Assembly (NCBI GenBank): GCA_018829205.1
Contig: JAHJUE010000008.1
Location: 1 to 64,000 of the forward strand
Direction of reading: 5' to 3'
DNA from: Bacteroidota bacterium
Lineage (GTDB): Bacteria; Bacteroidota; Ignavibacteria; Ignavibacteriales; Melioribacteraceae
Length of the DNA stretch: 64,000 nt
A program made the translations under genes and the position numbers. This document shows positions 1-64,000 of the stretch, piece after piece; position 1 is the stretch's first letter; each line of letters starts with the position of its first letter. A model generated the notes under the pieces. The model saw only the letters and a program-made list of their open reading frames with translations, did not search any database and was not told where the DNA came from.

Positions 1-125
1 TATTTATACTATTTTCAAAAAAAATATTGATTATATACCTAATTACAATCAAGCTTTAGCCGTTAATATATGATGAATTTTTATTTATAATTTTTTCTAT
101 ATTTTTATTGACTTTTTACACAGTA

Positions 126-186
126 CCTTTGTGGCTATAAAAAATTTAGGAAAGCTTTTGCCACGAAGGCACTAAGACACAAAGAT
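126..186. repeat. Dispersed inverted repeat, copy 1
   Basis: Left arm CCTTTGTGGC at 126-135 pairs with right arm GCCACGAAGG at 160-169 with one mismatch. The right arm continues as GGCACTAAGACACAAAG to about 184. The same core recurs near 23.5, 48.5 and 59.5 kb. The copy lies just past the 3' end of the FAH-family gene. The rest of 1-187 is AT-rich and shows no gene. Confidence 0.65.
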
Positions 187-187
187 A

Positions 188-844
188 TTAAATGATTTCC
201 GTTTCTACTTCGGCAACATTTTGGATACCGCCTTTTATTTTATCTCCTTTAACGACACGGCTTACGCCGGCGGGAGTACCAGTAAATATTAAATCGCCTT
301 TCTCTAATGTCATTTTTTTAGATATGTAAGAAACGATTTTTCTTATATCAAAAATCATATTGTTAAGCGATGATGTTTGTTTTCTTTCGCCGTTTACATC
401 CAAATAAATATTTTCGTTTTCTTTTAATTTATAATCTTCTTTTGATACAAAATCTGAAAGGACAGCACACCCGTCGAATACTTTTGCGAGTGTCCAGGGT
501 TCGCCTTTATCTTTATACTGAAACTGAAGATCGCGCAATGTCATGTCCAATCCAACTGCGTAACCGCCAATTGCATCCTCGGCTTCTTTTTCACTTCCGT
601 TTTTAATTGTTTCTGTAATTAATAAAACAAGCTCAACTTCATGCTGTAGATTATTTGAATAGTCAGGGTGTTCAACTTTATCGCCTGAATAAATAATAGT
701 TGATGCCGGTTTCATAAAAATAATCGGGAATTCATCGGGCACTTCGTTTCCCATTTCTTTTGCGTGATCGGCGTAGTTCCTACCGACGCATACAATTTTG
801 CCTACTTCAATTTCTTCTTTGTTTTTCAATTTGATTTTTTTCAT
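188..844 (-). CDS. Fumarylacetoacetate hydrolase (FAH) family protein
   Basis: A 218-residue protein of the FAH / 2-hydroxyhepta-2,4-diene-1,7-dioate isomerase type, whose members hydrolyse, decarboxylate or isomerise beta-diketo and oxo acids using a divalent metal. Visible family marks are IVCVGRNYADHAKEMG near the N-terminus, the metal-ligand segment HEVELVLLI, GYAVGLDMTLRDLQ, and GDLIFTGTPAGVSRV near the C-terminus. The reading frame extends upstream to 892, but that extension runs through a terminator hairpin and encodes an unrelated hydrophobic stretch, so I use the ATG at 844, which starts MKKIKLKN. The substrate cannot be told from sequence; no aromatic-degradation genes are nearby, so a general acylpyruvase or oxaloacetate-decarboxylase role is as likely as a catabolic one. 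Confidence 0.88.
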   Translation of the reverse strand: MKKIKLKNKEEIEVGKIVCVGRNYADHAKEMGNEVPDEFPIIFMKPASTIIYSGDKVEHPDYSNNLQHEVELVLLITETIKNGSEKEAEDAIGGYAVGLDMTLRDLQFQYKDKGEPWTLAKVFDGCAVLSDFVSKEDYKLKENENIYLDVNGERKQTSSLNNMIFDIRKIVSYISKKMTLEKGDLIFTGTPAGVSRVVKGDKIKGGIQNVAEVETEII

Positions 845-891
845 CGTAGATATGATTCCGCTTGTTAAAAAAAGATTCAGGTAAATATACA

Positions 892-924
892 AAAAACCCG
901 GTTTTATAAAGAAACCGGGTTTTT
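892..924 (-). terminator. Intrinsic terminator after the 930-2189 gene
   Basis: A perfect 13-bp stem (892-904 with 912-924, core ACCCGGTTT/AAACCGGGT) encloses a 7-nt loop. It is followed on the minus strand by a T run, and A/T runs on both sides make it potentially bidirectional. It separates the 930-2189 gene from the FAH gene. Confidence 0.85.
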
Positions 925-929
925 ATGAA

Positions 930-2189
930 TTATGTTTTCTGTTTTTTCTTTTTTGCGGCGGGGAAGAGGATGTTATTTAAAATTAGTCTATAACCGGGTG
1001 AATTCTTGAACAGGTTTAAATCGGTTGGATTATCACCAACAGCATGCTGATAATCTTCAGGATCATGTCCCCCGTAAAATGTAAAGGTGCCTCTTCCAAA
1101 ATTTCCGTGAATATATTTAACCTGGTCTGTGCCTGGCCTTTCTCCTAAAATATAAACTGATTTTTTTATAAGATTTTTTCTGAACATTGTAGTCTGACCC
1201 ATAAAACCGCGCACGACACTAACGTGATTTTGAGTAAGCATTGAAGGCACGGGGTCATACTTTGCGGAAAAATCAAACAATGTAAAATAGTCATTCAGCT
1301 GATTTTGAATTTCTACAGGCTGAATATCAATATCGGAATACTCATAAACGTAAGGATTCATTTCCAGTGTGAAATTATCAAATGCTAGTGTTTGCGAAAA
1401 ATCCAGTTTTTCCTGCGCCTTTGGATCGGGCGCATCTCCGTCAAACATTTGATCCGCGATATCGACATTGATTGCCGCAAGTGCAATATCATATGAATCT
1501 GTTGCGGAACACATTGCAAATAGAAAACCTCCTGCGCCTACATAATCTCTGATAGTTAGAACGACCGCCCGCTCCATTTCCGATACTTTTTTATATCCCA
1601 GTTTCTGCGCTTCGTTTTCATAAAGAATCTGTTGTTCCTGATACCATTGCGCTCCCTGGAAACTCGCGAAAAATTTTCCGTACTGTCCCGTAAAATCTTC
1701 ATGATGAAGGTGAAGCCAATCATATTTATCAAGATCGCCTCTCAGTATTTCCTCAATCCAAACCTTTGTGTATTCTACTTCAGCGTATTCCATTGCAAGT
1801 GTCACCGCGTCATCCCACGGCTGGAAACCCGGAGGAACATACACTGCAATTTTAGGAGCTTTTTCAAGGCGCACAACTTCCATATTTTGTTCATCGCTTT
1901 GCACGAAGGAATAAATTTGAACTGCCTGTTCATTTGAAAGAGGTTCGAAAGAAACTCCTTTTAACCGGCACTGCAGAGCTACCTTTTGAGAATAATCGAG
2001 AATAAATGAACCGCCTCTGTAATTTAAAAGCCAATCGGAAACCACTCCCTCTTTTAGCGCGTTAAAAGTAATTCCGTATGCTTTTAAATGATCGCTTTGT
2101 TTCAAATCCATTGGTATAAAAATTTTGGTTTGAGCAAATATCGATGACGCTAATAAGATAATTATTACAATAAATTTTTTCATAGTCAT
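930..2189 (-). CDS. Secreted protein of the Bacteroidota 'asparagine synthetase B' label family
   Basis: A 419-residue protein with an N-terminal signal peptide (MTMKKFIVIIILLASSIFAQ, cleavage after A-Q). I recognise close similarity to Flavobacteria and Ignavibacteria proteins that databases often call 'asparagine synthetase B'. Shared stretches are DHLKAYGITFNAL, WLLNYRGGSF, YDWLHLHHEDFTGQYG, FMGQTT, FTFYGGHDPEDYQH and a lysine-rich tail FPAAKKKKQK. It has neither the N-terminal-Cys glutaminase domain nor the PPi-loop synthetase domain of true AsnB, and it is exported, so the label is almost certainly wrong. The HLHHEDF and GGHDPEDYQH segments could be metal- or ligand-binding, but this is inference. 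It starts one base after the stop of the upstream SIMPL gene, so the two are probably translationally coupled. ATG 2183 is an alternative start. Confidence 0.8.
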   Translation of the reverse strand: MTMKKFIVIIILLASSIFAQTKIFIPMDLKQSDHLKAYGITFNALKEGVVSDWLLNYRGGSFILDYSQKVALQCRLKGVSFEPLSNEQAVQIYSFVQSDEQNMEVVRLEKAPKIAVYVPPGFQPWDDAVTLAMEYAEVEYTKVWIEEILRGDLDKYDWLHLHHEDFTGQYGKFFASFQGAQWYQEQQILYENEAQKLGYKKVSEMERAVVLTIRDYVGAGGFLFAMCSATDSYDIALAAINVDIADQMFDGDAPDPKAQEKLDFSQTLAFDNFTLEMNPYVYEYSDIDIQPVEIQNQLNDYFTLFDFSAKYDPVPSMLTQNHVSVVRGFMGQTTMFRKNLIKKSVYILGERPGTDQVKYIHGNFGRGTFTFYGGHDPEDYQHAVGDNPTDLNLFKNSPGYRLILNNILFPAAKKKKQKT

Positions 2190-2190
2190 T

Positions 2191-2862
2191 TTACATTATA
2201 GCGAATTTAACCCTGATACTTTTAGTAATTGTTACCTTTCCTGTAATTCCGCCTTCTTGAAAACTTTCTTTTGTCATTGTATTAAACGGGATCGGTCCGT
2301 CTTTAAAAATGGTTTCATCAATTTCAAGTACGCTGCCAAGGTTAACGTTTAAAACCTGCGCCATTAAAAAAGCTTTATCTTTTGCGGCGAGCAGCGCTTT
2401 TTCCAGGGCCGATTTCATTTTAGTTTCATATTCGGAAATTTTATAACTCGAGTTTGTGATTTCAAAAAAATCATTTGTGGATATTTTGTCGATCAGTTTA
2501 TAATATTTCGATAAATCTTTAAGAAGAAAAGAAACATTTACATTGGTGAAATACCCGTTCTGCACCCGTTCTCCTTGTTTATACTCATAATTTTTACCGA
2601 GTGAAAGCGGTGATATTTCAATATCACTAATTGCTATGCCGCCGCTTTTTAATATTTCGGACAGCTCACTAACTGACCGGTCATTTACTTTTTTACTATC
2701 TTCGATTGATATTCCAATTGTTTTGATATTAATGCCTATTTCCATTTGATCCGCGTTTACTATCAATTCGCTGGTTCCGGTAACATTGATGAATTTATCA
2801 AAACCCTGAGCGTTAATTTTCGAAATAAACAGGATCATAATCACTAAAAAAATATTTTTCAT
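2191..2862 (-). CDS. SIMPL domain (DUF541) periplasmic protein
   Basis: 223 residues with a signal peptide (MKNIFLVIMILFISKINAQ) followed by a SIMPL/DUF541 domain. The FINVTGTSELIVNADQMEIGI opening, the alternating strand pattern, and the late segment with KALLAAKDKAFLMAQVLNV are typical. Characterised SIMPL-domain proteins are periplasmic or outer-membrane associated (E. coli YggE, animal IRAK1BP1), but no general biochemical function is established. The product is expected in the periplasm. A second member of this family lies at 36934-37653. Transcription continues directly into the 930-2189 gene. Confidence 0.85.
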   Translation of the reverse strand: MKNIFLVIMILFISKINAQGFDKFINVTGTSELIVNADQMEIGINIKTIGISIEDSKKVNDRSVSELSEILKSGGIAISDIEISPLSLGKNYEYKQGERVQNGYFTNVNVSFLLKDLSKYYKLIDKISTNDFFEITNSSYKISEYETKMKSALEKALLAAKDKAFLMAQVLNVNLGSVLEIDETIFKDGPIPFNTMTKESFQEGGITGKVTITKSIRVKFAIM

Positions 2863-2925
2863 TTTAATTTCCTTTATATGTTTATTTAGACAAATGCAAT
2901 TATAAATCTAAAATGTTTAACAAAA

Positions 2926-2970
2926 CAAAAAAGGCTCAGTTTCCTATTTAAAGAAAAATACTGAGCCTTT
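2926..2970 (-). terminator. Intrinsic terminator after clpX
   Basis: An 11-bp perfect stem (2930-2940 AAAGGCTCAGT with 2960-2970 ACTGAGCCTTT) and a 19-nt loop. On the minus strand the stem is followed by a T-rich run. It lies 18 nt past the clpX stop. Confidence 0.85.
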
Positions 2971-2987
2971 AGAAAAATATATTTTAT

Positions 2988-4241
2988 TTAAGCTGATTTT
3001 TTTTCTGACTGAATATAAACCGGCGCGTCGCCTTTCAGCACCGTGTTTTTTGTTATCAGGCATTTTTCAACATTTTCCATTTCCGGGAGTTCGAACATTA
3101 TATCCAACAGAATATTTTCCACAATAGATCTTAAAGCACGGGCTCCGGTTTTTCTTTTCATTGCCATTTTTACTATTTCATCCAGAGCTTTTTCTTCGAA
3201 TTCAAGCTTTACACCCTCAAGCATAAATAATTTTTTAAACTGTTTCGTAATGGCGTTCTTAGGCTGAGTTAAAATATTTTTCATAGCGTCTTCATTTAAT
3301 GAATGAAGAGGAGCTACAACCGGAAGTCTTCCGATAAGTTCCGGAATTAAACCGAACTTTAATAGATCTTCGGGTTCGGTAAGCTGTATCAAATCATCTT
3401 TTGCCATTTCACTTTTTACTGAATCGCCGGTAGAAAAACCCATAACATTTTTATTAATTCTTGAAGCGATTATTGGTTCAATACCGTCGAATGCCCCGCC
3501 AACGATAAACAGTATATTTTTAGTATTAATATTTATTAAACTCTGTTCGGGATGTTTTCTTCCGCCGCGCGGAGGAACGCCCGCAACAGTTCCTTCAAGA
3601 ATTTTTAATAAAGCCTGCTGAACGCCTTCTCCCGAGACATCGCGGGTTATCGAAGTGCTTTCGCTCTTCCTCGATATTTTATCGAGTTCATCTATGTATA
3701 TAATTCCTTTCTGGGCTTTTTCAAGATTGTAATCTGCAGCCTGCAATAGTCTAACCAATACTGTTTCAACATCATCGCCTACATAACCGGCTTCGGTTAA
3801 TGTAGTAGCGTCCGCAATTGCGAACGGCACATCCAATATTTTTGCGAGCGTTTGCGCTATTAATGTTTTTCCCACACCCGTCGGACCAATTAACAAAACG
3901 TTGCTTTTTTCTATTTCAACGTCATCTAATTCAAAAAATGAATTATTCGAGTTTATTCTTTTATAATGATTATAAACCGCGACCGATAAAACTTTTTTAG
4001 CCCTATCCTGTCCGATGACATATTCATCCAAATTCTTTTTTAGACTATCGGGGGTTAAATTTCCTTTAATGGCTGGTTTTGTATTATAAGCCGCAAGATT
4101 GCTTTTTAATATATCAACACTGGTTTTAACGCATATATCGCAGATATAAACATCAGGTCCGGCTACCATACTGCTTACTTCCGAAGCGTCTCTTCCGCAA
4201 AAAGAGCATTTCGCGGATTTTTTATCTTTAATTTCATTCAT
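2988..4241 (-). CDS. clpX: ATP-dependent Clp protease ATP-binding subunit ClpX
   Basis: 417 residues, usual ClpX length. The N-terminal zinc-binding domain has Cys12, Cys15, Cys34 and Cys37. The AAA+ module has Walker A GPTGVGKT at 119-126, pore loop GYVGDD, Walker [11 protein letters not shown], the RKH loop (GGRKHPEQ) and the sensor/arginine-finger region [12 protein letters not shown]. ClpX is a hexameric unfoldase that feeds substrates to ClpP. No clpP lies beside it here. Its ATG overlaps the TGA of the preceding TPR gene by 4 nt (ATGA), so translation of the two is probably coupled. Confidence 0.98.
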
Positions 4242-6100
4242 ATAGTCTGTTTAATTCCTTTGTTTATTATGTTTAACATTTGTCTGGATTTGTCAAAATA
4301 TAATGAGTTGGGAAAAGTATCAAGTAAATTCTGGAAAACTTCCTGTCCCTTTTCATAATTATTTAACGCGTAAAGATACGTATTTCCCAATAAATATAAT
4401 GCTTTATCTGAATATACGTTCTTTATTTCTCCGCTTGATAATTCCTCTAAGGCGCTAATTGCGGAATTATATTTATTAAGAGCTATTTCCATTTGAGCAA
4501 ATTTATATTTAGATATATCGTTCAGCAGTATAAGATTTTTATTATCTGCAAGTTTTTTAAAAATTTCCGAAGCGCCGTTAAAATTATTCTGCGCCGAAAG
4601 GAGATCGCCTTTAGCATAATTTAATAGATTTAATGAATCCTGTTTCATTGTGTTAATAATTATTGATAGCTCAATCGCATCATTTGCGAAATTATCGGAA
4701 AGGTTTTGAGATATATCCTTAAGCTCGATTAATGCTTTGGGAAAATTGCCAGTCCAGAATAAAATTTTTGCCGACATAAAATTTGCTAAACTTTTTACGG
4801 AGGGATCGGAAGCGGGTATTTCTTTTAATCTATTATATATTGTTTGAGCTTCACTTAAATTATTTTTTTGAATAGATATTTGAGCGAGATTCTGCATTAA
4901 TTGCACAATTAGAATCGGCGCCAGTCTGCTTTTTTGGAGATCGCTGAAAATTCTCCCTGCTTCGTTATAATCTTTAAATATTGTCAGTTTTATAATACCG
5001 ATTCTCATCTTTGCCGAAGCGATTATATTATCGTTAAAATAGTTTTCAGCCAGGTTTTCATAATCTTTAATAATTTTAGAATACTTATATGAACCGGCGG
5101 TATCATTTTCTAAAAATGGTTTCCATGCGTTTGACGAATCAATTTGTTCACTGTTAAGTTTTTCTTCTGCAGAACGGATATATCCTAATTCGGCATCGGG
5201 CAGAAATGAAGAATTTTTATAATTATTAATTAAAAACATATACGCTTTTGAGGAAGTATTAAAATCGCCTTCGGCAAAAACGGATTTTGCGAAATTAAAA
5301 ATTGAAATGCCGTTATTATCCAGCGCTTTGTCTTTCTGAATCATTAAGTCAAGCGCTTTTGAATAATTCTGTTCCCTCATGTATAAATAACTTAACAAAT
5401 CAAGGTATTGAGTTTTCCGCGATTTCTCGTAATAATCTAGCGTTACATCAATTGTAGCTTTTACGGAATTCGCATGAGTTAAATATCGATTCATGCGGCT
5501 TTGAATTGAAGCCAATTGTTCGGGATTAGAAAATAAAAGATCGCAATATACTTTTGCGGCTTCCTCAAATTCCATTGTAATGGAATATAGATTACCAAGA
5601 TCATAAGAAAAGATCATGGGTTCGTTAGTTGCATCCAGTCCTTTTTTTAATATTTCAATCGCTTTATTAAAATCCCTTTTCTGTATAGCATAATCAGCAA
5701 TAACCCTGTAGGTAACCATTGATGATTTATTTATTTCTATTGCTTTATCCCAAATTTCGGTAGCTTTTTGATTTTCACCCATTGTAGCGTATGTTGAACC
5801 CAGAAGTCCGTATAAATTCGGATCTGTCGGATTTAATTTTATTTTCTCTTCAATTAAAATTATAGAATTGTCGTACTCTTTTAATTTCAGGAAAATATCG
5901 TTAAGCGATTTTACAATTTCAAAATTCCACGGCTGTTCTTTAATAATATCGTTATAAATCTTTTTTGCTTTTTCAAGATCGCCCGATTGTTCATATCTTT
6001 TAGCCAAAGAAATTTTATTGTTAATCAGCAATTCATTCTGCGCGGAAACATCCGGCCTAATCAGCATTAGAACAAATATTATAAATAAAAATATTCTCAT
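4238..6100 (-). CDS. Secreted TPR-repeat protein upstream of clpX
   Basis: About 620 residues from ATG 6100, beginning [21 protein letters not shown], a good signal peptide. The frame is also open from 6133, but that adds residues before the signal. The body is helical with many tetratricopeptide-like repeats, for example [35 protein letters not shown], and near the C-terminus [20 protein letters not shown]. This resembles Bacteroidota tetratricopeptide proteins of the cell envelope. TPR proteins usually scaffold protein-protein contacts; the partner is unknown. It shares an ATGA overlap with clpX, which makes co-expression likely even though the two products act in different compartments. 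Confidence 0.85.
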
Positions 6101-6231
6101 AATAGTTTTTAATAAAATAATGTTAAAAAACACATCCGGGTTTTTCTATACTCTAAACGGAATAATTTGTTCCAAAAATTCATTTATCTACGGGTTTGTT
6201 TCACCGGAAGCCTGGACAGAAAAGTAAACCG

Positions 6232-6251
6232 AAAAAAACTTTTATAAAAGT
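6232..6251 (-). terminator. Possible weak terminator after the Trm112-like gene
   Basis: An AT-rich 14-nt palindrome (ACTTTTATAAAAGT, 6238-6251) is followed on the minus strand by seven T. It lies about 40 nt past the stop at 6291. The stem is weak, so support is modest. Confidence 0.35.
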
Positions 6252-6290
6252 CCGAATGAAAGGAAACGATTAACATTTAATTAAATTCAG

Positions 6291-6506
6291 TTATTCAGTT
6301 TCTTTTCCATGCTTTTTCATGATGCTTTTCCAGGTTTCAATATCTAATTGTTCGGATTCTTCAATAAGCATAATCGGAATGTCATCTACTATTTTATATT
6401 TACGGCGTGTTGCTTTATCGGTTGATACAAGAAAATTATCCTCAAGAACTAGATCCGCTTTTGATTCCGGGCAGCATAAAATTTCGAGTAATTCGTTACT
6501 AATCAT
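6291..6506 (-). CDS. Trm112 / UPF0434 family small zinc-binding protein
   Basis: 71 residues. The N-terminus MISNELLEILCCPESKADL is typical of Trm112/YcaR-type proteins, and IVDDIPIMLIEE matches the family's 'dgIPvml.eea' segment. Bacterial members are small zinc-ribbon-like proteins; in eukaryotes and archaea Trm112 activates methyltransferases. Only the first cysteine pair (CC) is obvious, so metal binding may be degenerate. It begins 11 nt after the stop of the esterase gene, suggesting one transcript. Confidence 0.85.
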   Translation of the reverse strand: MISNELLEILCCPESKADLVLEDNFLVSTDKATRRKYKIVDDIPIMLIEESEQLDIETWKSIMKKHGKETE

Positions 6507-6517
6507 TTTATAAACCT

Positions 6518-8026
6518 TTATTTAATAATACTCATTTTTTTAAGTATAAATTTACCACCAAATTGTATAGAATAAAAATAATTTCCGCTTGAAAGCCCCG
6601 CCGCGTGAAAATTCACATTATAATATCCTTCATTTTTGTACTCATTAACAAGAGTTTCTATTTCTCTTCCTAATAAATCGTAAACTTTTATTTTTACAAA
6701 TCCCTGCTTTTTTAATAAAAATGAAATATTAGTTTCGGGGTTAAAAGGATTAGGATAATTTTGATCGAGCTGAAAATCAGAATTAAAATTATGTTCATCG
6801 GTATTCATTATACCGGTTGTGTTTTCGGGAGAAAAAAAATATTCTAAAAATATATCTGTTGTACTGCGCCAGAATCCCATACTGTGACCTTGAGGGTATT
6901 CGCCCCATTGAAAGTGCGAGTATCCTTTAGCTATTAAACTATCACGGACCATTCTGCAGTTGTTCATAATTTCAGTTTCATAAGTTCCCCAAACCATATA
7001 ATATTTAATACCGAAATCATTGTTATAAATTTTCTTTGCCGCGTCAAAATTATTTGGCCAAATTGCTCCCGAATGAATACCGCAATTTTTATACATATCC
7101 TTTACGCTGTTAACAATAAGAGCGCTTATATTTCCACCGAAAGACAAACCGATAACGGCGCGGTTTTCCGCCGTAGCAGTGGTTTTATATTTTTGATCAA
7201 TATAAGGCACAAGCTGGTAATTGAAAAAATCTATAAATCTTTCCGTCTGAAAATAATATTCATTTACCCTATTGCCGGGAGAATGATCAACATAAACAGC
7301 AATTATCGGTTTGATCCTTTTCTCATATATTAGATTATCTACAATGTTATTAACTTTTCCGTAGTTAAAATAAAATGATCCGTCATGAAAATAAGCAACC
7401 GGATAACGTTCATTTGAAGTCGGGTTGTAACCGGCGGGTAATTGTACCTTAATAGTGTGATTGGTAGTTACGAAATTTTTATTGTTGGTAATTGTAAACG
7501 AATCTATTGAACCGTGAGGAATTTCGGGGTAAAAAATAATTTCATCAGGCTGCTCGAAATCCGGCATCGCAATTTCGTTTATTACACCTATTCTGCCCCA
7601 TGGAAGAATATTGGGATTTTCGGGATCGGTTATCATTACTAATCCGTTTAACACGTAGTTGTAATCAAGTCTTGCATTCTTTTCAAGATAATGCCTTAAT
7701 GAGAACAAATCGGTGCCCGGTATTTTTTTTAATTCAAGCGAAATATCGCCGTCAAAATTGACGTCCCCGGCAATTGTTACACTTACCAAGTTATAGTCTT
7801 TGCCGTTAAAGTTTACATTGCTACCGCGGTATAAAAATGTTGCCGTATCCCTTTCAATAAACGGAATTCCTTTTGTCCTTGCCAAATTCATAAAACTGTC
7901 AACAATTTCACTTTTATCTATTGACGAAGAAACCGAATTTAATCGATTTAAAAATGTTTGATATTCTGATTGGGCAAATATTATAATATTTTGCAGAAGT
8001 AATAAATATAAAAAAACAAATTTCAT
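6518..8026 (-). CDS. Secreted esterase (enterochelin-esterase-like alpha/beta hydrolase) with T9SS sorting domain
   Basis: 502 residues. An N-terminal signal peptide ends near FAQSEYQ. An N-terminal beta domain (about 20-170) precedes an alpha/beta hydrolase of the esterase D / Fes type: RYPVAYFHDGSFY, AVYVDHSPGNR, nucleophile elbow GLSFGG and the late HSMGFW with the probable catalytic His. The last 80 or so residues form a type IX sorting domain (DQNYPNPFNPETNISF ... LGREIETLV ... KKMSIIK). The product is therefore expected to cross the outer membrane by the T9SS and be released or attached to the surface. It probably hydrolyses an ester of a carbohydrate or siderophore-like compound; the substrate cannot be assigned. 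Confidence 0.85.
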   Translation of the reverse strand: MKFVFLYLLLLQNIIIFAQSEYQTFLNRLNSVSSSIDKSEIVDSFMNLARTKGIPFIERDTATFLYRGSNVNFNGKDYNLVSVTIAGDVNFDGDISLELKKIPGTDLFSLRHYLEKNARLDYNYVLNGLVMITDPENPNILPWGRIGVINEIAMPDFEQPDEIIFYPEIPHGSIDSFTITNNKNFVTTNHTIKVQLPAGYNPTSNERYPVAYFHDGSFYFNYGKVNNIVDNLIYEKRIKPIIAVYVDHSPGNRVNEYYFQTERFIDFFNYQLVPYIDQKYKTTATAENRAVIGLSFGGNISALIVNSVKDMYKNCGIHSGAIWPNNFDAAKKIYNNDFGIKYYMVWGTYETEIMNNCRMVRDSLIAKGYSHFQWGEYPQGHSMGFWRSTTDIFLEYFFSPENTTGIMNTDEHNFNSDFQLDQNYPNPFNPETNISFLLKKQGFVKIKVYDLLGREIETLVNEYKNEGYYNVNFHAAGLSSGNYFYSIQFGGKFILKKMSIIK

Positions 8027-8110
8027 TCATATTCCTTTTAATACGGGAAAAGATTACAAATTGTTGATATAATATCTACCGAAAAAACAGCACCCTGAAA
8101 TTCCTAATCA

Positions 8111-8139
8111 TTGAAAAAAGACAATGAAATCCTTATAAT
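8111..8139 (+). promoter_or_regulatory. Near-consensus sigma70-type promoter for the peroxiredoxin gene
   Basis: TTGAAA (8111-8116) and TATAAT (8134-8139) are separated by exactly 17 nt. Transcription would begin near 8146, giving a leader of about 65 nt before the ATG at 8213. It is the best promoter match I saw in the window, in a background so AT-rich that most partial matches mean little. Confidence 0.65.
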
Positions 8140-8212
8140 AGACATAGAATCTTTTTAAATGAATACTGCATCCTACGACATAGATTATTTAACAATTAAA
8201 TTTGGAGTTAGT

Positions 8213-8866
8213 ATGGAAGAACAAAGAAGCGGTATTCCTTTATTGGGCGAGCTTATGCCCGAGTTTACAATTCAAACAACACACGGTGTTAAAAACTTTC
8301 CTTCGGATTACAAAGGTAAATGGATTGTGCTTTTCAGTCATCCAGGTGATTTTACGCCTGTATGCACAACAGAATTTGTTGCGTTCGCAAAAAGAAACGA
8401 AGAGTTCAAGAAATTAAATGCTGAGCTTGTGGGGTTATCCATCGACCAGGTATTTTCGCATATTAAATGGGTAGAATGGATTCAGGAAAAATTAAACGTA
8501 CAAGTACCGTTCCCGATTATTGCCGATGATATGGGGCGTATAGCCGCAAAGCTTGGGATGATACATCCTGGAAAAGGAACAAATACTGTTAGAGCGGTTT
8601 TTCTTGTCGACCCTGAAGGTAAAATGAGACTAATGATTTATTACCCGCAGGAAATTGGAAGACAGGTTGATGAAGTTCTAAGATCATTAAAAGCTCTTCA
8701 GATTTCTGATAAGTACAAGGTTGCAATGCCTGAAAACTGGCCCAATAATGAACTGATAGGAGACAAAGTTATTAATCCTCCGCCAAAAGATATGGCCGCG
8801 GCCGAAGAAAGATTAAAATCTGCTGAGGGATACGACTGGTGGTTTACTTTTAAAAGTTTAAACTAA
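8213..8866 (+). CDS. 1-Cys peroxiredoxin (Prx6 / AhpC-TSA family)
   Basis: 217 residues. The active site [13 protein letters not shown] gives Thr48 and peroxidatic Cys51, and Arg127 in [11 protein letters not shown] completes the catalytic set. The C-terminal 1-cysPrx domain follows ([11 protein letters not shown] ... YDWWFTFK). Cys51 is the only cysteine, so there is no resolving Cys and reduction must use an outside thiol. Prx6-type enzymes reduce H2O2 and organic peroxides in the cytosol. The frame is open from 8159, but ATG 8213 has GGAG 5 nt upstream and begins at the conserved [13 protein letters not shown], so I chose it. Confidence 0.93.
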
Positions 8867-8899
8867 TCCTTTCTTCAGCACGTTTCATTTTTTATTTTA

Positions 8900-8927
8900 A
8901 TGCCTGCAATTAGCAGGCATTTTTTTT
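8900..8927 (+). terminator. Intrinsic terminator after the peroxiredoxin gene
   Basis: Stem ATGCCTGC/GCAGGCAT (8900-8907 with 8913-8920), 5-nt loop, then eight T. It separates the peroxiredoxin gene from the TrpF-like gene, whose Shine-Dalgarno GAGGA begins immediately after the T run. Confidence 0.92.
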
Positions 8928-8935
8928 GAGGAATT

Positions 8936-9583
8936 ATGATAAAAGTAAAAGTATGCTGTATAAGCAGTATCGAAGAAGCGGATTTAGCCATTAAAATGGG
9001 TGCGGACGCAATTGGGCTTGTTTCAGAAATGCCGAGCGGTCCGGGAGTAATTTCAGAAGATCTAATAAAAAAAATTGCGGCTGAAGTACCCGCTGAAATT
9101 TTAACTTTTTTATTAACAAGCAGACAAAATGTTTCTGAAATTATTAAGCAGCATAAAAGTTGCGGCACCAATACAATTCAAATTGTCGATTCTCTTATTG
9201 AAGGAACACATGAGCAATTGAAAGAAGCCCTGCCAGGAATTAATATTGTGCAGGTTATTCATGTAAATGATGAACGTTCAATAGAAGAAGCGGTCTGTAT
9301 TTCAAATTATGTCGACTTTATTCTGCTTGATTCGGGAAATCAAAAATTAAAAGTAAAAGAACTTGGCGGAACAGGAAGAACACACGATTGGTCGATTAGT
9401 AAAGAAATTGTTAATTCAGTTAAAGTGCCTGTATTTTTGGCCGGCGGAATAAACCCGGATAATATTAAAGAAGCTGCGGATTTTGTTAAGCCATTTGGAA
9501 TTGATCTCTGCAGCGGAGTGCGCACAGAAGGAAAATTGGACGAACTAAAACTTAAAAAATTGTTTGAGAATTTAAATAAATAA
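8936..9583 (+). CDS. Phosphoribosylanthranilate isomerase (TrpF)-like protein
   Basis: 215-residue (beta/alpha)8 protein of TrpF size. The usual KxCGI opening is KVCCIS, keeping the catalytic Cys (Cys7). The general acid region reads DFILLDS, followed by the phosphate-binding GGTGRTHDWS, PVFLAGGINPDN and LCSGVRTEG. TrpF isomerises phosphoribosylanthranilate in tryptophan synthesis. Two points argue for divergence: the loop that normally reads F-SPRYV is EMPSGPGVI, and no other trp genes are near. It could be the genome's TrpF or a paralogue. SD GAGGA lies just before the ATG. Confidence 0.78.
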   Translation: MIKVKVCCISSIEEADLAIKMGADAIGLVSEMPSGPGVISEDLIKKIAAEVPAEILTFLLTSRQNVSEIIKQHKSCGTNTIQIVDSLIEGTHEQLKEALPGINIVQVIHVNDERSIEEAVCISNYVDFILLDSGNQKLKVKELGGTGRTHDWSISKEIVNSVKVPVFLAGGINPDNIKEAADFVKPFGIDLCSGVRTEGKLDELKLKKLFENLNK

Positions 9584-9603
9584 AATAAATTTTAGAGGAT
9601 ATA

Positions 9604-10425
9604 ATGAAAAGAATACTTTTTCTAATTATTCTATTTACATTTATTAATAATTTCTGTACTGCGCAGGACGACCCATATTTACAAAAAGTAAATAACCTTA
9701 TCGATTATCAAATAAAATTAAAAGAGATTCATCCGGCATTGAAAAACCTTTATCCTGTGGCGGTTTATAAGGACAGCGTATTTAATATTTATGAAATTGA
9801 TTCCTCAAAAAACATGTATGCGCTTGTAAAAAAAATTCCTTCGACTAGGTATATAATAAAAGGAATACGGGCAGCATTCCCTCTTGAAGAAAATAATTAT
9901 ACCACGACTTGTGTAGTAACCGAAGATGCGTTTAACAGCGACAGGGATTATTCGGTAATATTTCATGAATTTGTTCATTGTTATCAAGCGGATACATATG
10001 AATTTGAAATAAAATCAGGTCTTGCTGTATATCTGTCCGAAATCGAAAATAACAACTATATGTGGGAGTTGAATTATCCTTTCCCTTATGATGATGAAGA
10101 AATTAATAATTTATATGCGTTATTTATAAAGAGTATTGAAAACGAAAATTTAAGTGAGGCGGAAAGGCATCATGATTTATTAAAAGAAAAACTTAGTGCG
10201 TCCGATTACCAATACTTATGCTGGGTTGAATGGAAAGAGGGTTCTGCGAGGTGGATTGAAAATTTAATTCGTAATGAATTTAACGTAGACAATAATATCG
10301 CCGGGAAAAAAGGTAAGTTCAGCCGTGTAAGTTTTTATTACGGAGGCTCAAATTATATTAAATTACTTAATGAAAAGTATCATACTGCCGACCTGAAAGA
10401 ACTGTTTGATCTAATTTATAATTAA
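9604..10425 (+). CDS. Secreted putative zinc metallopeptidase (HEFVH ... EGSARW)
   Basis: 273 residues with a signal peptide (cleavage near FCTAQ). The motif HEFVH puts zinc ligands at His121 and His125 and the catalytic Glu at 122. A second conserved-looking segment, KEGSARWIE, supplies Glu212 about 90 residues downstream. This arrangement fits a gluzincin, as in other proteins with 'HExxH ... EGxA'. I do not recognise a named family. It follows the TrpF-like gene by 20 nt with SD AGAGGAT, so it may be read from the same transcript. Substrate unknown; protease function is inferred from motifs alone. Confidence 0.7.
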   Translation: MKRILFLIILFTFINNFCTAQDDPYLQKVNNLIDYQIKLKEIHPALKNLYPVAVYKDSVFNIYEIDSSKNMYALVKKIPSTRYIIKGIRAAFPLEENNYTTTCVVTEDAFNSDRDYSVIFHEFVHCYQADTYEFEIKSGLAVYLSEIENNNYMWELNYPFPYDDEEINNLYALFIKSIENENLSEAERHHDLLKEKLSASDYQYLCWVEWKEGSARWIENLIRNEFNVDNNIAGKKGKFSRVSFYYGGSNYIKLLNEKYHTADLKELFDLIYN

Positions 10426-10474
10426 TAAAAGCTATATTTGTTTATAATTTATTTTTGTTAATAGAGTTTGAAAA

Positions 10475-11206
10475 ATGAAAATTAAAACATCCATTCTCAC
10501 TTTTGTTGTTATTCTGTTTTTAACCGGATGTAAAAATGACTCTTCCGAAAATTATAAACCTGAATATATTACAAAATATAAATTAACTATTCCGGAGCCC
10601 TCTGATCTTGCGATGGATATTGATGGAAAAGCTCTTTGGACTGTAAGCGACAGTAACAGTACTGTCTATAAAATTTCTTTTGACGGTACGGTCTTGAAAA
10701 GTTTTAAAATTGAGGGATTAGATTTGGAAGGCATAACTCAAATTGATAATAATAAACTTGCCGTTATTTTAGAGAGAGATAGAACCGTTGTAATTATTGA
10801 TACAAACGGTGCGGAATTAAATAGAATTAAAATCCGGAAAGACGGCGAGCCCAATTTAGGATTTGAAGGAATTACGTTTAATTCAGATAATAAACATCTT
10901 TATTTAATTAATGAAAAAGATCCGGGATTGCTGATTGAACTTGATGAAAACTATAATGTAATAAATGAAATAGAACTTAATTTTGCGGAAGATTATTCTG
11001 GAATTAATTACGATTCTGAAAAAAATGGGTTCCTGATTATAAGCGATGAAAGTTGTTTATATGCGGAATGCGATATAAACGGGAAAATGCTGAATTCCTT
11101 TAGTTTTAAATTTACACAGATAGAGGGAGTGGCTGTGGATAAAATAAATAAACTAATCTATTTGGTGTCCGATCCGCTTGAAGAATTATATGTATTAAAA
11201 TATTAG
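10475..11206 (+). CDS. SdiA-regulated-like beta-propeller lipoprotein
   Basis: 243 residues. The signal peptide ends in a lipobox, FLTGC, with lipidated Cys19. The rest is a run of beta-propeller blades: PSDLAMDIDGKALWTVSD, LEGITQIDNNKLAV, GFEGITFNSDNKHLYLINE and IEGVAVDKINKLIYLVSD. This pattern matches SdiA-regulated (PF06977-type) and related phytase-like propellers. Such lipoproteins sit on the inner face of the outer membrane or at the surface. The ligand is unknown. It begins 49 nt after the metallopeptidase gene. Confidence 0.8.
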   Translation: MKIKTSILTFVVILFLTGCKNDSSENYKPEYITKYKLTIPEPSDLAMDIDGKALWTVSDSNSTVYKISFDGTVLKSFKIEGLDLEGITQIDNNKLAVILERDRTVVIIDTNGAELNRIKIRKDGEPNLGFEGITFNSDNKHLYLINEKDPGLLIELDENYNVINEIELNFAEDYSGINYDSEKNGFLIISDESCLYAECDINGKMLNSFSFKFTQIEGVAVDKINKLIYLVSDPLEELYVLKY

Positions 11207-11223
11207 AAACGGATTAAATAATT

Positions 11224-12060
11224 TTGAAAAAAGTAATAATTACAGTCCTTTCCGTTACGTTTTTGGTTTTTATAATATTCCTGATTCTGGGTTCGTTATT
11301 TACAGATAAGTATATTAATGACGAAATATCAAAAATTAGTAATGATCAAGGTCCGGCCAAAAGTATTGCCGGAATAGATTCCTTAAATTCTTTTCCTCTT
11401 GTTTTGAATAAATATTTCGGCTATGCAATTATTGATTCAAATGCTTCTCCTAAATCGGTAAAAATAAATTTATCCGGAAAATTAAAAACAGATGAAAATT
11501 CGGAATGGAAGAATCTTATCGTAGAACAATATTATTCTATTGCCAAACCCGGATATGTATGGAATTCAAAATTAGAAATGAACAGGTTTGTTTGGGCGCG
11601 GGCAATAGAAAGTTATTCGTCGGGTAAGGGAAATATTCTAATAAAGCTTTTTTCATCCATTAAAATATCAGACGCTTTCGGAAACCCGGTTGATCAATCT
11701 TGTTTAACAAGATACCTAATCGAATCTGTTTTTTTTCCTACAGCATTATTGCCCGGCGGAAATCTTTATTGGAAATTTATTGATCAGGGGAAATTAAAAG
11801 CTGTTATAAGGGACGGATCACTAAATGCTGAAGCGGTTTTTTATTTTAATAATATTGGACAAATAGTTAAAATAGAAACTTCCGACAGGTACCGGACAAT
11901 AAAAACGGGCTACAGTAAAACACAATTTTCAATTACGTTTTCAGATTATAAATTATTCGGCGGATTTAATATTCCTACATCATTTAGTACAAATTGGCAT
12001 ACCGAAAAGGGGATTTTTAATTTCGGAAAGTTTAATATAACAGGTGTTCAATACAATTAA
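11224..12060 (+). CDS. DUF6544/DUF6920-like membrane-anchored protein
   Basis: 278 residues starting at TTG 11224, with no strong Shine-Dalgarno. One N-terminal transmembrane segment (VIITVLSVTFLVFIIFLILG) is followed by a periplasmic beta-rich domain. FPLVLNKYFGYAI, GKLKTDENSEWKNL, EQYYSIAKPGYVWNSKLEMN and FFPTALLPG match what I remember of DUF6544/DUF6920 proteins, which have no known function. It lies between the propeller lipoprotein and the AlkD-like gene with short gaps, so this may be one operon. The family call is from memory. Confidence 0.7.
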   Translation: MKKVIITVLSVTFLVFIIFLILGSLFTDKYINDEISKISNDQGPAKSIAGIDSLNSFPLVLNKYFGYAIIDSNASPKSVKINLSGKLKTDENSEWKNLIVEQYYSIAKPGYVWNSKLEMNRFVWARAIESYSSGKGNILIKLFSSIKISDAFGNPVDQSCLTRYLIESVFFPTALLPGGNLYWKFIDQGKLKAVIRDGSLNAEAVFYFNNIGQIVKIETSDRYRTIKTGYSKTQFSITFSDYKLFGGFNIPTSFSTNWHTEKGIFNFGKFNITGVQYN

Positions 12061-12071
12061 AGTATAAGAAT

Positions 12072-12752
12072 ATGGAAATAAATGAAATTACATCCGAACT
12101 AAAAAAACACGGAAGCTCAAAAAATCTTGAAGGAATGATGCGTTTCGGCATAAATCCAATAAATGGGATTGGAGTGCCGATTCCTTTTATAAGAAAACTT
12201 GCGAAACAAATCGGTAAAAATGATGAACTTGCTTTAAAACTTTGGGAAACAAAAATTCATGAAAACAGGCTGCTTGCATGTATGATTTCGAATCCGGTCA
12301 ATGTAACAAAATCACAAATGAATAAATGGGTAAAAGATTTTTACTCATGGGATATTTGTGATCAAGTATGCAATAACTTATTTGTATTTACGCCTTTCGC
12401 TTATGAAAAGGCAGTTGAATGGAGCTCAAACGAAAAAGAATTTATTAAACGTGCCGGTTTTGTTTTAATGGCTACCTTGGCCGTGCATTCAAAAAATTTA
12501 AGCGACATTGATTTTATAAATCTCTTCCCAATAATAAAGAAAGAATCAAATGATGAAAGAAATTTCGTAAAAAAGGCGGTCAACTGGGCATTAAGGCAAA
12601 TCGGGAAAAGAAACATTAATTTAAATAATAAATCCGTATCACTTGCCGAAGAAATCTTACAAATTAATTCCAAAGCGGCAAAATGGATTGCAAAAGACGC
12701 GCTCAAAGAATTAACAAATCCCGGCACAAGAATAAGGAATAAGTTTATTTGA
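12072..12752 (+). CDS. DNA alkylation repair protein (AlkD-like HEAT-repeat family)
   Basis: 226 residues, all-helical. Recognisable parts are GISVP-like IGVPIPFIRKLAKQIG, ETKIHENRLLACMISNP, SWDICDQVCNNLF, RAGFVLMATLAVH, ERNFVKKAVNWALRQIGKRN and the late KAAKWIAKDALKEL. AlkD enzymes are HEAT-like-repeat glycosylases that excise positively charged alkylated bases such as N3- and N7-alkylpurines. It starts 11 nt after the DUF6544-like gene and converges on the gene at 12787-13047. Confidence 0.9.
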   Translation: MEINEITSELKKHGSSKNLEGMMRFGINPINGIGVPIPFIRKLAKQIGKNDELALKLWETKIHENRLLACMISNPVNVTKSQMNKWVKDFYSWDICDQVCNNLFVFTPFAYEKAVEWSSNEKEFIKRAGFVLMATLAVHSKNLSDIDFINLFPIIKKESNDERNFVKKAVNWALRQIGKRNINLNNKSVSLAEEILQINSKAAKWIAKDALKELTNPGTRIRNKFI

Positions 12753-12786
12753 TTTCATTTTCCCGGTTAAAGTTTGGTTTATAGGC

Positions 12787-13047
12787 TTACTCTTCGAGAC
12801 TTAATTCAACAAGTTTTGATGTTACGCCCGGAAGCACGGCTACCTTTCTTGCAAGTTCATCTTTCTGTTCCTGAGTGCCGTGAAGTTCAAGTATTAATAA
12901 GCCTTCATCAGAACAATTATCAAGAACCCCGTCATGAATTCCTAATCTTGTTTTAATTATGCATCCCCAGCCTGTTAAAATTTGCTGAACCTTTACCGCT
13001 TCTTCCTTTCTTTTGCCGATTAAAATTAAAAGAACTGATTTTCCCAT
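12787..13047 (-). CDS. Small ACT-like protein resembling the TM1266 / hydrogenase-system regulator family
   Basis: 86 residues in a beta-alpha-beta pattern: KSVLLILIGKRKEEAVKVQQILT, IKTRLGIHDG, GLLILELHG, EQKDELARKVAVLPGV. This pattern (short strand, helix, then 'xxRxGIxxx' and a final 'LxxxxGVxxK') is like the ACT-type fold of the TM1266 'iron-only hydrogenase system regulator' proteins and NikR C-terminal domains. No hydrogenase genes are in view, so function is open. Independent of its neighbours: it converges with the AlkD gene and diverges from the M13 peptidase gene. Confidence 0.6.
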   Translation of the reverse strand: MGKSVLLILIGKRKEEAVKVQQILTGWGCIIKTRLGIHDGVLDNCSDEGLLILELHGTQEQKDELARKVAVLPGVTSKLVELSLEE

Positions 13048-13259
13048 TTTACAACTCCAATTATTATGGACAGTGTAAAATTATTAAAAAAAGATGCGGA
13101 TATCAATTTTAAGATAATGTCGGGGTAATATTTTAGTTTTTGAATTTCAAAATTAATTTTGCAGTTTTATATGCTAATTCAAATAAAACGATGGGGGAGT
13201 CGTTTCATTTCAATAATATGTCCTCAATTTTAGAAAAACAAATTAAAGGATAACTTTAT

Positions 13260-15308
13260 ATGAAAAGTGTTATTAAATATTTTTCCTTTTCGGTTGTTGT
13301 ATTTTTCACCGCCATTATCATTTATAATTGTTCGGGACAAACAGAACAGAAAGTAGTCGGGTTTGATTTAAATAACCTGGATACGACTGTAAGTCCGGCA
13401 GATGACTTTTATAAATACGCGGTAGGTAATTGGGCAAAAAACAATCCGGTTCCGGATAATCAAAGCAGGTGGAGTGTATTTGAAAGAATGTTTGAAAAGA
13501 ATTCAGAACTTGTAAAAAAACTTCTTGATAACGCCGCAGCTTCAAAGGATGCCGGAAAAGGAAGTATTATTCAGAAAGTAGGAGATTATTACGCTTCGGG
13601 ATTGGATTCGGCAAAAATTGAAGAACAGGGAATAACTCCTCTTAAAGAAGAACTCGATTTAATCGAAAATATAAAATCATATGATGATGTTGTTAAATAT
13701 ACTGCGCATATGCATATGAACGCCGGCGCTCCTATATTTGGTTTCGGTTCTACGCAGGATATAAAAAACAGCAGCTGGGTTATTCTCGGTTTGTATCAGG
13801 GAGGTTTAGGTTTACCCGACAGAGATTATTATTTAAACGAAGACGACCGTTCAAAAGAAGTTCTGAGCAAATATTTAAAACATATTGAAAACATGTTTGT
13901 ACTTATGGGATATAATAAAAATGATGCGGCCGCATTTGCCGAATCGGTTGTGTCAATAGAAACTGATCTTGCTGAAAATTCAAGATCAAAAGTTGATTTA
14001 AGAGATCCTGAAAAAAATTATAATAAAATGCAGATTGACGGACTTCAAAAAATTGCTCCTAATTTTAACTGGAGATTATTTTTTGAATCAGTAGGATTAA
14101 CCGAAACAAAAGATATGGATGTTGGTCAGCCTGAATTTTTTACAAATCTCAGCAATAAATTTACATCCGTTTCAATCAACGATTGGAAAACTTACTTTCG
14201 TTGGAACTTAATTAGAATTATGTCGACACATTTGAATGAGTCGTTTGTACAGGAAAGATTTGATTTTAATGATAGATTCATGAACGGAATAAAAGTAATG
14301 CAGCCAAGATGGAAAAGAGTAATGAACTCATTGGATAATAATATTGGCGAAGCGGTCGGACAGCTTTATGTTGAAGAATATTTTCCGCCGGCAGCAAAAC
14401 AAAGAGCCAAAAATATAGTTGATAATCTGCTCGTTTCAATGGGAGAAAGAATTGATGCAATTGATTGGATGGGAGATGATACAAAAATTAAAGCGAAAGA
14501 AAAACTTGCGGGATTTAATGTTAAAATTGGTTATCCCGATCAATGGATTGACTACACAGAATTAAAAATTGATAGAGACTCCTATGCAAAAAACATGATC
14601 AATTCATTAAAATTTAAAGCCGCTTTGGACCTTGCAAAAATTGATAAACCGGTTGACAGAAACGAATGGGCAATGACTCCCCAAACAATTAATGCATATT
14701 ACCACCCGGTGCTTAATGAAATTGTTTTCCCCGCCGCAATACTTCAATCGCCGGTTTATAATCCGGAAGTCGACGACGCTATAAATTACGGAGCAATGGG
14801 GGCTGTGATTGGTCATGAAATTACTCACGGATTTGACGACCAGGGAAGGCTGTTTGGTGTCGACGGAAATTTAACCGATTGGTGGACAAAAGAGGATAGC
14901 GAAAATTTCCTTTTACGCGCTCAAAAAATTATTGAGCAATATAATAATTATGAGCCGATTGACTCGTTTTATGTTAACGGTGAATTAACTCAAGGCGAAA
15001 ACATTGCAGATCTTGGCGGTTTAACCGTCGCTTTCCATGCATTTATGAAAACAGATCAGTATAAAAAAGGGGAAAAAATTGACGGCTTTACTCCGCAGCA
15101 AAGATTTTTTCTGTCATATGCCGAAGTATGGAAATCAAATATAAAAGATGAAAATCTGAAACTCCGTTTAAAAATTGATCCTCATTCACCGGGTTATTAT
15201 AGATGTATTGGACCGTTGGTAAACATGCCGGAATTCTGGGATGCATTTAATGTAATGCCTGGCGACCCGATGCGGAATCCTGAAGAAAAACTTGTTAAGA
15301 TTTGGTAA
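13260..15308 (+). CDS. pepO: M13 family metallopeptidase (neprilysin / PepO type)
   Basis: 682 residues, standard for the family. An N-terminal membrane/signal segment has a Cys at the end (IIIYNC), so it may be a lipoprotein, although the lipobox is poor. M13 marks: NLDTTVSPADDFYKYAVGNW at the N-terminus, NAYYHP, zinc motif VIGHEITHGFD (His519, Glu520, His523), GENIADLGG with the third ligand Glu580 and Asp584, and SPGYYRCIGPLVNMPEFWDAF. The C-terminus ends in KIW, matching the family's terminal Trp. M13 enzymes cleave short peptides on the amino side of hydrophobic residues, outside the cytoplasm. The 212-nt upstream gap holds a small hairpin (13186-13205). Confidence 0.95.
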   Translation: MKSVIKYFSFSVVVFFTAIIIYNCSGQTEQKVVGFDLNNLDTTVSPADDFYKYAVGNWAKNNPVPDNQSRWSVFERMFEKNSELVKKLLDNAAASKDAGKGSIIQKVGDYYASGLDSAKIEEQGITPLKEELDLIENIKSYDDVVKYTAHMHMNAGAPIFGFGSTQDIKNSSWVILGLYQGGLGLPDRDYYLNEDDRSKEVLSKYLKHIENMFVLMGYNKNDAAAFAESVVSIETDLAENSRSKVDLRDPEKNYNKMQIDGLQKIAPNFNWRLFFESVGLTETKDMDVGQPEFFTNLSNKFTSVSINDWKTYFRWNLIRIMSTHLNESFVQERFDFNDRFMNGIKVMQPRWKRVMNSLDNNIGEAVGQLYVEEYFPPAAKQRAKNIVDNLLVSMGERIDAIDWMGDDTKIKAKEKLAGFNVKIGYPDQWIDYTELKIDRDSYAKNMINSLKFKAALDLAKIDKPVDRNEWAMTPQTINAYYHPVLNEIVFPAAILQSPVYNPEVDDAINYGAMGAVIGHEITHGFDDQGRLFGVDGNLTDWWTKEDSENFLLRAQKIIEQYNNYEPIDSFYVNGELTQGENIADLGGLTVAFHAFMKTDQYKKGEKIDGFTPQQRFFLSYAEVWKSNIKDENLKLRLKIDPHSPGYYRCIGPLVNMPEFWDAFNVMPGDPMRNPEEKLVKIW

Positions 15309-15325
15309 AATATCAAATTCATTAA

Positions 15326-15360
15326 AAAGGCGGCTTTAAATTTAGCCGCCTTTATTTTAT
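15326..15360 (+). terminator. Intrinsic terminator after the M13 peptidase gene
   Basis: Ten-bp stem AAAGGCGGCT/AGCCGCCTTT (15326-15335 with 15344-15353) with an 8-nt loop, followed by a T-rich tail. Confidence 0.9.
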
Positions 15361-15406
15361 CTTTGCACATTCCTCAATAATACTTCATCATAAATTAGAG
15401 CTGCGC

Positions 15407-16342
15407 ATGTTTGCATTAGAAGTTAAAAATCTTTCAAAATCCTTTGATAAAATTAAAGCCGTTGATGATGTTTCTTTTAATGTGCCCGAAGGTTCTGTCT
15501 TCGGGTTAATTGGAAGAAACGGAGCTGGCAAAACAACTACAATTAGAATGATGATGAATATATATTCCCCCGACAGCGGCGAAGTTACTTTACGCGGCGT
15601 AAAGGTCGGGCAGGAATTTAAAGACCGTGTAGGATATCTGCCCGAAGAACGCGGATTATATAAAAAAATGAAGGTGATTGATACGCTTTTATTTTTCGCG
15701 GAACTAAAAGGAATCAGCGGAAGAGCGGTCGCAAAAAAAGCAAAAGAATATCTAAATAGATTTGATTTGTGGGACAGAAGAAAATCCAAAATTGAGGATT
15801 TGTCGAAGGGGAATCAGCAGAAGATACAATTTATAGCTACTATTTTACACGATCCTGAATTTATTATTCTGGATGAACCGTTTTCCGGATTGGACCCGAT
15901 AAATACAAATCTATTAAAAGAAATTATTCTTGAAAAAAAGAAAGAAGGAAAAGTAATAATATTCTCGACTCACTTAATGGATTTCGCGGAAAAAATGTGC
16001 GATCATATTGCGATGATTGATCAGGGTAAAATAATATTAAGCGGCTCAATGAGTGAACTTAAGTTAAAATACGCCCAGAAAAACGTAAGTTTGAATTATG
16101 AAGGAGATATATCATTCTTAAATAATCATCCTATAGTTAATAAAGTATCGGACTTCGGCAACACTACCGGAATTGAATTAAAAGAATCATCACAAACTAA
16201 AGAACTCTTAAAACTACTTGTTGAAAACAATGTTAACATAAAAAGGTTTGATGCAAATGAAATTTCATTGCACGAAATATTTGTAAAACTGGCCGGCGGT
16301 GAAGATAAAATGGAATTTAAAAAGGAGTCCGCCAATGTTTAA
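15407..16342 (+). CDS. ABC transporter ATP-binding protein (NatA-like)
   Basis: 311 residues. Walker A GRNGAGKT at 36-43, Q-loop region, signature LSKGNQQKIQ, Walker B with FIILDEPFSGLDP and H-loop FSTHLMD. A C-terminal extension of about 85 residues follows the nucleotide-binding domain, as in NatA and other exporter ATPases of the DrrA/NodI type (DUF4162-like). It pairs with the permease that overlaps its end by 8 nt. Together they should form an ATP-driven exporter with two ATPase and two permease subunits. The NatAB relatives export sodium, but drug or lipid export is equally possible. Confidence 0.92.
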   Translation: MFALEVKNLSKSFDKIKAVDDVSFNVPEGSVFGLIGRNGAGKTTTIRMMMNIYSPDSGEVTLRGVKVGQEFKDRVGYLPEERGLYKKMKVIDTLLFFAELKGISGRAVAKKAKEYLNRFDLWDRRKSKIEDLSKGNQQKIQFIATILHDPEFIILDEPFSGLDPINTNLLKEIILEKKKEGKVIIFSTHLMDFAEKMCDHIAMIDQGKIILSGSMSELKLKYAQKNVSLNYEGDISFLNNHPIVNKVSDFGNTTGIELKESSQTKELLKLLVENNVNIKRFDANEISLHEIFVKLAGGEDKMEFKKESANV

Positions 16343-17603
16343 TAAAAGAATATTAACTATTATAAAAAGAGAGCTGCAGACAAAACTTCTTTCACGTACG
16401 TTTATAATAATGACACTTTTAGTTCCTCTTTTTCTGTTTGGAATAATAGGTATGCAGACATTTTTTGTTGGTATTGAAGGCGATGCCGGCACCTCATTAA
16501 AAGTGTTTACTGAAGATAATTCGATTAATACAATGCTCGAAAAAGCTTTTAATGAATCAGACGCTGTAAAAAATGATAAGTATAAAATTGATGTGGAAAC
16601 CGTTTCCGCAGCTGAACTTGATAAGATTTTGGAATTTTTTAAAAATGATCTGCTAAATAATAAAATCAGCGGAATAATTTTTATTCCAAACAATGCATTA
16701 ACCGATAAAAGCGTTCAATACTATTCAAAATATCCGAACAATTATACTATTCTTTATAAAATTAGAAACTCAATTAATACTGTATTAATTGATAAATATT
16801 TTGAGGGGAAGAGTTTTTCGGAAGAAGAAATATCTTTTGCGCGAAAAAATGTTGACTATAAAGGATTCAGGGTATCAAAAGAAGAAGCGATAGAAGAAGA
16901 AGGATTCGGCAATCAAGTTTTGGCATATCTATTTACATTTTTACTTTACTTTAGTTTATTATTTACCGGCACAACAGCAATGCGGGCTGCGGTTGAGGAA
17001 AAGACAAGCAGAATTGTTGAAGTGCTTCTTTCTTCAATAAATGCCAAAGAGTTAATGACCGGAAAAATACTCGGCAATACCATTACCGCGTTAATCCAAA
17101 TGTTTATATGGCTCATTCCCGTCATGCTACTTATATCTACAACATGGTTCGTGCTGCCCAAGGAATTATCTATTGGCATTAATTCTTTTCATATAATTTA
17201 TTTTCTTCTAAATTATTGTTTCGGGCTGTTAACATTTCTGGGGTTATTCATAATGGTGGGTTCTATTTTTGATAATGAGCAGGATGCGCAATCAGGATTA
17301 TTCCCAATAATGTTGTTAATTATGGTCCCTTTTTTTATGGCTTTTTCATTAAGAAATAACCCGGATAATACATTAGGTTTAATATCCTCAATGGCTCCTT
17401 TTTCATCAATAATTGTGATGCCGGCAAGAATGACTTTAACCGATATTCCATTATGGCAATTCGGAATAGCCGTCGCAGTTAATATTTCCGTTGTTCTGTT
17501 AATATTTGCTCTCGCGGGAAAAATTTATAGAGTTGGTATATTGTCGACCGGGAAGAAGCCCAGCTGGAAAGAAGTAATTAAATGGCTCAAATTTAATTAT
17601 TAA
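16335..17603 (+). CDS. ABC-2 type transporter permease (NatB-like)
   Basis: About 422 residues from ATG 16335. SD AAAGGAG lies 7 nt upstream, inside the end of the ATPase gene; an upstream GTG at 16299 is less likely. One N-terminal transmembrane helix (IIMTLLVPLFLFGIIG) and a large extracytoplasmic domain of roughly 150 residues precede five or more helices in the C-terminal half. EEKTSRIVEVLLSSINAKELMTGKILG is the conserved ABC-2 segment of NatB-like permeases. Partner of the ATPase just upstream. Confidence 0.92.
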   Translation: MFNKRILTIIKRELQTKLLSRTFIIMTLLVPLFLFGIIGMQTFFVGIEGDAGTSLKVFTEDNSINTMLEKAFNESDAVKNDKYKIDVETVSAAELDKILEFFKNDLLNNKISGIIFIPNNALTDKSVQYYSKYPNNYTILYKIRNSINTVLIDKYFEGKSFSEEEISFARKNVDYKGFRVSKEEAIEEEGFGNQVLAYLFTFLLYFSLLFTGTTAMRAAVEEKTSRIVEVLLSSINAKELMTGKILGNTITALIQMFIWLIPVMLLISTTWFVLPKELSIGINSFHIIYFLLNYCFGLLTFLGLFIMVGSIFDNEQDAQSGLFPIMLLIMVPFFMAFSLRNNPDNTLGLISSMAPFSSIIVMPARMTLTDIPLWQFGIAVAVNISVVLLIFALAGKIYRVGILSTGKKPSWKEVIKWLKFNY

Positions 17604-17705
17604 TAATAATCTTCGGGTTAATTAATTTATTAGAAAATAATTGAATTGAAGAATTTATAATTACCCGGTTTTACGGCAAATAAAATAAAATATTAAAGGC
17701 TATAA

Positions 17706-18038
17706 ATGGAAGATGAAAAGCTGTACCCCGAAGTGCTTGAAAAAGTTTCGCGTGATTTTTCCACAAGCAGAACCAAAATCGAATTAATTGAGGAGTATAC
17801 AAAAGATATTGAAGCGCTAAAAAATCATCTCTCGCAAAAAGTGGCAGAGATGATGGAAAAAGATTTTGATAGGTTTCTGAATAATATGTACCGGATTGAT
17901 GTTAGTGAAGTAAAGGTCAGAAAGATTTTAAACGAATCGCCGTTCGGAACCATACCTGAAAAACTTGCCGAATTAATAATTGAAAGACAAATGCAGAGAA
18001 TTAAAACACAGAGACTTTACAGAGAGGGGAAATTGTAA
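17706..18038 (+). CDS. Conserved-looking hypothetical protein, helical
   Basis: 110 residues, strongly charged and mostly helical: SRTKIELIEEYTKDIEALKNHLSQKVAEMMEKDFDR is split here by ordinary loops into two likely coiled segments. No signal peptide, no cysteines, no recognisable domain. It follows the ABC exporter by about 100 nt and converges on valS. Codon use resembles the neighbours. I cannot assign a function. Confidence 0.7.
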   Translation: MEDEKLYPEVLEKVSRDFSTSRTKIELIEEYTKDIEALKNHLSQKVAEMMEKDFDRFLNNMYRIDVSEVKVRKILNESPFGTIPEKLAELIIERQMQRIKTQRLYREGKL

Positions 18039-18057
18039 CGCGGATTTTTAATCCGCG
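18039..18057. terminator. Short hairpin between convergent genes
   Basis: CGCGGAT and ATCCGCG (18039-18045 with 18051-18057) pair across a TTTTA loop, starting immediately after the stop of the 110-residue protein. There is no strong T run, so it may be a weak terminator or a remnant palindromic repeat. Confidence 0.45.
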
Positions 18058-18071
18058 CCGCAATTAAATTT

Positions 18072-20693
18072 TTATTTCAAATCTTCCAAAATTGCTTTTA
18101 ATTTTTCTATAGAACTTTCCCAATCCGCTTTTTTAGTCTTTTCATTCTCAATAACATTTGCCGGAGCTTTGTTTACAAAACTTTCATTGGATAATTTTTT
18201 GTCTACTCCCGCGAGCGAGCCTTCAAGTCTGGCTATTTCTTTTTCAAGCCGGTTACGTTCAATATTCAAATCAATCAAACCTTCCAGCGGCACAAAAATA
18301 TCTGCTCCTTTTACCACTGAAGAAGCGCTGGCTTTGGGTTTAACTAAATTTTCATCGGCTTTAAGTTCATTTACTTTAGCAAGAGAACTAATATATTTAA
18401 CCTGATTACTGCTTAATGATTTTGTTTTTATAAAAACATTAATTTGTTTTGAAGGTGGAATATTCATTTCACCGCGTATATTTCTAATAGCGGTTACAAC
18501 ATTCTGCACGAACTCAATCTCGTCTTCGGCAGTTTTGTTTATTAATGATTCATCAAACCTTGGATATTCGGCAGTCATTATAGTTTCGCCTTCGCCTCTT
18601 TCATCAAGCATCTGCCAAATTTCTTCGGATAGGAAAGGCATAATAGGATGAATCATTTTCAGCATTTCTTCGAATAAATATAAAGCTCTTGTAAGTACGG
18701 CCGATTTAACTTCTTTATCGTCCGAATAAATCTGGTTTTTAATTAGTTCAATATACCAATCGCAGAAATCATTCCAGACAAATGAATACATAATTTTACT
18801 TGCCTGGTTAACCTCAAAATTATCAAGCGCGTTATGAATTTCTTTAATTGAATTCTGGAAGCGGGAAATAATCCAATCATCGGCAAAATTCATATGTTTA
18901 TTTTTTAGTTCTTCTTGTAAATCAAGATCCTGGGCATTCATTAATAAGAAACGCGCGGCGTTCCAAATTTTATTTGCGAAGTTTCTCCCGATTTCACATT
19001 TATCTGTATCGAACAAAACATCCTGCCCGAGCGGAGAAATATAAATTATTGTAAATCGCAAAGCATCGGCGCCGTATTTATCAATAACATCAAGAGGGTC
19101 GGGTGAATTGCCCAGCGACTTGCTCATTTTTCTTCCTTGAGCGTCGCGCACAATACTAGTTAAATAAACATCCTTAAAAGGAATGTCGTTCATAAATTTC
19201 ATTCCTGCCATAATCATACGCGCAACCCAGAAGAAAATTATATCAGGCCCGGTAATTAACAAGTCGGTAGGGTAATAATATTTTTGTTCCTTTTCGGATG
19301 TGAAAACATCCTGAGCCCACAGCCAGCTTGAAGACCATGTATCAAGCACATCTTCTTCCTGGTTCCAGTTTTCAATATCGGCGGGCGGTTCAGCTTCGCA
19401 GTAAATTTCTTTTGTATCTTTGTGATACCAAACAGGAATTCTATGTCCCCAGTAAAGCTGGCGGGATATACACCAGTCGCGAATGTTTTCCATCCAGTGT
19501 TCATAAGTTTTTATCCAATGCGCTGGATGAAATTTTACCTTTCCATCTTTTACAACTTGAAGGGCGGGTTTGGCGAGATCATCCATTTTCATAAACCATT
19601 GTTCCGAAAGATATGGTTCAATCGGCACGCCCCCGCGCTGGGAATAGCCGACCTTATTTGTATAATCTTCAACCTTAACGAGCAGTTTTAATTCTTCGAA
19701 ACGTTCAACAACTTTTTTTCGTGCTTCGTATCTATCTAGTCCTTGAAAATCACGTGGAGCGTTGCCGTTAACCGTGGCATCTTCGTTAAAAATATTAATC
19801 AAATCCAATTTATGTCTTTGAGCCATTTCATAATCATTTACATCGTGAGCCGGAGTAATTTTTACGGCCCCGGTTCCAAATTCCATATCTACATATTCAT
19901 CGGCGATAATTGGTATTTCTCTACCAACAATAGGCAGCATAACTTTTCGGCTAATAAGATGTTTGAATCTATCATCGTTAGGGTTTACGGCAACAGCCGT
20001 ATCTCCCAGCATTGTTTCGGGTCTGGTTGTGGCAACAACAAGGAATTCGTCCGTTCCGTCTATAGGATAATGCAGATGCCATAATTTTCCGTTAACAGAT
20101 TGGAAAATTACCTCTTCATCGGAGATAGCCGATTTGGAAGCGGGGCACCAGTTTACCATTCTATGCCCTTTATAAATTTGTCCGTCTTTATAAAGTTTTA
20201 CAAATGCTTCAACTACTTTTTTATAATAATGATCGTCCATTGTAAAACGCTGTCGGTCCCAATCAAGAGCCGCGCCAAGTTTGCGAAGCTGACTGAAAAT
20301 TATTCCGCCGTATAATTCAGTCCATTCCCAGCAGTATTTTAAAAATTCTTCACGAGATAATTTATATCTGTCAATTCCTTTTGCTTTCAAATACGAAATA
20401 ACTTTTGATTCGGTTGCAATTGACGCATGGTCGGTTCCCGGCACCCAGCAGGCGTTAAAGCCCATCATTTTTTTGTAGCGGATGTATATATCCTGCAGCG
20501 TATTGTTTAGAATATGCCCCAGATGAAGTATTCCCGTTACATTCGGAGGAGGTATTACTATAGTATAAGGCTCTTTTGAATTGTCGATTTCTGAATGGAA
20601 AAACTTATTTTCTTCCCAGTATTTATACCATTTTTCTTCGACCGCATTCGGTTCGTATGCTTTTGGTATGTCGGTTAAATCTTTTACGCGCAT
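18072..20693 (-). CDS. valS: Valine--tRNA ligase
   Basis: 873 residues, class I aminoacyl-tRNA synthetase. The HIGH signature appears as PPPNVTGILHLGH; the editing domain contains TTRPETMLGDTAVAVNP and GTGAVKITPAHDVNDYE; KMSKS occurs as GRKMSKSLGNSPDP; the anticodon-binding domain follows; and a C-terminal coiled coil (about 800-870, IERNRLEKEIARLEG) ends the protein, as usual in ValRS. It charges tRNA-Val and removes misacylated threonine. Monocistronic, convergent with the gene before it. Confidence 0.98.
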   Translation of the reverse strand: MRVKDLTDIPKAYEPNAVEEKWYKYWEENKFFHSEIDNSKEPYTIVIPPPNVTGILHLGHILNNTLQDIYIRYKKMMGFNACWVPGTDHASIATESKVISYLKAKGIDRYKLSREEFLKYCWEWTELYGGIIFSQLRKLGAALDWDRQRFTMDDHYYKKVVEAFVKLYKDGQIYKGHRMVNWCPASKSAISDEEVIFQSVNGKLWHLHYPIDGTDEFLVVATTRPETMLGDTAVAVNPNDDRFKHLISRKVMLPIVGREIPIIADEYVDMEFGTGAVKITPAHDVNDYEMAQRHKLDLINIFNEDATVNGNAPRDFQGLDRYEARKKVVERFEELKLLVKVEDYTNKVGYSQRGGVPIEPYLSEQWFMKMDDLAKPALQVVKDGKVKFHPAHWIKTYEHWMENIRDWCISRQLYWGHRIPVWYHKDTKEIYCEAEPPADIENWNQEEDVLDTWSSSWLWAQDVFTSEKEQKYYYPTDLLITGPDIIFFWVARMIMAGMKFMNDIPFKDVYLTSIVRDAQGRKMSKSLGNSPDPLDVIDKYGADALRFTIIYISPLGQDVLFDTDKCEIGRNFANKIWNAARFLLMNAQDLDLQEELKNKHMNFADDWIISRFQNSIKEIHNALDNFEVNQASKIMYSFVWNDFCDWYIELIKNQIYSDDKEVKSAVLTRALYLFEEMLKMIHPIMPFLSEEIWQMLDERGEGETIMTAEYPRFDESLINKTAEDEIEFVQNVVTAIRNIRGEMNIPPSKQINVFIKTKSLSSNQVKYISSLAKVNELKADENLVKPKASASSVVKGADIFVPLEGLIDLNIERNRLEKEIARLEGSLAGVDKKLSNESFVNKAPANVIENEKTKKADWESSIEKLKAILEDLK

Positions 20694-20805
20694 TTATAAT
20701 CTCAATCAATATTATTTTAAAATGAACACTAAATATAAGGAATTAGTAGGATAGAGTTTAAATCAAAACTCTCAATTTTTTAAAGAAATAAGGTAAACAG
20801 CAAAG

Positions 20806-21438
20806 TTAATCGACAATATACATATAGTTTGGGAGCTTCACCTTAATTCCCGTGTATTCCCCGAACAAATCACTTTCCTGATCGCCTACGCATGCAACTA
20901 TATTAAAGCCTGCTTCTGTAAGATTTTTCCTCTCTCTTTCTTTAAAAACTGCGGAAGGAAGTTTGGGGTATTTTAAAGGTTTGCATATAAGGGTATCAAT
21001 TTTCGTATAGCCTTCATCAATTAGGTTTTTATAAGTTGATTCATATTGACTTTCGCTTCGTGCCGTAATAAAAATTATTTTATAATTATGGTCAACCAGA
21101 TAATCATAAAGATATTTTGTTTGAAGAATTGCTTCCCCTTTGGATTCATCGAGCCACTTTTCCCAATGAACAGGTAAATACCCGAAACTTATTGCTTTAA
21201 TATGTTTGTAATTTGATAATGTTGTTTCGTCAACGTCAAATACCACCGCTGGATTTAAAACACTCGGCGCATTTTTTATTTCCTCTAAAGCATCTTCAAC
21301 AATTTCTCTTGCTTCAAGACCGTACATCCCGGATTCATAATATTTCTGAATATCTTCTTTGTATAATTGAAGATTTTTTAAACCTGGAGAACATGCAGAT
21401 ATATATATAATTGAAACAACTATTAATAATTTTTTCAT
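20806..21438 (-). CDS. Class-B/C-type acid phosphatase lipoprotein (HAD superfamily IIIB)
   Basis: 210 residues. Signal peptide with a lipobox-like ISAC, lipidated Cys16. HAD motif I is VVFDVDETTLSN with the nucleophile Asp and acid/base Asp; motif II lies in IIFITARSES; motif IV is CVGDQESDLFGE. Similar to the outer-membrane 5'-nucleotidase e(P4) and plant-type acid phosphatases. It would dephosphorylate nucleotides or other monoesters in the periplasm or at the surface. Stands alone between valS and the hslUV terminator. Confidence 0.88.
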   Translation of the reverse strand: MKKLLIVVSIIYISACSPGLKNLQLYKEDIQKYYESGMYGLEAREIVEDALEEIKNAPSVLNPAVVFDVDETTLSNYKHIKAISFGYLPVHWEKWLDESKGEAILQTKYLYDYLVDHNYKIIFITARSESQYESTYKNLIDEGYTKIDTLICKPLKYPKLPSAVFKERERKNLTEAGFNIVACVGDQESDLFGEYTGIKVKLPNYMYIVD

Positions 21439-21463
21439 AATTGTAACCCGTTTGTTAATGTAA

Positions 21464-21508
21464 AAAATATGCCGAATTTTTAAGTTTTACTTCTTAAAAA
21501 TTCAGCAT
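21464..21508 (-). terminator. Intrinsic terminator after hslU
   Basis: Sixteen-bp stem with one mismatch (21469-21484 with 21493-21508; core GAATTTTTAAG/CTTAAAAATTC), then T6 on the minus strand. It lies 51 nt past the hslU stop and closes the hslV-hslU transcript. Confidence 0.85.
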
Positions 21509-21558
21509 AAATAAATCTGTAATATATCTTAAAACTTTTCAGTTAAATAATAAACTAT

Positions 21559-22929
21559 CTATAGTATATATTTACTTAGGTCTCTGTTCTTAACAATTTT
21601 ATCCAGTTTATCGTTAACCATTTTACCTGTAATAATAATTTTACTATCGGGGATTTTATCCGGAACTTCAAATAATATATCTTCAAGCAAGGTAGTTAAA
21701 ATTGTATGAAGTCTGCGAGCTCCTATATTTTCAACATCTTCGTTTACATGAGCCGCGGTTTTTGCTACTTCTTTTATTGCGTCTTCCTGAAATTCTATAT
21801 CGACTCCTTCGGTACGCAGCAGGGCAGTATATTGTTTTAGCAGAGCGTTTTGCGGGATTGTTAAAATTTTTATAAAATCCTCTTCGCTTAAGCTTTTCAG
21901 TTCAACGCGGATAGGGAAACGGCCCTGCAGTTCAGGTATTAAATCGGAAGGTTTTGAAACATGAAAAGCACCTGAAGCAATAAATAATATATGATCGGTT
22001 TTAACCGGCCCGTATTTTGTATTGACGGTAGAGCCTTCAACAATAGGCAATAGATCACGCTGCACGCCTTCTCGTGAAACATCCGGTCCTTGCGATTTGC
22101 CTCCGCCGGCAACTTTATCTATTTCATCTATAAATACAATTCCCGAATCCTGAACCCGTTTAATTGCCTCTTTCTGTACTGCTTCCATATCTATTAATTT
22201 TTGCGCTTCTTCCTGCAGAATATATTTTTTTGCTTCTTTAATGGAAGTTTTTCTTTTCTTTTTCTTTTTCGGCATCATATTAGAAACGAGTTCCTGAATA
22301 TTCATTCCCATATCGTCCATACCAAAGGGTCCCAATACCTGCATTCCAATTGAGGAAGAAGCTGTTGCGTCGAACTCAATCATTTTATCGTCTAGTTCTC
22401 CGTTCTGAAGTTTCTTTTTCATCCACTCGCGTGTTTTTTCATTCTGCAGAATTTCATTATCGTCTTCATTTTCAGTATTTGCGTGGACCGGTTTTTTAAC
22501 GGGAGGAATTAAAATATCGAGAACTCTTTCTTCGGCCATATGTTCAGCTTTTTCCTGCACTTCCTCTGTTTTTTCTGCACGCACCATTGTTGTAGCAAGT
22601 TCGGTTAAATCTCGTATCATTGATTCAACATCACGGCCGACATAACCGACTTCGGTAAATTTTGATGCTTCGACTTTAATAAACGGAGCGCCTGAAAGTT
22701 TTGCAAGCCTTCGCGCAATTTCTGTTTTGCCAACACCGGTCGGCCCAATTAAAATAATATTATTGGGCATTATTTCTTCTTTAATACTTTCGTCGACCTG
22801 CTGCCGTCTCCATCTGTTTCTTAAAGCAATCGCAACCGCGCGTTTAGCATCATTCTGACCAATAATATATTCATCAAGTTCTTTTACTATTTGAGTTGGT
22901 GTAAGAGTTTCCATGTCATAATTTTTCAT
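21559..22929 (-). CDS. hslU: ATP-dependent protease ATPase subunit HslU (ClpY)
   Basis: 456 residues. Walker A GPTGVGKT at 62-69, pore motif [12 protein letters not shown], an inserted I-domain (about 110-250) with a basic run [16 protein letters not shown], Walker [14 protein letters not shown] and sensor [14 protein letters not shown]. The C-terminus ends in LSKYIL; in the family this tail docks into HslV and activates it. HslU unfolds substrates for HslV. Immediately downstream of hslV (12-nt gap) in a two-gene operon. Confidence 0.98.
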
Positions 22930-22941
22930 TCTGTATCGCCT

Positions 22942-23496
22942 TTATTTATCAATAACTTCAACATTAATTTTCTCGTTTGTATAGATACAAATTTCAGCCG
23001 CAGTGCCCAAAGCTTCTTTAACAATTTCAACAGCCGAAAGTTCGCTATATTTTTTTAACATCTTTGCCGCGGCCAAAGCATACATTCCGCCCGATCCAAT
23101 AGCAACAATTTGATCGTCGGGTTCAATTACGTCTCCTGTTCCCGAAACAATAAATGCCTGATCTTCAGAAATAACGGCCAGCATAGCTTCAAGCTTACGC
23201 AGGTATTTGTCGGTTCTCCAATCCTTTGCCAGTTCAACCGCTGCTCTGTTTACGTTTCCTCTGTATTGTTCAAGTTTTTCTTCGAATCTCTCTAAAAGAG
23301 TAAAAGCATCGGCCGCTGAACCCGCGAATCCGCACAGGACTTTACCGTTGTATAGTTTTCGTATTTTCGTTGAATTGTGTTTTACGACAGTATTTCCCAG
23401 CGTTACCTGTCCATCGCCGCCAATTGCCGCAATTCCTTTATGAATAACTCCAAGTATGGTTGTCGATCTTATTTTCTTTGACAATTTATTCTCCAT
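22942..23496 (-). CDS. hslV: ATP-dependent protease subunit HslV (ClpQ)
   Basis: About 184 residues. The N-terminal-nucleophile protease core starts at STTILGV; the mature nucleophile should be one of the Thr at 12-13, so a short propeptide precedes it. [29 protein letters not shown] and [27 protein letters not shown] are classic HslV segments. The open frame extends to 23529, but that part lies in a dispersed repeat, so I use ATG 23496. TTG 23484, with GGAG 6 nt upstream and starting [11 protein letters not shown], is a credible alternative and resembles the usual start in relatives. Confidence 0.96.
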
Positions 23497-23502
23497 TATT
23501 TT

Positions 23503-23563
23503 CTTTGTGTCTAGGTGCCTTTGCGGCAATAATATTTCGCCGCTTAGAGACTAAGACGCAAAG
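23503..23563. repeat. Dispersed inverted repeat, copy 2, in the hslV leader
   Basis: Two 25-nt arms (23503-23527 and 23539-23563) pair imperfectly, with the strongest identity at both ends (CTTTG.GTCT and GCGGC). The loop is about 11 nt. Related in sequence to the copy near 126-186. It lies within 10 nt of the hslV ATG, so it would form the leader of that mRNA. Confidence 0.6.
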
Positions 23564-23579
23564 GTTTTGAAAATATTTC

Positions 23580-24206
23580 TTACGTAGTAAAAATTTTATA
23601 CGGCACAAACGCCGGAACTTTTTTTTGATAGTCAGTATATTTGACGCCGAATTTTATACTAAGTTTTTTTTCTTCGTAAATTGAACCAACAATAAAATAA
23701 ACAATTAAACAAATGTAAAATGTTAAATAGAACACGTCCATTACGGGACGGAATCCTAAAAACAGAATTGAGAAGAAATATATTGGATGCCGGGAATACT
23801 TAAAAGCACCTTCAATTATTAATTGCGAATGTTCGTCAAGCTCATCAGAATTATAATTACCGTTAAGATATCTTATAATTTGGTTTATACCTATAAACTC
23901 TTTTAGATCTATTGGTCTAACAGCCCAAATTAATCCTATCAAACTTAAAAACTGGGGCACCAAAATATAAATATCCCAAGGGTAATTTAGATCATAAATA
24001 ATAACATTAGGTTTGGGCGATATTTCATAAAGTGCAAAGAACGTTAATAAAGATGTTATATTATAAAACAACCTGTAAAATGCTATTTTATTTCCAACGC
24101 CGTCGGCAATTCTTTTTTTTACTTTATTTGAAGCAAGTATAGAATGGGAAACGCCGAATAAAGCGAATAGCAGGATTATAATTAATAGATCAAAGAGAAG
24201 AATCAT
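23580..24206 (-). CDS. Isoprenylcysteine carboxyl methyltransferase-like membrane protein
   Basis: 208 residues with about five transmembrane helices. The C-terminal part has the ICMT/phospholipid methyltransferase pattern: GAFKYSRHPIYFFSILFLGFRPVMD, a second pair of helices, then EEKKLSIKFGVKYTDYQKKVPAFVP. The early segment LFGVSHSILASNKVKKRI recalls NnrU/MddA-type proteins. MddA makes dimethylsulfide by methylating methanethiol, but nothing here distinguishes that from lipid or prenylcysteine methylation. It overlaps the rpoN stop by 4 nt. Confidence 0.82.
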   Translation of the reverse strand: MILLFDLLIIILLFALFGVSHSILASNKVKKRIADGVGNKIAFYRLFYNITSLLTFFALYEISPKPNVIIYDLNYPWDIYILVPQFLSLIGLIWAVRPIDLKEFIGINQIIRYLNGNYNSDELDEHSQLIIEGAFKYSRHPIYFFSILFLGFRPVMDVFYLTFYICLIVYFIVGSIYEEKKLSIKFGVKYTDYQKKVPAFVPYKIFTT

Positions 24207-25678
24207 AATTCTTTACGAAGCCTTGCCACAGGTATTTTCAGCTGTTCGCGGTACTTTGCTACAGTACGTCTTGCAATATGAATGCCTTTATCCTTCAGTA
24301 TTTTAGCAATTTTATCATCGCTGTAAGGTGATTTTTTCGATTCGCTCTTACATATTTCATCAATAAGCATTTTTATATGTTTGTTTGATACTTCGTCTCC
24401 TGAATCGGTAGCAAGCCCTTCACTGAAAAAGAATTTTAGTTCGTGTATACCTTGTGGACTTTGAACATATTTTCCGTTAACGACACGGCTAATTGTTGAT
24501 ATGTCCATCATAACTTCATCTGCAATATCTTTGTAGATCATTGGTTTTAGTGCTTTTAAGCCGTATTCAAAAAACTCATATTGTTTTTCTAATATTGAGC
24601 GCATTATTTTCATTAAAGTATGTCTGCGCTGCTGAATTGATGCGATAAACCATTTAGCCGATTCGAATTTTTCTCTTAAAAACTTATGCGCTTCTTTTTC
24701 CCTTTCTGAAATTTTTCTTTTACGTTTATTTGTATTAAGCATTTCCAAGTAGTCCTGGCTTATTGTTACCGAAGGAACGCTTCTGTCGTTTAATGTAACA
24801 ACATAATTATTATCTATTTTCTCAATTAAAAAATCGGGGGTAACCTGGTTAGCCTCTTCCGATTGAATATTTCCTTCGCCGGGTTTTGGGTTCAGTTTTT
24901 GAATTACATCAAGGGCAGATTTAAGTGTTTCTCTTGAGAGGTCCAAATTTTTCTGAATTGCGTCAAATCTTTTATTGGCGAAATCATGGAAATTATCAGT
25001 TAATATTTTATCTGCTATAAAGGAATAATACGGATCGAACGAGGAATTATGCAGCTGAATCAGCAGGCATTCTCTCAAATCTCTGGCGGCAACTCCTACG
25101 GGCTCAAACCTTTGAATTTGACACAGTAGTTTTTCCGCATCGTTAATAGAAACATCTACGTGTTCAAACAGTTTTAAATCTTCAACTATTTTAATGAGGT
25201 CCTGCTTAAAGTAGCCGTCGTTATCCAGGCTTTGTATTATTACTTCGCCTAGAATAATCTGGTTTTCGGGAAGATCAAGCATATGCAGCTGATCGATTAA
25301 AATATCGGAAAGACTTCTTTTGGCCGGCGCAACAGGCTGCATTTTATCATCGTCATCCGGACTGTAATTAATCCTGTCGTTGTCCAGTTCCTCGTCATTC
25401 ATATAATCTTCTACATCAAACTCGTCATCTTTTGAATCTTCATATGAATCTTCTTCGCCTATTTCACTTTCTTCAAATTTATCGTCGGAATCCTCAAGCT
25501 GATCCTGGGTTAATTCTAATTCTTCGTCCAAACTTTCTTCTAAAATAGGATTAAGCTCAAGTTCAGTTTTAATTCTCTGTTCAAGAGCCATTGTATTAAG
25601 CTGAAGCAGTTTCTGATATTGAATCTGCTGAGGCGAAAGTTTCTGCTGCATTGATAATTTTTGGTATAAAGAAAGCAT
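24203..25678 (-). CDS. rpoN: RNA polymerase sigma-54 factor
   Basis: About 491 residues from ATG 25678. The SD AGGGA precedes it, and it opens with MLSLYQKLSMQQKLSPQQIQYQKLLQL, the activator-binding glutamine-rich region I. An acidic region II (about 60-125) follows. The core-binding region has LIQLHNSS and RFEPVGVAARDLRECL; the DNA-binding part has the helix-turn-helix DISTISRVVNGKYVQSP and the RpoN box ARRTVAKYREQLKIP. Sigma-54 needs AAA+ activators; none is in this window. It starts 2 nt after the DUF3109 gene. Confidence 0.97.
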   Translation of the reverse strand: MLSLYQKLSMQQKLSPQQIQYQKLLQLNTMALEQRIKTELELNPILEESLDEELELTQDQLEDSDDKFEESEIGEEDSYEDSKDDEFDVEDYMNDEELDNDRINYSPDDDDKMQPVAPAKRSLSDILIDQLHMLDLPENQIILGEVIIQSLDNDGYFKQDLIKIVEDLKLFEHVDVSINDAEKLLCQIQRFEPVGVAARDLRECLLIQLHNSSFDPYYSFIADKILTDNFHDFANKRFDAIQKNLDLSRETLKSALDVIQKLNPKPGEGNIQSEEANQVTPDFLIEKIDNNYVVTLNDRSVPSVTISQDYLEMLNTNKRKRKISEREKEAHKFLREKFESAKWFIASIQQRRHTLMKIMRSILEKQYEFFEYGLKALKPMIYKDIADEVMMDISTISRVVNGKYVQSPQGIHELKFFFSEGLATDSGDEVSNKHIKMLIDEICKSESKKSPYSDDKIAKILKDKGIHIARRTVAKYREQLKIPVARLRKEL

Positions 25679-25680
25679 AA

Positions 25681-26247
25681 TTATTCCCTGTTGGAATCTC
25701 CTGTTTGTTTGAACCAAAGTTTACCAAAAGCTCTTTCAAGAGCATCTTTGCAAAATTCAAAAACACTTATATTAGTTTCGTTTCCCTTTTCAAGAGCGGG
25801 AAAACAATCTTCATATTTTTCATATTTTAGTACCGGTCCGCCGAAATTAGAAACACGGATTGGGAAAAGATGGCAGGAAATAGGTTTTCTAAATTTTACT
25901 TTTCCGTCAAAATATGCTTTTTCGATTGCGCATTTCGCAATATCGCCGTCGTAATAAACAAAAACACATTCATGTTTGTTGATGCTTGTTGTCATCAATT
26001 GACCTTGTTTCTCTTCGTAAAACCCATCCCGGTTTATTTGATTCCAGCTAATTTCGGGGATATAGTCTTTTAAGTCCGGCAAAATATTATTAATAATTTC
26101 AACTTCATCCTCATTTAATGGAGCGCCGTAATCGCTTTCCATTGTACAGCATGCGCCTTTGCATTTTTCAAGATCGCAAGTGAACTTTGTTTCAAAAACG
26201 TCTGAATTAACAAAAACGTCCTGAATTTCTATGAATTTTCTTTGCAT
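25681..26247 (-). CDS. DUF3109 family cysteine-rich protein
   Basis: 188 residues. The N-terminal cluster TCDLEKCKGACCTMESDYGAPL supplies Cys24, Cys29, Cys33 and Cys34; further cysteines occur in CVFVYYDGDIAKCAIE, SCHLFPIRV and EDCFPAL. This is the DUF3109 pattern, related to YkgJ-type proteins thought to bind zinc or an iron-sulfur cluster. The function is unknown. First gene of the DUF3109-rpoN-methyltransferase transcript, with 2-nt and overlapping junctions. Confidence 0.88.
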   Translation of the reverse strand: MQRKFIEIQDVFVNSDVFETKFTCDLEKCKGACCTMESDYGAPLNEDEVEIINNILPDLKDYIPEISWNQINRDGFYEEKQGQLMTTSINKHECVFVYYDGDIAKCAIEKAYFDGKVKFRKPISCHLFPIRVSNFGGPVLKYEKYEDCFPALEKGNETNISVFEFCKDALERAFGKLWFKQTGDSNRE

Positions 26248-26368
26248 AAACTTTGGAATAATTTTTGTTTAATATAACTATTAGTATTTAATAAGGAAAG
26301 AAATTTTGAATAATAACTAATATGGCGGGATATTAAATATTTGAGTTTTTATTTATGTTTTTGCAAGA

Positions 26369-26400
26369 TTAGATGCTTCTGAAATTTCAGAAGCATCTAA
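26369..26400 (-). terminator. Perfect 32-nt palindrome after the porin gene
   Basis: 16-nt arms (26369-26384 and 26385-26400; core AGATGCTTCTGAAA) are exactly complementary. As RNA it would form a 14-bp stem with an AATT loop. It begins 8 nt past the porin stop. The T run after it on the minus strand is poor, so it may stop RNA degradation or act as a terminator. Confidence 0.65.
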
Positions 26401-26408
26401 TAAAATTA

Positions 26409-27683
26409 TTATAAACTTAACTGCAATCTTGTACCGTAAACAAAGGCATAAGTATTTTGTTGGCAAACAGCCGGATTAGCAACATACTGAACATCCGGCT
26501 GGATTTGCAGCCAATTATTAATTTTTAAGCTATATGTAAGTTCTAAAATAAATTCATAGTCTTTCAGATCAATATTTTCTTCATTTAAAATCGTTTGACA
26601 TTTTTCATTATTATGAGCTGCCGCAATAGCGATACCTAAAACATCTTCTTCTCTTCCGGGGATTAAGCCTAGATAATTTATTCCTGCGCCGATATATGAA
26701 TCAACCGGGTTAATATTATTATTTGCCCAGCCGAACCTTACAAAAGCTCCGAGCCCTTCATTTGTGCTTTCGTTTTCCGTAAATAAAAACTTTTCCGCAG
26801 AACTGTAAAAACCGTAATTACCTATTTGTAAAAGGGGATTTCCTAAATTATCAACTTCAGAAATTGTTTCGAACTCTCCCGAGTAATACCAAGCGCCGAT
26901 CGCGAGTTTAAAATATTCGCCATTAATTTCTTCGGACCCGTTTGTAAAATTAATTTCGGAAGTTAAAAGAAGCCCGTCTTTTTTGTCGAGAATTACATTT
27001 GTCCCGTGCGGATTATTTAAATCTCCCGGAATACCGTCGAACACTGCGGCTTTAAGATTCCACGAAGGAGAAAAATTATAACTAGCTCTTAACGCTAAAG
27101 ATGTGTTTGGAAATATTGAAGGACCGTTATGGCCCGTCATTGCAAATTCAGGCCCAATTCCGTGTGAAGGATTAATAAATATTCCTGAAAATTCCCGTGT
27201 GTCGAATTCAGAATTCAAATCATACAATCCGGCTAGAAGAGAAAGATCGCCGTCGAGTAAGATTTGTTCAAGACGCAATTCATATAATTTCCATGTATCG
27301 TGAGCGGCAATGTTGCTGATGCCCTGAATTACGCCTGAATATTCAGCGGGCTCCCCGCCGTTATTGCCGAGAATATATGTTATTAAAGTCGCGCCTTTCC
27401 AGCCTATCATCTTTTCCAAATTCAGATTAAAAATAACATCGAAATTATCCAGGTAAACAGAACTTTTATCCGTTCCGCCGGAGAGGTTTGAAAAGAAATC
27501 TCCTTTGTATCCGAATTCAAAATCGATACCGTAATAATTTATATCTGATATAAAATTATCGGAATATGAGTCAGAGTTTTCATCATTTTGATTTTCTGTT
27601 TTTATATCATTCTGGCAAATAAGTCTTGCATTACAAATAAATATTAAAATAAAAATCGAAAATAAAATTTTATTTTTTTCCAT
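26409..27683 (-). CDS. OprB-type carbohydrate-selective porin
   Basis: 424 residues with a signal peptide. The outer-membrane beta-barrel segment is recognisable from KLYELRLEQILLDGDLSLLAGLYDLNSEFD, FINPSHGIGPEFAMTGHNGPSIFPNTSLALR, the closing LQIQPDVQYVANPA and a final strand ending in LQLSL. OprB porins admit sugars across the outer membrane. Alternating strands with aromatic girdles are visible. The 265-nt gap upstream is shared divergently with the DUF4097-like gene and shows no structure I trust. Confidence 0.88.
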   Translation of the reverse strand: MEKNKILFSIFILIFICNARLICQNDIKTENQNDENSDSYSDNFISDINYYGIDFEFGYKGDFFSNLSGGTDKSSVYLDNFDVIFNLNLEKMIGWKGATLITYILGNNGGEPAEYSGVIQGISNIAAHDTWKLYELRLEQILLDGDLSLLAGLYDLNSEFDTREFSGIFINPSHGIGPEFAMTGHNGPSIFPNTSLALRASYNFSPSWNLKAAVFDGIPGDLNNPHGTNVILDKKDGLLLTSEINFTNGSEEINGEYFKLAIGAWYYSGEFETISEVDNLGNPLLQIGNYGFYSSAEKFLFTENESTNEGLGAFVRFGWANNNINPVDSYIGAGINYLGLIPGREEDVLGIAIAAAHNNEKCQTILNEENIDLKDYEFILELTYSLKINNWLQIQPDVQYVANPAVCQQNTYAFVYGTRLQLSL

Positions 27684-27948
27684 TATATACCTCTTGGTTC
27701 CGGCGCTTTTTACACTCTATTTTTTTTATTAAATAATCGAAATCATTTAATGATAGTTAAATAAAACATATAAGTATTATTTCATTATTTAAATCTAGTC
27801 TAAATAAGAATAATTATCAATAAAAATATCTTTATATCTATTTTATCGGATTAGTCGCAGATTTGACTCATTTTGAAGCTTTACAACTTTTTTTGATATA
27901 GTAAGTCTAAAACAAGTGTTTATTAATACAAAAAAAATGGGGTGGAAA

Positions 27949-28719
27949 ATGAAAAGTAAAATTTTACTTGTCATTATTATATTTATTCTATTTTTACAAA
28001 ATCTATCCGCTCAAAATTTCAAGGAAGAAGAAAAAACATTTGCCTTAAATAGGGAAGGTACTGTAATTGTTGATACATATAAGGGGAGTATTTATATAGA
28101 AACATGGGATAAAGCCGAAGTGTATGTTCATGTGAAAATTGAAGCTGATGATGAAAGATGGTCAAATACCGATGCCGAAGAACAGCTCGAAAATGTTAAA
28201 ATAAAATATGATGTTACATCCAATTCAATTCGTATTGAATCAAAATATGATAAGAACCGCAGCTTTTGGGGATCCGAAACACGTGCTTTAGTACATTATA
28301 AAATAAAAATGCCTAAAACCGCCAATTTAAAAATTGATGATTATAAATCGGAAACAGAAATAACAAATCTTAATGCGGATATTAAGATGGAAAGTTATAA
28401 AGGCAAAATTAAGATTTCAGGATTAAAAGGGGGAATTGATTTAGATACCTACAAAGGAGAGGCAATAATTGATTTTGACAAGCTGCAGAACAATTGCATG
28501 TTTGAGACATTTAAGGGAAATATTAAATTAGAATTACCAGCATCGTCGAAATTTGATCTCGATATTGATCTTAATAGAAATGGTAAATTTGAATGTGATT
28601 TTGATTACCCGAGTAATGGAAGGAACAGAGAAGATGTAATAAGGGGAAGCGTTAACGGAGGCGGTCCGCGTATTGAATTTGAATCATCAAAAGGCAGATT
28701 AAGTATAGTAAAAAAATAA
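27949..28719 (+). CDS. Secreted DUF4097-like (adhesin-like beta-helix) protein
   Basis: About 256 residues from ATG 27949, which has the SD-like GGTGG just upstream; 27916 and 27937 are alternatives. Signal peptide MKSKILLVIIIFILFLQNLSAQ. The rest has repeats of the DUF4097 kind: GTVIVDTYKGSIYIETWDKAE, TANLKIDDYKSETEI, DIKMESYKGKIKISGLKGGIDLDTYKGEAIIDF, which stack as short beta coils. These proteins are called putative adhesins, but their job is uncertain. Single gene between divergent porin and a convergent-free gap. Confidence 0.82.
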   Translation: MKSKILLVIIIFILFLQNLSAQNFKEEEKTFALNREGTVIVDTYKGSIYIETWDKAEVYVHVKIEADDERWSNTDAEEQLENVKIKYDVTSNSIRIESKYDKNRSFWGSETRALVHYKIKMPKTANLKIDDYKSETEITNLNADIKMESYKGKIKISGLKGGIDLDTYKGEAIIDFDKLQNNCMFETFKGNIKLELPASSKFDLDIDLNRNGKFECDFDYPSNGRNREDVIRGSVNGGGPRIEFESSKGRLSIVKK

Positions 28720-28865
28720 CATTAAAAGTCATTTCCGCGAAAACTATTCTACAGGAAACAGGCACAGTAATTACATTCATTTTTACCCGAAAAATATTGT
28801 GTAAAAAAATACATAGATTTTTAATCCAGTCTTTGATATTATCACAATCAAAATCAAATTACCTA

Positions 28866-31433
28866 ATGAACCACAAAATAAAAATTTTTTCCTTGTTGCT
28901 TTTTTTTAGCATGCTCTTTTTCTTCAGGTGGGAAATGTCCGAATCTGAAAAAGATGTTAAAGTTATTAAAAAGTCAAAAGAGCTTCCTAACGATTGGTTC
29001 ATAACACAAAGAATTTTCCCGCAGAAAGAAATCCCTTATGATATTTACAAACAAGCACTTGAAAATGTAACATCATTAAAAAAGAAGAATAATTTTAATT
29101 CAGGTGTGTGGCAGTTTGCCGGTCCTACAAACATTGGCGGAAGAATTACTGATGTTGAGATGAGTCCCAATAGTTATGACACAATTTACGCAGGTGCTGC
29201 TTCGGGGGGAGTTTTAAAATCCGTTGACGGCGGAGAAAAATGGTTTTCGATTTTTGACAATACATTAAGTTTATCCATCGGTGATATTGCGGTTGATCCT
29301 GTAAATACCTCAATTATATATGTGGGCACAGGCGAGGTTAATGCCGGCGGGGGTTCCATGACATATGAGGGGATGGGAATTTTTAAATCTACCGACGGCG
29401 GATTGAATTGGAAGCATATGGGACTTGAAAACACAAGATACATTTCAAGAATAATTGTTGATCCGACAAATCATAATAGAATATTTGCCGGTGCAATGGG
29501 AAAATTATTTTCAGAAAATAACGAAAGGGGAATTTACCGTTCGGAAGACGGAGGAGAAACATGGACAAATGTAAAGTTCATTTCCGGGAAAACCGGATGT
29601 ATTGATTTAGCAATTAATCCGGACAATCCTGATATTATTTACGCTGCTATGTGGGAAAGAATACGCGAGCCGGGCAGCAGAAATTACGGCGGAACAGAAT
29701 GCGGAATTTATAAATCAACTGACGGTGGAAACAGCTGGACAGAATTAATAAACGGTATTCCCAATAATAATTTTGATATTGGAAGAATCGGAATTTCAAT
29801 CTCGCAAAGTAATCCTGATATTTTGTTTGCAATTTATGCGGACGCCAGCGGAGATTTTGCCGGTGTTTACAAGACAACTGACGGAGGTTTAAGCTGGCAA
29901 AGAACAAATGACACTAAACTTTCAAACGTAAGTGTTTATTCAACTTTCGGGTGGTGGTTTGGAAATATTAGAATCAGCCCGGCTAACCCGAATGTTGTTT
30001 ATGTATTAGGACTTGAGGTTTACAAAACTCAGGATGGGGGCAACAATTGGAATAATACCTTTAGAGGAGTTCATGTAGATCAGCACGGAATGTATATTCA
30101 TCCGCAGAATCAAGACTTTATAATTCTGGGTAATGACGGCGGAATATTTAAAACAGAAAGCGCCGGTACCGGCTGGTCAAAAGCTTTCGGTCTGCCTGTT
30201 ACTCAATTTTATACTTGCGAAATAGATTATCAAAATCCTGAAAGACTTTACGGCGGAACGCAGGATAATTTTACGATTAGAACTTTAACCGGAAAACTTG
30301 ACGATTGGGAGCCTATTACAGGAGGAGACGGATTTCACGTATTGGTTGATCCCAAAGACAACAATTTTGTATATGGAGAAAGTCAGTACGGTAATCTTTT
30401 AAGATCGGTTGACGGCGGATTTAATTTTTTTAATGCTACATCGGGTATAAATTTTAGCGAACCTAAAAACTGGAACACGCCTGTTGTTTTTAATCCGCAG
30501 AATCCGGCTTCATTGTATTATGGCTCTAACAGAGTTTATAAATCAATAAACAGAGCCGTGTCCTGGAAATCAATTAGTCCGCCTCTGGCCGATCCACATT
30601 TCGGAAATGTGACCTTTGGAACCGTCACTACAATTGCAGTTGCGCCTTCTGATTCAAATTATATTTACGCCGGCACCGATGACGGAAATATTTGGGTTAC
30701 AAAAGATGAAGGAACAACTTGGAGACAAATATCGACTTCGCTGCCGTTAAGATGGGTTACGCGGATTGTGGCTGACCCTTTTATTAAAGACATAGCTTAT
30801 GTTACATTATCCGGTTACAGGCAGGATGAATATCTTTCTCATATTTTTAAAACGTCAGATGCCGGAGATTCATGGCAAGACATTTCAGGAAATCTGCCTG
30901 AAATTCCGTTAAATGATGTAATAGTAGATTCAAATAATACATCGGTACTTTATGCGGCAAGCGATGCGGGAGTATTTTATACAAATGATAACGTTAATTG
31001 GAATTTACTCGGAACAGATTTGCCGAATGTACCTGTAACTGATATAACTTTGCATAATCCAACAAGAACATTAGTAGCCGCAACCTTTGGGCGTTCAATG
31101 TGGAAATTTAATTTGAATCAGATTACGGAAATAAAAGAAAATCAAGAATTAAAAAACCAATTTACGCTATCGCAGAATTACCCGAATCCGTTTAACCCTA
31201 TTACAAATATTAAATTCACAATTCCCGTAGTTGACGCAAACTTTGCGCCCACTACTACGTTAAAAATATACGATATTTTGGGAAACGAAATAACAACGCT
31301 CGTAAACGAAACAAAATCACCGGGAAATTACGAAGTTGAATTTAACGGTTCCGGTTTTGCTAGTGGAGTTTATATCATAAAAATGACCGCCGGGAATTTT
31401 TCAGCGTCGCGTAAAATGCTTTTACTGAAATAA
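28866..31433 (+). CDS. BNR/Asp-box (VPS10/sortilin-like) repeat protein with T9SS sorting domain
   Basis: About 855 residues from ATG 28866; a TTG at 28797 in frame adds an unlikely stretch. A hydrophobic N-terminal signal (IKIFSLLLFFSMLFFFRW) is followed by two tandem beta-propellers with many Asp-box copies: KSVDGGEKWFSIF, KSTDGGLNWKHMG, RSEDGGETWTNV, KTTDGGLSWQR, KTSDAGDSWQDI. The C-terminal 85 residues form a T9SS sorting domain (SQNYPNPFNPITNIKF ... KMLLLK). Similar large proteins in this phylum are called sortilins, BNR glycosidases or photosystem-stability-like proteins; enzyme activity is not shown here. Expected at the cell surface or released. Confidence 0.85.
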   Translation: MNHKIKIFSLLLFFSMLFFFRWEMSESEKDVKVIKKSKELPNDWFITQRIFPQKEIPYDIYKQALENVTSLKKKNNFNSGVWQFAGPTNIGGRITDVEMSPNSYDTIYAGAASGGVLKSVDGGEKWFSIFDNTLSLSIGDIAVDPVNTSIIYVGTGEVNAGGGSMTYEGMGIFKSTDGGLNWKHMGLENTRYISRIIVDPTNHNRIFAGAMGKLFSENNERGIYRSEDGGETWTNVKFISGKTGCIDLAINPDNPDIIYAAMWERIREPGSRNYGGTECGIYKSTDGGNSWTELINGIPNNNFDIGRIGISISQSNPDILFAIYADASGDFAGVYKTTDGGLSWQRTNDTKLSNVSVYSTFGWWFGNIRISPANPNVVYVLGLEVYKTQDGGNNWNNTFRGVHVDQHGMYIHPQNQDFIILGNDGGIFKTESAGTGWSKAFGLPVTQFYTCEIDYQNPERLYGGTQDNFTIRTLTGKLDDWEPITGGDGFHVLVDPKDNNFVYGESQYGNLLRSVDGGFNFFNATSGINFSEPKNWNTPVVFNPQNPASLYYGSNRVYKSINRAVSWKSISPPLADPHFGNVTFGTVTTIAVAPSDSNYIYAGTDDGNIWVTKDEGTTWRQISTSLPLRWVTRIVADPFIKDIAYVTLSGYRQDEYLSHIFKTSDAGDSWQDISGNLPEIPLNDVIVDSNNTSVLYAASDAGVFYTNDNVNWNLLGTDLPNVPVTDITLHNPTRTLVAATFGRSMWKFNLNQITEIKENQELKNQFTLSQNYPNPFNPITNIKFTIPVVDANFAPTTTLKIYDILGNEITTLVNETKSPGNYEVEFNGSGFASGVYIIKMTAGNFSASRKMLLLK

Positions 31434-31445
31434 AATTTTAAAATT

Positions 31446-32201
31446 ATGAATGCTAAAAAATATTTAAAAAGATTAAAAATAGAAAACGTAACTCATCCCG
31501 ATTTAACAAATCTAAAACTGCTTCATAAAAATCATCTTTATAATATTCCGTTTGAAAATCTGGACATACATTACAACAATAAAATAATATTAGACTTCGA
31601 TCTTATTGAAAAGAAAATTTTAAATAACAACCGTGGCGGATTTTGTTACGAGTTAAACGGATTGTTTTATAAGTTTTTAATCGAATTGGGATTTAAGGTT
31701 AAAATGATAAACGCGCGTGTTTATAATAATCAACAAATACCGGGACCCGATTACGACCATATGGCGTTAATTGTAGATATTAATGGCGATGAATATTTAG
31801 CAGATGTGGGATTCGGGGATAATTTTTTAGAGCCGTTGAAGTTTGAAACAGGAATAATACAAAAAGATGAAACCGGATATTTCAAAATCATTAAATATGA
31901 TAAGAACTATTATAAACTTTTAAAGTCGCCGGACGGAATAATATTTAAAGAAAGTTATTTGTTTAGTGTTGATGAAGAAAAGTTTGATAATTTCCAGTTT
32001 ATGTGTAATTACCATCAAACATCGCCCGATTCCCATTTTACTCAAAAGAGGATATGCTCAAAAGCCTTTGAAAAAGGACGCATTACAATAAGTGACTTAA
32101 AAATAATTATTACAGAAAACGGCACAAAGGCTGAAACAATTCTGCCAGACGAAAAAGAATATTTAGAAATGTTAAAAAAATATTTTAATATAATTATATA
32201 A
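31446..32201 (+). CDS. Arylamine N-acetyltransferase
   Basis: 251 residues. The catalytic triad fits the family: Cys67 in RGGFCYELNGLF, His105 in DHMALIV and Asp120 in ADVGFGDNFLEPL. The N-terminal FENLDIHYNNKI segment is also typical. NATs transfer an acetyl group from acetyl-CoA to arylamines or hydrazines, or act in making natural products; the physiological substrate here is unknown. It starts 12 nt after the BNR gene with no strong SD. Confidence 0.92.
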   Translation: MNAKKYLKRLKIENVTHPDLTNLKLLHKNHLYNIPFENLDIHYNNKIILDFDLIEKKILNNNRGGFCYELNGLFYKFLIELGFKVKMINARVYNNQQIPGPDYDHMALIVDINGDEYLADVGFGDNFLEPLKFETGIIQKDETGYFKIIKYDKNYYKLLKSPDGIIFKESYLFSVDEEKFDNFQFMCNYHQTSPDSHFTQKRICSKAFEKGRITISDLKIIITENGTKAETILPDEKEYLEMLKKYFNIII

Positions 32202-32202
32202 T

Positions 32203-32230
32203 AAAAAACGCGGGCTGCCCCGCGCTTTTT
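32203..32230. terminator. Bidirectional terminator between convergent genes
   Basis: GC-rich stem AACGCGGG/CCCGCGCTT with a CTGC loop, flanked by A5-6 on the left and T5 on the right, so it can serve both the NAT gene and the PQQ-propeller gene. Confidence 0.9.
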
Positions 32231-32245
32231 ATTAAAAGGATTCTA

Positions 32246-33766
32246 TCATTTTAAAAGCATCATCTTTTTAGTAATTATTTTTGAGTTTACTTCAAGAGAA
32301 TAAAAATAAATTCCGCTTGATAATTTTTCACCGTTAAAATCTTTTATGTATTTTCCGGCGGATAAATTATTGTTTACTAATACCGCAACTCTTTCACCAA
32401 TAGAATTATAAATCGATAATTTTACAAATCCCTCTTCTGGAATGACGAATGAAATATTTGTACTTGGATTAAACGGGTTCGGGAAATTCTGTTCGAGGTT
32501 ATATTCAGAAGGGATTACATTTTCATCCTTCTCAACCTTAGTTATAAGATCAGGAGAATATGAATTAGTTGCGTTTACATTTCCGCTGACCATTAACCAA
32601 GAACCGTTTACTTGTCCGGCATCATAGCAATAAATACCTCCTCCGTCCGTGGGCATAAATAATCGATTATTATACAATAAAGGAGAGCCCCATGAAATTG
32701 GCCACCATTCAAAACTACCTTCAGGTTTTGACTTCCAAATTTCAGTTCCAGTTGCGGCATCGGCGCAAACGACAAAATAATCGTTGTTCATATTATATTC
32801 ATAATAGACTTTTCCATCGAGCGCAATTACGTAAGGTGTATTAGTAGCGCCGCTCCCTCTAACCGGTTTTTCCCAAACAATATTTCCGTCTGATAAATTA
32901 AAAGCAACAATATTTTGGGATGTATCCGATGAGGATTTTTGTGTCCCAGCAAATACCATCAGATCCATTATTACAGGACTTGCACCATTACCGGTATGTC
33001 CGATTTTGTCTGTTCTCCATATAATTTCTTTTGTTTGAACATCAATACAGTATACATATTGAGTATCAACATTCCAATTCCAGTCGGGCGCTAATATCAA
33101 ATAGTCTTTTATTATAGAGCTTGTAAAAGCCATTCCATGTATAAAGTTTTCATCATCCGGTAATGTAAGATACCAAAATTGCTCTCCGTTTAACGGATTA
33201 AGTACTTCAACCATTGCGGATTCTCTTCTTGAGGCAAATAGTCTAGTACCGCTGTTGTCAATTAAAAGATTTGAAAACAAACCGTCTTTTTTCCAAACAA
33301 CCGATCCGTCATTAATATTAAGGCAGTAAAGGGTATCGGTAGAAGCAATAAATATTGTTTCATGAGAAGTATGAATTGGTTTTGAAGAACGGTTAAAAAT
33401 AGTCAATCCCGGTTTCTGCCAAACAATGTTTCCGGTTTCAGCGTCAAGAGCGTAAAGAGCATTCTGCCCAGGATCAGACCATGCATCACCTTTGCTAATA
33501 AAAACCTTACCTTCAAACCCTACCGGGCTGTCATATGTACCCAAAGGGAAATTTACTGAATCAATCCAAATAATACTTCCTGTAATTTCATCCAAAGCCG
33601 CGAATGCTTTATCCTGACCAGCCCAGAATAATTTATGATCCATTATTAAGGGAGTACTCCATGAAAATCCATTTGCCGGTAGTTCGGTATTTAATTTCTG
33701 CCAAATAATGCCGCCTTGAGCTAGTGTAATTTTGGCAACGAGAATGAGTATAAGAATATATCTCAT
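32246..33766 (-). CDS. PQQ-like beta-propeller protein with T9SS sorting domain
   Basis: 506 residues. Signal peptide (RYILILILVAKITLAQ). The propeller consists of repeating 'YALDAETGNIVWQK', 'YCLNINDGSVVWKK', 'YCIDVQTKEIIWRT', 'VAFNLSDGNIVWEK' and 'VCADAATGTEIWKS' blades, the pyrrolo-quinoline-quinone-like fold of BamB/quinoprotein dehydrogenase relatives. Catalytic residues of dehydrogenases are not evident. The C-terminus from QNFPNPFNPSTNISF onward is a T9SS sorting domain ending in KKMMLLK. Function is unknown; probably a secreted or surface binding protein. Confidence 0.88.
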   Translation of the reverse strand: MRYILILILVAKITLAQGGIIWQKLNTELPANGFSWSTPLIMDHKLFWAGQDKAFAALDEITGSIIWIDSVNFPLGTYDSPVGFEGKVFISKGDAWSDPGQNALYALDAETGNIVWQKPGLTIFNRSSKPIHTSHETIFIASTDTLYCLNINDGSVVWKKDGLFSNLLIDNSGTRLFASRRESAMVEVLNPLNGEQFWYLTLPDDENFIHGMAFTSSIIKDYLILAPDWNWNVDTQYVYCIDVQTKEIIWRTDKIGHTGNGASPVIMDLMVFAGTQKSSSDTSQNIVAFNLSDGNIVWEKPVRGSGATNTPYVIALDGKVYYEYNMNNDYFVVCADAATGTEIWKSKPEGSFEWWPISWGSPLLYNNRLFMPTDGGGIYCYDAGQVNGSWLMVSGNVNATNSYSPDLITKVEKDENVIPSEYNLEQNFPNPFNPSTNISFVIPEEGFVKLSIYNSIGERVAVLVNNNLSAGKYIKDFNGEKLSSGIYFYSLEVNSKIITKKMMLLK

Positions 33767-34033
33767 TATTCCTCCTAACTTATGAATAAATAGTTATGTA
33801 TATGTAATTTATATGTTAGATAATGATACTATAGAACGCTCAATCAGGCATGATTTTATTTATGTATTTAATATATGAATTGTAATTTATTATTTCATAA
33901 AGAACTTTTTCCTGGGTGATTTCAGTCACCAATATTGTTTTTTATAAATAAACTGATTCGTTGAATTATCATCCGCAAATTATTAATATGATTTATTATT
34001 TATAAAACATATGCAATTATACCGGGGGGAAAT

Positions 34034-35332
34034 ATGAGTCAATTAAAATCTGCTTCAATAATTATTGTTTTTGTATTTTTTATATCATGTGCGCCTAAAG
34101 AAGATTCAAAAAAAATGATTAATAATTTAGCAGAAGATTATGTTAAACTTTCCTTAAAATGCGGGGTGCTGGATCCCGATTTTGTTGACGCATATCATGG
34201 TCCTGAGGAATGGAGACCGTCCGGAAACATTAAACCTGATTCCCAAAGTTTAATTAAAGAAGCTGAAGAAATTTTGAAACAACTAAGAAATATTAATACA
34301 AGCGGTTTCGATGAACTCTGGAATTTACGCCATCAATATTTAATTAAACAGACTATTGCGGTAAAAACCAGAATGGAAATTGTAGGCGGGAAAAAAATCT
34401 CATTCGATGAGCAGACAAAATTATTATTTGATGTTGTGGTACCTGAAAAAACGCAGGAATATTTTGAAGGTGTTAAAGAGGAATTAAATGAATTGCTGCC
34501 CGGTTTCGGCAAGCTGGGCGATAGATTAAATAATTTCAGAAGTCAGTTTATTATTCCTCAAAACAAATTAAATGATGTATTCACCGCCGCGATTGATGAA
34601 TGCAGAAGAAGGACAAAAGAATTTATTGATCTTCCCGAAAATGAAAATTTTTCAATCGAATATGTTTCCGATAAACCATGGGGAGCTTATAACTGGTACA
34701 AAGGAAATTATTATAGTCTAATTCAGGTAAATACCGATAACCCTAAATATATTGACGGCGCGCTTGATTTGGCCGCTCATGAAGGTTATCCGGGGCATCA
34801 CATTTATAATTTATTGTTTGAGAAAAAATTGTTGAATGAATTAAAATGGATTGAGTTTTCAATTTATAATTTATTCAGTCCTCAGTCATTCATTGCTGAA
34901 GGTTCGGCCAACTACGGTGTAAATGTCGCTTTCTCAAAAGAAGAAAAAATTAAATTTGAAAAAGAAGTATTATTCCCGCTAGCCGGATTGGATGTTTCTA
35001 AAACGGAAGAGTTTTATAAAATAATGGATTTGGTTGGCAAGCTTAGTTTTGCTGGAAATGCTGCTACCAGGAATTTGATTAACGGTGAATTCAGCGATGA
35101 GGATTTTATTGAGTGGATAATGAAGTATGAACTTAAAACACGTGAAAGAGCCGAGCAGAATTTAAGGTTTAGTAAAAAATACCAAAGTTATGTTATAAAT
35201 TATAATTTAGGAGAAGTATTGGTCGAAAAATATATTGAGAATAAAATTACGGATTCGGATGAACCGGCAAAAAAATGGAAAATTTTTGAAGATCTGCTTT
35301 CAAAACCATATACCGCATCAGAATTACAGTAA
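34034..35332 (+). CDS. DUF885-type metallopeptidase-like lipoprotein
   Basis: 432 residues. Signal peptide with lipobox FFISC. The motif HEGYPGHHIYNLL is the DUF885 signature (HEayPGHH), with FIAEGSANYGV giving a further acidic ligand about 40 residues later. DUF885 proteins are predicted zinc carboxypeptidase-like enzymes. Preceded by GGGGGGAAAT as SD. First of a run of same-strand genes to 39500 coding mostly for envelope proteins. The 267-nt gap before it is a divergent promoter region with a possible TTGAAT-N17-TAATAT (33961-33989), which I do not treat as established. Confidence 0.87.
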   Translation: MSQLKSASIIIVFVFFISCAPKEDSKKMINNLAEDYVKLSLKCGVLDPDFVDAYHGPEEWRPSGNIKPDSQSLIKEAEEILKQLRNINTSGFDELWNLRHQYLIKQTIAVKTRMEIVGGKKISFDEQTKLLFDVVVPEKTQEYFEGVKEELNELLPGFGKLGDRLNNFRSQFIIPQNKLNDVFTAAIDECRRRTKEFIDLPENENFSIEYVSDKPWGAYNWYKGNYYSLIQVNTDNPKYIDGALDLAAHEGYPGHHIYNLLFEKKLLNELKWIEFSIYNLFSPQSFIAEGSANYGVNVAFSKEEKIKFEKEVLFPLAGLDVSKTEEFYKIMDLVGKLSFAGNAATRNLINGEFSDEDFIEWIMKYELKTRERAEQNLRFSKKYQSYVINYNLGEVLVEKYIENKITDSDEPAKKWKIFEDLLSKPYTASELQ

Positions 35333-35356
35333 TATAAATTAAAAGGAAAAAGTTTG

Positions 35357-35911
35357 ATGCGCTTAAATAAAGTTTCCGGATTTGTATTTTATATTCTTAT
35401 AGTTTCGAGCTTTCAAATATTCGGGCAACCGAAAATATATTTGGTCCGTCACTCGGAAAAAATCGAAAAATGGCAGTCTAACTTAACCGATTACCAACCA
35501 TTAAACGAAACCGGTATAAACACTTCTAAAAGACTTAAAAAATATTTTGAAAGTATAAATTTAACTGCGGTTTACAGCAGTGCTTTAACAAGAACCTTGC
35601 AGACAGCTTATTATATTTCAGAGAGTAAAAATTTAGAGATAAAGATTGAAAAAGCTTGCAGCGATACTTCATTTATAGGTACATTTTTGGACTCATTATC
35701 GAAAATTTATAGCAGCGGTAGTTCTGTATTAATAGTAAGTCATTCTAATATTATTCCTTACTTTTTAATAAAGCTTGGCTTAAAAAAGGAAAAATTCGAC
35801 GAATTTAATTTTACAATTAATAACAACTTGTGGCTAACAGACTATTACGGAGAAATATTTATTATTGATAATAAAAATGACTCAATAAGAATATCAAAAA
35901 AGAAATTTTAA
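35357..35911 (+). CDS. Secreted histidine phosphatase (phosphoglycerate mutase-like) family protein
   Basis: 184 residues from ATG 35357. A signal peptide (about 1-24) precedes the core: IYLVRHSEKIEKW has the phosphohistidine at His32, SSALTRTLQTAYYIS carries the second catalytic arginine and VLIVSHSNIIPYFL the second histidine. The family includes phosphoglycerate mutases, SixA and phytases; size and export suggest a small periplasmic phosphatase. Starts 24 nt after the DUF885 gene. Confidence 0.9.
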   Translation: MRLNKVSGFVFYILIVSSFQIFGQPKIYLVRHSEKIEKWQSNLTDYQPLNETGINTSKRLKKYFESINLTAVYSSALTRTLQTAYYISESKNLEIKIEKACSDTSFIGTFLDSLSKIYSSGSSVLIVSHSNIIPYFLIKLGLKKEKFDEFNFTINNNLWLTDYYGEIFIIDNKNDSIRISKKKF

Positions 35912-35927
35912 TAAAAATTGGTGAAGA

Positions 35928-36917
35928 ATGAAAAATTATTTTTTTACTGTTGTTATAATTATTTTATTGTTTTCAGATTATATTGCCGCGCAGAATCAAT
36001 TTCCTAGTCAATTAGCGCATACATACTCAATTGTTGCGCGTGATCCTGAAACTGGTGAAATGGGTGTGGCGGTTCAAACTCACTGGTTTAATGTAGGCTC
36101 ACGCGTAAGCTGGGCTGAAGCCGGAGTAGGTGCAATAGCCACGCAATCTTTTACAAATGCTTCGTTCGGACCGCGCGGACTTGAACTTTTAAAACTGGGT
36201 AAAACCGCTCAGGAAGTTGTAGATGATTTGATCGAATCTGATGACGGTAGGGATTTCAGACAATTGGGTGTTGTTGATAAATTCGGAAACTCGGCATCAT
36301 ATACAGGACAAAAATGTATTTACGCGGCCGGAAGTATAAATGAGGAAAATTTTTCAGTACAGGCTAATTTAATGCTTAGCGAAAAAGTTTGGTCTTCTAT
36401 GGCCCAAGCATTTAAAAACACAAATGGCGCCTTGGCCGAAAGAATGATGGCAGCCCTCGAAGCCGCGCAGAAAGAAGGAGGCGATATCCGCGGTAAACAA
36501 TCGGCTGCAATGATTGTTGTAAAAGGTAATTCTTCGGGGAATATTTGGGAAGATGAAATACTGAATCTTAAAATTGCGGATCATTCAAACCCAATAAAAG
36601 AGATGAGACGGCTGCTTAATGTTCATAACGCTTATGTTCATATGAATAAAGGAGATTCGGCTATTGAAAAAAATGATTTTGACGCCGCTGAAAAAGAATA
36701 CGAATCCGCTATGAAAGCTTACCCGGAAAATCTTGAAATAAAATACTGGTATGCGGTTGCTCTTGCTAATGCCGGAAAAATTCAGGATTCTTTCCCGTTG
36801 TTTAAAGATATTTTCACCAAAGATAAAAATTGGAAAACATTAACCGAAAGACTTCCCGCTTCCGATTTATTAAATGTAAGTGAAGAAGTATTAAATAATA
36901 TATTATCTTTAGAATAA
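35928..36917 (+). CDS. DUF1028 (Ntn-hydrolase-like) protein with a C-terminal TPR region
   Basis: 329 residues. Signal peptide ends at SDYIAAQ. The DUF1028 domain (about 25-225) opens with HTYSIVARDPETGEMGVAVQ and contains VSWAEAGVGAIATQSF and GPRGLELLKLG, typical of the family; some members are described as having an Ntn-hydrolase fold. A TPR-like tail (DFDAAEKEYESAMKAYPENLEIKYWYAVALAN) follows. SD GGTGA lies 7 nt upstream. No activity can be assigned; the exported location is unlike a cytosolic hydrolase. Confidence 0.88.
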   Translation: MKNYFFTVVIIILLFSDYIAAQNQFPSQLAHTYSIVARDPETGEMGVAVQTHWFNVGSRVSWAEAGVGAIATQSFTNASFGPRGLELLKLGKTAQEVVDDLIESDDGRDFRQLGVVDKFGNSASYTGQKCIYAAGSINEENFSVQANLMLSEKVWSSMAQAFKNTNGALAERMMAALEAAQKEGGDIRGKQSAAMIVVKGNSSGNIWEDEILNLKIADHSNPIKEMRRLLNVHNAYVHMNKGDSAIEKNDFDAAEKEYESAMKAYPENLEIKYWYAVALANAGKIQDSFPLFKDIFTKDKNWKTLTERLPASDLLNVSEEVLNNILSLE

Positions 36918-36933
36918 AATAATTGAGGTAATA

Positions 36934-37653
36934 ATGCAGGATAAAAAAACTATAAACACGGCCATTTTGGGACTTTCAATTTTTCTCGGACTTGCCGTAC
37001 TAGGATATTTTGTATCGCACAGCGCTTACCTTATAAAAGCTTCGGAGCGTTTTGTAACAGTAAAAGGATTATCAGAGCGAGAAGTAAATGCCGATATTGC
37101 AATATGGCCTATCTCATTTAAGGAAGTTTCAAACAATTTATCGGACCTGTATAGTGTGATGGATGAAAAATCCGGAGTTGTTATGAAATATTTAAACGGG
37201 AAAGGATTTAAAGAAAACGAAGTTACTATCTCACCTGTAAATATTATAGACCGAAAGGCCGATAGATATTCTCAGCCCGGACAAATTGATTTCAGGTATT
37301 TGGCGACTTCTACAATAACGGTGTATTCGAATAATGTGGAACTTGTAAGAAATTCAATGAGTGAAATATCAGACTTAATTAAAAAAGGAATCGTAATCTC
37401 AGAAGATGATTATAATGCGCGTCCTGAATTTCTATTTACAAAATTAAATGAAATTAAACCCGAAATGGTTGAAGAAGCTACAAAGGACGCAAGAAGCGTA
37501 GCGGAAAAATTCGCTAAAGATTCTCAAAGCGAATTGGGTAAAATTAAAAGTGCGACTCAGGGACTATTTTCAATTTATGACAGGGACAGCAAAACTTCCT
37601 ACATAAAAAAAGTGAGAGTTGTAACTCATATAGAATATTATTTGGCAGATTAG
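36934..37653 (+). CDS. SIMPL domain (DUF541) membrane-anchored protein
   Basis: 239 residues. An N-terminal transmembrane anchor (ILGLSIFLGLAVLGYFVSHSAYLI) precedes a SIMPL domain: RFVTVKGLSEREVNADIAIWPISF, YLNGKGFKENEVTISPVNIIDR, and EEATKDARSVAEKFAKDSQSELG. Similar in domain but longer than the 2191-2862 protein, and anchored rather than secreted. Function unknown. SD GAGGT is 6 nt before the ATG. Last gene before a clear terminator. Confidence 0.88.
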   Translation: MQDKKTINTAILGLSIFLGLAVLGYFVSHSAYLIKASERFVTVKGLSEREVNADIAIWPISFKEVSNNLSDLYSVMDEKSGVVMKYLNGKGFKENEVTISPVNIIDRKADRYSQPGQIDFRYLATSTITVYSNNVELVRNSMSEISDLIKKGIVISEDDYNARPEFLFTKLNEIKPEMVEEATKDARSVAEKFAKDSQSELGKIKSATQGLFSIYDRDSKTSYIKKVRVVTHIEYYLAD

Positions 37654-37692
37654 TAACAAAAAAGAGTAAACACAATTTTGGCAGAAATTTAT

Positions 37693-37728
37693 AACCTCAA
37701 ATATTGACAAAATTTGAGGTTTTTTTTT
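37693..37728 (+). terminator. Intrinsic terminator after the SIMPL gene
   Basis: Ten-bp stem AACCTCAAAT/ATTTGAGGTT (37693-37702 with 37712-37721), loop of 9 nt, followed by T8. Confidence 0.93.
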
Positions 37729-37821
37729 ATTAATAGTATAAAATGATTGCAAAATTAAATTTATTATTTCATTTGAGGAAAGTTATTTGATTATTTTTAC
37801 TTTATACAAACAGGAGACTTT

Positions 37822-38268
37822 ATGAAAAAATATTTTTTAATTACGGCTATAATCATTCCGCTTTTTGCGGCTTGTTCATCCCTAACGCTTAAACCGGTTA
37901 ATTTCGGCTGGCCGCTTGAAAATGTATTAAAATCTGATGCAAGCGGAATAGTGGAAGAACAAAGACATTCATTAACATTTAATGTTGTTCCTTTATTCCA
38001 AGCTGAATTTGGAGATTCGGCAAACGCCGACTCAAAAGAAATAAGATTAATAAGAAATAATGAAGGATATTATTTTATTACCGCGATGGGGTTTAAAAAT
38101 GTTTATATGTTCAGCGCGGAGAACAGTTCATTAAATCTTGAGAAAAGTTTTTTTGTTATAAATGAAGGAATGCAAAATCCCGTACTGAATCAAAGAAATA
38201 CATATATAGAATTAATTGAAGGCGAAAGCATTTATGAAATAACAAGCAAAGGGATAGTGAAGAGGTAA
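37822..38268 (+). CDS. Small lipoprotein of unknown family
   Basis: 148 residues. Lipobox FAACSS with lipidated Cys18, then a beta-rich domain: HSLTFNVVPLFQAEFGDS, EIRLIRNNEGYYFITAMGFKNVYMFSAEN. It starts after SD AGGAG. The next gene begins 2 nt after its stop, so the two are co-translated. I do not recognise the family; the arrangement suggests its partner is the coiled-coil membrane protein. Confidence 0.75.
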   Translation: MKKYFLITAIIIPLFAACSSLTLKPVNFGWPLENVLKSDASGIVEEQRHSLTFNVVPLFQAEFGDSANADSKEIRLIRNNEGYYFITAMGFKNVYMFSAENSSLNLEKSFFVINEGMQNPVLNQRNTYIELIEGESIYEITSKGIVKR

Positions 38269-38270
38269 TT

Positions 38271-39500
38271 ATGAAAAACCCAAAATATAAGTTATCAAAT
38301 GCAATTTTATTTTTACTTTTTTTTACGAATTTTTTAATTGCTCAATCCGATTTTGAGAAAGTTGAAAACTTTAAAAACAGATATAAACAGATTGAAAATA
38401 GTATTAAAGACGCTGACGGATTGGATGATTGTTTTTCTATTGAAAATGAAATCATAAAACTAAAAGGTGATTTTGCAGGCGATATTCAGCTGCTTGACAA
38501 CAGCCTGTACCCGCTTAACTTTAATTCTTCTATTAACAACCTGGTTGCCGCGCTCGAAACCCGTAGAGGAGATTTTTCTCAGATCAGCGATTTGCAGGAA
38601 GAAGTTATTGGATTAAAAGACAGAATCACATTATTGGACAGACAGAACGTAACCCTGCTTGAAAAGATTAAAGATTTGGAGGATTTGCATAATAAGGACG
38701 CGGCGGCAATTCAGTCGCTTCAAAGATTAACCGATCAGTTAAGATCCAATCTTAGAAAAAAAGATGAAATTGTTGTTGGTATTATCGACAGCCTTCTTGC
38801 CGAGTTTGTGAGTCATCCGTTTGTACTTAACGATGCCGAAAGATTATCATTTGACAAGAAGATAGAATATAACAACCTGTTTTATAATATTGATAGAACT
38901 ATATCCGATAATATAGAATTTATAAAAGTAAGCCAATTAAGAGCCGATGACCTTTCGGATTTGAAGGAAAAATATAACCGCTTTTCAAAAACATGGAAAC
39001 AAATTGGTCCTAAATTAACGGAAATGTATTTGAACAGAGCCGACCGGACTGCCTCCCTTGAAAGGATTGATGCGAAATTTTCCCAATGGAATTATGAAAT
39101 TAATACTCAAATTTGGAGAAATATAAATTCACTTTTTAAAGAAAAAAATATCAAACTATCCGCGTATGAAAACGGCAAAGAGTTCACCGATAGAGTAACC
39201 GGTTTTATAGAAGATGAAATTAAAAATATCGGCATTAAAAAAGCAGCCGAATCGGAAAATATATACTATACATTTTCAGATACATTATGGTTCGGCCAAA
39301 TACAGCCTAATTGGGTCCCGATATTAATTGAGCATAAAATGCTTGAAGAATCTCAAAAGGATACTATTGAAAGCCGCATTGCGAATTGGAAAGCTCAAGT
39401 AATCACAGAAGAACTTTCTGTTTGGGTATATATACTGGGCATAGTTGTTTTAATTATAATTGTGCTTGGTCTTTCCTCGATATTCCGAAAAAAAAATTAA
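38271..39500 (+). CDS. Exported coiled-coil protein with a C-terminal membrane anchor
   Basis: 409 residues. A signal peptide (about 1-24, ending FLIAQSD) and a C-terminal transmembrane helix (VWVYILGIVVLIIIVLGLSSIF, then RKKN) enclose a long helical, partly coiled-coil region with LQEEVIGLKDRITLLDRQNVTLLEKIKDLE near 105-135. The topology should place the bulk in the periplasm with a short cytoplasmic tail. No named domain. Follows the lipoprotein gene by 2 nt and is closed by a terminator, so the pair makes a two-gene unit. Confidence 0.75.
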   Translation: MKNPKYKLSNAILFLLFFTNFLIAQSDFEKVENFKNRYKQIENSIKDADGLDDCFSIENEIIKLKGDFAGDIQLLDNSLYPLNFNSSINNLVAALETRRGDFSQISDLQEEVIGLKDRITLLDRQNVTLLEKIKDLEDLHNKDAAAIQSLQRLTDQLRSNLRKKDEIVVGIIDSLLAEFVSHPFVLNDAERLSFDKKIEYNNLFYNIDRTISDNIEFIKVSQLRADDLSDLKEKYNRFSKTWKQIGPKLTEMYLNRADRTASLERIDAKFSQWNYEINTQIWRNINSLFKEKNIKLSAYENGKEFTDRVTGFIEDEIKNIGIKKAAESENIYYTFSDTLWFGQIQPNWVPILIEHKMLEESQKDTIESRIANWKAQVITEELSVWVYILGIVVLIIIVLGLSSIFRKKN

Positions 39501-39532
39501 TAGCGTAATATTTTGATTTTATAAAGGGACGG

Positions 39533-39559
39533 TTAATTTATTACTGTCCCTTTTTTTTT
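39533..39559 (+). terminator. Intrinsic terminator after the coiled-coil gene
   Basis: AAGGGACGGT pairs with ACTGTCCCTT with one G-T pair across an AT-rich loop, then T9. Confidence 0.9.
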
Positions 39560-39592
39560 GTATTTTCCGCGAAATAAAAAATTGTTTACTTA

Positions 39593-40156
39593 ATGTCATT
39601 AGAGATTAAAATGGATTCTCAAATTTCAGACGGATATATAATTCTGCGGAAGTATAACAAAGAAGATCTTCTTAACAGGTATTCGGCAATAAAAGATAAC
39701 CTGCAGGAAATTTCCAAATGGCTTTCGTTCTGCAGACCTGATTACACCGAAACGCAGAACTTACTTTGGTATGTCGCTTACAATAAGAATTGGGATAACA
39801 AAATTGAATTCCCATTCGCAATTATTGAAAAAGAATCAGGAAGTTATATTGGTGAATGTGTTTTAAACCATATAAATCATTTGCATAAACTGGCAAACGT
39901 AACTTATTGGATAAAAAAAGAATTTACCGGCAAAGGGACTACAACAAGAGCCGTAAAATTGGCCGCGAAATTCGGATTCGAAAAACTTGAATTAAGAAGA
40001 ATAGAAATTTTTATGGAACCGGAAAATATTGCTAGTATCAAAGTCGCCGAAAAAGCGGGCGCGGTTAAAGAAGGTATTTTAAGGAATAGAATTTTTTCAA
40101 ATGAAATTTCAAAAGATGCGCTTATGTATTCCTTAATTCCGGGCGATTTAAAATAA
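39593..40156 (+). CDS. GNAT family N-acetyltransferase (RimJ/RimL-like)
   Basis: 187 residues. The C-terminal half is the acetyltransferase: YIGECVLNHINHLHKLANVTYWIKKEFTGKGTTTRAVKLAAKFGFEKLELRRIEIFMEPENIAS shows the acetyl-CoA-binding signature 'tGKGxxtxA' and the 'NxxSxxvaekaGF'-type end (NIASIKVAEKAGAVKEG). Might modify ribosomal proteins, small molecules or toxins. Position 39611 is another possible ATG. No strong SD. Confidence 0.88.
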   Translation: MSLEIKMDSQISDGYIILRKYNKEDLLNRYSAIKDNLQEISKWLSFCRPDYTETQNLLWYVAYNKNWDNKIEFPFAIIEKESGSYIGECVLNHINHLHKLANVTYWIKKEFTGKGTTTRAVKLAAKFGFEKLELRRIEIFMEPENIASIKVAEKAGAVKEGILRNRIFSNEISKDALMYSLIPGDLK

Positions 40157-40227
40157 ACTAGCTGAGCAATGTCAAATAATTATTACCTGTCTTGATGAAT
40201 AAATTAAATTAATAAAATGGGGTAAAT

Positions 40228-40767
40228 ATGAAAAATTTAATTTTAATATTTTTTTTGCTTTTTGTCATATCAATAAGGGGGAATAATATGACCGATCAGA
40301 ATAACAAAATTATAATTCAAGAAATAACTGTAAATGCCGGCATTGAAGATGCATATAATGCATGGACAACAAAAAAAGGAATGCAGACTTTTTTTGCGCC
40401 TGAATGTGAAGTCGAGTTAAAACTTTTGGGAAAATACCGTGTGCATTTTTTCCCGGAAAATCCACCCGGTTCCAAAGGAGCGGAAGATGAAATTGTAATT
40501 TCATTTCAGAAAAATAAAATGTTCTCTTTTACCTGGGGTTTCCCGCCGTCACTTCCCGATTTAAGGGATAATCAGAAAACAATTGTAATGTTGCGGTTTG
40601 AGGATTTGGGAAATAATAAAACAAAGGTCGTTTTTACCCAATCAGGATGGGGAGAAGGAGAGGATTGGGAAAAAGGATTTATGTATTTCGAAAAAGCATG
40701 GAAAGACGTTGTTCTTAAAAGATTTGCTGAAAGATTTGAAAAAGGTCCGGTTGATTGGAATAATTAA
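40228..40767 (+). CDS. SRPBCC / AHSA1-like domain protein with two possible starts
   Basis: 179 residues from ATG 40228, which has GGGG 5 nt upstream. A second in-frame ATG at 40288 (residue 21) follows AAGGGGGA by 5 nt. The longer form starts with the hydrophobic MKNLILIFFLLFVISIRGN, a signal-peptide-like segment; the shorter form lacks it. The remainder is an AHSA1 (activator of Hsp90 ATPase homologue) SRPBCC domain: TVNAGIEDAYNAWTTKKGMQTFFAP, RVHFFPENPPGSKGAEDE, KVVFTQSGWGEGEDWEKGFMYF. Such domains bind small hydrophobic ligands. Whether the product is exported depends on the start chosen. Confidence 0.85.
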   Translation: MKNLILIFFLLFVISIRGNNMTDQNNKIIIQEITVNAGIEDAYNAWTTKKGMQTFFAPECEVELKLLGKYRVHFFPENPPGSKGAEDEIVISFQKNKMFSFTWGFPPSLPDLRDNQKTIVMLRFEDLGNNKTKVVFTQSGWGEGEDWEKGFMYFEKAWKDVVLKRFAERFEKGPVDWNN

Positions 40768-40920
40768 CATATCCTGGTTTATAACTTTTTCAGATTATTT
40801 ATTAATTACCTATTTATAGTTATAAAATATTTGTCAAAATAGTTTTTTGAAAAAAATATTGTTTTAATTGGTTGAAGATTTTAAATATTTCCCGATTAAA
40901 CTAAAGACAGGATTGTTAGA

Positions 40921-41331
40921 ATGAATGATTGTCAGTTTTCGCTAGAGTTTAAAGTAAGAGATTATGAATGTGATATTCAGGGTATCGTTAATAATGCTGT
41001 ATACCTAAATTATCTAGAACATGCGAGACATGAATTTTTATTAAGCAGGGGAATAAGTTTCGCTGAACTTTCAAAAAAAAAGATCAATCTTGTTGTTATT
41101 AGAACAGAGCTTGATTATAAAAGTCCATTGAGAAGCGGAGATGAATTTAGCATTGAAGTAAATTTTGAACAAATTTCTCCGCTGTGTTTTTGTTTTAATC
41201 AAACAATTTATAAACGACCGGATAGAAAATTAGTCATGAACGCGAAAGTATTCGGCACTGGAATAAATGAAAAAGGAAGGCCGTGTATTCCCGAAGAAAT
41301 AAGAAAAAATTTTATTGAGCTTAGTAATTAA
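40921..41331 (+). CDS. 4-hydroxybenzoyl-CoA thioesterase-like acyl-CoA thioesterase (hotdog fold)
   Basis: 136 residues, hotdog fold. FSLEFKVRDYECDIQGIVNNAVYLNYLEHAR matches the YbgC/4HBT signature, including the 'D..GivnNavYl.y.e.aR' pattern with the catalytic aspartate position occupied by Asp in DIQG. It would hydrolyse short-chain or aryl acyl-CoA. Starts a compact run of three small genes (gaps of 13 and 12 nt). Confidence 0.9.
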   Translation: MNDCQFSLEFKVRDYECDIQGIVNNAVYLNYLEHARHEFLLSRGISFAELSKKKINLVVIRTELDYKSPLRSGDEFSIEVNFEQISPLCFCFNQTIYKRPDRKLVMNAKVFGTGINEKGRPCIPEEIRKNFIELSN

Positions 41332-41344
41332 TAATTGAGAGCAA

Positions 41345-41827
41345 ATGCAGATTAGAAAAGCAGGCAAAAGCGATTTCGAATATATTTATCCGTTGGTTGC
41401 CGAAGTTTTTGCAAACGGCGACACATATGTTTTCCCCGGTAATTTAAGCCGCGGTGAAATTTTTGATATTTGGATGAAGAACATACAAATTGTTTATGTC
41501 GCGGTTGAGGACGGCAAAATATTAGGAACATATTATATTAAACCCAACCAGCCCGGTCACGGCTCTCACGTGTGCAACGCGGGATATATTGTAAGTGCCG
41601 AAGAGAGAGGAAAAGGAATCGGAAAATCAATGTGTCTGCATTCTTTGGAAGAAGCAAAAATGTTAGGATATAAAGCAATTCAGTATAATCTTGTTGTAAG
41701 CACAAACAAAGGTGCTGTAAAACTTTGGGAAAGCTGCGGTTTTGAAATAGTCGGCACTTTACCGAAATCATTTAATCATAAAAAACTTGGTTATGTTGAT
41801 GCTTATGTAATGTATAAAGAATTATGA
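41345..41827 (+). CDS. GNAT family N-acetyltransferase
   Basis: 160 residues. IRKAGKSDFEYIYPLVAEVF at the N-terminus and the acetyl-CoA-binding SAEERGKGIGKSMCLHSLEEAK in the middle define a GNAT enzyme, and NKGAVKLWESCGFEIVGTLP is the usual end. Substrate unknown. Lies 13 nt after the thioesterase gene. Confidence 0.92.
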   Translation: MQIRKAGKSDFEYIYPLVAEVFANGDTYVFPGNLSRGEIFDIWMKNIQIVYVAVEDGKILGTYYIKPNQPGHGSHVCNAGYIVSAEERGKGIGKSMCLHSLEEAKMLGYKAIQYNLVVSTNKGAVKLWESCGFEIVGTLPKSFNHKKLGYVDAYVMYKEL

Positions 41828-41839
41828 AAGGAAATACCA

Positions 41840-42187
41840 ATGGGGGATAAATTATTTTTAAACAACATTAAAATGAATGTTGTGCATACCGATGGAATAG
41901 GCGTAGTAAATAAAGACACGTATTTTAATTTCAAGCAGACTGAAAATATTGTTATCGCTGAATATTCCGGAGGAGGAATTAAAACCGGTTATTTAATAGG
42001 CAAGTTGGAAAATGATAAGCTTGAATTTAGATATGTTCAATTGCAGACAGACGGAATGCTTGACGGCGGCAAATCTTATTGTGAAGTTAAAATTTTAGAG
42101 GATGGAAGAATTCAGATTATTGAACATTTCCAATGGGAAACCAGAGAAGGTACCGGTACAAATATTTTTGAAGAATTAAAAGAATAA
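41840..42187 (+). CDS. Small lipocalin-like protein often labelled N-acetylglutamate synthase
   Basis: 115 residues with a repetitive beta pattern: GVVNKDTYFNFKQTENIVIAEYSGGGIKTGYLIGKLENDKLEFRYVQLQTDG and KILEDGRIQIIEHFQWETREGTGTNIFEE. I recall short Bacteroidota proteins like this annotated 'N-acetylglutamate synthase' without any acetyltransferase domain. Here that label has no support in the sequence. It follows the GNAT gene by 12 nt. Confidence 0.75.
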   Translation: MGDKLFLNNIKMNVVHTDGIGVVNKDTYFNFKQTENIVIAEYSGGGIKTGYLIGKLENDKLEFRYVQLQTDGMLDGGKSYCEVKILEDGRIQIIEHFQWETREGTGTNIFEELKE

Positions 42188-42188
42188 A

Positions 42189-42956
42189 TTATTTCTTTGC
42201 CTCGTTCAAATCCCAGCTATAGCTGAGGTAATTAATTTCCCAATCCGATAAACTTTCCTTTATATTTATTGATATTTCTTCAGTCAGAAATCGTGATACA
42301 TATAATAATATTTCTTCATCATTGCTGCCGAAATCATCATCGTACCAATCCATAATTTTAGAAAGTGAAGCGGTTTTTGTTTTTAAATCGAACTGATTTT
42401 TTGATTCATCGTTAAAAAATTTTATTGATTGATTTTCTAATTGTTCATCAAGTTTAAAACCTTCATAAGCTTCAAAAAGTAGCGGGGGACAGCTTAAAGC
42501 AGCGCACACAAGAGCAAAATGGATTCTCGGTTCGTTAAATTCTTTCCTAATTATATCGTGTTCAATATTATTCAATGATAAGGTTTTATTCCCAATTTTT
42601 ATCCATTCTTTATGCCAGACAGTTTTGCCTAAAATCTGTCCGATAACTAATCCGCCGGTGTGCAGATCATTAATGCTTTCGACGGGATAATTCTCCACTA
42701 TTAATTTTAAGGTGAAAGCGTTATAAGCGTTCATCCAAAATGCGAGTTTATCATTTTTGTCAGCAATGTTTTCGGGATTAACTCTTTGCAGTTCGTCAAT
42801 GTATTTAGTTAATCTTTCATCCCCTTTCATCTCATTATATTTTACCAATCCGTTAACCACATAATCATTTAAGATTTCTGTGAATAATTTATGCCGTTCT
42901 TTTTGAGCAGTCGTTATATTGGTAAGAATTAAAAAAAACAGGATTAATATTTTCAT
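42189..42956 (-). CDS. Secreted DUF547 domain protein
   Basis: 255 residues. Signal peptide (ILILFFLILTNITTAQ). DUF547 marks: DKLAFWMNAYNAFTLKLIVENYPVESI, IRKEFNEPRIHFALVCAALSCPPLLFEAYEGFKLDEQLE. DUF547 proteins have a transglutaminase/cysteine-protease-like fold by prediction, and CAALSCPPL contains the conserved Cys. No function is established. Converges with the small gene at 41840-42187, leaving one base between them. Confidence 0.88.
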   Translation of the reverse strand: MKILILFFLILTNITTAQKERHKLFTEILNDYVVNGLVKYNEMKGDERLTKYIDELQRVNPENIADKNDKLAFWMNAYNAFTLKLIVENYPVESINDLHTGGLVIGQILGKTVWHKEWIKIGNKTLSLNNIEHDIIRKEFNEPRIHFALVCAALSCPPLLFEAYEGFKLDEQLENQSIKFFNDESKNQFDLKTKTASLSKIMDWYDDDFGSNDEEILLYVSRFLTEEISINIKESLSDWEINYLSYSWDLNEAKK

Positions 42957-43059
42957 TTCATCCCTTTCGTATTTTTAGCGTTCTTTTAACATGCCTGCCG
43001 GTTGAAAAGTGAAATTGTTTCTCGCAAAGTCTGCAAAGTTATTCCCAAAGAATACTAAG

Positions 43060-43743
43060 TTAATTAATCAATAATTTTTTCATAATCTTTTTAAGTTGAA
43101 CATTCCCAATACCCGGTTCGGAAAGCCATGTCATCAAATCAATTTTATCATCAATGTCTATAAGGCTTTCTTCTACTTTTATACTTAAACCAAGCTCTTT
43201 AATCTGTCTAATTGTTTTCGGAAAAACTTCTTCACTGCTCCATTTTATATTTTGAAAAACCTCAGGGTAAAAACTTTTCATTCCTAAAAAATTATAGCCT
43301 CCGTCGTGCGAAGGCGAAATTACAAAATCACTATTATCAAGTTGATTAAAAGCGTTTAACAAAATATCTTTTGATAAATCCGGGATATCTGTGCCTATAA
43401 TTATTACTTTATTTTTCCCGTGAGCAAATACAGTTTGGAATGCATCGCTCATTTTGTTTCCCAAATCACCGCCGGTCTGCGGTTTATAAATAAAATTTTT
43501 GTTAACCCATTTTTTTATTTCCGAAACATTATTGTCAATTCCGTAAAACAAATAACAATCGATGCCAAGTTTATTCAATTGCGAAAGTTCTTCAAAAATA
43601 TACGCCGCGTTATATTTATAAAACTCAATTGCTAAATCATTGCCGAGATCGGATGCAAGCCTGGTTTTTACTTTTCCGGGTTCCGGCATTTTCGCGAAAA
43701 TTATTACGGCGGAGTTATCGTCATTTGCCAAAATATTTTTCAT
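43060..43743 (-). CDS. TIGR04282-like (DUF2064) glycosyltransferase
   Basis: 227 residues. VIIFAKMPEPGKVKTRLAS at the N-terminus and PDLSKDILLNAFNQLDNSDFVISPSHDGGYNFLGMK identify a DUF2064/CofC-like nucleotidyl- or glycosyltransferase of the sort labelled 'TIGR04282 arsenosugar biosynthesis glycosyltransferase'. IGTDIPD carries the likely metal-binding Asp. It overlaps the next upstream gene by 23 nt, so the two are surely coupled. The arsenosugar link is from the family name, not from any arsenic gene here. Confidence 0.88.
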   Translation of the reverse strand: MKNILANDDNSAVIIFAKMPEPGKVKTRLASDLGNDLAIEFYKYNAAYIFEELSQLNKLGIDCYLFYGIDNNVSEIKKWVNKNFIYKPQTGGDLGNKMSDAFQTVFAHGKNKVIIIGTDIPDLSKDILLNAFNQLDNSDFVISPSHDGGYNFLGMKSFYPEVFQNIKWSSEEVFPKTIRQIKELGLSIKVEESLIDIDDKIDLMTWLSEPGIGNVQLKKIMKKLLIN

Positions 43744-44395
43744 AAATTTTATCGGGATTAACTTTCATTAAATATAAAGTAAAATAATATATGTTAAACA
43801 GCTGGGTTAAAATTATTCCCTTTTTATAAAATCTTCTGCCCGATGTAATAACAGCAGCAGGAAATTTATAAATGGGAGCTACTTTTCTTGCATTTCTAAA
43901 AAGTTCAACATCCTCAAAAAGTTTAATATTTGGAAAACCTCCCAGACTTTTCAGAAATTCCTTCTCTATCACTATTGCTTGATCACCGAATGTAGTAAAT
44001 ATAGTATCAAATTTTGTCGCCCGGCAATATAACTTCATTAAAAAATTTTCAGTATCAAAACTTAATTTGAAAGTGGCTATTTTATTATGGCTGTTGCAAA
44101 AAAAGTCATTAATTAAAATAAAAGAATTTTGCGGTAAAAAAGTGTCGGCGTGCAGATAAATCAATGTTTTTCCTTCCGCGTATTTTGTTCCCTCGTTTAA
44201 CTGTAAACCTTTTCCCGGAGAAGAGCGGCAAATTTTTACATTAAAACTTTCCGCAATTTTTATAGTATTATCTCTGCTGCCGCCGTCTGATATTATTATT
44301 TCAATATCTTCATCAAAACTTCTTAAATGATTTAGAAGTAATTCTAAATTCTCTTCTTCATTTAACGTCGGTATTATAACAGAATATAAGGGCAT
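43721..44395 (-). CDS. TIGR04283-like family 2 glycosyltransferase
   Basis: 224 residues. IIPTLNEEENLELLLNHLRSF, ISDGGSRDNTIKIAESF and the DxD-type segment LIYLHADTFLP define a GT2 enzyme. FGDQAIVIEKEFLKSLGGFPNIKLFEDVELFRNARK is the acceptor region, and a C-terminal hydrophobic stretch (LFNIYYFTLYLM) might touch the membrane. The TIGR04283 group often accompanies TIGR04282, as here. Sugar and acceptor unknown. Confidence 0.88.
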   Translation of the reverse strand: MPLYSVIIPTLNEEENLELLLNHLRSFDEDIEIIISDGGSRDNTIKIAESFNVKICRSSPGKGLQLNEGTKYAEGKTLIYLHADTFLPQNSFILINDFFCNSHNKIATFKLSFDTENFLMKLYCRATKFDTIFTTFGDQAIVIEKEFLKSLGGFPNIKLFEDVELFRNARKVAPIYKFPAAVITSGRRFYKKGIILTQLFNIYYFTLYLMKVNPDKIYEKYFGK

Positions 44396-44435
44396 ATAGG
44401 TTTAATTTTTTATAACAAAAAATTTGAAGGAAAGA

Positions 44436-45131
44436 TTAATGTTTTTTAAATGCGAATTTAAATATTGTGCTTAAAATTATAATGCTGGCCATTACTGTCC
44501 CTTTAATGGTCCCGGTAACTTTTGATTTGCCGATCCGTTTACGGTATTTTACGGGTACTTCTTTAATTTTATATTTATTTTGCGCCGCTTTAATCTGCAT
44601 TTCAACAGTCCAGCCGTACCATTTGTCCAGCATCTGCATTTCTAATAGTTTATTAAATTTTATTGCGCGGAAGGGACCAAGATCTGTGTATTTAACTTTC
44701 CAGAAAAAGTTTATTAATACACCTGCAATAATGCTTCCTACCTGTGATTGAAACGGAAGCGCGCCTTTTTCTCTTTCTCCAAGCACCCTGCTTCCGATTA
44801 CAAAATCGAAACCGTCTTCAACAATTGGTTTTAACAATTGCGGAATCTCTTCAGGATAATCACTGTAATCACCGTCCAAAAAAACGATTATATCAAAATT
44901 CTTATTTCTGCAGTATTCAATTCCTGTTAAACAAGCAGCACCGTAACCTTGAAATGTTTCGGAAAGAACAGTAGCCCCTGCCTTGCCGGCTGCCGCTGCT
45001 GTGTTATCTGTTGAATTGTTGTTTACAACAATCACTTCATCGACAATATTTTTAGGTATATCAAAAATTACTTTAGCAATAGAGCTTTCTTCGTTGAATG
45101 CCGGAATAATAACCGCGGTTTTATTTGTCAT
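44436..45131 (-). CDS. Family 2 glycosyltransferase (dolichyl-phosphate-mannose-synthase-like)
   Basis: 231 residues. AVIIPAFNEESSIAKVIFDIP, NNSTDNTAAAAGKAGATVLSE, FLDGDYSDYPEEIPQLL (DxD-like Asp) and PVKYRKRIGKSKVTGTIKG are typical of the DPM1-like bacterial family. VGSIIAGVLINFFW is a hydrophobic patch and a further helix ends the protein. Such enzymes move a sugar onto polyprenyl phosphate. It is separated from the two glycosyltransferases downstream by 40 nt and from the amylase gene upstream by one base. Confidence 0.88.
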   Translation of the reverse strand: MTNKTAVIIPAFNEESSIAKVIFDIPKNIVDEVIVVNNNSTDNTAAAAGKAGATVLSETFQGYGAACLTGIEYCRNKNFDIIVFLDGDYSDYPEEIPQLLKPIVEDGFDFVIGSRVLGEREKGALPFQSQVGSIIAGVLINFFWKVKYTDLGPFRAIKFNKLLEMQMLDKWYGWTVEMQIKAAQNKYKIKEVPVKYRKRIGKSKVTGTIKGTVMASIIILSTIFKFAFKKH

Positions 45132-45132
45132 T

Positions 45133-46608
45133 TTAATACGCGAAAATGTGGCAGTTATAATTTCTCAATTCTATATATAAACCTATTGTATGTACTTCTT
45201 CGGCTGAACGGTTATATACCTTATCTGAAAGCAGATCAATTAATGCAAATTCTTCGGGATAACCTCTCACATCGAGTTTAAGCCAGCAGGTTGAAACAGT
45301 ATCTGCATAATTAATTACAACAAGTCTTTTTTCATTAAGATATTTCCATGTCCACGCAAGAATATTATTATAGGTCCCATTTTTTTCGGATGAAGGAACA
45401 GGTTTAAGCATTTCCCATTCGCCGTATTTAAAAATATCGCGGTTTGTTATATCAAGAAATTTTTCGTAAAAAGTTTTAAGAGAAACACATAACTGTTCTT
45501 TGGGTTCACGGCCAAGCTGGACCGGAAGTTTTGTTTTTTTCCCTTCAAATTGTCCGTCGTGATAAAAATGCATTCCTGTTACCGTTCCTGCAATTACGGC
45601 CGCCGCTTGAGATTTTTCTTTCCCGAAAATTTTAGCCGCTCTTTCTTCGTCATGGTTCTCTAAAAATCTAATTAATTTCCGCTGGTAATCTTTATGTGCC
45701 TGAAGATGGTCTTTAATTTCCGGGACATAACTGATTTTTAATCTATCCGTTAATTTTTTATCATAAGTAAAATCAAATCCCTGCTGCTGAAGCTCATATT
45801 CAAGATCCCAATATGCTTCGGCTATAAATAAAAAATTAGAGCATGTATTTTTTACAATTTCAATTGCCAGTTTCCAAAATTCATCTTTAGGTGTTTCATA
45901 GCCGTTGTTAGCAAGCACGCCTCCCCAAGTATTTTTAAATACATTATTAAGAGCCAGCATAGCCATGTCGCATCTGACCCCATCGCAGAACTTTGTTAAA
46001 TTTATAAGAGTTTTTATCATAAACTCTCTTGCTTTGACGCTGAAATAATTTACCTGGATAGTATCCTGCCATGCCGGATAAAAAGGATCTCTTCCGTGCG
46101 CGAAAACAATATTTTCATTTTCCGGTTTAAAAAACGTATGAGGATCTTCTTTAAAATATTTTTCGTTGGTCGATAAAAACAATGAAACGTTTTGTTTTAT
46201 TAAGGAGCTGTGAGCGCTGAAATGATTTGGCACGAAATCCAGAATCAATTTCATTTTCCGTTTATTAAGCTCTGTTCTTATTTTGTGAAGACTTTTAAGA
46301 TTACCCAGCTTCGGGTTTACGTCGTATAAATCAATTGAATAAGGCGATCCTATTACGTCTTCCCGTTTCCAATCTTTTAAAGCTTTAGAATATTCGTTTA
46401 TTAGTCCTTCTTCAAAGCAGTATTTATCAACAGTACTTTCAACGGTTTTCCAAATTCCCATCAGCCAAACGTAATCGATTCCTTTATTTTTCAGATCATC
46501 CCAATAAGCAGCAGGAATATCATCAAACGATGCCTGCTTATCGAGCGTATCAAACTGTCTTATCCAGACTCTTGTATTGATTTCGTAAATGTTAGGGTTA
46601 TTTATCAT
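45133..46608 (-). CDS. Alpha-amylase family glycosyl hydrolase (GH13)
   Basis: 491 residues, no signal peptide, so cytosolic. GH13 active-site motifs: DFVPNHF (region I), DGVRCDMAM with nucleophile Asp214, FIAEAYWD with acid/base Glu264, and FLENHDEERA with Asp320. Early and late segments are an A-domain with a C-terminal beta domain (WLKLDVRG ...). Might act on maltodextrins or glycogen-like polymers inside the cell; the exact specificity is not visible. Its stop lies one base before the GT2 start and the gene follows dnaG by 7 nt, so dnaG, amylase and glycosyltransferases are probably co-transcribed. Confidence 0.9.
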   Translation of the reverse strand: MINNPNIYEINTRVWIRQFDTLDKQASFDDIPAAYWDDLKNKGIDYVWLMGIWKTVESTVDKYCFEEGLINEYSKALKDWKREDVIGSPYSIDLYDVNPKLGNLKSLHKIRTELNKRKMKLILDFVPNHFSAHSSLIKQNVSLFLSTNEKYFKEDPHTFFKPENENIVFAHGRDPFYPAWQDTIQVNYFSVKAREFMIKTLINLTKFCDGVRCDMAMLALNNVFKNTWGGVLANNGYETPKDEFWKLAIEIVKNTCSNFLFIAEAYWDLEYELQQQGFDFTYDKKLTDRLKISYVPEIKDHLQAHKDYQRKLIRFLENHDEERAAKIFGKEKSQAAAVIAGTVTGMHFYHDGQFEGKKTKLPVQLGREPKEQLCVSLKTFYEKFLDITNRDIFKYGEWEMLKPVPSSEKNGTYNNILAWTWKYLNEKRLVVINYADTVSTCWLKLDVRGYPEEFALIDLLSDKVYNRSAEEVHTIGLYIELRNYNCHIFAY

Positions 46609-46615
46609 AATTACT

Positions 46616-48496
46616 CTATAAATTGAATGCGCTTAATTCGTCGTAACTTAACACAGCTTTTCTTTCGGTTTGAAGTTCATTATTCAGCTTCATCAGTTCC
46701 ATTAAAGCTTTTTCATCGGTAACCGAGTTTATTTTTTTATTGTTAGCTTCTACCTGTTCGTCTATTTTCATTATTTTGTATTTTTTAACTACGTCGCATG
46801 TATGTTTTGCAAATTGTTTGTCTATTTTTCCGCTGTGCGAAAGTTCATCCCATCTTTTGCTTATGGTAACTTGTCCAATAGACATTTTTAAAGCATAATT
46901 CCGTAATTCTTCATCTTCAATTTTTTCAATAATTTCAGCGGTAGAAACTACGTCATCCAAATAAAGTTTATAAATTTCCGCCGCTAGTTTTCTATAAAAC
47001 GGATTACTTAAATCATCCGGCTGAATATTATCAAATATAAATCCGGTAATATTTTCGTTTCCTTCAAGCAGAAGCAGTATAATCTCTTTTTCAAAAAGAT
47101 TCTCTTTGTTCTCGGATGATTGCTGATTTAAATGCGCATCCGGCATACTTTCAACGTTTCTTTGAGGCGCTCTTTCAGGTTTGTTCTCAAGCCGTTTAAG
47201 TTCGTCAAGCACTTTATTCATTTCCGTTTCAAGAATTTTTTCCCTCATATTAAATTTTCTTGAAATAGATTTTAGAAGCAGGCTTCTTTTTAATTCATCA
47301 TTAACAAGTGCGGCTGAACGGACTAATATTCTTATAGCTTCGGCTTGTTTTGCAGGATCTTCAAGCCAGCCCATAGCTTCGAACTGAGCGGTTTGATATT
47401 CAAGAAAGTTTTTTGCTTGTTTAATCTTTTCTTCAAACTCGTTCTTGCCGAATTTATTTACAAACGAATCAGGATCTTCACCCTCGGGAAGCGCAACAAG
47501 TTTTACGTCAAAATCTTCTTTTAATAATGTTTCAATACTTCGCATTGAGGCTTTCTGTCCCGCGGCATCGGCGTCAAATAGTACAATTATATTTTTTGTA
47601 AAACGCGATAGAAGTTTAACCTGTTCTTCCGTAAGTGCGGTGCCCGAGGAGGCTACAACATTTTTAATTCCATGCTGGAAAAGAGCTATTAAATCCATGT
47701 AGCCTTCAACTAGAATAGCTTTATCGAGTTTTCTTATCTCTTCTTTTGAATGATACAATCCGAAAAGCGATTTCCTTTTATGATAAATTACAGATTCGGG
47801 GGAGTTCAAATATTTAGCTGTATTTTCCTGTTTAGTTATAATTCTTCCGCCGAAAGCAATAACGCGTCCGTTGGTTGAAAATATTGGAAATATTACCCTG
47901 CCTCTGTATTTATCGTAGTATGTGCCGTTGTCGCGAGTATCGATTAATCCTAATTGTTTGGCTTTGTTAAGATCAATTTTATTATCCTTTGCGTATGCTA
48001 AAAAGTGTTCCCATTCGGGGAACGCGTACCCTAATCCGAATAGCTTCTGCATTTCAGGTTTTATATTCCTGTTCTTTAAATAATTACGCGCTGTTCCACC
48101 TTCGTCGCTTTTTAATAAATTATTCGAAAAATATCTGGCCGCAAAATTATTTATTTCGTAAAGAATTTCCTGTTCACTTTGTTCTTCGGGTTTATACTCT
48201 TTTTCAAATTCCAGCGGAATGCCAATTTGTTCAGCCACTTCCTGAATTGATTCAACAAAAGAAATGCTTTTATAATCCATCAGGAATTTAAAAACATTTC
48301 CCCCGGCGTGGCATCCGAAACAATGAAAAATCTGCTTCTCGCTGCTTACAGTGAAAGAAGGCGTTTTTTCGTTGTGGAAGGGGCAAAGACCTATGTAATT
48401 TTTTCCCCGTTTTTTTAACTGAACATATCCTGAAATAATATCAACTATATCGGCAGTACTTCTAATTTCATCTATTTTTGATTCAGAGATTCTCAA
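46616..48496 (-). CDS. dnaG: DNA primase
   Basis: 626 residues. The CHC2 zinc finger has Cys38, His41, Cys59 and Cys62 (GLCPFHNEKTPSF, HCFGCHAGGNVF). The primase core has YRGRVIFPIFSTNGRVIAFGGRI, then the TOPRIM region AILVEGYMDLIALFQHG and NIIVLFDADAAGQKAS. A C-terminal helicase-binding helical part follows. DnaG makes RNA primers for replication. No rpoD or rpsU is beside it, unlike in E. coli. A repeat copy lies just upstream, between 48514 and 48574. Confidence 0.97.
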   Translation of the reverse strand: MRISESKIDEIRSTADIVDIISGYVQLKKRGKNYIGLCPFHNEKTPSFTVSSEKQIFHCFGCHAGGNVFKFLMDYKSISFVESIQEVAEQIGIPLEFEKEYKPEEQSEQEILYEINNFAARYFSNNLLKSDEGGTARNYLKNRNIKPEMQKLFGLGYAFPEWEHFLAYAKDNKIDLNKAKQLGLIDTRDNGTYYDKYRGRVIFPIFSTNGRVIAFGGRIITKQENTAKYLNSPESVIYHKRKSLFGLYHSKEEIRKLDKAILVEGYMDLIALFQHGIKNVVASSGTALTEEQVKLLSRFTKNIIVLFDADAAGQKASMRSIETLLKEDFDVKLVALPEGEDPDSFVNKFGKNEFEEKIKQAKNFLEYQTAQFEAMGWLEDPAKQAEAIRILVRSAALVNDELKRSLLLKSISRKFNMREKILETEMNKVLDELKRLENKPERAPQRNVESMPDAHLNQQSSENKENLFEKEIILLLLEGNENITGFIFDNIQPDDLSNPFYRKLAAEIYKLYLDDVVSTAEIIEKIEDEELRNYALKMSIGQVTISKRWDELSHSGKIDKQFAKHTCDVVKKYKIMKIDEQVEANNKKINSVTDEKALMELMKLNNELQTERKAVLSYDELSAFNL

Positions 48497-48513
48497 TGTC
48501 GGCTTCTTTTAAT

Positions 48514-48574
48514 TCTTAGTGTAATTAGTGGCTTTACGGCAAAAATTTTAGCCGCGAAGTCACTAAGACACGAA
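48514..48574. repeat. Dispersed inverted repeat, copy 3, upstream of dnaG
   Basis: Right arm GCCGCGAAGTCACTAAGACA (from about 48551) pairs imperfectly with the upstream CTTAGTGTAATTAGTGGCTT (from about 48515). Family of the copies at 126, 23503 and 59444. The 249-nt gap 48497-48745 also holds one hairpin repeat and nothing else I can support. Confidence 0.55.
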
Positions 48575-48624
48575 ATTCATTAACTTAATAATTACTTAAT
48601 TAATTGTGTAAATCAAATTGTAAA

Positions 48625-48659
48625 ATAACAATTTTGAATCATAAAAGGGTAGCCGATTG
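48625..48659. repeat. 35-nt direct repeat, copy 1
   Basis: This 35-nt stretch differs at one position from 49313-49347. Both copies sit past the 3' end of a minus-strand gene, 3' of the DUF1772-like and the DUF4386-like genes. Core AAAAGGGTAGCCGATTG is shared. Confidence 0.85.
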
Positions 48660-48671
48660 CATCCGCTATTC
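48640..48671 (-). terminator. Terminator-like hairpin after the DUF1772-like gene
   Basis: Read on the minus strand, 48671-48647 folds into a hairpin (GATGCAATC loop region, outer arms ATAGC/GCTA), followed by CTTTTATG. Downstream (3') half is the direct repeat copy 1; the upstream half differs from copy 2 but keeps pairing. Confidence 0.55.
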
Positions 48672-48745
48672 ATTTGAGGTATTAAATTATTTCAAAAAAA
48701 GCAGCTTTTTAAATCCTCGATGAGTTTTTAATTCATATATTAATG

Positions 48746-49255
48746 TTATCCAATGTTATAGTAAAAAAGAAATAATAGCAGTAACATTGAAATGATACAT
48801 GAAAAATAAGTTCTAATTATATTCCAACGGTTCCAGCGATCTTCAAAATTGCTTCGGGAAGTTTTTGCATTCTCTTCATTTAAAGCATCAACATCTAATG
48901 CTTGCAATTTATTATTCAATGGAACATTAACTACAATTGTAGGTATATGAACACCAAACAGATTCAAAATTAACGCGGTAAAAATTGTAATTAATCCAAT
49001 CCCTTCTAACTCACTAAAACTAAGTATGGCAGTAATAATTAAAGATAAGATAGAGCCTAACCAAATTAGTATAAATAGAGGCTGCTGATCTTGAATAATT
49101 CTATCAATTGCTTTAAATGTTTTTAAAAATTCTTTGTCGCTTAGTTTTCTTATTCCCGGCATTATCACCAAAGAAAAAGCTATTAAAAATCCCGCGACTA
49201 AAGTACAAAGGAAAGCAGTTGTTATTAGAAAAATATGAAACATGTTCAATTTCAA
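48746..49255 (-). CDS. DUF1772 (anthrone-oxygenase-like) membrane protein
   Basis: 169 residues, four predicted transmembrane helices: FLITTAFLCTLVAGFLIAFS, LFILIWLGSILSLIITAILS, LITIFTALILNLFGVHIPTI and ISMLLLLFLFYYN. VNVPLNNKLQALDVD and RWNRWNIIRTYFS are typical of DUF1772, whose fungal members include anthrone oxygenases. Here the enzyme role is not established. Last of the AraC-led gene group, though a hairpin in the 159-nt gap may reduce readthrough into it. Confidence 0.85.
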   Translation of the reverse strand: MKLNMFHIFLITTAFLCTLVAGFLIAFSLVIMPGIRKLSDKEFLKTFKAIDRIIQDQQPLFILIWLGSILSLIITAILSFSELEGIGLITIFTALILNLFGVHIPTIVVNVPLNNKLQALDVDALNEENAKTSRSNFEDRWNRWNIIRTYFSCIISMLLLLFLFYYNIG

Positions 49256-49312
49256 TTCTCCTTAAATTTTAATTAATATTTCTGAAGGATATAATCTCAA
49301 CTGGTATTTAAG

Positions 49313-49347
49313 ATAACAATTTAGAATCATAAAAGGGTAGCCGATTG
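49313..49347. repeat. 35-nt direct repeat, copy 2
   Basis: Partner of 48625-48659 with a single mismatch (AATTTAG versus AATTTTG). The distance between copies is 688 nt and the DUF1772-like gene lies between them. Confidence 0.85.
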
Positions 49348-49361
49348 TGGATCAGCGACCC
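49328..49361 (-). terminator. Terminator-like hairpin after the DUF4386-like gene
   Basis: On the minus strand 49361-49335 reads GGGTCGCTGAT ... ATCGGCTACCC and folds with 9-10 pairs around a short loop, followed by TTTTATG. Half of it is the direct repeat copy 2. Confidence 0.6.
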
Positions 49362-49414
49362 TCTTCTTAATACTAACTCTATTGCTTTTGGGGAAAGATT
49401 AATAAATCATATTC

Positions 49415-50116
49415 TTAATTATTTGCATTAAGTGATTTTATTATAGGTGCTGCGTGATTAAACCCTTTTATTACTAACCAAAGACCAAGAGAAAATTCAA
49501 AAAAAGCCACGGGTACTGCTGCCAAAAACGCTATTGTCGAACGCTGTTCAATTAAACCAAATTGATGGGAAATATCCGAAGATAATAAAAAGAAAGCACC
49601 TATTATTCCAATTAACGAAAGGGTTTGGGGGACTAACCGCGATTTATAAAGAAGGTAGCCCAAAAGTAAATCGTCTGCTACCGGAATTAAACTTTGCCCA
49701 ATTGAGAAAATCCTGTCATATAATACCACCAGTGCTTGTCCGACAGGTAAAGCGTCTGCGCCAACTCCACTTTGTCTTAAGGCAACAATTGTAAGTAAAG
49801 AAGCTACCCCGAAGAAAATCGTACTGGCTTCAAGTATTCTGGCTCCAACAAGCGCCAAAGCGATTTCTTCATTCTGTTTTTTAAGTACGGAGTACAAAGC
49901 TATTGCAGAACCAATACCAGCCAAAGCCACAACAATTTCTAAAATAGCGCCGATTATAACTTCCGTATCAGGTCCGGGACCAATTATGAAGTTTGGATTA
50001 CGTACTGAATTATAGAGTGAAAGTGTTGGAATAGAAACAAAGGTAAGCAGGTAGAGTATTCCCGCAGTCAAAGCTATTCTTCTAGGAGAGGAAGCAAATC
50101 TATTAATTGAATTCAT
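49415..50116 (-). CDS. DUF4386 family membrane protein
   Basis: 233 residues with about six transmembrane helices: RIALTAGILYLLTFVSIP opens it, followed by GAILEIVVALAGIGSAIALY, ARILEASTIFFGVASLLTIVAL, SLIPVADDLLLGYLLYKS, PQTLSLIGIIGAFFLLSSD and FFEFSLGLWLVIKGF. This helix order and the 'RiaGxlYLlt' start fit DUF4386. Function unknown. It begins 22 nt after the DUF2938-like stop, on the same strand. Confidence 0.88.
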   Translation of the reverse strand: MNSINRFASSPRRIALTAGILYLLTFVSIPTLSLYNSVRNPNFIIGPGPDTEVIIGAILEIVVALAGIGSAIALYSVLKKQNEEIALALVGARILEASTIFFGVASLLTIVALRQSGVGADALPVGQALVVLYDRIFSIGQSLIPVADDLLLGYLLYKSRLVPQTLSLIGIIGAFFLLSSDISHQFGLIEQRSTIAFLAAVPVAFFEFSLGLWLVIKGFNHAAPIIKSLNANN

Positions 50117-50138
50117 TTTGTATACCCATTTTAATGAT

Positions 50139-50615
50139 TTAAAATTGATTTATAAGTAAAGCCGATAAATACAACCCGAAACCGTATATTAAATGAGTCA
50201 GAAAACTTTTGAATCTTCTCAAATTTGGATTTGGTAATTTTGATGATCCAATTCCGAAACCCAATGCCGGCTGCATAATAAATAATGGAGCCAAAAGTGA
50301 GATAATTCCAGTAGACAATGCTGAAGAAATTTCAGGTTTGTCAATCCAATTTGTTCCGAATAGAATTATAAGCAGAAAGGAAAATGTAATTCCAATGAGA
50401 TAATGTGCGGTCCACCCCAACAATAATTCTCCACGAATTGAAGGTGATTTTACAATATTTTCATGGCGAAATTTACCGTTGGGAAAACCGGCAATCCATC
50501 TACCGACAAAACGGTAATCGAGAGATTTAATTTTAAATAGAGATTGAACATATCCCCAAAGATCTACTAATAAAGTTGCTCCGATTCCAATTGCAATTAT
50601 TTTTAATACAATCAT
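50139..50615 (-). CDS. DUF2938-like membrane protein
   Basis: 158 residues, four to five transmembrane helices. IIAIGIGATLLVDLWGYVQSLF, YRFVGRWIAGFPNGKFRHENI, LLLGWTAHYLIGITFSFLLII and IMQPALGFGIGSSKLPNPNLRRFKSFLTHLIYGFGLYLSALL match the DUF2938 pattern as I remember it. Function unknown. The start overlaps the stop of the preceding 77-residue gene by 4 nt (50612-50615). Confidence 0.85.
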   Translation of the reverse strand: MIVLKIIAIGIGATLLVDLWGYVQSLFKIKSLDYRFVGRWIAGFPNGKFRHENIVKSPSIRGELLLGWTAHYLIGITFSFLLIILFGTNWIDKPEISSALSTGIISLLAPLFIMQPALGFGIGSSKLPNPNLRRFKSFLTHLIYGFGLYLSALLINQF

Positions 50616-50845
50616 TGCTTCTCCAAGATTTCGCGAGCTGTTGAAAACCAGCGGATTATTGAATCAACTAAAGGCACTCCGACAAAAACAATTAGTGGAA
50701 CTAGTGTAATAGTCATTAAAAAGGTTCTTATATATAATGGAACAGCGGATAAAAGTTCACCAAACAAATAAAGGAACAGAGTTAGAGCTGGGTAGATAAC
50801 TATCCAGATTTTAAAAGAAGCGATTAATTTTAATTTTGATTTCAT
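50612..50845 (-). CDS. Stand-alone membrane domain like the C-terminus of antibiotic-biosynthesis-monooxygenase (ABM) proteins
   Basis: 77 residues with two transmembrane helices: FKIWIVIYPALTLFLYLFG and TFLMTITLVPLIVFVGVPLV, then a short RWF helix. The order 'IYPxxTL ... LPLYIRTFxxTxxLVPLxxxxxxP ... RWx' matches what I recall of the two-helix tail of many bacterial ABM-superfamily proteins, but the soluble ABM domain is missing. SD AGGTAG lies upstream. Coupled with the DUF2938-like gene by a 4-nt overlap. First membrane gene after the AraC regulator. Confidence 0.75.
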   Translation of the reverse strand: MKSKLKLIASFKIWIVIYPALTLFLYLFGELLSAVPLYIRTFLMTITLVPLIVFVGVPLVDSIIRWFSTAREILEKQ

Positions 50846-50933
50846 AAATACTACCTTTCTTTAAATTTATTTATGACAAAGATAGTAGGTGTATAAATCT
50901 GAGAGATAGGACAAAAACGAAGTTTAACAGGAC

Positions 50934-51791
50934 TTAATTCAAATTTTGTCTGAATGCTTGTGGTGAAAGTCCTGTATGCTTTCTAAAAAACCTGATGAAA
51001 TATGAAACATCTTCATATCCAAGATGATACGCAATTTCTTTTACCTGGTTTGATGTTGAAAGGAGGTAACGTTTGGATTCAAGAATAATTTGTTCATTAA
51101 TAAGTTCAGAACTAGTTTTACCTAGTGCAGTTTTAGTAATAGTATTTAATTGATACGGAGAAAGGTTAAGCATTTTCGCATATTGGGACGCCCGTTTATT
51201 TACAAGAATATGATTGTCTAAAAGTTCAGAGAATTTTTCAAGACGGTCGATTATTGATCTTCGTTCAGCTGAATTTTGATTATGTTCATTGTTGCGAAGT
51301 AATTCAATAAAGAAAATTTCCAGGCTTGCTTTGATTACGTCGGAATATTTCTCTTTTTTTTCAACACTTTCTTTCAATATCCCATCTATTATTGAAAATA
51401 GTTTTTTAAATGATTCAGAATCTAATTGCCAAAGGGTTTTACTACATGTTCTTCTCAAAAGTGTTTTTGACTTAATGTCATCCGTAGGGAAAAAATCTTT
51501 TCTAAATTGTATAATATAACCAACGCTTCCTTTTTTAAGAACTATTTTATGAACCTGACCTGGACGCATAATAAAAATAGAATATTTTTTGATTTGATAT
51601 GGAGTAAAGTCAATTGTATGTGTACCCCGGCCTTTCAATAAAACCAGTAAATAATAGAAATCATGCCTGTGAGTATCCTGAACAAAATCTTTTCCACATA
51701 TAATTTTCTGAACTTCTCTTATGCTGAAGTTTTCAGAATCATTTAGGGCTTTGGGATTAGTATTTATATATATTAAAGGGATTGTTTTCAT
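50934..51791 (-). CDS. AraC/XylS family transcriptional regulator
   Basis: 285 residues. N-terminal cupin-like sensor domain (about 20-150: DTHRHDFYYLLVLLKGRGTHTIDF, FIMRPGQVHKIVLKKG), then a two-HTH DNA-binding domain at about 185-285: LNLSPYQLNTITKTALGKTSSELINEQIILE and KEIAYHLGYEDVSYFIRFFRKHTGLSPQAFRQ. These regulators usually respond to a small molecule. It lies 88 nt upstream of the four membrane-protein genes on the same strand, so it is the natural candidate to control them. Confidence 0.93.
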   Translation of the reverse strand: MKTIPLIYINTNPKALNDSENFSIREVQKIICGKDFVQDTHRHDFYYLLVLLKGRGTHTIDFTPYQIKKYSIFIMRPGQVHKIVLKKGSVGYIIQFRKDFFPTDDIKSKTLLRRTCSKTLWQLDSESFKKLFSIIDGILKESVEKKEKYSDVIKASLEIFFIELLRNNEHNQNSAERRSIIDRLEKFSELLDNHILVNKRASQYAKMLNLSPYQLNTITKTALGKTSSELINEQIILESKRYLLSTSNQVKEIAYHLGYEDVSYFIRFFRKHTGLSPQAFRQNLN

Positions 51792-52021
51792 TAATATTAA
51801 ATCCTAATTATTAATACTACTTTTTATAATCAGCATTATATTAAAAAATGAACTTCAATGGAATTAATTCTATTTTATTAGTATTTCCGCAATTGAACAA
51901 AAAGTTAAAAATTCATCATGATTAATCTAAAATAAGGATTAACATTTTCAAATTAATTGCAGATTGTACGTCAGCATTTGATTTAGTAAATTTAACAAAC
52001 ATTTTAAAGAGAAATTTATTT

Positions 52022-52537
52022 GTGATAAAAAGAAGTCTGCTTTTAATTTTACCTGCCGAAGATTTTAACGAAGACGAATATCTAACCGTAAAACGTATTC
52101 TTGAGATATCAGGATTTAAACTATTTGTGGCATCCGACGCGAATTCGCTTTGTATCGGCAAAAAAGGGCTTAAAGTAAAAGCAGATGTTTCATTTTTTAA
52201 TATGAATGAAAATAATTTTGCGGGAATAATTTTTATCGGCGGAAGCGGAGTGAAGAAATACTGGGATAAAAAGAATCTTCATATAATAGCTAATAAATTT
52301 TTTGACAAGAAAAAACTTGTCGCCGCTATATGCAGCGCTCCTGTAATTTTAGCAAAGGCCGGATTAATTGAAGGTAAGGATGCCACCTGTTACCCTGAAG
52401 ACAGACGAGAATTGGAAAAATGCGGAGTTAATTATAAATATGAATCAGTCGTAATTCAAAAAAACATTATAACCGCACAGGATTCCGCCTCTTCGCTTGA
52501 TTTTGCAAACGCGATTGTTAACTTCAAATTGAAGTAA
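52022..52537 (+). CDS. DJ-1/PfpI family protein
   Basis: 171 residues from GTG 52022. The nucleophile-elbow Cys104 sits in AAICSAPVILAKAGLIEGK and Glu13 (PAEDF) is in the expected place; IIFIGGSGVKKYW and DSASSLDFANAIV are typical of the family. DJ-1 homologues are reported as stress chaperones, glyoxalases or proteases; the actual role here is unclear. No SD is evident except a weak AAAGAGA. Divergent from the AraC gene across a 230-nt gap with no clear promoter. Confidence 0.88.
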   Translation: MIKRSLLLILPAEDFNEDEYLTVKRILEISGFKLFVASDANSLCIGKKGLKVKADVSFFNMNENNFAGIIFIGGSGVKKYWDKKNLHIIANKFFDKKKLVAAICSAPVILAKAGLIEGKDATCYPEDRRELEKCGVNYKYESVVIQKNIITAQDSASSLDFANAIVNFKLK

Positions 52538-52617
52538 AAGATTATTTTTAATTATTATTTTAGAACTATCGTGAAAGAAAGATTGTTTAACAATATCATT
52601 CTGAAAGAGTAATATTT

Positions 52618-54570
52618 ATGGTCGATGAAATAATAAAATACAACAACAGTTTAACAGAATACTCAAGATTCAAAACCCGCGAAGTAAAAATCGGCGATGT
52701 CGCGCTTGGCGATAAAAACCCTATTCGTATACAATCAATGACAACAACAGATACGATGAATACCATTGCTACAGTTGAGCAGACAATCAGAATGGTTGAA
52801 TCGGGATGCGAATATGTAAGAATTACCGCTCCAAGTATTAACGAAGCGAAGAATTTAGAAAATATAAAAAATGAATTACGTAAACGCGGTTATGCTGTTC
52901 CGTTGATTGCCGACATACATTTTACGCCTAACGCGGCTGAAGTTGCTGCGCGGATTGTTGAAAAAGTAAGAGTTAATCCGGGCAACTATATTGATAAAAA
53001 GAAATTTAATATTATTGAATATTCTGATAAGCAATACAACGAAGAAGTAGAAAGAATTTATGAGAAATTTTCACCGCTTGTAAAAATCTGCAAAGAATAC
53101 GGAACCGCTATGAGGATTGGTACTAATCACGGTTCTCTTTCCGATAGAATTATGAGCCGTTACGGCGATACTCCTTTGGGAATGGTTGAGTCGGCGCTTG
53201 AGTTTGTACGCATCTGCGAAGACTTAAATTATTACGATATTGTTCTATCGATGAAAGCGAGTAATACACAGGTAATGGTTCAAGCATACAGACTTCTTGT
53301 AAATAAAATGATTTCGGAAAAAATGAATTATCCGCTTCACCTCGGCGTTACCGAAGCAGGCGACGGCGAAGACGGAAGAATAAAATCAGCGGTAGGAATC
53401 GGTGCCTTGCTAGAAGACGGGTTAGGTGATACTGTGCGGGTTTCTTTAACCGAAGAGCCTGAAGCTGAAGCCCCGGTAGCAATTGATTTGGCCGGAAGGT
53501 ATAAAAACCGCGGAAATCATAAAACAATAATACCTATTGATAAAATATTTACTAAACCATTCGAATATTTTAAACGGGAAACTTTTGAGGTTGCGGGTAT
53601 AGGTGGCAGTAATTCACCGAAAGTTTTTGCTGATTTTTCCGAAAAGACAAATATTAATTATTCGGATTTTATAAGCATTGGATTAAAATACAATGAACAG
53701 CTGGATAAATGGAATATTGGCGATATGGCGGCCGATCTTTTATTCTTAGGAAATAATGATCTTCCTTTTCATATTCCCAACAGTATGAAAGCCGTATATA
53801 ATTATGAGAAATGGAAATCTCTCCCAAATAAAGCAAAAGGGTTCCCGATTTTTAATTTAAACGAATTTAATGCTGCCGGTGAAAAATCATTTCTTCTGAA
53901 CTTTGTTGTTATTTCTATAAATGATTTAAACAGACTTAACGGTTTAATAAATAATGAAAAAGTTGTATTTGTTATTGAAACCGAAAATATTCATGCAATG
54001 GCAGAACAGCGCAGAATATTTTTTGATTTTGTAAATAGAGAAATTAGAAATCCCGTTATAATTAAAAGAGAGTATAATTCGCTGGATTCAAATCTGCTAA
54101 TGTTATATTCGGCTACCGATTTGGGATCCCTTTTTATTGATGGTTTTGGAGACGGAGTTTGGCTAAATGTTCAAAATTTTGCAGAAAACATGGAAAAGTT
54201 TGAAACTATTAATCGTACATTATTCGGAATTCTGCAGGCGGCAAGAGTAAGAATTTCAAAAACAGAATATATTGCTTGTCCGTCCTGCGGTAGAACTTTA
54301 TTTGATCTAGTAGAGGTCACGGCTAAAATAAGAAAACGGACCGGACACCTAAAAGGAGTAAAAATTGGCATTATGGGCTGTATTGTAAACGGTCCGGGTG
54401 AAATGGCGGATGCCGATTACGGTTATGTGGGATCAGGAATCGGTAAAATTACATTATACAGGGGTAAAGATGTCGTAAAAAGAAGTGTTGATTCCGAATC
54501 GGCCGTAGATGAATTAATTGATTTAATAAAAGAAGACAAAGTTTGGATAAATCCGCCGGAAAATAATTAA
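52618..54570 (+). CDS. ispG: 4-hydroxy-3-methylbut-2-enyl-diphosphate synthase (long IspG/GcpE)
   Basis: 650 residues, the long three-domain form found in Bacteroidota, Chlorobi, chlamydiae and plants, versus about 370 in E. coli. The N-terminal TIM barrel has QSMTTTDTMNT and GVTEAGDGEDG; an insert domain spans about 300-500. The C-terminal iron-sulfur domain has Cys554 and Cys557 (ACPSCGRTL), Cys588 (GIMGCIVNGPGE) and Glu595, the expected ligand spacing. It makes HMBPP in the MEP isoprenoid pathway, in the cytosol with reduced ferredoxin or flavodoxin. A terminator lies about 135 nt downstream. Confidence 0.97.
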   Translation: MVDEIIKYNNSLTEYSRFKTREVKIGDVALGDKNPIRIQSMTTTDTMNTIATVEQTIRMVESGCEYVRITAPSINEAKNLENIKNELRKRGYAVPLIADIHFTPNAAEVAARIVEKVRVNPGNYIDKKKFNIIEYSDKQYNEEVERIYEKFSPLVKICKEYGTAMRIGTNHGSLSDRIMSRYGDTPLGMVESALEFVRICEDLNYYDIVLSMKASNTQVMVQAYRLLVNKMISEKMNYPLHLGVTEAGDGEDGRIKSAVGIGALLEDGLGDTVRVSLTEEPEAEAPVAIDLAGRYKNRGNHKTIIPIDKIFTKPFEYFKRETFEVAGIGGSNSPKVFADFSEKTNINYSDFISIGLKYNEQLDKWNIGDMAADLLFLGNNDLPFHIPNSMKAVYNYEKWKSLPNKAKGFPIFNLNEFNAAGEKSFLLNFVVISINDLNRLNGLINNEKVVFVIETENIHAMAEQRRIFFDFVNREIRNPVIIKREYNSLDSNLLMLYSATDLGSLFIDGFGDGVWLNVQNFAENMEKFETINRTLFGILQAARVRISKTEYIACPSCGRTLFDLVEVTAKIRKRTGHLKGVKIGIMGCIVNGPGEMADADYGYVGSGIGKITLYRGKDVVKRSVDSESAVDELIDLIKEDKVWINPPENN

Positions 54571-54703
54571 TTTCGGCAAGATTATTGATAATGAAATGAA
54601 AATAATCTATATTAATAACCTTGAAAATAGTATATGGTTATATTGAAAAACAAGCTAGTAAAAATACAATTGCCGGTCTACGGCCGGATTTAAAGAATTT
54701 AAT

Positions 54704-54738
54704 AAATGCACTTCGAAAATAGGGGTGCATTTTTTTTT
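54704..54738 (+). terminator. Intrinsic terminator between ispG and the Nif3-like gene
   Basis: Eight-bp stem AAATGCAC/GTGCATTT (54704-54711 with 54725-54732), 13-nt loop, then T8-9. The T run stops 4 nt before the ATG of the next gene. Confidence 0.85.
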
Positions 54739-54742
54739 GTGT

Positions 54743-55858
54743 ATGTTCATAAATAATTTAATTAAATATATCGAAGAGTGGGCGCCGCCCGGGGCTAGTT
54801 GGGAAAATGATAATCCCGGCATACAGGTTGGTTCGGGAGATAATCATATTAAAAACGTTTTCTTAACTCTTGATTTAAACGAAAAATCTCTCGAACAAGC
54901 AATCTTAAAAAAATGTAATTTTATATTTACTCATCATCCCCTCATTTTCAAACCGCTTAAAAATATTAACACCGGAAAAGACCATAAAGCAAAACTGATT
55001 GAAAAAATTATTAAAAACGATTTAACCGTTTATTCCGCGCATACAAACCTTGATTTTACCAAAGGCGGAGTAAGTTTCGTTTTGGCCGAAAAGCTTAACT
55101 TAAAAAACATTAATTTTTTAGTAAATGAAGAATCAAATCAGTATAAAGTTGTTGTTTATGTTCCGGAAGATTTTTCCGGCAAGGTAGCATCGGCAATGTT
55201 TCAGGCCGGTTCGGGAAAAATAGGCGAATATGAAAAATGCGGTAATTTTTATAAAGGAATCGGAACATTTGAAGGGTCAGAGTTTTCAAATCCCGCTGTG
55301 GGAAAAAAACAGAAATTTGAAACCGTAACTGAAATTAGATTTGAAGTAGTAGTTAATAAATGGAATTTGGATAAAGTTATTAATGCGATGAAGAGCGTTC
55401 ATCCCTATGAAGAACCGGCCTACGATATTTATCCTCTTAAAAATAAAAACACAAATTTCGGAGCAGGGGCAATCGGCGAATTAAACTCTCCATTATCACA
55501 AAATGAATTTCTTGATTTTATATGTAACTCCCTGAAAACTAAAAACCTGAGGTTTTCCAAAGGGACAGGAAAAAAAATTAATAAAGTAGCGGTCTGCGGA
55601 GGAAGCGGATCAGATATGCTATATAACGCTGTTGCTGCAGGTGCGGATGCATTTGTTACCGCGGATGTTAAATATCATTCTTTTCAGGACGGCGAAAATA
55701 AAATTTTATTTGTTGACGCCGGACATTATGAAACCGAAGTTCATTCTCTTGACGCTGTTAAAACTAAAATTGAAAAATATTTTATTTCAAATAAAGTGAA
55801 ATCAAAAGTTTATAAATATTCCGGGACTACAAATCCGGTAAAGTTTTTTAATAAATAA
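54743..55858 (+). CDS. Nif3-like dinuclear metal centre protein
   Basis: About 371 residues from ATG 54743. The GTG at 54725 lies inside the terminator, so I prefer the ATG, though no Shine-Dalgarno is near. Nif3/YbgI (DUF34) marks: FTHHPLIFKPLKNI, YSAHTNLDFTKGGV and GADAFVTADVKYHSFQDG, with the C-terminal DAGHYETEVHSLD. The middle part (about 120-230, MKSVHPYEEPAYDIYP) is the PII-like insert common in longer members. Family members bind two metal ions; a GTP-cyclohydrolase-I type 2 label is often attached but unproven. Confidence 0.93.
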   Translation: MFINNLIKYIEEWAPPGASWENDNPGIQVGSGDNHIKNVFLTLDLNEKSLEQAILKKCNFIFTHHPLIFKPLKNINTGKDHKAKLIEKIIKNDLTVYSAHTNLDFTKGGVSFVLAEKLNLKNINFLVNEESNQYKVVVYVPEDFSGKVASAMFQAGSGKIGEYEKCGNFYKGIGTFEGSEFSNPAVGKKQKFETVTEIRFEVVVNKWNLDKVINAMKSVHPYEEPAYDIYPLKNKNTNFGAGAIGELNSPLSQNEFLDFICNSLKTKNLRFSKGTGKKINKVAVCGGSGSDMLYNAVAAGADAFVTADVKYHSFQDGENKILFVDAGHYETEVHSLDAVKTKIEKYFISNKVKSKVYKYSGTTNPVKFFNK

Positions 55859-55869
55859 GGAGTTATAAA

Positions 55870-56598
55870 TTGATAGAGCAGCGATTAAAAGCATTGTACG
55901 AGCTCCAGTCCATTGATGATCAGCTTGATCAGCTTGAGGAATTAAGGGGTGATCTTCCATTAACGGTTAATGACCTTACTGCGCGTATTAAAGAAAAGCA
56001 GGATCAAATTGACAACATGGAAAAAGAAAAAAACAATTCAATTGAAAGAATGAAGTCAAATGAAGAAGAAGTTGAAAAGTTGAATGAAAATCTGAAAAAA
56101 TTTAAAGCCCAGCTTTATAAAGTACGGAACAATAAAGAATATGACGCTTTAACAAAAGAAATTGACCATGGTGAAGAAACAGTTGATAAACTGGAAAATG
56201 AAAATGTTGCGCTTGAAGAATTAAGCGAAAAATTGAAAATTCAAATTGAAGAGTTAAAGCCTTCGGTTGAAGAACTGAACGAAGAGCTGAAAGAAAAAGA
56301 AACTGAACTTAAAAAAATTATTAAAACCAATGAAAGAGAAGAAGTAAAGCTGCGCGAGGAAAGAGATAAAGTTGCCGCTAAAGTAAAAAGAAATGATTTG
56401 AATACATATATGAGAATAAGAAAAGCAAAAGGGGGTAAAGCGGTTGTTGCCGTTGAACGTTCCGCCTGTTCGGGCTGCCATAACGTTGTTCCGCCTCAGA
56501 GACAGATTGAAATCAGACAGTCAAAAAGATTATATAATTGCGAATCATGCGGAAGAATATTAGTCGCCGCGGATATAGCAAATGAGGTAGTTTCTTAG
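55870..56598 (+). CDS. Coiled-coil zinc-ribbon protein (DUF164 / CT398-like)
   Basis: 242 residues from a TTG at 55870, with AAGGAG 7 nt upstream. Long coiled coils (about 15-175) precede a C4-type zinc ribbon: ACSGCHNVVPPQ and YNCESCGRILVA, each with a C-x2-C. This is the DUF164 / CdsZ-CT398 type. In chlamydiae such a protein links to sigma-54 and type III secretion; in this organism its partners are unknown. Follows the Nif3-like gene by 11 nt, an arrangement I remember in several genomes of this group. Confidence 0.92.
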   Translation: MIEQRLKALYELQSIDDQLDQLEELRGDLPLTVNDLTARIKEKQDQIDNMEKEKNNSIERMKSNEEEVEKLNENLKKFKAQLYKVRNNKEYDALTKEIDHGEETVDKLENENVALEELSEKLKIQIEELKPSVEELNEELKEKETELKKIIKTNEREEVKLREERDKVAAKVKRNDLNTYMRIRKAKGGKAVVAVERSACSGCHNVVPPQRQIEIRQSKRLYNCESCGRILVAADIANEVVS

Positions 56599-56609
56599 TT
56601 TGTATTTAT

Positions 56610-56650
56610 AAACCCGATTTCTAAGTTTTTAAATTTCAGAAATCGGGTTT
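56610..56650. terminator. Bidirectional hairpin between convergent genes
   Basis: 13-bp stem AAACCCGATTTCT/AGAAATCGGGTTT (56610-56622 with 56638-56650), loop of 15 nt, between the zinc-ribbon gene and the FMN-reductase gene. Confidence 0.85.
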
Positions 56651-56656
56651 ATGATT

Positions 56657-57235
56657 TTAATATGGAGTTCCTTTTTCTCTGGCCTCTTTTAACGCTTCAG
56701 CGTACCATTCTAGCTCGTCAAGAAATTTTTTAATCCTTTTTTCATAAGATTCATCAATAGCGTTGCCGTTGTCGTCAAACGAGGATTGCACCTTACTCAT
56801 TACAAACATTGTCGGAATGCTTGGCATTCCCAGTTCGCTTAAAAACGCGCGCAGATGAATTCCTGCTCTTACCCCTCCGAGAGTACCTCCCGAATAACAA
56901 GCAATAGCGGACGACTTGAAAAAATACTCGCTTTGATAATGATCAATCAAATTAGTTAAAGCCGGCGGAACGCTGTGATTGTATTCACCGCTGACAATAA
57001 TAAAAGCATCGGCAGACTTTAACAAATTTGAAACTTTCTGCATTACTTCGGGAGCTTCCCCTTCGGGAAATTCTTTATACATTTTATCAAGAAAAGGATG
57101 TTCGTATTCTTTTGCGTCAATTAAATTAACATCCCAGTTTCTTTCTTTGCATTTATTAACAATAAACTTGGCGCCTTTAATTCCTTTTCTTTGACTTCTA
57201 ACCGAACCGTAAATTACCGCTATTTTTAAACTCAT
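56657..57235 (-). CDS. NAD(P)H-dependent FMN reductase
   Basis: 192 residues, flavodoxin-like fold. IAVIYGSVRSQRKGIKGAKFI is the phosphate-binding loop region, and IIVSGEYNHSVPPALTNLIDHY and CYSGGTLGGVRAG are typical of the NADPH-dependent FMN reductase/azoreductase group. It reduces FMN or quinone-like acceptors in the cytosol. Starts 26 nt after radA on the same strand. Confidence 0.92.
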   Translation of the reverse strand: MSLKIAVIYGSVRSQRKGIKGAKFIVNKCKERNWDVNLIDAKEYEHPFLDKMYKEFPEGEAPEVMQKVSNLLKSADAFIIVSGEYNHSVPPALTNLIDHYQSEYFFKSSAIACYSGGTLGGVRAGIHLRAFLSELGMPSIPTMFVMSKVQSSFDDNGNAIDESYEKRIKKFLDELEWYAEALKEAREKGTPY

Positions 57236-57261
57236 AACTATCCTTTCATTTTATTAACAAA

Positions 57262-58611
57262 TTATTTCAAAACGTTATCAATAGCCTCGTTAACATTATC
57301 AACCGTAATAATATTTATTTTTGATTTCACCTTAATTATTTTTTTATTATTCCCGGGAATTACAATATTTTCAAAACCTAATTTCTCCGCTTCCTGAATT
57401 CTTTTATCAATATGGCTTACGCTTCTAACCTCTCCGCCTAATCCAACTTCTCCTACAACAACAAATTTGTTCTTAGAGTTCCTATCCATATAACTTGAAG
57501 CTATGGCGCAGCAGACCGCGAGATCTACGGAAGGCTCATAAATTTTTAGTCCCCCTGCCATATTTAAAAATACATTATATGATCCTACTTTCAAGTTCGC
57601 CCTTCGTTCAAGTACAGCAAGCAGAATTGAAAGACGGCGGTAATCAAATCCAGTAGCCACACGCTGCGGGTTTCCGTAATTCATCGGGGTTACAAGGGCC
57701 TGAACTTCAAGCAGTACAGGGCGGGTTCCTTCCATGCTTGATGTTACAACAGAGCCGGTAGTTTCTTTTTCGCGCTCGCTTAAAAATATTTCGCTTGGAT
57801 TTTGAACTTCATTTAATCCGTTATCGTGCATTTCAAAAATGCCGATTTCATTAGTGCTTCCGAACCTGTTTTTCTGAGCACGAAGAACTCTGTATACATA
57901 GTTGCTTTCACCTTCAAATTGAAGCACGGTATCAACAACGTGTTCTAATACTTTTGGTCCGGCAATAAATCCTTCTTTAGTTACATGCCCTACCAATATT
58001 ACAGGGAATCCGCCTACTTTTGCCAGCTGCATTAAATGTGTGGCGCATTCTCTAATTTGTGTAATTGTGCCGGGCGCGTTTTCAAGTTCGGGATTGTAGA
58101 TTGTCTGAATAGAATCAATAATTACAACACCCGGTGCATGTTCCTTTATTGCGGCGGTAATTAATTCAAGGTCGGTTTCGGCAAGCACTAAAATATTATC
58201 GGTATTAACTTTTAGTCTTTTCGACCTTACGCTTATTTGTTTAACCGATTCTTCGCCTGTTACATATAAAACTTTATCATTAATTTTTGCCGAAGCCTGC
58301 ATCACTAGGGTTGATTTCCCGATTCCCGGATCGCCGCCTATTAAAACGACCGAGCCGGGCATTAATCCGCCGCCGAGAACCCTGTCAAATTCATTAATAT
58401 TTGTTTTAATTCTGTGTTCTTCTTTTTCTTCAATACTATTAAGCGGCGTTACAAGGGAAATTTGGTTTTTACTTTTTACGCTGGTTTTTTTGCTTTCCAC
58501 AAATTCTTCGGTAAATGAATTCCATGTTTCGCAATTTGGACAGCGGCCCTGCCACTGAAGCGATTCATAACCGCATTTTGAGCAGACATATTTTGTTTTA
58601 TTTTTTGACAT
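57262..58611 (-). CDS. radA: DNA repair protein RadA
   Basis: 449 residues. The zinc finger uses Cys10, Cys13, Cys24 and Cys27. Walker A GGDPGIGKST sits near 92-101; Walker B region VVIIDSIQTI; the RadA-specific KNRFG motif in RAQKNRFGSTNEIG. A Lon-protease-like C-terminal domain (AGGLKIYEPSVDLAVCCAIASSYM, VVVGEVGLGGEVRSV) follows. RadA helps branch migration and processing in recombination. Its start overlaps the stop of the mlaF gene by 14 nt. Confidence 0.97.
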   Translation of the reverse strand: MSKNKTKYVCSKCGYESLQWQGRCPNCETWNSFTEEFVESKKTSVKSKNQISLVTPLNSIEEKEEHRIKTNINEFDRVLGGGLMPGSVVLIGGDPGIGKSTLVMQASAKINDKVLYVTGEESVKQISVRSKRLKVNTDNILVLAETDLELITAAIKEHAPGVVIIDSIQTIYNPELENAPGTITQIRECATHLMQLAKVGGFPVILVGHVTKEGFIAGPKVLEHVVDTVLQFEGESNYVYRVLRAQKNRFGSTNEIGIFEMHDNGLNEVQNPSEIFLSEREKETTGSVVTSSMEGTRPVLLEVQALVTPMNYGNPQRVATGFDYRRLSILLAVLERRANLKVGSYNVFLNMAGGLKIYEPSVDLAVCCAIASSYMDRNSKNKFVVVGEVGLGGEVRSVSHIDKRIQEAEKLGFENIVIPGNNKKIIKVKSKINIITVDNVNEAIDNVLK

Positions 58612-59341
58612 CGAACCCGGTTCTCTTTATAAAATTATTAATTACTTCGTCCTTGCTATTAATTATTTCATCCGGACTTCCTTCATAATATATTTTCCCG
58701 TCGTGCATCATCGCTATTTTATCGGCAACATTTTTTACGCTGAACATATCGTGAGTAACCACAATAGAGGTTACGTTTAATTTATTATTCAAGTTTTTTA
58801 TAAGCTCATCTATGGAATCGGACATAATCGGATCAAGTCCAGTTGTAGGTTCGTCATATAAAATATATTTGGGATTAGTAACTAAGGCGCGCGCAAGTCC
58901 AACCCGTTTTTTCATTCCCCCAGAAAGTTCAGCCGGTTTTAGTTTCTGTATTCCAGAGAGCCCGACTAATTCCAATTTTTCTTCAATTAGATTTTTTAGT
59001 TTTTCCGGCGTTATTCCGTTTCCGTTTTCTATAATCGGAAGAGCTATATTTTCTTCGACTGTCATTGAGTCGAAAAGAGCGGCTCCTTGAAACAGAAATC
59101 CGAAATTTCTTCTTATTGTATATAAATCTAAAGTCGAAACTGTATTTAAATCTTTCCCCTCAATTTTAACAGAACCCGAATCGGGGAATAATAATCCAAC
59201 AATATGTTTCAACAATACGCTTTTGCCGCACCCGCTTCTGCCGATAATTGCAAGAGTCTGACCTTCATTTATATTTAGGGTCACTCCCTGCAGCACCTTA
59301 TTACCTCCGAAACTTTTGTGTACGTCAATAATTTCAATCAT
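58598..59341 (-). CDS. mlaF: ABC transporter ATP-binding protein MlaF (phospholipid transport)
   Basis: 247 residues. Walker A GRSGCGKS, signature ELSGGMKKRVGLARAL, Walker B YILYDEPTTGLDP, H-loop VVTHDMFSV. The phrasing 'SGGMkKRvglARAl ... yDEPTtGLDPi' and length fit MlaF/Ttg2A, the ATPase of the MCE-type transporter that moves phospholipids between membranes. No mlaE permease or mlaD/MCE gene is adjacent; they must be elsewhere if this is MlaF. Coupled to radA by overlap. Confidence 0.9.
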   Translation of the reverse strand: MIEIIDVHKSFGGNKVLQGVTLNINEGQTLAIIGRSGCGKSVLLKHIVGLLFPDSGSVKIEGKDLNTVSTLDLYTIRRNFGFLFQGAALFDSMTVEENIALPIIENGNGITPEKLKNLIEEKLELVGLSGIQKLKPAELSGGMKKRVGLARALVTNPKYILYDEPTTGLDPIMSDSIDELIKNLNNKLNVTSIVVTHDMFSVKNVADKIAMMHDGKIYYEGSPDEIINSKDEVINNFIKRTGFDVKK

Positions 59342-59443
59342 AGATATTTTTTTAGGATTAGGTTAATAAAATTAAACGCGGTTAAATTTACAAAATCTAT
59401 TGATAAGATTTATAGTTTACGTACAATTAAATTAAAGTGTTTT

Positions 59444-59508
59444 CTTTGTGACTTTGTGAAAAAGATTATTCCTCTTGTTAATTGCCACGAAGGCACTAAG
59501 TCACAAAG
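59444..59508. repeat. Dispersed inverted repeat, copy 4
   Basis: GCCACGAAGGCACTAAGTCA (from 59484, continuing CAAAG to 59508) is nearly identical to the right arm of copy 1. The partner arm CTTTGTGACTTTGTG is at 59444-59458. Sits in the 180-nt gap before mlaF, downstream of the ANKH-like gene's stop. Confidence 0.65.
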
Positions 59509-59523
59509 GATTTATTATAAACA

Positions 59524-60837
59524 TCAAGATTTAATAGCTTTAAAGAAAGGAGGGAATAAATAAGCGTTTGCGCAGAGTCTGCCGACTATAAACGAAGCCG
59601 CCGCCGCAACAGCGCCTACATAATCGAATAAATGAGTCATAATAAATATTACAATAATAATTCCCGCTACTTCGATAACGGTAGCCCATGTAATTGGATT
59701 TGTTTTTCTCGAGTTTACAAGTACTCCCCGCTGAAATGAGATTAGAAAGGTTAATCCCGGCATAATCGTCATTATCATTGTAGGAAGCTGAGCGAATTGT
59801 GTTAATTCTTTTGAAAGACCGGAAACATCACCATACCAAATTCCCGAAAGAGGCGTAAACGCCGTAATTCCCAAAACAATAACAACCATTGCTCCCATAA
59901 CAAAACTGAAATTTCTTAGTTTAATATATTCTTCATTATGTTTTCCCAAAAGTGCTATAACAGCTTCCTGAAATGATAAACCCAGACTTCTAAATATAAA
60001 AACCAAAGAATTCATCACCGGCAGTATCGCTAATGATTCCAACGACATACGGCTTTGCCCGATAAAAAATGTAACAAGCGGATGTACACCCAGTCCAATT
60101 AGCGAAGTAAGCATAAGCGGATTATAAAATGCCAATATTTCTTTATATGTTAGTGTATCCGTATCGCTCTGTTCATTATCGCCTGCCTTTATTTTTCTTA
60201 CAAGTTTAATTGTCATAAACCTGCTGGCAATCGCTTCACTTACTACTCCTGCTGTTAATGCGGATGCGCCAACAACAACACCGTGAACATCAAAAAAATT
60301 GTACAAAATTATAGCTGTTGAGGACATACAGAACAACCTTATTATTGTTCCGTATGCTACTCTTCTTGTTTGATTGTTCTTAATTAGAATTCCCTGGTAA
60401 AAACGGCGGTATCCTATTGATCCGGGCCAGGGGAGAAGTATTAATACGGCTGTATGAGTCAGTTCGGCTACTACCTGAGGAAGATTTATTAAATCAATCG
60501 TGATATAGTAAAATATAGGGGGCAGAAGAAAGAAGAGCATAAATACGGTCATCAAACCGTTTAATATATAGGTAAAATTCCGGAGTTTTAGGAATGTCTG
60601 CTTATTGCTTACAAGCGCGGTTGCGGCGCTCATCATTTGAATTACGGGGGATTCAATTATTATAGCGAAAGAAAACGCAACACCGTAGGCTGCAAGATTA
60701 AATTTCGGTTCGGCCATTCTCGCGATAATTGCCGAAAGGAACGGGCCCTCAAATGCCATCATTAGCCAGGTTGCCGCTAAAGGGAGCCAGAATAAAAATA
60801 TATAACTGAATGAAAGATTTCGGGTATTGGTATTCAT
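59524..60837 (-). CDS. ANKH-like / MATE-superfamily-like transporter
   Basis: 437 residues with about twelve transmembrane helices. The phrases PLAATWLMMAFEGPFLSAIIARM, AAYGVAFSFAIIIESPVIQMMSAATALVSN, PWPGSIGYRRFYQGILIKN and GAVAAAASFIVGRLCANAYLF resemble bacterial homologues of the animal ANKH (progressive ankylosis) protein, which lies in the MOP/MATE-like group. ANKH exports ATP, citrate and pyrophosphate in animals; no ligand is known for the bacterial relatives. It has no linked neighbours: its stop is followed by the copy 4 repeat, and the next gene upstream ends in a terminator. Confidence 0.75.
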   Translation of the reverse strand: MNTNTRNLSFSYIFLFWLPLAATWLMMAFEGPFLSAIIARMAEPKFNLAAYGVAFSFAIIIESPVIQMMSAATALVSNKQTFLKLRNFTYILNGLMTVFMLFFLLPPIFYYITIDLINLPQVVAELTHTAVLILLPWPGSIGYRRFYQGILIKNNQTRRVAYGTIIRLFCMSSTAIILYNFFDVHGVVVGASALTAGVVSEAIASRFMTIKLVRKIKAGDNEQSDTDTLTYKEILAFYNPLMLTSLIGLGVHPLVTFFIGQSRMSLESLAILPVMNSLVFIFRSLGLSFQEAVIALLGKHNEEYIKLRNFSFVMGAMVVIVLGITAFTPLSGIWYGDVSGLSKELTQFAQLPTMIMTIMPGLTFLISFQRGVLVNSRKTNPITWATVIEVAGIIIVIFIMTHLFDYVGAVAAAASFIVGRLCANAYLFPPFFKAIKS

Positions 60838-60925
60838 TTAATCAAAAAATTGTTACGCTAAAATAGTAATAATAATTTGAATAAATAAAAAAGGGGGTTT
60901 TTAAATCGATTTTAAAAATATAAAC

Positions 60926-60954
60926 GTAGTGGTCGCATAATATGCGACCACTAC
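60926..60954 (-). terminator. Strong hairpin after the small T9SS gene
   Basis: 13-bp perfect stem GTAGTGGTCGCAT/ATGCGACCACTAC (60926-60938 with 60942-60954) with a 3-nt loop. It begins 7 nt past the stop of the 60962-61330 gene. Downstream on the minus strand the sequence is T-rich. Confidence 0.85.
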
Positions 60955-60961
60955 TACATTT

Positions 60962-61330
60962 TCATTTAAGCAGCGACATTTTTTTAGTAAACACCGAAGT
61001 ACCGGCCTGTACCTGGTAAAGATACATTCCCGAGGAAACGGAATACCCGTTTTTATCTTTTCCGTTCCATTCGCTCAAGTGCTGTCCGGCCGATAAAGAT
61101 TTGTTATCAAGGAGAGTTACTATTTCTTTACCGAGAATATTGTAAATCTTTATTGATACTTCTGCGTCCTTCACAAGTACAAAATGAATTTGCGTGCTGG
61201 GATTAAAGGGATTTGGATAATTTTGAACAGAGGATAATAAGCTATTCTGATTTACCTGACCGTGTATGATTCCGGTGATAAAAATGAATAAAGCGGTTAA
61301 AAAGATTATATGTTTGTAATATCTGTTCAA
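60962..61330 (-). CDS. Minimal T9SS sorting-domain protein
   Basis: 122 residues. A signal peptide (about 1-25, ending GIIHGQ) is followed almost immediately by a type IX sorting domain: SVQNYPNPFNPSTQIHF, VSIKIYNILGKEIVTLL, SAGQHLSEWNGKD, SSGMYLYQVQAG and KKMSLLK. There is no cargo domain. It might be a truncated gene, a secretion-pathway competitor, or a small surface protein. The start codon, flanking terminator and absence of a larger frame upstream argue for a complete small gene. Confidence 0.85.
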   Translation of the reverse strand: MNRYYKHIIFLTALFIFITGIIHGQVNQNSLLSSVQNYPNPFNPSTQIHFVLVKDAEVSIKIYNILGKEIVTLLDNKSLSAGQHLSEWNGKDKNGYSVSSGMYLYQVQAGTSVFTKKMSLLK

Positions 61331-61533
61331 AATTTTTCTAATTGTTTCTGTTTATAAACACCGAACCGGATGAAAGTTTCTAATTATTAACATTTAATTC
61401 AAAATAAAATGAAAATGTGAATTCTGTTCAGCTTAATTGAAAGCAATCCTTGCATAAGTATGCCTATTCGTTTAATTTTTCAATAACAAATATTTTTTTA
61501 ATGATAAAAGATTTTTAAACCCAGAGGATTTTT

Positions 61534-63366
61534 ATGAGCGAAAAACTAATTGAATGTGTGCCTAACTTTTCTGAAGCTAGAAATGAAGATGTAATTAACC
61601 AGATAACTAATGTTATAAAAAGTACAGAAGGCGTAAAATTGCTGGATGTTGATCCCGGTTACGATATGAACAGAACGGTTGTGACATTTATCGGCACTCC
61701 AAAAGGTGTGAAAGAAGCCGCCTTTAAAGCAATTGCAAAGGCTTATGAATTAATAGATATGACCAAACATACAGGTTCGCATCCCAGAATGGGAGCTACC
61801 GATGTTTGCCCTTTTGTACCTGTAAGCGGAGTAACAATTGAGGAATGTATTGAGCTCTCTAAAGAGGTAGCTAAAAGAGTGGGAGATGAATTAGGAATAC
61901 CTGTGTATCTTTATGAAAAATCGGCACAGACTCCGCAAAGACAAAATCTAGCGGTTATCCGGCAGGGTGAATATGAAGCGCTTGAAGAGAAAATGAAAAA
62001 ACCTGAGTGGAAACCTGATTTCGGTCCGGCAAAGTTTAACGCGAAAGCCGGCGCAACTGTTATCGGTGTACGCGAATTTTTAATCGCCTATAATATTAAT
62101 CTAAATACTAGAGAAGAACTTCATGCTACCGATATTGCTTTTGAACTAAGAGAAAAAGGAAGATCGGCAAGAAGAGGGAATACAGAACCATTTTATTTTA
62201 AAGGAACAAAGATTCTAAAATATAAAGAAGGCAACTATCCTTGCGGTTCTTGCGACTTTGACGGTAATTCAATTGCAGAAACAATTAAACACTGCAAAAA
62301 AGAACACAATTATGATTTAGCCGATTTGTTAAAAGTAAACGCTATTAATCCTGAAAAGCCTGAAGGTGAATCAGTAAAGAAACCGGGCAGATTTCAAAAC
62401 TGCAAAGCAATTGGCTGGATGGTAAAAAATTACGACCGTGCGCAGATTTCAATTAATCTTACCGATTATAAAGTTACGTCAATGCATGATGTTTTGGAAG
62501 AGACAAGAAAACTTGCCGCTCAAAGAGGTCTTATTGTTACAGGTAGCGAAATTGTTGGAATGGTTCCGTATCCCGCTCTGCTTGAAACAGGAAAATTTTA
62601 TTTAAGGAAACAAGGACGGTCAACAGGAATTCCTGTAATAGATATTTTAAATACCGCGCTGCAGTCACTCGGCTTAACCGATGTTGCCGGTTTTAATATT
62701 GAGGAAAGAGTTTTAGGTCTGCCCCAAAATTTTGATAACGCTTTAGTTGAAATGAATCTTACAGATTTTGTTGATGAAGTATCCCGCGAATCGCCCGCGC
62801 CCGGCGGAGGCTCAATAGCGGCTCTTGCCGGAGCTTTAGGCGCGTCACTTTCTTCAATGGTAAGCAACTTAACGGCCAATAGAAGAGGAACAGAAAAAGT
62901 TGACGCGTTTTTAAATGAGGCTGCGGATAAATGTCAGGAAATTAAACAGATACTTGTAAAAGCAATTGACGAAGACACTAACGCGTTTAACGATTATATG
63001 GAAGCGCGCAGGCTTCCTAATAAAACCGATGAAGAAAAAATAATTCGTGAAAACGCAATGCAGCAAGGGCTAAAACAGGCTGTGCTTGTGCCTTTAAATA
63101 CGGCGCAACTAAGTTTCGAAGCCGTGAAAATTGCTATGATTGTAGCTCAGTATGGAAACCCGAATTCCATTACCGACGTTGGAGTCGGGGCGCAATGCGC
63201 TTACACAGGCGTACTAGGAGGAATTTATAATGTTCTTATTAATCTTAAAGATATTAAAGATGAAAAATTTGTAGCCGAAATGAGGAATACTTGTGCCGGA
63301 CTTAAGACAGATGCGCTAAACGAATTAAATAAAGTTCTGGAATTTGTTGAGACTAAATTAAATTAA
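61534..63366 (+). CDS. ftcD: Bifunctional glutamate formimidoyltransferase / formimidotetrahydrofolate cyclodeaminase
   Basis: 610 residues. N-terminal formiminotransferase: CVPNFSEARNEDVI, HTGSHPRMGATDVCPFVP and RQNLAVIRQGEYEAL. A segment with Cys237, Cys240, His253 and His258 (CGSCDFDG ... KHCKKEH, spacing C-x2-C-x12-H-x4-H) interrupts the transferase. The C-terminal cyclodeaminase starts near residue 410: VDEVSRESPAPGGGSIAALAGALGASL. The fused enzyme passes the formimino group of formiminoglutamate, from histidine breakdown, to tetrahydrofolate and cyclises it. No hut genes are adjacent. SD GAGGA precedes the ATG. The zinc-finger-like segment is discussed as a finding. Confidence 0.94.
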   Translation: MSEKLIECVPNFSEARNEDVINQITNVIKSTEGVKLLDVDPGYDMNRTVVTFIGTPKGVKEAAFKAIAKAYELIDMTKHTGSHPRMGATDVCPFVPVSGVTIEECIELSKEVAKRVGDELGIPVYLYEKSAQTPQRQNLAVIRQGEYEALEEKMKKPEWKPDFGPAKFNAKAGATVIGVREFLIAYNINLNTREELHATDIAFELREKGRSARRGNTEPFYFKGTKILKYKEGNYPCGSCDFDGNSIAETIKHCKKEHNYDLADLLKVNAINPEKPEGESVKKPGRFQNCKAIGWMVKNYDRAQISINLTDYKVTSMHDVLEETRKLAAQRGLIVTGSEIVGMVPYPALLETGKFYLRKQGRSTGIPVIDILNTALQSLGLTDVAGFNIEERVLGLPQNFDNALVEMNLTDFVDEVSRESPAPGGGSIAALAGALGASLSSMVSNLTANRRGTEKVDAFLNEAADKCQEIKQILVKAIDEDTNAFNDYMEARRLPNKTDEEKIIRENAMQQGLKQAVLVPLNTAQLSFEAVKIAMIVAQYGNPNSITDVGVGAQCAYTGVLGGIYNVLINLKDIKDEKFVAEMRNTCAGLKTDALNELNKVLEFVETKLN

Positions 63367-63389
63367 TCCTTATCATTGTCCTGGTCTTT

Positions 63390-63415
63390 ATCTTTATCGC
63401 TTACAGGATAAAGAT
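63390..63415. repeat. Hairpin built of CTTTATC / GATAAAG units
   Basis: Nine-bp stem ATCTTTATC/GATAAAGAT with an 8-nt loop, embedded in a 70-nt stretch rich in TTATC and GATAA words, between ftcD and the response regulator gene. There is no T run, so it is not a standard terminator. Confidence 0.55.
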
Positions 63416-63442
63416 CATGATATTGATAAAGATACTAGATTT

Positions 63443-64000
63443 ATGGAAAAATCAAACGCACAGAAAACATTCGGAACATTAAAAGGGAAAAAAATCTTAA
63501 TTGTTGATGACGAACAATTAAATCAGCTTGTAATTAAAAACATGATTAAACTTTGGGGCGCCGAATGTGAAACTGCCGAAGAAGGAAACTCGGCTTTTAA
63601 GAAAATTTTTGATAATAATTATGATATTATTTTGATGGATTTAATGATGCCGGGATTAGACGGTTATCAAACTGCTCAAAAGATTCGTAAAGAAATTAAT
63701 CCGCCGAAGAATCAAGTACCTATACTTGCTTTAACAGGCTCAACAAGCGGCGCATCTATTGAAAAATTATCCGAGTCAGGGATAAATGATTTTGCCGCAA
63801 AACCTTTTAAGATTGAGGAACTGCACGCTAAAATCACAAAACTTATTTTTGGCGTTGAATCAAAAACAGATATTCAAGTTTCGAGCGATCAAGATTTTAT
63901 AAATCTCGATTACTTAAAAGAATCGGCCGGAAATAATCCTTCATTAATTAAGGATATTATAAATATATTTTTAGACCAAACTCCCGGTTTTATATCTCAA
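63443..64000 (+). CDS. Response regulator with an HPt-like C-terminal region (cut by the window end)
   Basis: At least 186 residues from ATG 63443, still open at the window edge. A receiver domain (about 16-135) has acidic pocket Asp22-Asp23, phospho-acceptor Asp66 in ILMDLMMPG, Thr98 and Lys120 in FAAKPF. From about residue 155 the sequence turns to DYLKESAGNNPSLIKDIINIFLDQTP, which reads like the start of an HPt phosphotransfer domain. No kinase core precedes it, so this looks like a stand-alone receiver-HPt relay protein. The phosphorylatable His would lie beyond the window or be absent. Confidence 0.82.
   Translation, partial: MEKSNAQKTFGTLKGKKILIVDDEQLNQLVIKNMIKLWGAECETAEEGNSAFKKIFDNNYDIILMDLMMPGLDGYQTAQKIRKEINPPKNQVPILALTGSTSGASIEKLSESGINDFAAKPFKIEELHAKITKLIFGVESKTDIQVSSDQDFINLDYLKESAGNNPSLIKDIINIFLDQTPGFISQ

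Follow-up and report, generated by a model that had tools for sequence, protein, structure and literature searches.

A modular AraC-led gene cassette with DUF2938 and DUF4386 membrane proteins in Bacteroidota and its possible role in small-molecule stress

Introduction

Do an AraC-family regulator gene and the four genes for small membrane proteins that follow it in an Ignavibacteria genome form a single unit, and, if so, what might this unit do? The locus lies in a stretch of DNA of 64,000 nt (hereafter, the window) from a Bacteroidota bacterium (Ignavibacteria; Ignavibacteriales; Melioribacteraceae; assembly GCA_018829205.1, contig JAHJUE010000008.1, positions 1-64,000, forward strand). In the searchable portion of the open-licence PubMed Central literature, we found no description of a gene set comprising AraC, the small protein described below, DUF2938, and DUF4386, and nothing on DUF2938 beyond one mention in a transcriptome table; no mention of DUF4386 was found in open-licence PubMed Central papers.

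Results and Discussion

Gene layout and protein families

The locus comprises the following features.

50934-51791, minus strand: AraC-family regulator (285 aa), with predicted cupin-type sensor domain and HTH; first gene of the cassette
50612-50845, minus strand: small two-helix protein (77 aa; hereafter, the small protein), ABM-tail-like, without a family
50139-50615, minus strand: DUF2938 membrane protein (158 aa), PF11158
49415-50116, minus strand: DUF4386 membrane protein (233 aa), PF14329; rare subfamily
48746-49255, minus strand: DUF1772/Anthrone_oxy membrane protein (169 aa), PF08592; probable passenger
49309-49347, no strand: 39-bp direct repeat, DUF4386-DUF1772 intergenic copy (37/39 identity to 48621-48659)
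48621-48659, no strand: 39-bp direct repeat, copy 3' of the DUF1772 gene (37/39 identity to 49309-49347)

The ORF coordinates agree with the order, single strand, and gaps given in an initial annotation of this DNA; from AraC to DUF1772, the genes are separated by 88 nt, a 4-nt overlap (the start of the DUF2938 gene on the stop of the small gene), 22 nt, and 159 nt. Hydrophobic stretches in the sequences, together with helical models of DUF4386 and DUF2938, support the prediction that four of the products are membrane proteins. A scan for promoters and terminators was no richer than scans of shuffled sequence (20 versus a mean of 17.2, and 1 versus a mean of 1.8, respectively), and no operon boundary was therefore set by it.

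The regulator combines an AraC-type HTH DNA-binding domain with an N-terminal ligand domain, as in the AraC/XylS family, and all of its Pfam matches are above cut-off (HTH_18, 76.8 bits; HTH_AraC, 47.9 bits; AraC_binding, 39.4 bits). Judged by sequence, it belongs to a conserved subfamily of AraC regulators whose sensor domain is of the cupin type and in which H41, H43, H58, and H81 are invariant (19-sequence alignment). RclR is an AraC-type regulator with cysteine-based sensing; by contrast, the 19 aligned orthologues of the window's regulator have no invariant or near-invariant Cys.

The DUF2938 protein matches PF11158 at 175.4 bits (cut-off 31.4; profile positions 1-149 of 150) and the DUF4386 protein matches PF14329 at 133.2 bits (cut-off 27.6; profile positions 1-210 of 210), which places both within these families. 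For the 77-aa small protein, no Pfam or NCBIfam family scored above cut-off, and it lacks the catalytic domain that defines an antibiotic biosynthesis monooxygenase (ABM). Support for its proposed likeness to the C-terminal membrane tail of ABM proteins comes by way of L189, a weak relative with 27% identity to it. L189 matches plasmid proteins; of the 10 matches listed, 5 are annotated as "antibiotic biosynthesis monooxygenase", and, in the one plasmid CDS that was opened, the matching segment sits at the C-terminus. The small protein itself has no plasmid homologues at E <= 1e-3.

Recurrence of the AraC-led genes

The AraC subfamily was found in 15 of the 395 genomes in a sample of the phylum, and the small protein is encoded 3' of AraC at 12 of these 15 loci; strong matches to the small protein (E <= 1e-25) were likewise confined to 12 of the 395 genomes, the window's own counted, and all lie 3' of an AraC orthologue. 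This pairing of an orthologous AraC with the small protein, by which we recognize the cassette, is seen, for example, in G030 (53% and 69% identity, respectively) and at locus L177 (49% and 71%). The window's DUF4386 subfamily (E <= 1e-30) occurs in 5 of the 395 genomes, the window's own counted, all of which also have the AraC; in three of the four others it lies about 4 kb or less from the small-protein gene. Hypergeometric P values for co-occurrence with AraC among the 395 genomes, uncorrected for relatedness of genomes and with one genome (G067) scored AraC-positive by hand, were ~5e-19 for the small protein, ~1e-6 for window-type DUF4386, and ~2e-4 for DUF2938.

Whether these genes stand apart in relatives, the question on which the initial annotation had staked its single unit, has a divided answer: the whole cluster is present in none of 57 other near relatives, yet the order AraC-small protein-DUF2938-DUF4386 was also found in two genomes (G067 and G072) of one other genus outside the window's class, and is thus known from three genomes, two of them congeneric. 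The DUF4386 of that genus has 26% identity to the window's; DUF4386 also adjoins DUF2938 in two Chloroflexota loci (L127, 57%; L150, 54%) and in G286 (L225, 35%).

DUF2938 mostly occurs without the regulator of the cassette. An orthologous AraC lies immediately ahead of it at 6 of 80 DUF2938 loci, with an AraC fragment at a seventh (L088), and 74 of the 80 have no AraC of the cassette subfamily at E <= 1e-30; within the phylum, 7 of 11 full-length DUF2938 members have no intact adjoining AraC, one of the seven (G389) having a fragment. DUF2938 genes are also found in 59 plasmid records; among five of these that were opened, two lack annotation there, and the other three hold no cassette-type gene, except for a divergent HTH gene in two.

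That every family is also found alone, that the unit is missing from the near relatives, and that the five genes have a lower GC3 (0.22-0.28) than most of their neighbours (0.28-0.31), as in acquired DNA, would all be expected if an AraC gene had come to lie beside unrelated small membrane protein genes, kept there by chance and horizontal transfer. We consider such a chance neighbourhood decidedly unlikely, and largely refuted for AraC, the small protein, and DUF4386: the excess of co-occurrence and adjacency over chance, seen across families and classes, is large for the small protein and DUF4386 and smaller for DUF2938. AraC, the small protein, DUF2938, and DUF4386 belong together, while the fifth gene probably stands apart. 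The AraC-led unit of the initial annotation is thus recurrent: the small protein belongs to it, and both DUF2938 and DUF4386 are found in it repeatedly. Judging from these gene comparisons, the cassette is modular, patchy among near relatives and recurring in distant bacteria.

The fifth gene

The product of the fifth gene, which starts at TTG with an alternative ATG four codons in, belongs to PF08592 Anthrone_oxy (51.5 bits; cut-off 27.3), which we take to be the family formerly called DUF1772; no solved relative was found for it by sequence at E <= 1. Its position downstream on the same strand, and a family named for anthrone oxygenase, might indicate a five-gene natural-product tailoring or quinone unit in which the Anthrone_oxy protein oxidises an aromatic compound while the other proteins shield the membrane. 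Another member of the same Pfam family, the chryseobasin maturation helper ChrI, is described in the available part of PMC10214503 as the membrane partner of a RiPP-modifying enzyme, but the window's protein scores 98.6 bits against the NCBIfam ChrI cut-off of 275 and is not a ChrI equivalog. A tailoring unit of this kind is very improbable in light of the 159-nt gap and the direct repeats around the gene, the 20-bp core of which has two copies genome-wide at up to 3 mismatches. Furthermore, a search of 15 other AraC loci and 80 DUF2938 loci found no DUF1772 gene adjoining the cassette, the nearest copy being 5.3 kb off (in L083), and DUF1772 relatives at L039, L041, and L045 lie behind other AraC-like genes. 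Because it is flanked by 39-bp direct repeats and adjoins the cassette in no other examined locus, the DUF1772 gene is probably a passenger, a separately acquired neighbour outside the cassette, and its earlier inclusion in the unit is not supported.

An exchangeable slot for enzymes

Across the phylum sample's 15 AraC loci, the slot after AraC and the small protein holds a gene for a thioredoxin-reductase-like flavoprotein (seven loci), DUF2938 (four, window counted), a SAM methyltransferase gene (three), or a quinone-reductase-like gene (one). With an enzyme in the slot at 11 of the 15, the absence of a soluble enzyme, which had been taken to define the unit, is a trait of the window's copy and not of the family.

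The flavoprotein's PDB matches are an unnamed oxidoreductase (E 8.8e-54), DepH (6.5e-53), two "thioredoxin reductase" entries (4.9e-46 and 9.5e-42), and GliT (9.3e-38), DepH being the nearest specifically named entry; DepH, HlmI, and GliT are dithiol oxidases, and for the flavoprotein "dithiol oxidase" serves as a nearest-relative label, since it falls under the NCBIfam cut-offs (best, thioredoxin reductase, 85.6 bits versus 343). The methyltransferase behind AraC and the flavoprotein at L211 is a thiopurine S-methyltransferase (TPMT; 269.5 bits versus a curated cut-off of 223.2). Genes of this set also pair up in the absence of the cassette AraC, the flavoprotein with DUF2938 at L139 and DUF2938 with TPMT at L147. 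With regard to the window, no DepH-like flavoprotein was found in its genome at E <= 1e-30, nor in the three other DUF2938-type AraC genomes; absence in 4/4 such genomes compares with 3/11 others in the phylum sample (Fisher P 0.026).

Proposed function

The enzymes that occupy the slot in relatives suggest a role in small-molecule stress, and this role is read from relatives because the window's cassette has no soluble enzyme and its genome no such flavoprotein. We tentatively propose, at somewhat less than an even chance, that the locus is an inducible, modular, AraC-controlled cassette against small-molecule (thiol, electrophile, or redox) stress. In this scheme, the AraC regulator would sense a toxic compound (a thiol, an electrophile, or a redox-active molecule) and switch on its own neighbourhood, the products of which would clear the compound or render it harmless at the inner membrane. 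The effector in most relatives would be the soluble flavoprotein near DepH and GliT, the methyltransferase, or the quinone-reductase-like enzyme; in the window, DUF2938 and DUF4386 would take this part as a membrane-embedded enzyme, channel, or partner proteins, with the small protein as a membrane partner common to the cassette variants. Of the roles named in the initial annotation, detoxification fits best. "Detoxification" may nevertheless be over-read, since assorted enzymes are frequent neighbours of AraC genes, and genes for SDRs, quinone reductases, and methyltransferases are commonplace.

If this proposal is true, an AraC-controlled stress cassette is scattered over Bacteroidota, with two uncharacterised membrane families as effectors. 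Tying DUF2938 and DUF4386 to one regulator subfamily, and thereby to DepH-like, methyltransferase, and quinone-reductase-like enzymes, would give them a first testable role, and the link to the slot enzymes yields a short list of candidate inducers.

A more specific form of this proposal is that DUF2938, with DUF4386, is a membrane-embedded protein without conserved Cys that replaces the DepH/GliT-type flavoprotein, with another fold and the same protective job. It draws on the flavoprotein's absence from DUF2938-type genomes and on invariant charged, polar, and aromatic residues of DUF2938 (D18, R39, W40, H51, E63, W68, H71, Y72, Q115, and H141 in protein numbering), among which there is no Cys, in an alignment of 48 sequences (44 from the 80 fetched loci and four others). 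We regard it as highly doubtful; the presence of flavoprotein and DUF2938 side by side at L139 (Pedobacter) disfavours strict replacement.

Alternatively, the locus could be a ligand-responsive uptake or efflux unit in which DUF4386 and DUF2938 together transport a small organic compound that AraC senses. Both are predicted membrane proteins, and apparent ABC-transporter genes, by ORF reading alone, follow DUF4386/DUF2938 in the Chloroflexota loci L127 and L150. Neither protein, however, matches a transporter family in Pfam or NCBIfam, a substrate-binding or energising subunit is missing from the window's cassette, and the slot holds enzymes in relatives. Structure points no more clearly to transport: the AlphaFold models of DUF2938 (helical; pLDDT 87.9) and DUF4386 (long helices; pLDDT 88.8) have no Foldseek match at E <= 0.001, and the best VIA-align rows had Z 5.2 for DUF2938 (100 residues, 3.4 A), where all rows were weak, and Z 10.7 for DUF4386 (144 residues, 3.0 A), where the rows were mostly designed or generic helical bundles, neither above the usual scores of helical models. 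These model-based searches thus gave no convincing solved relative, which does not imply new folds. Overall, we consider a transport unit unlikely.

Comparison with known systems

The stress cassette proposed here has counterparts in described systems. According to the available part of PMC11317636, DnoP of P. aeruginosa is a DepH-group enzyme in the xenobiotic defence of a non-producer; this system differs in being induced by zinc starvation, and that part of the text names no membrane partner. In E. coli, as described in the available part of PMC12096828, RclR controls a flavoprotein reductase, a periplasmic protein, and an inner-membrane protein, the latter two of unknown mechanism, and these proteins are required for HOSCN resistance. 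The likeness lies in a single regulator with a short operon in which a flavoprotein (present in many relatives of the window) is combined with membrane or periplasmic proteins. By contrast, RclC is a DUF417 and RclB a DUF1471 protein (PMC12096828, same part), while the window has DUF2938, DUF4386, and the two-helix protein, with no RclA-like flavoprotein gene among its cassette genes. The analogy suggests that the cassette may work like RclR-RclABC, an operon for HOSCN and reactive chlorine resistance, without being a member of that system.

With regard to other origins and partners, a defence origin was rejected, with no PADLOC match at E <= 0.01 for five window proteins, as was a phage origin, with no PHROGs match at E <= 0.01 for four. 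A DJ-1/PfpI gene divergent from the cassette was rejected as a partner, as it has no match (E <= 1e-3) at 20 other AraC loci, two of which (L185 and L212) are in one genome. Separately, reading of the ORFs at L177 placed an AraC-type gene of the DJ-1 superfamily upstream.

Organization of the locus

Re-derived open reading frame positions agreed with the initial annotation in all coordinates, gene order and spacing. The five minus-strand genes are listed in their 5' to 3' order, followed by the flanking features.

Features of the locus
50934-51791, minus strand: AraC regulator, first gene
50612-50845, minus strand: SMALL, 77-aa two-helix protein, second gene
50139-50615, minus strand: DUF2938, third gene; its start overlaps the SMALL stop by 4 nt
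49415-50116, minus strand: DUF4386, fourth gene
48746-49255, minus strand: DUF1772-type protein (Pfam family Anthrone_oxy), fifth gene
52022-52537, divergent from AraC across a spacer of about 230 nt: DJ-1/PfpI gene (Pfam, 113.9 bits)
48621-48659 and 49309-49347: 39-bp direct repeat pair, 37/39 identical, bounding the DUF1772 gene

The locus lies in a 4.59 Mb assembly and is flanked by a primase-like gene and, at its opposite end, by a long ispG-like gene (both read by eye). GC3 is 0.22-0.28 in the five genes as compared to 0.28-0.31 in six neighbours, which is weakly compatible with acquired DNA; total GC showed no consistent shift (0.29-0.39 vs 0.34-0.36). A comparison with 20 further AraC loci gave no match to the DJ-1/PfpI gene.

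DUF1772, initially counted as a member of the unit, probably lies outside the cassette formed by AraC, SMALL, DUF2938 and DUF4386: a 159-nt gap precedes the gene, it is flanked by the direct repeats (the 20-bp core of which has only two copies in the whole genome, even with up to 3 mismatches allowed), and among the other loci searched it never adjoined the cassette, the nearest case being 5.3 kb from DUF2938 (L083). DUF1772 relatives at three loci (L039, L041, L045) are located behind other AraC-like genes.

The AraC-SMALL pair and the variable slot that follows it

A sample of 395 genomes from the phylum was searched for AraC, SMALL, DUF4386 and DUF2938. Counting the window's own genome, 15 of the 395 carry the AraC subfamily: 14 reach E ≤ 1e-55, and the fifteenth is G067, where the gene is split into two frames. 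Strong SMALL matches (E ≤ 1e-25) were found in 12 genomes and were downstream of AraC in all 12, with a beta-lactamase-family gene intervening in G255 and a reverse-strand DUF4386 gene in G328; SMALL was absent from three of the 15 AraC genomes (G141, G217, G311). AraC was also looked for at five weaker SMALL-like loci, with no match. In L187 (G296, 2608-5026), a weaker SMALL relative is flanked by genes for an AtaL-family protein and for an NADPH-dependent FMN reductase, preceded by a pirin-like gene (by reading), which reads as another redox-flavoured setting for the ABM-tail-like protein.

The slot after AraC or AraC-SMALL holds a flavoprotein in 7/15 AraC genomes (G102, G249, G087, G068, G255, G328, G311), DUF2938 in four (the window's own G000, G337, G067, G072), a SAM methyltransferase in three (G030, G141, G217) and a PIG3/quinone-reductase-like zinc dehydrogenase in one (G335); G311 additionally encodes a thiopurine S-methyltransferase (TPMT), over the curated cut-off. 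The flavoprotein matches Pfam Pyr_redox_2 (94.7 bits), its best NCBIfam match is thioredoxin reductase, far under cut-off, and its PDB matches rank an unnamed oxidoreductase (3fbs) first, followed by DepH, two thioredoxin reductase entries and GliT. The order AraC-SMALL-DUF2938-DUF4386 was found again in G067 and G072, which represent one genus outside the window's class; their DUF4386 shares only 26% identity with that of the window.

Among 58 near-relative genomes, the window's own included, DUF4386 (14 genomes) and DUF2938 (three) were found over cut-off, along with DUF1772 relatives (seven) and SMALL (two). The only orthologue-level AraC outside the window was in G030 (E 2.4e-93; next-best 1.8e-37), where an AraC-SMALL pair, 53% and 69% identical to the window's, is followed by a methyltransferase gene instead of DUF2938. 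The full gene set is therefore not conserved within the order, and its distribution is patchy. An HxlR regulator, an NmrA-family reductase and a DoxX gene also lie beside the G030 pair (L061, 9061-10841).

Predicted function

Gene company, rather than the window's own proteins, suggests a mechanism. The slot partners look like dithiol-oxidising enzymes (DepH/GliT type), methylating enzymes or reductases of quinone-like compounds, and an AraC sensor with such partners corresponds in arrangement to an inducible small-molecule stress cassette. DnoP of P. aeruginosa illustrates that an enzyme of the DepH group can have a defensive role in a bacterium that does not itself make such a toxin (PMC11317636). 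The initial proposal of one ligand-responsive envelope unit lacking a soluble enzyme stands insofar as a recurrent AraC-led unit is real; however, this unit is modular, its slot in other genomes usually holds a soluble enzyme, and DUF1772 is probably excluded. Two membrane families with hardly a mention in the open-licence papers searched, DUF2938 and DUF4386, thereby gain a testable context.

Across the 19 aligned AraC orthologues, four histidines are invariant and no cysteine is; a cysteine switch like that of RclR in the E. coli HOSCN resistance operon is therefore unlikely. That the cupin pocket might bind a metal or ligand is a guess.

DUF4386 and DUF2938

The window-type DUF4386 subfamily (E ≤ 1e-30) was found in 5/395 genomes, the window's own included, and AraC was present in all five; hypergeometric co-occurrence values over the 395 genomes ignore kinship, but the four other genomes represent four families. 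The gene lies within the same gene run in G102, between AraC and SMALL in G328, about 3.8 kb from SMALL in G255 and on a different contig (partial match) in G249. Only G19 and E207 were invariant among 23 divergent sequences. Structure searches with the confident single-chain models of DUF4386 (pLDDT 88.8) and DUF2938 (pLDDT 87.9) gave no convincing solved relative. The window's own genome carries another DUF4386 gene, which appears to be broken into two frames (contig 33, 16823-17445; L036, L037).

A contig scan confirmed at least 579 DUF2938 relatives, of which the best 80 were kept. Among these best 80 of at least 579 loci, an orthologous AraC (E ≤ 1e-30) was just upstream in six (L082, L085, L086, L091, L103 and L106, the last being genome G337 once more), with SMALL between the two genes in one; L088 represents a seventh case, with an AraC fragment (60% over 53 residues), and any AraC match (E ≤ 1e-3) within 6 kb was found in 16. 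The same best 80 of at least 579 included one locus with TPMT downstream (L147) and one with a DepH-like flavoprotein (51%) directly upstream and without the cassette's AraC (L139, Pedobacter caeni, 5060-6420). Full-length DUF2938 (over 170 bits) was found in 11/395 phylum genomes, beside AraC in four, beside an AraC fragment in a fifth (G389) and directly downstream of a DUF4386 gene (35% identical) in a sixth (G286). By these counts, DUF2938 is a family with an existence of its own that the cassette's AraC has recruited more than once.

In an alignment of 48 DUF2938 sequences (44 of the 80 loci and 4 others), D18, R39, W40, H51, E63, W68, H71, Y72, Q115 and H141 (protein numbering) were invariant in 48/48; this polar conservation exceeds the need of a mere anchor and would suit either an enzyme or a selective channel. 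The flavoprotein (E ≤ 1e-30) was absent from 4/4 AraC genomes of the DUF2938 type vs 3/11 other AraC genomes (Fisher P 0.026). This difference, drawn from a small number of genomes that are in part related, hints at a functional replacement of the flavoprotein by DUF2938 but does not prove it; in L139 the two genes adjoin, which speaks against a strict replacement.

Window-type DUF4386 was upstream of DUF2938 in two of the best 80 of at least 579 loci, both from Chloroflexota (L127, 57% identical; L150, 54%). In each, DUF2938 shares one run with two DUF4386-like genes, a large regulator of the LuxR/MalT-like kind and genes resembling those of ABC transporters; the names of the regulator, of the first DUF4386-like gene and of the transporter come from reading the sequences. 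The DUF4386-DUF2938 pair thus occurs with a second type of regulator.
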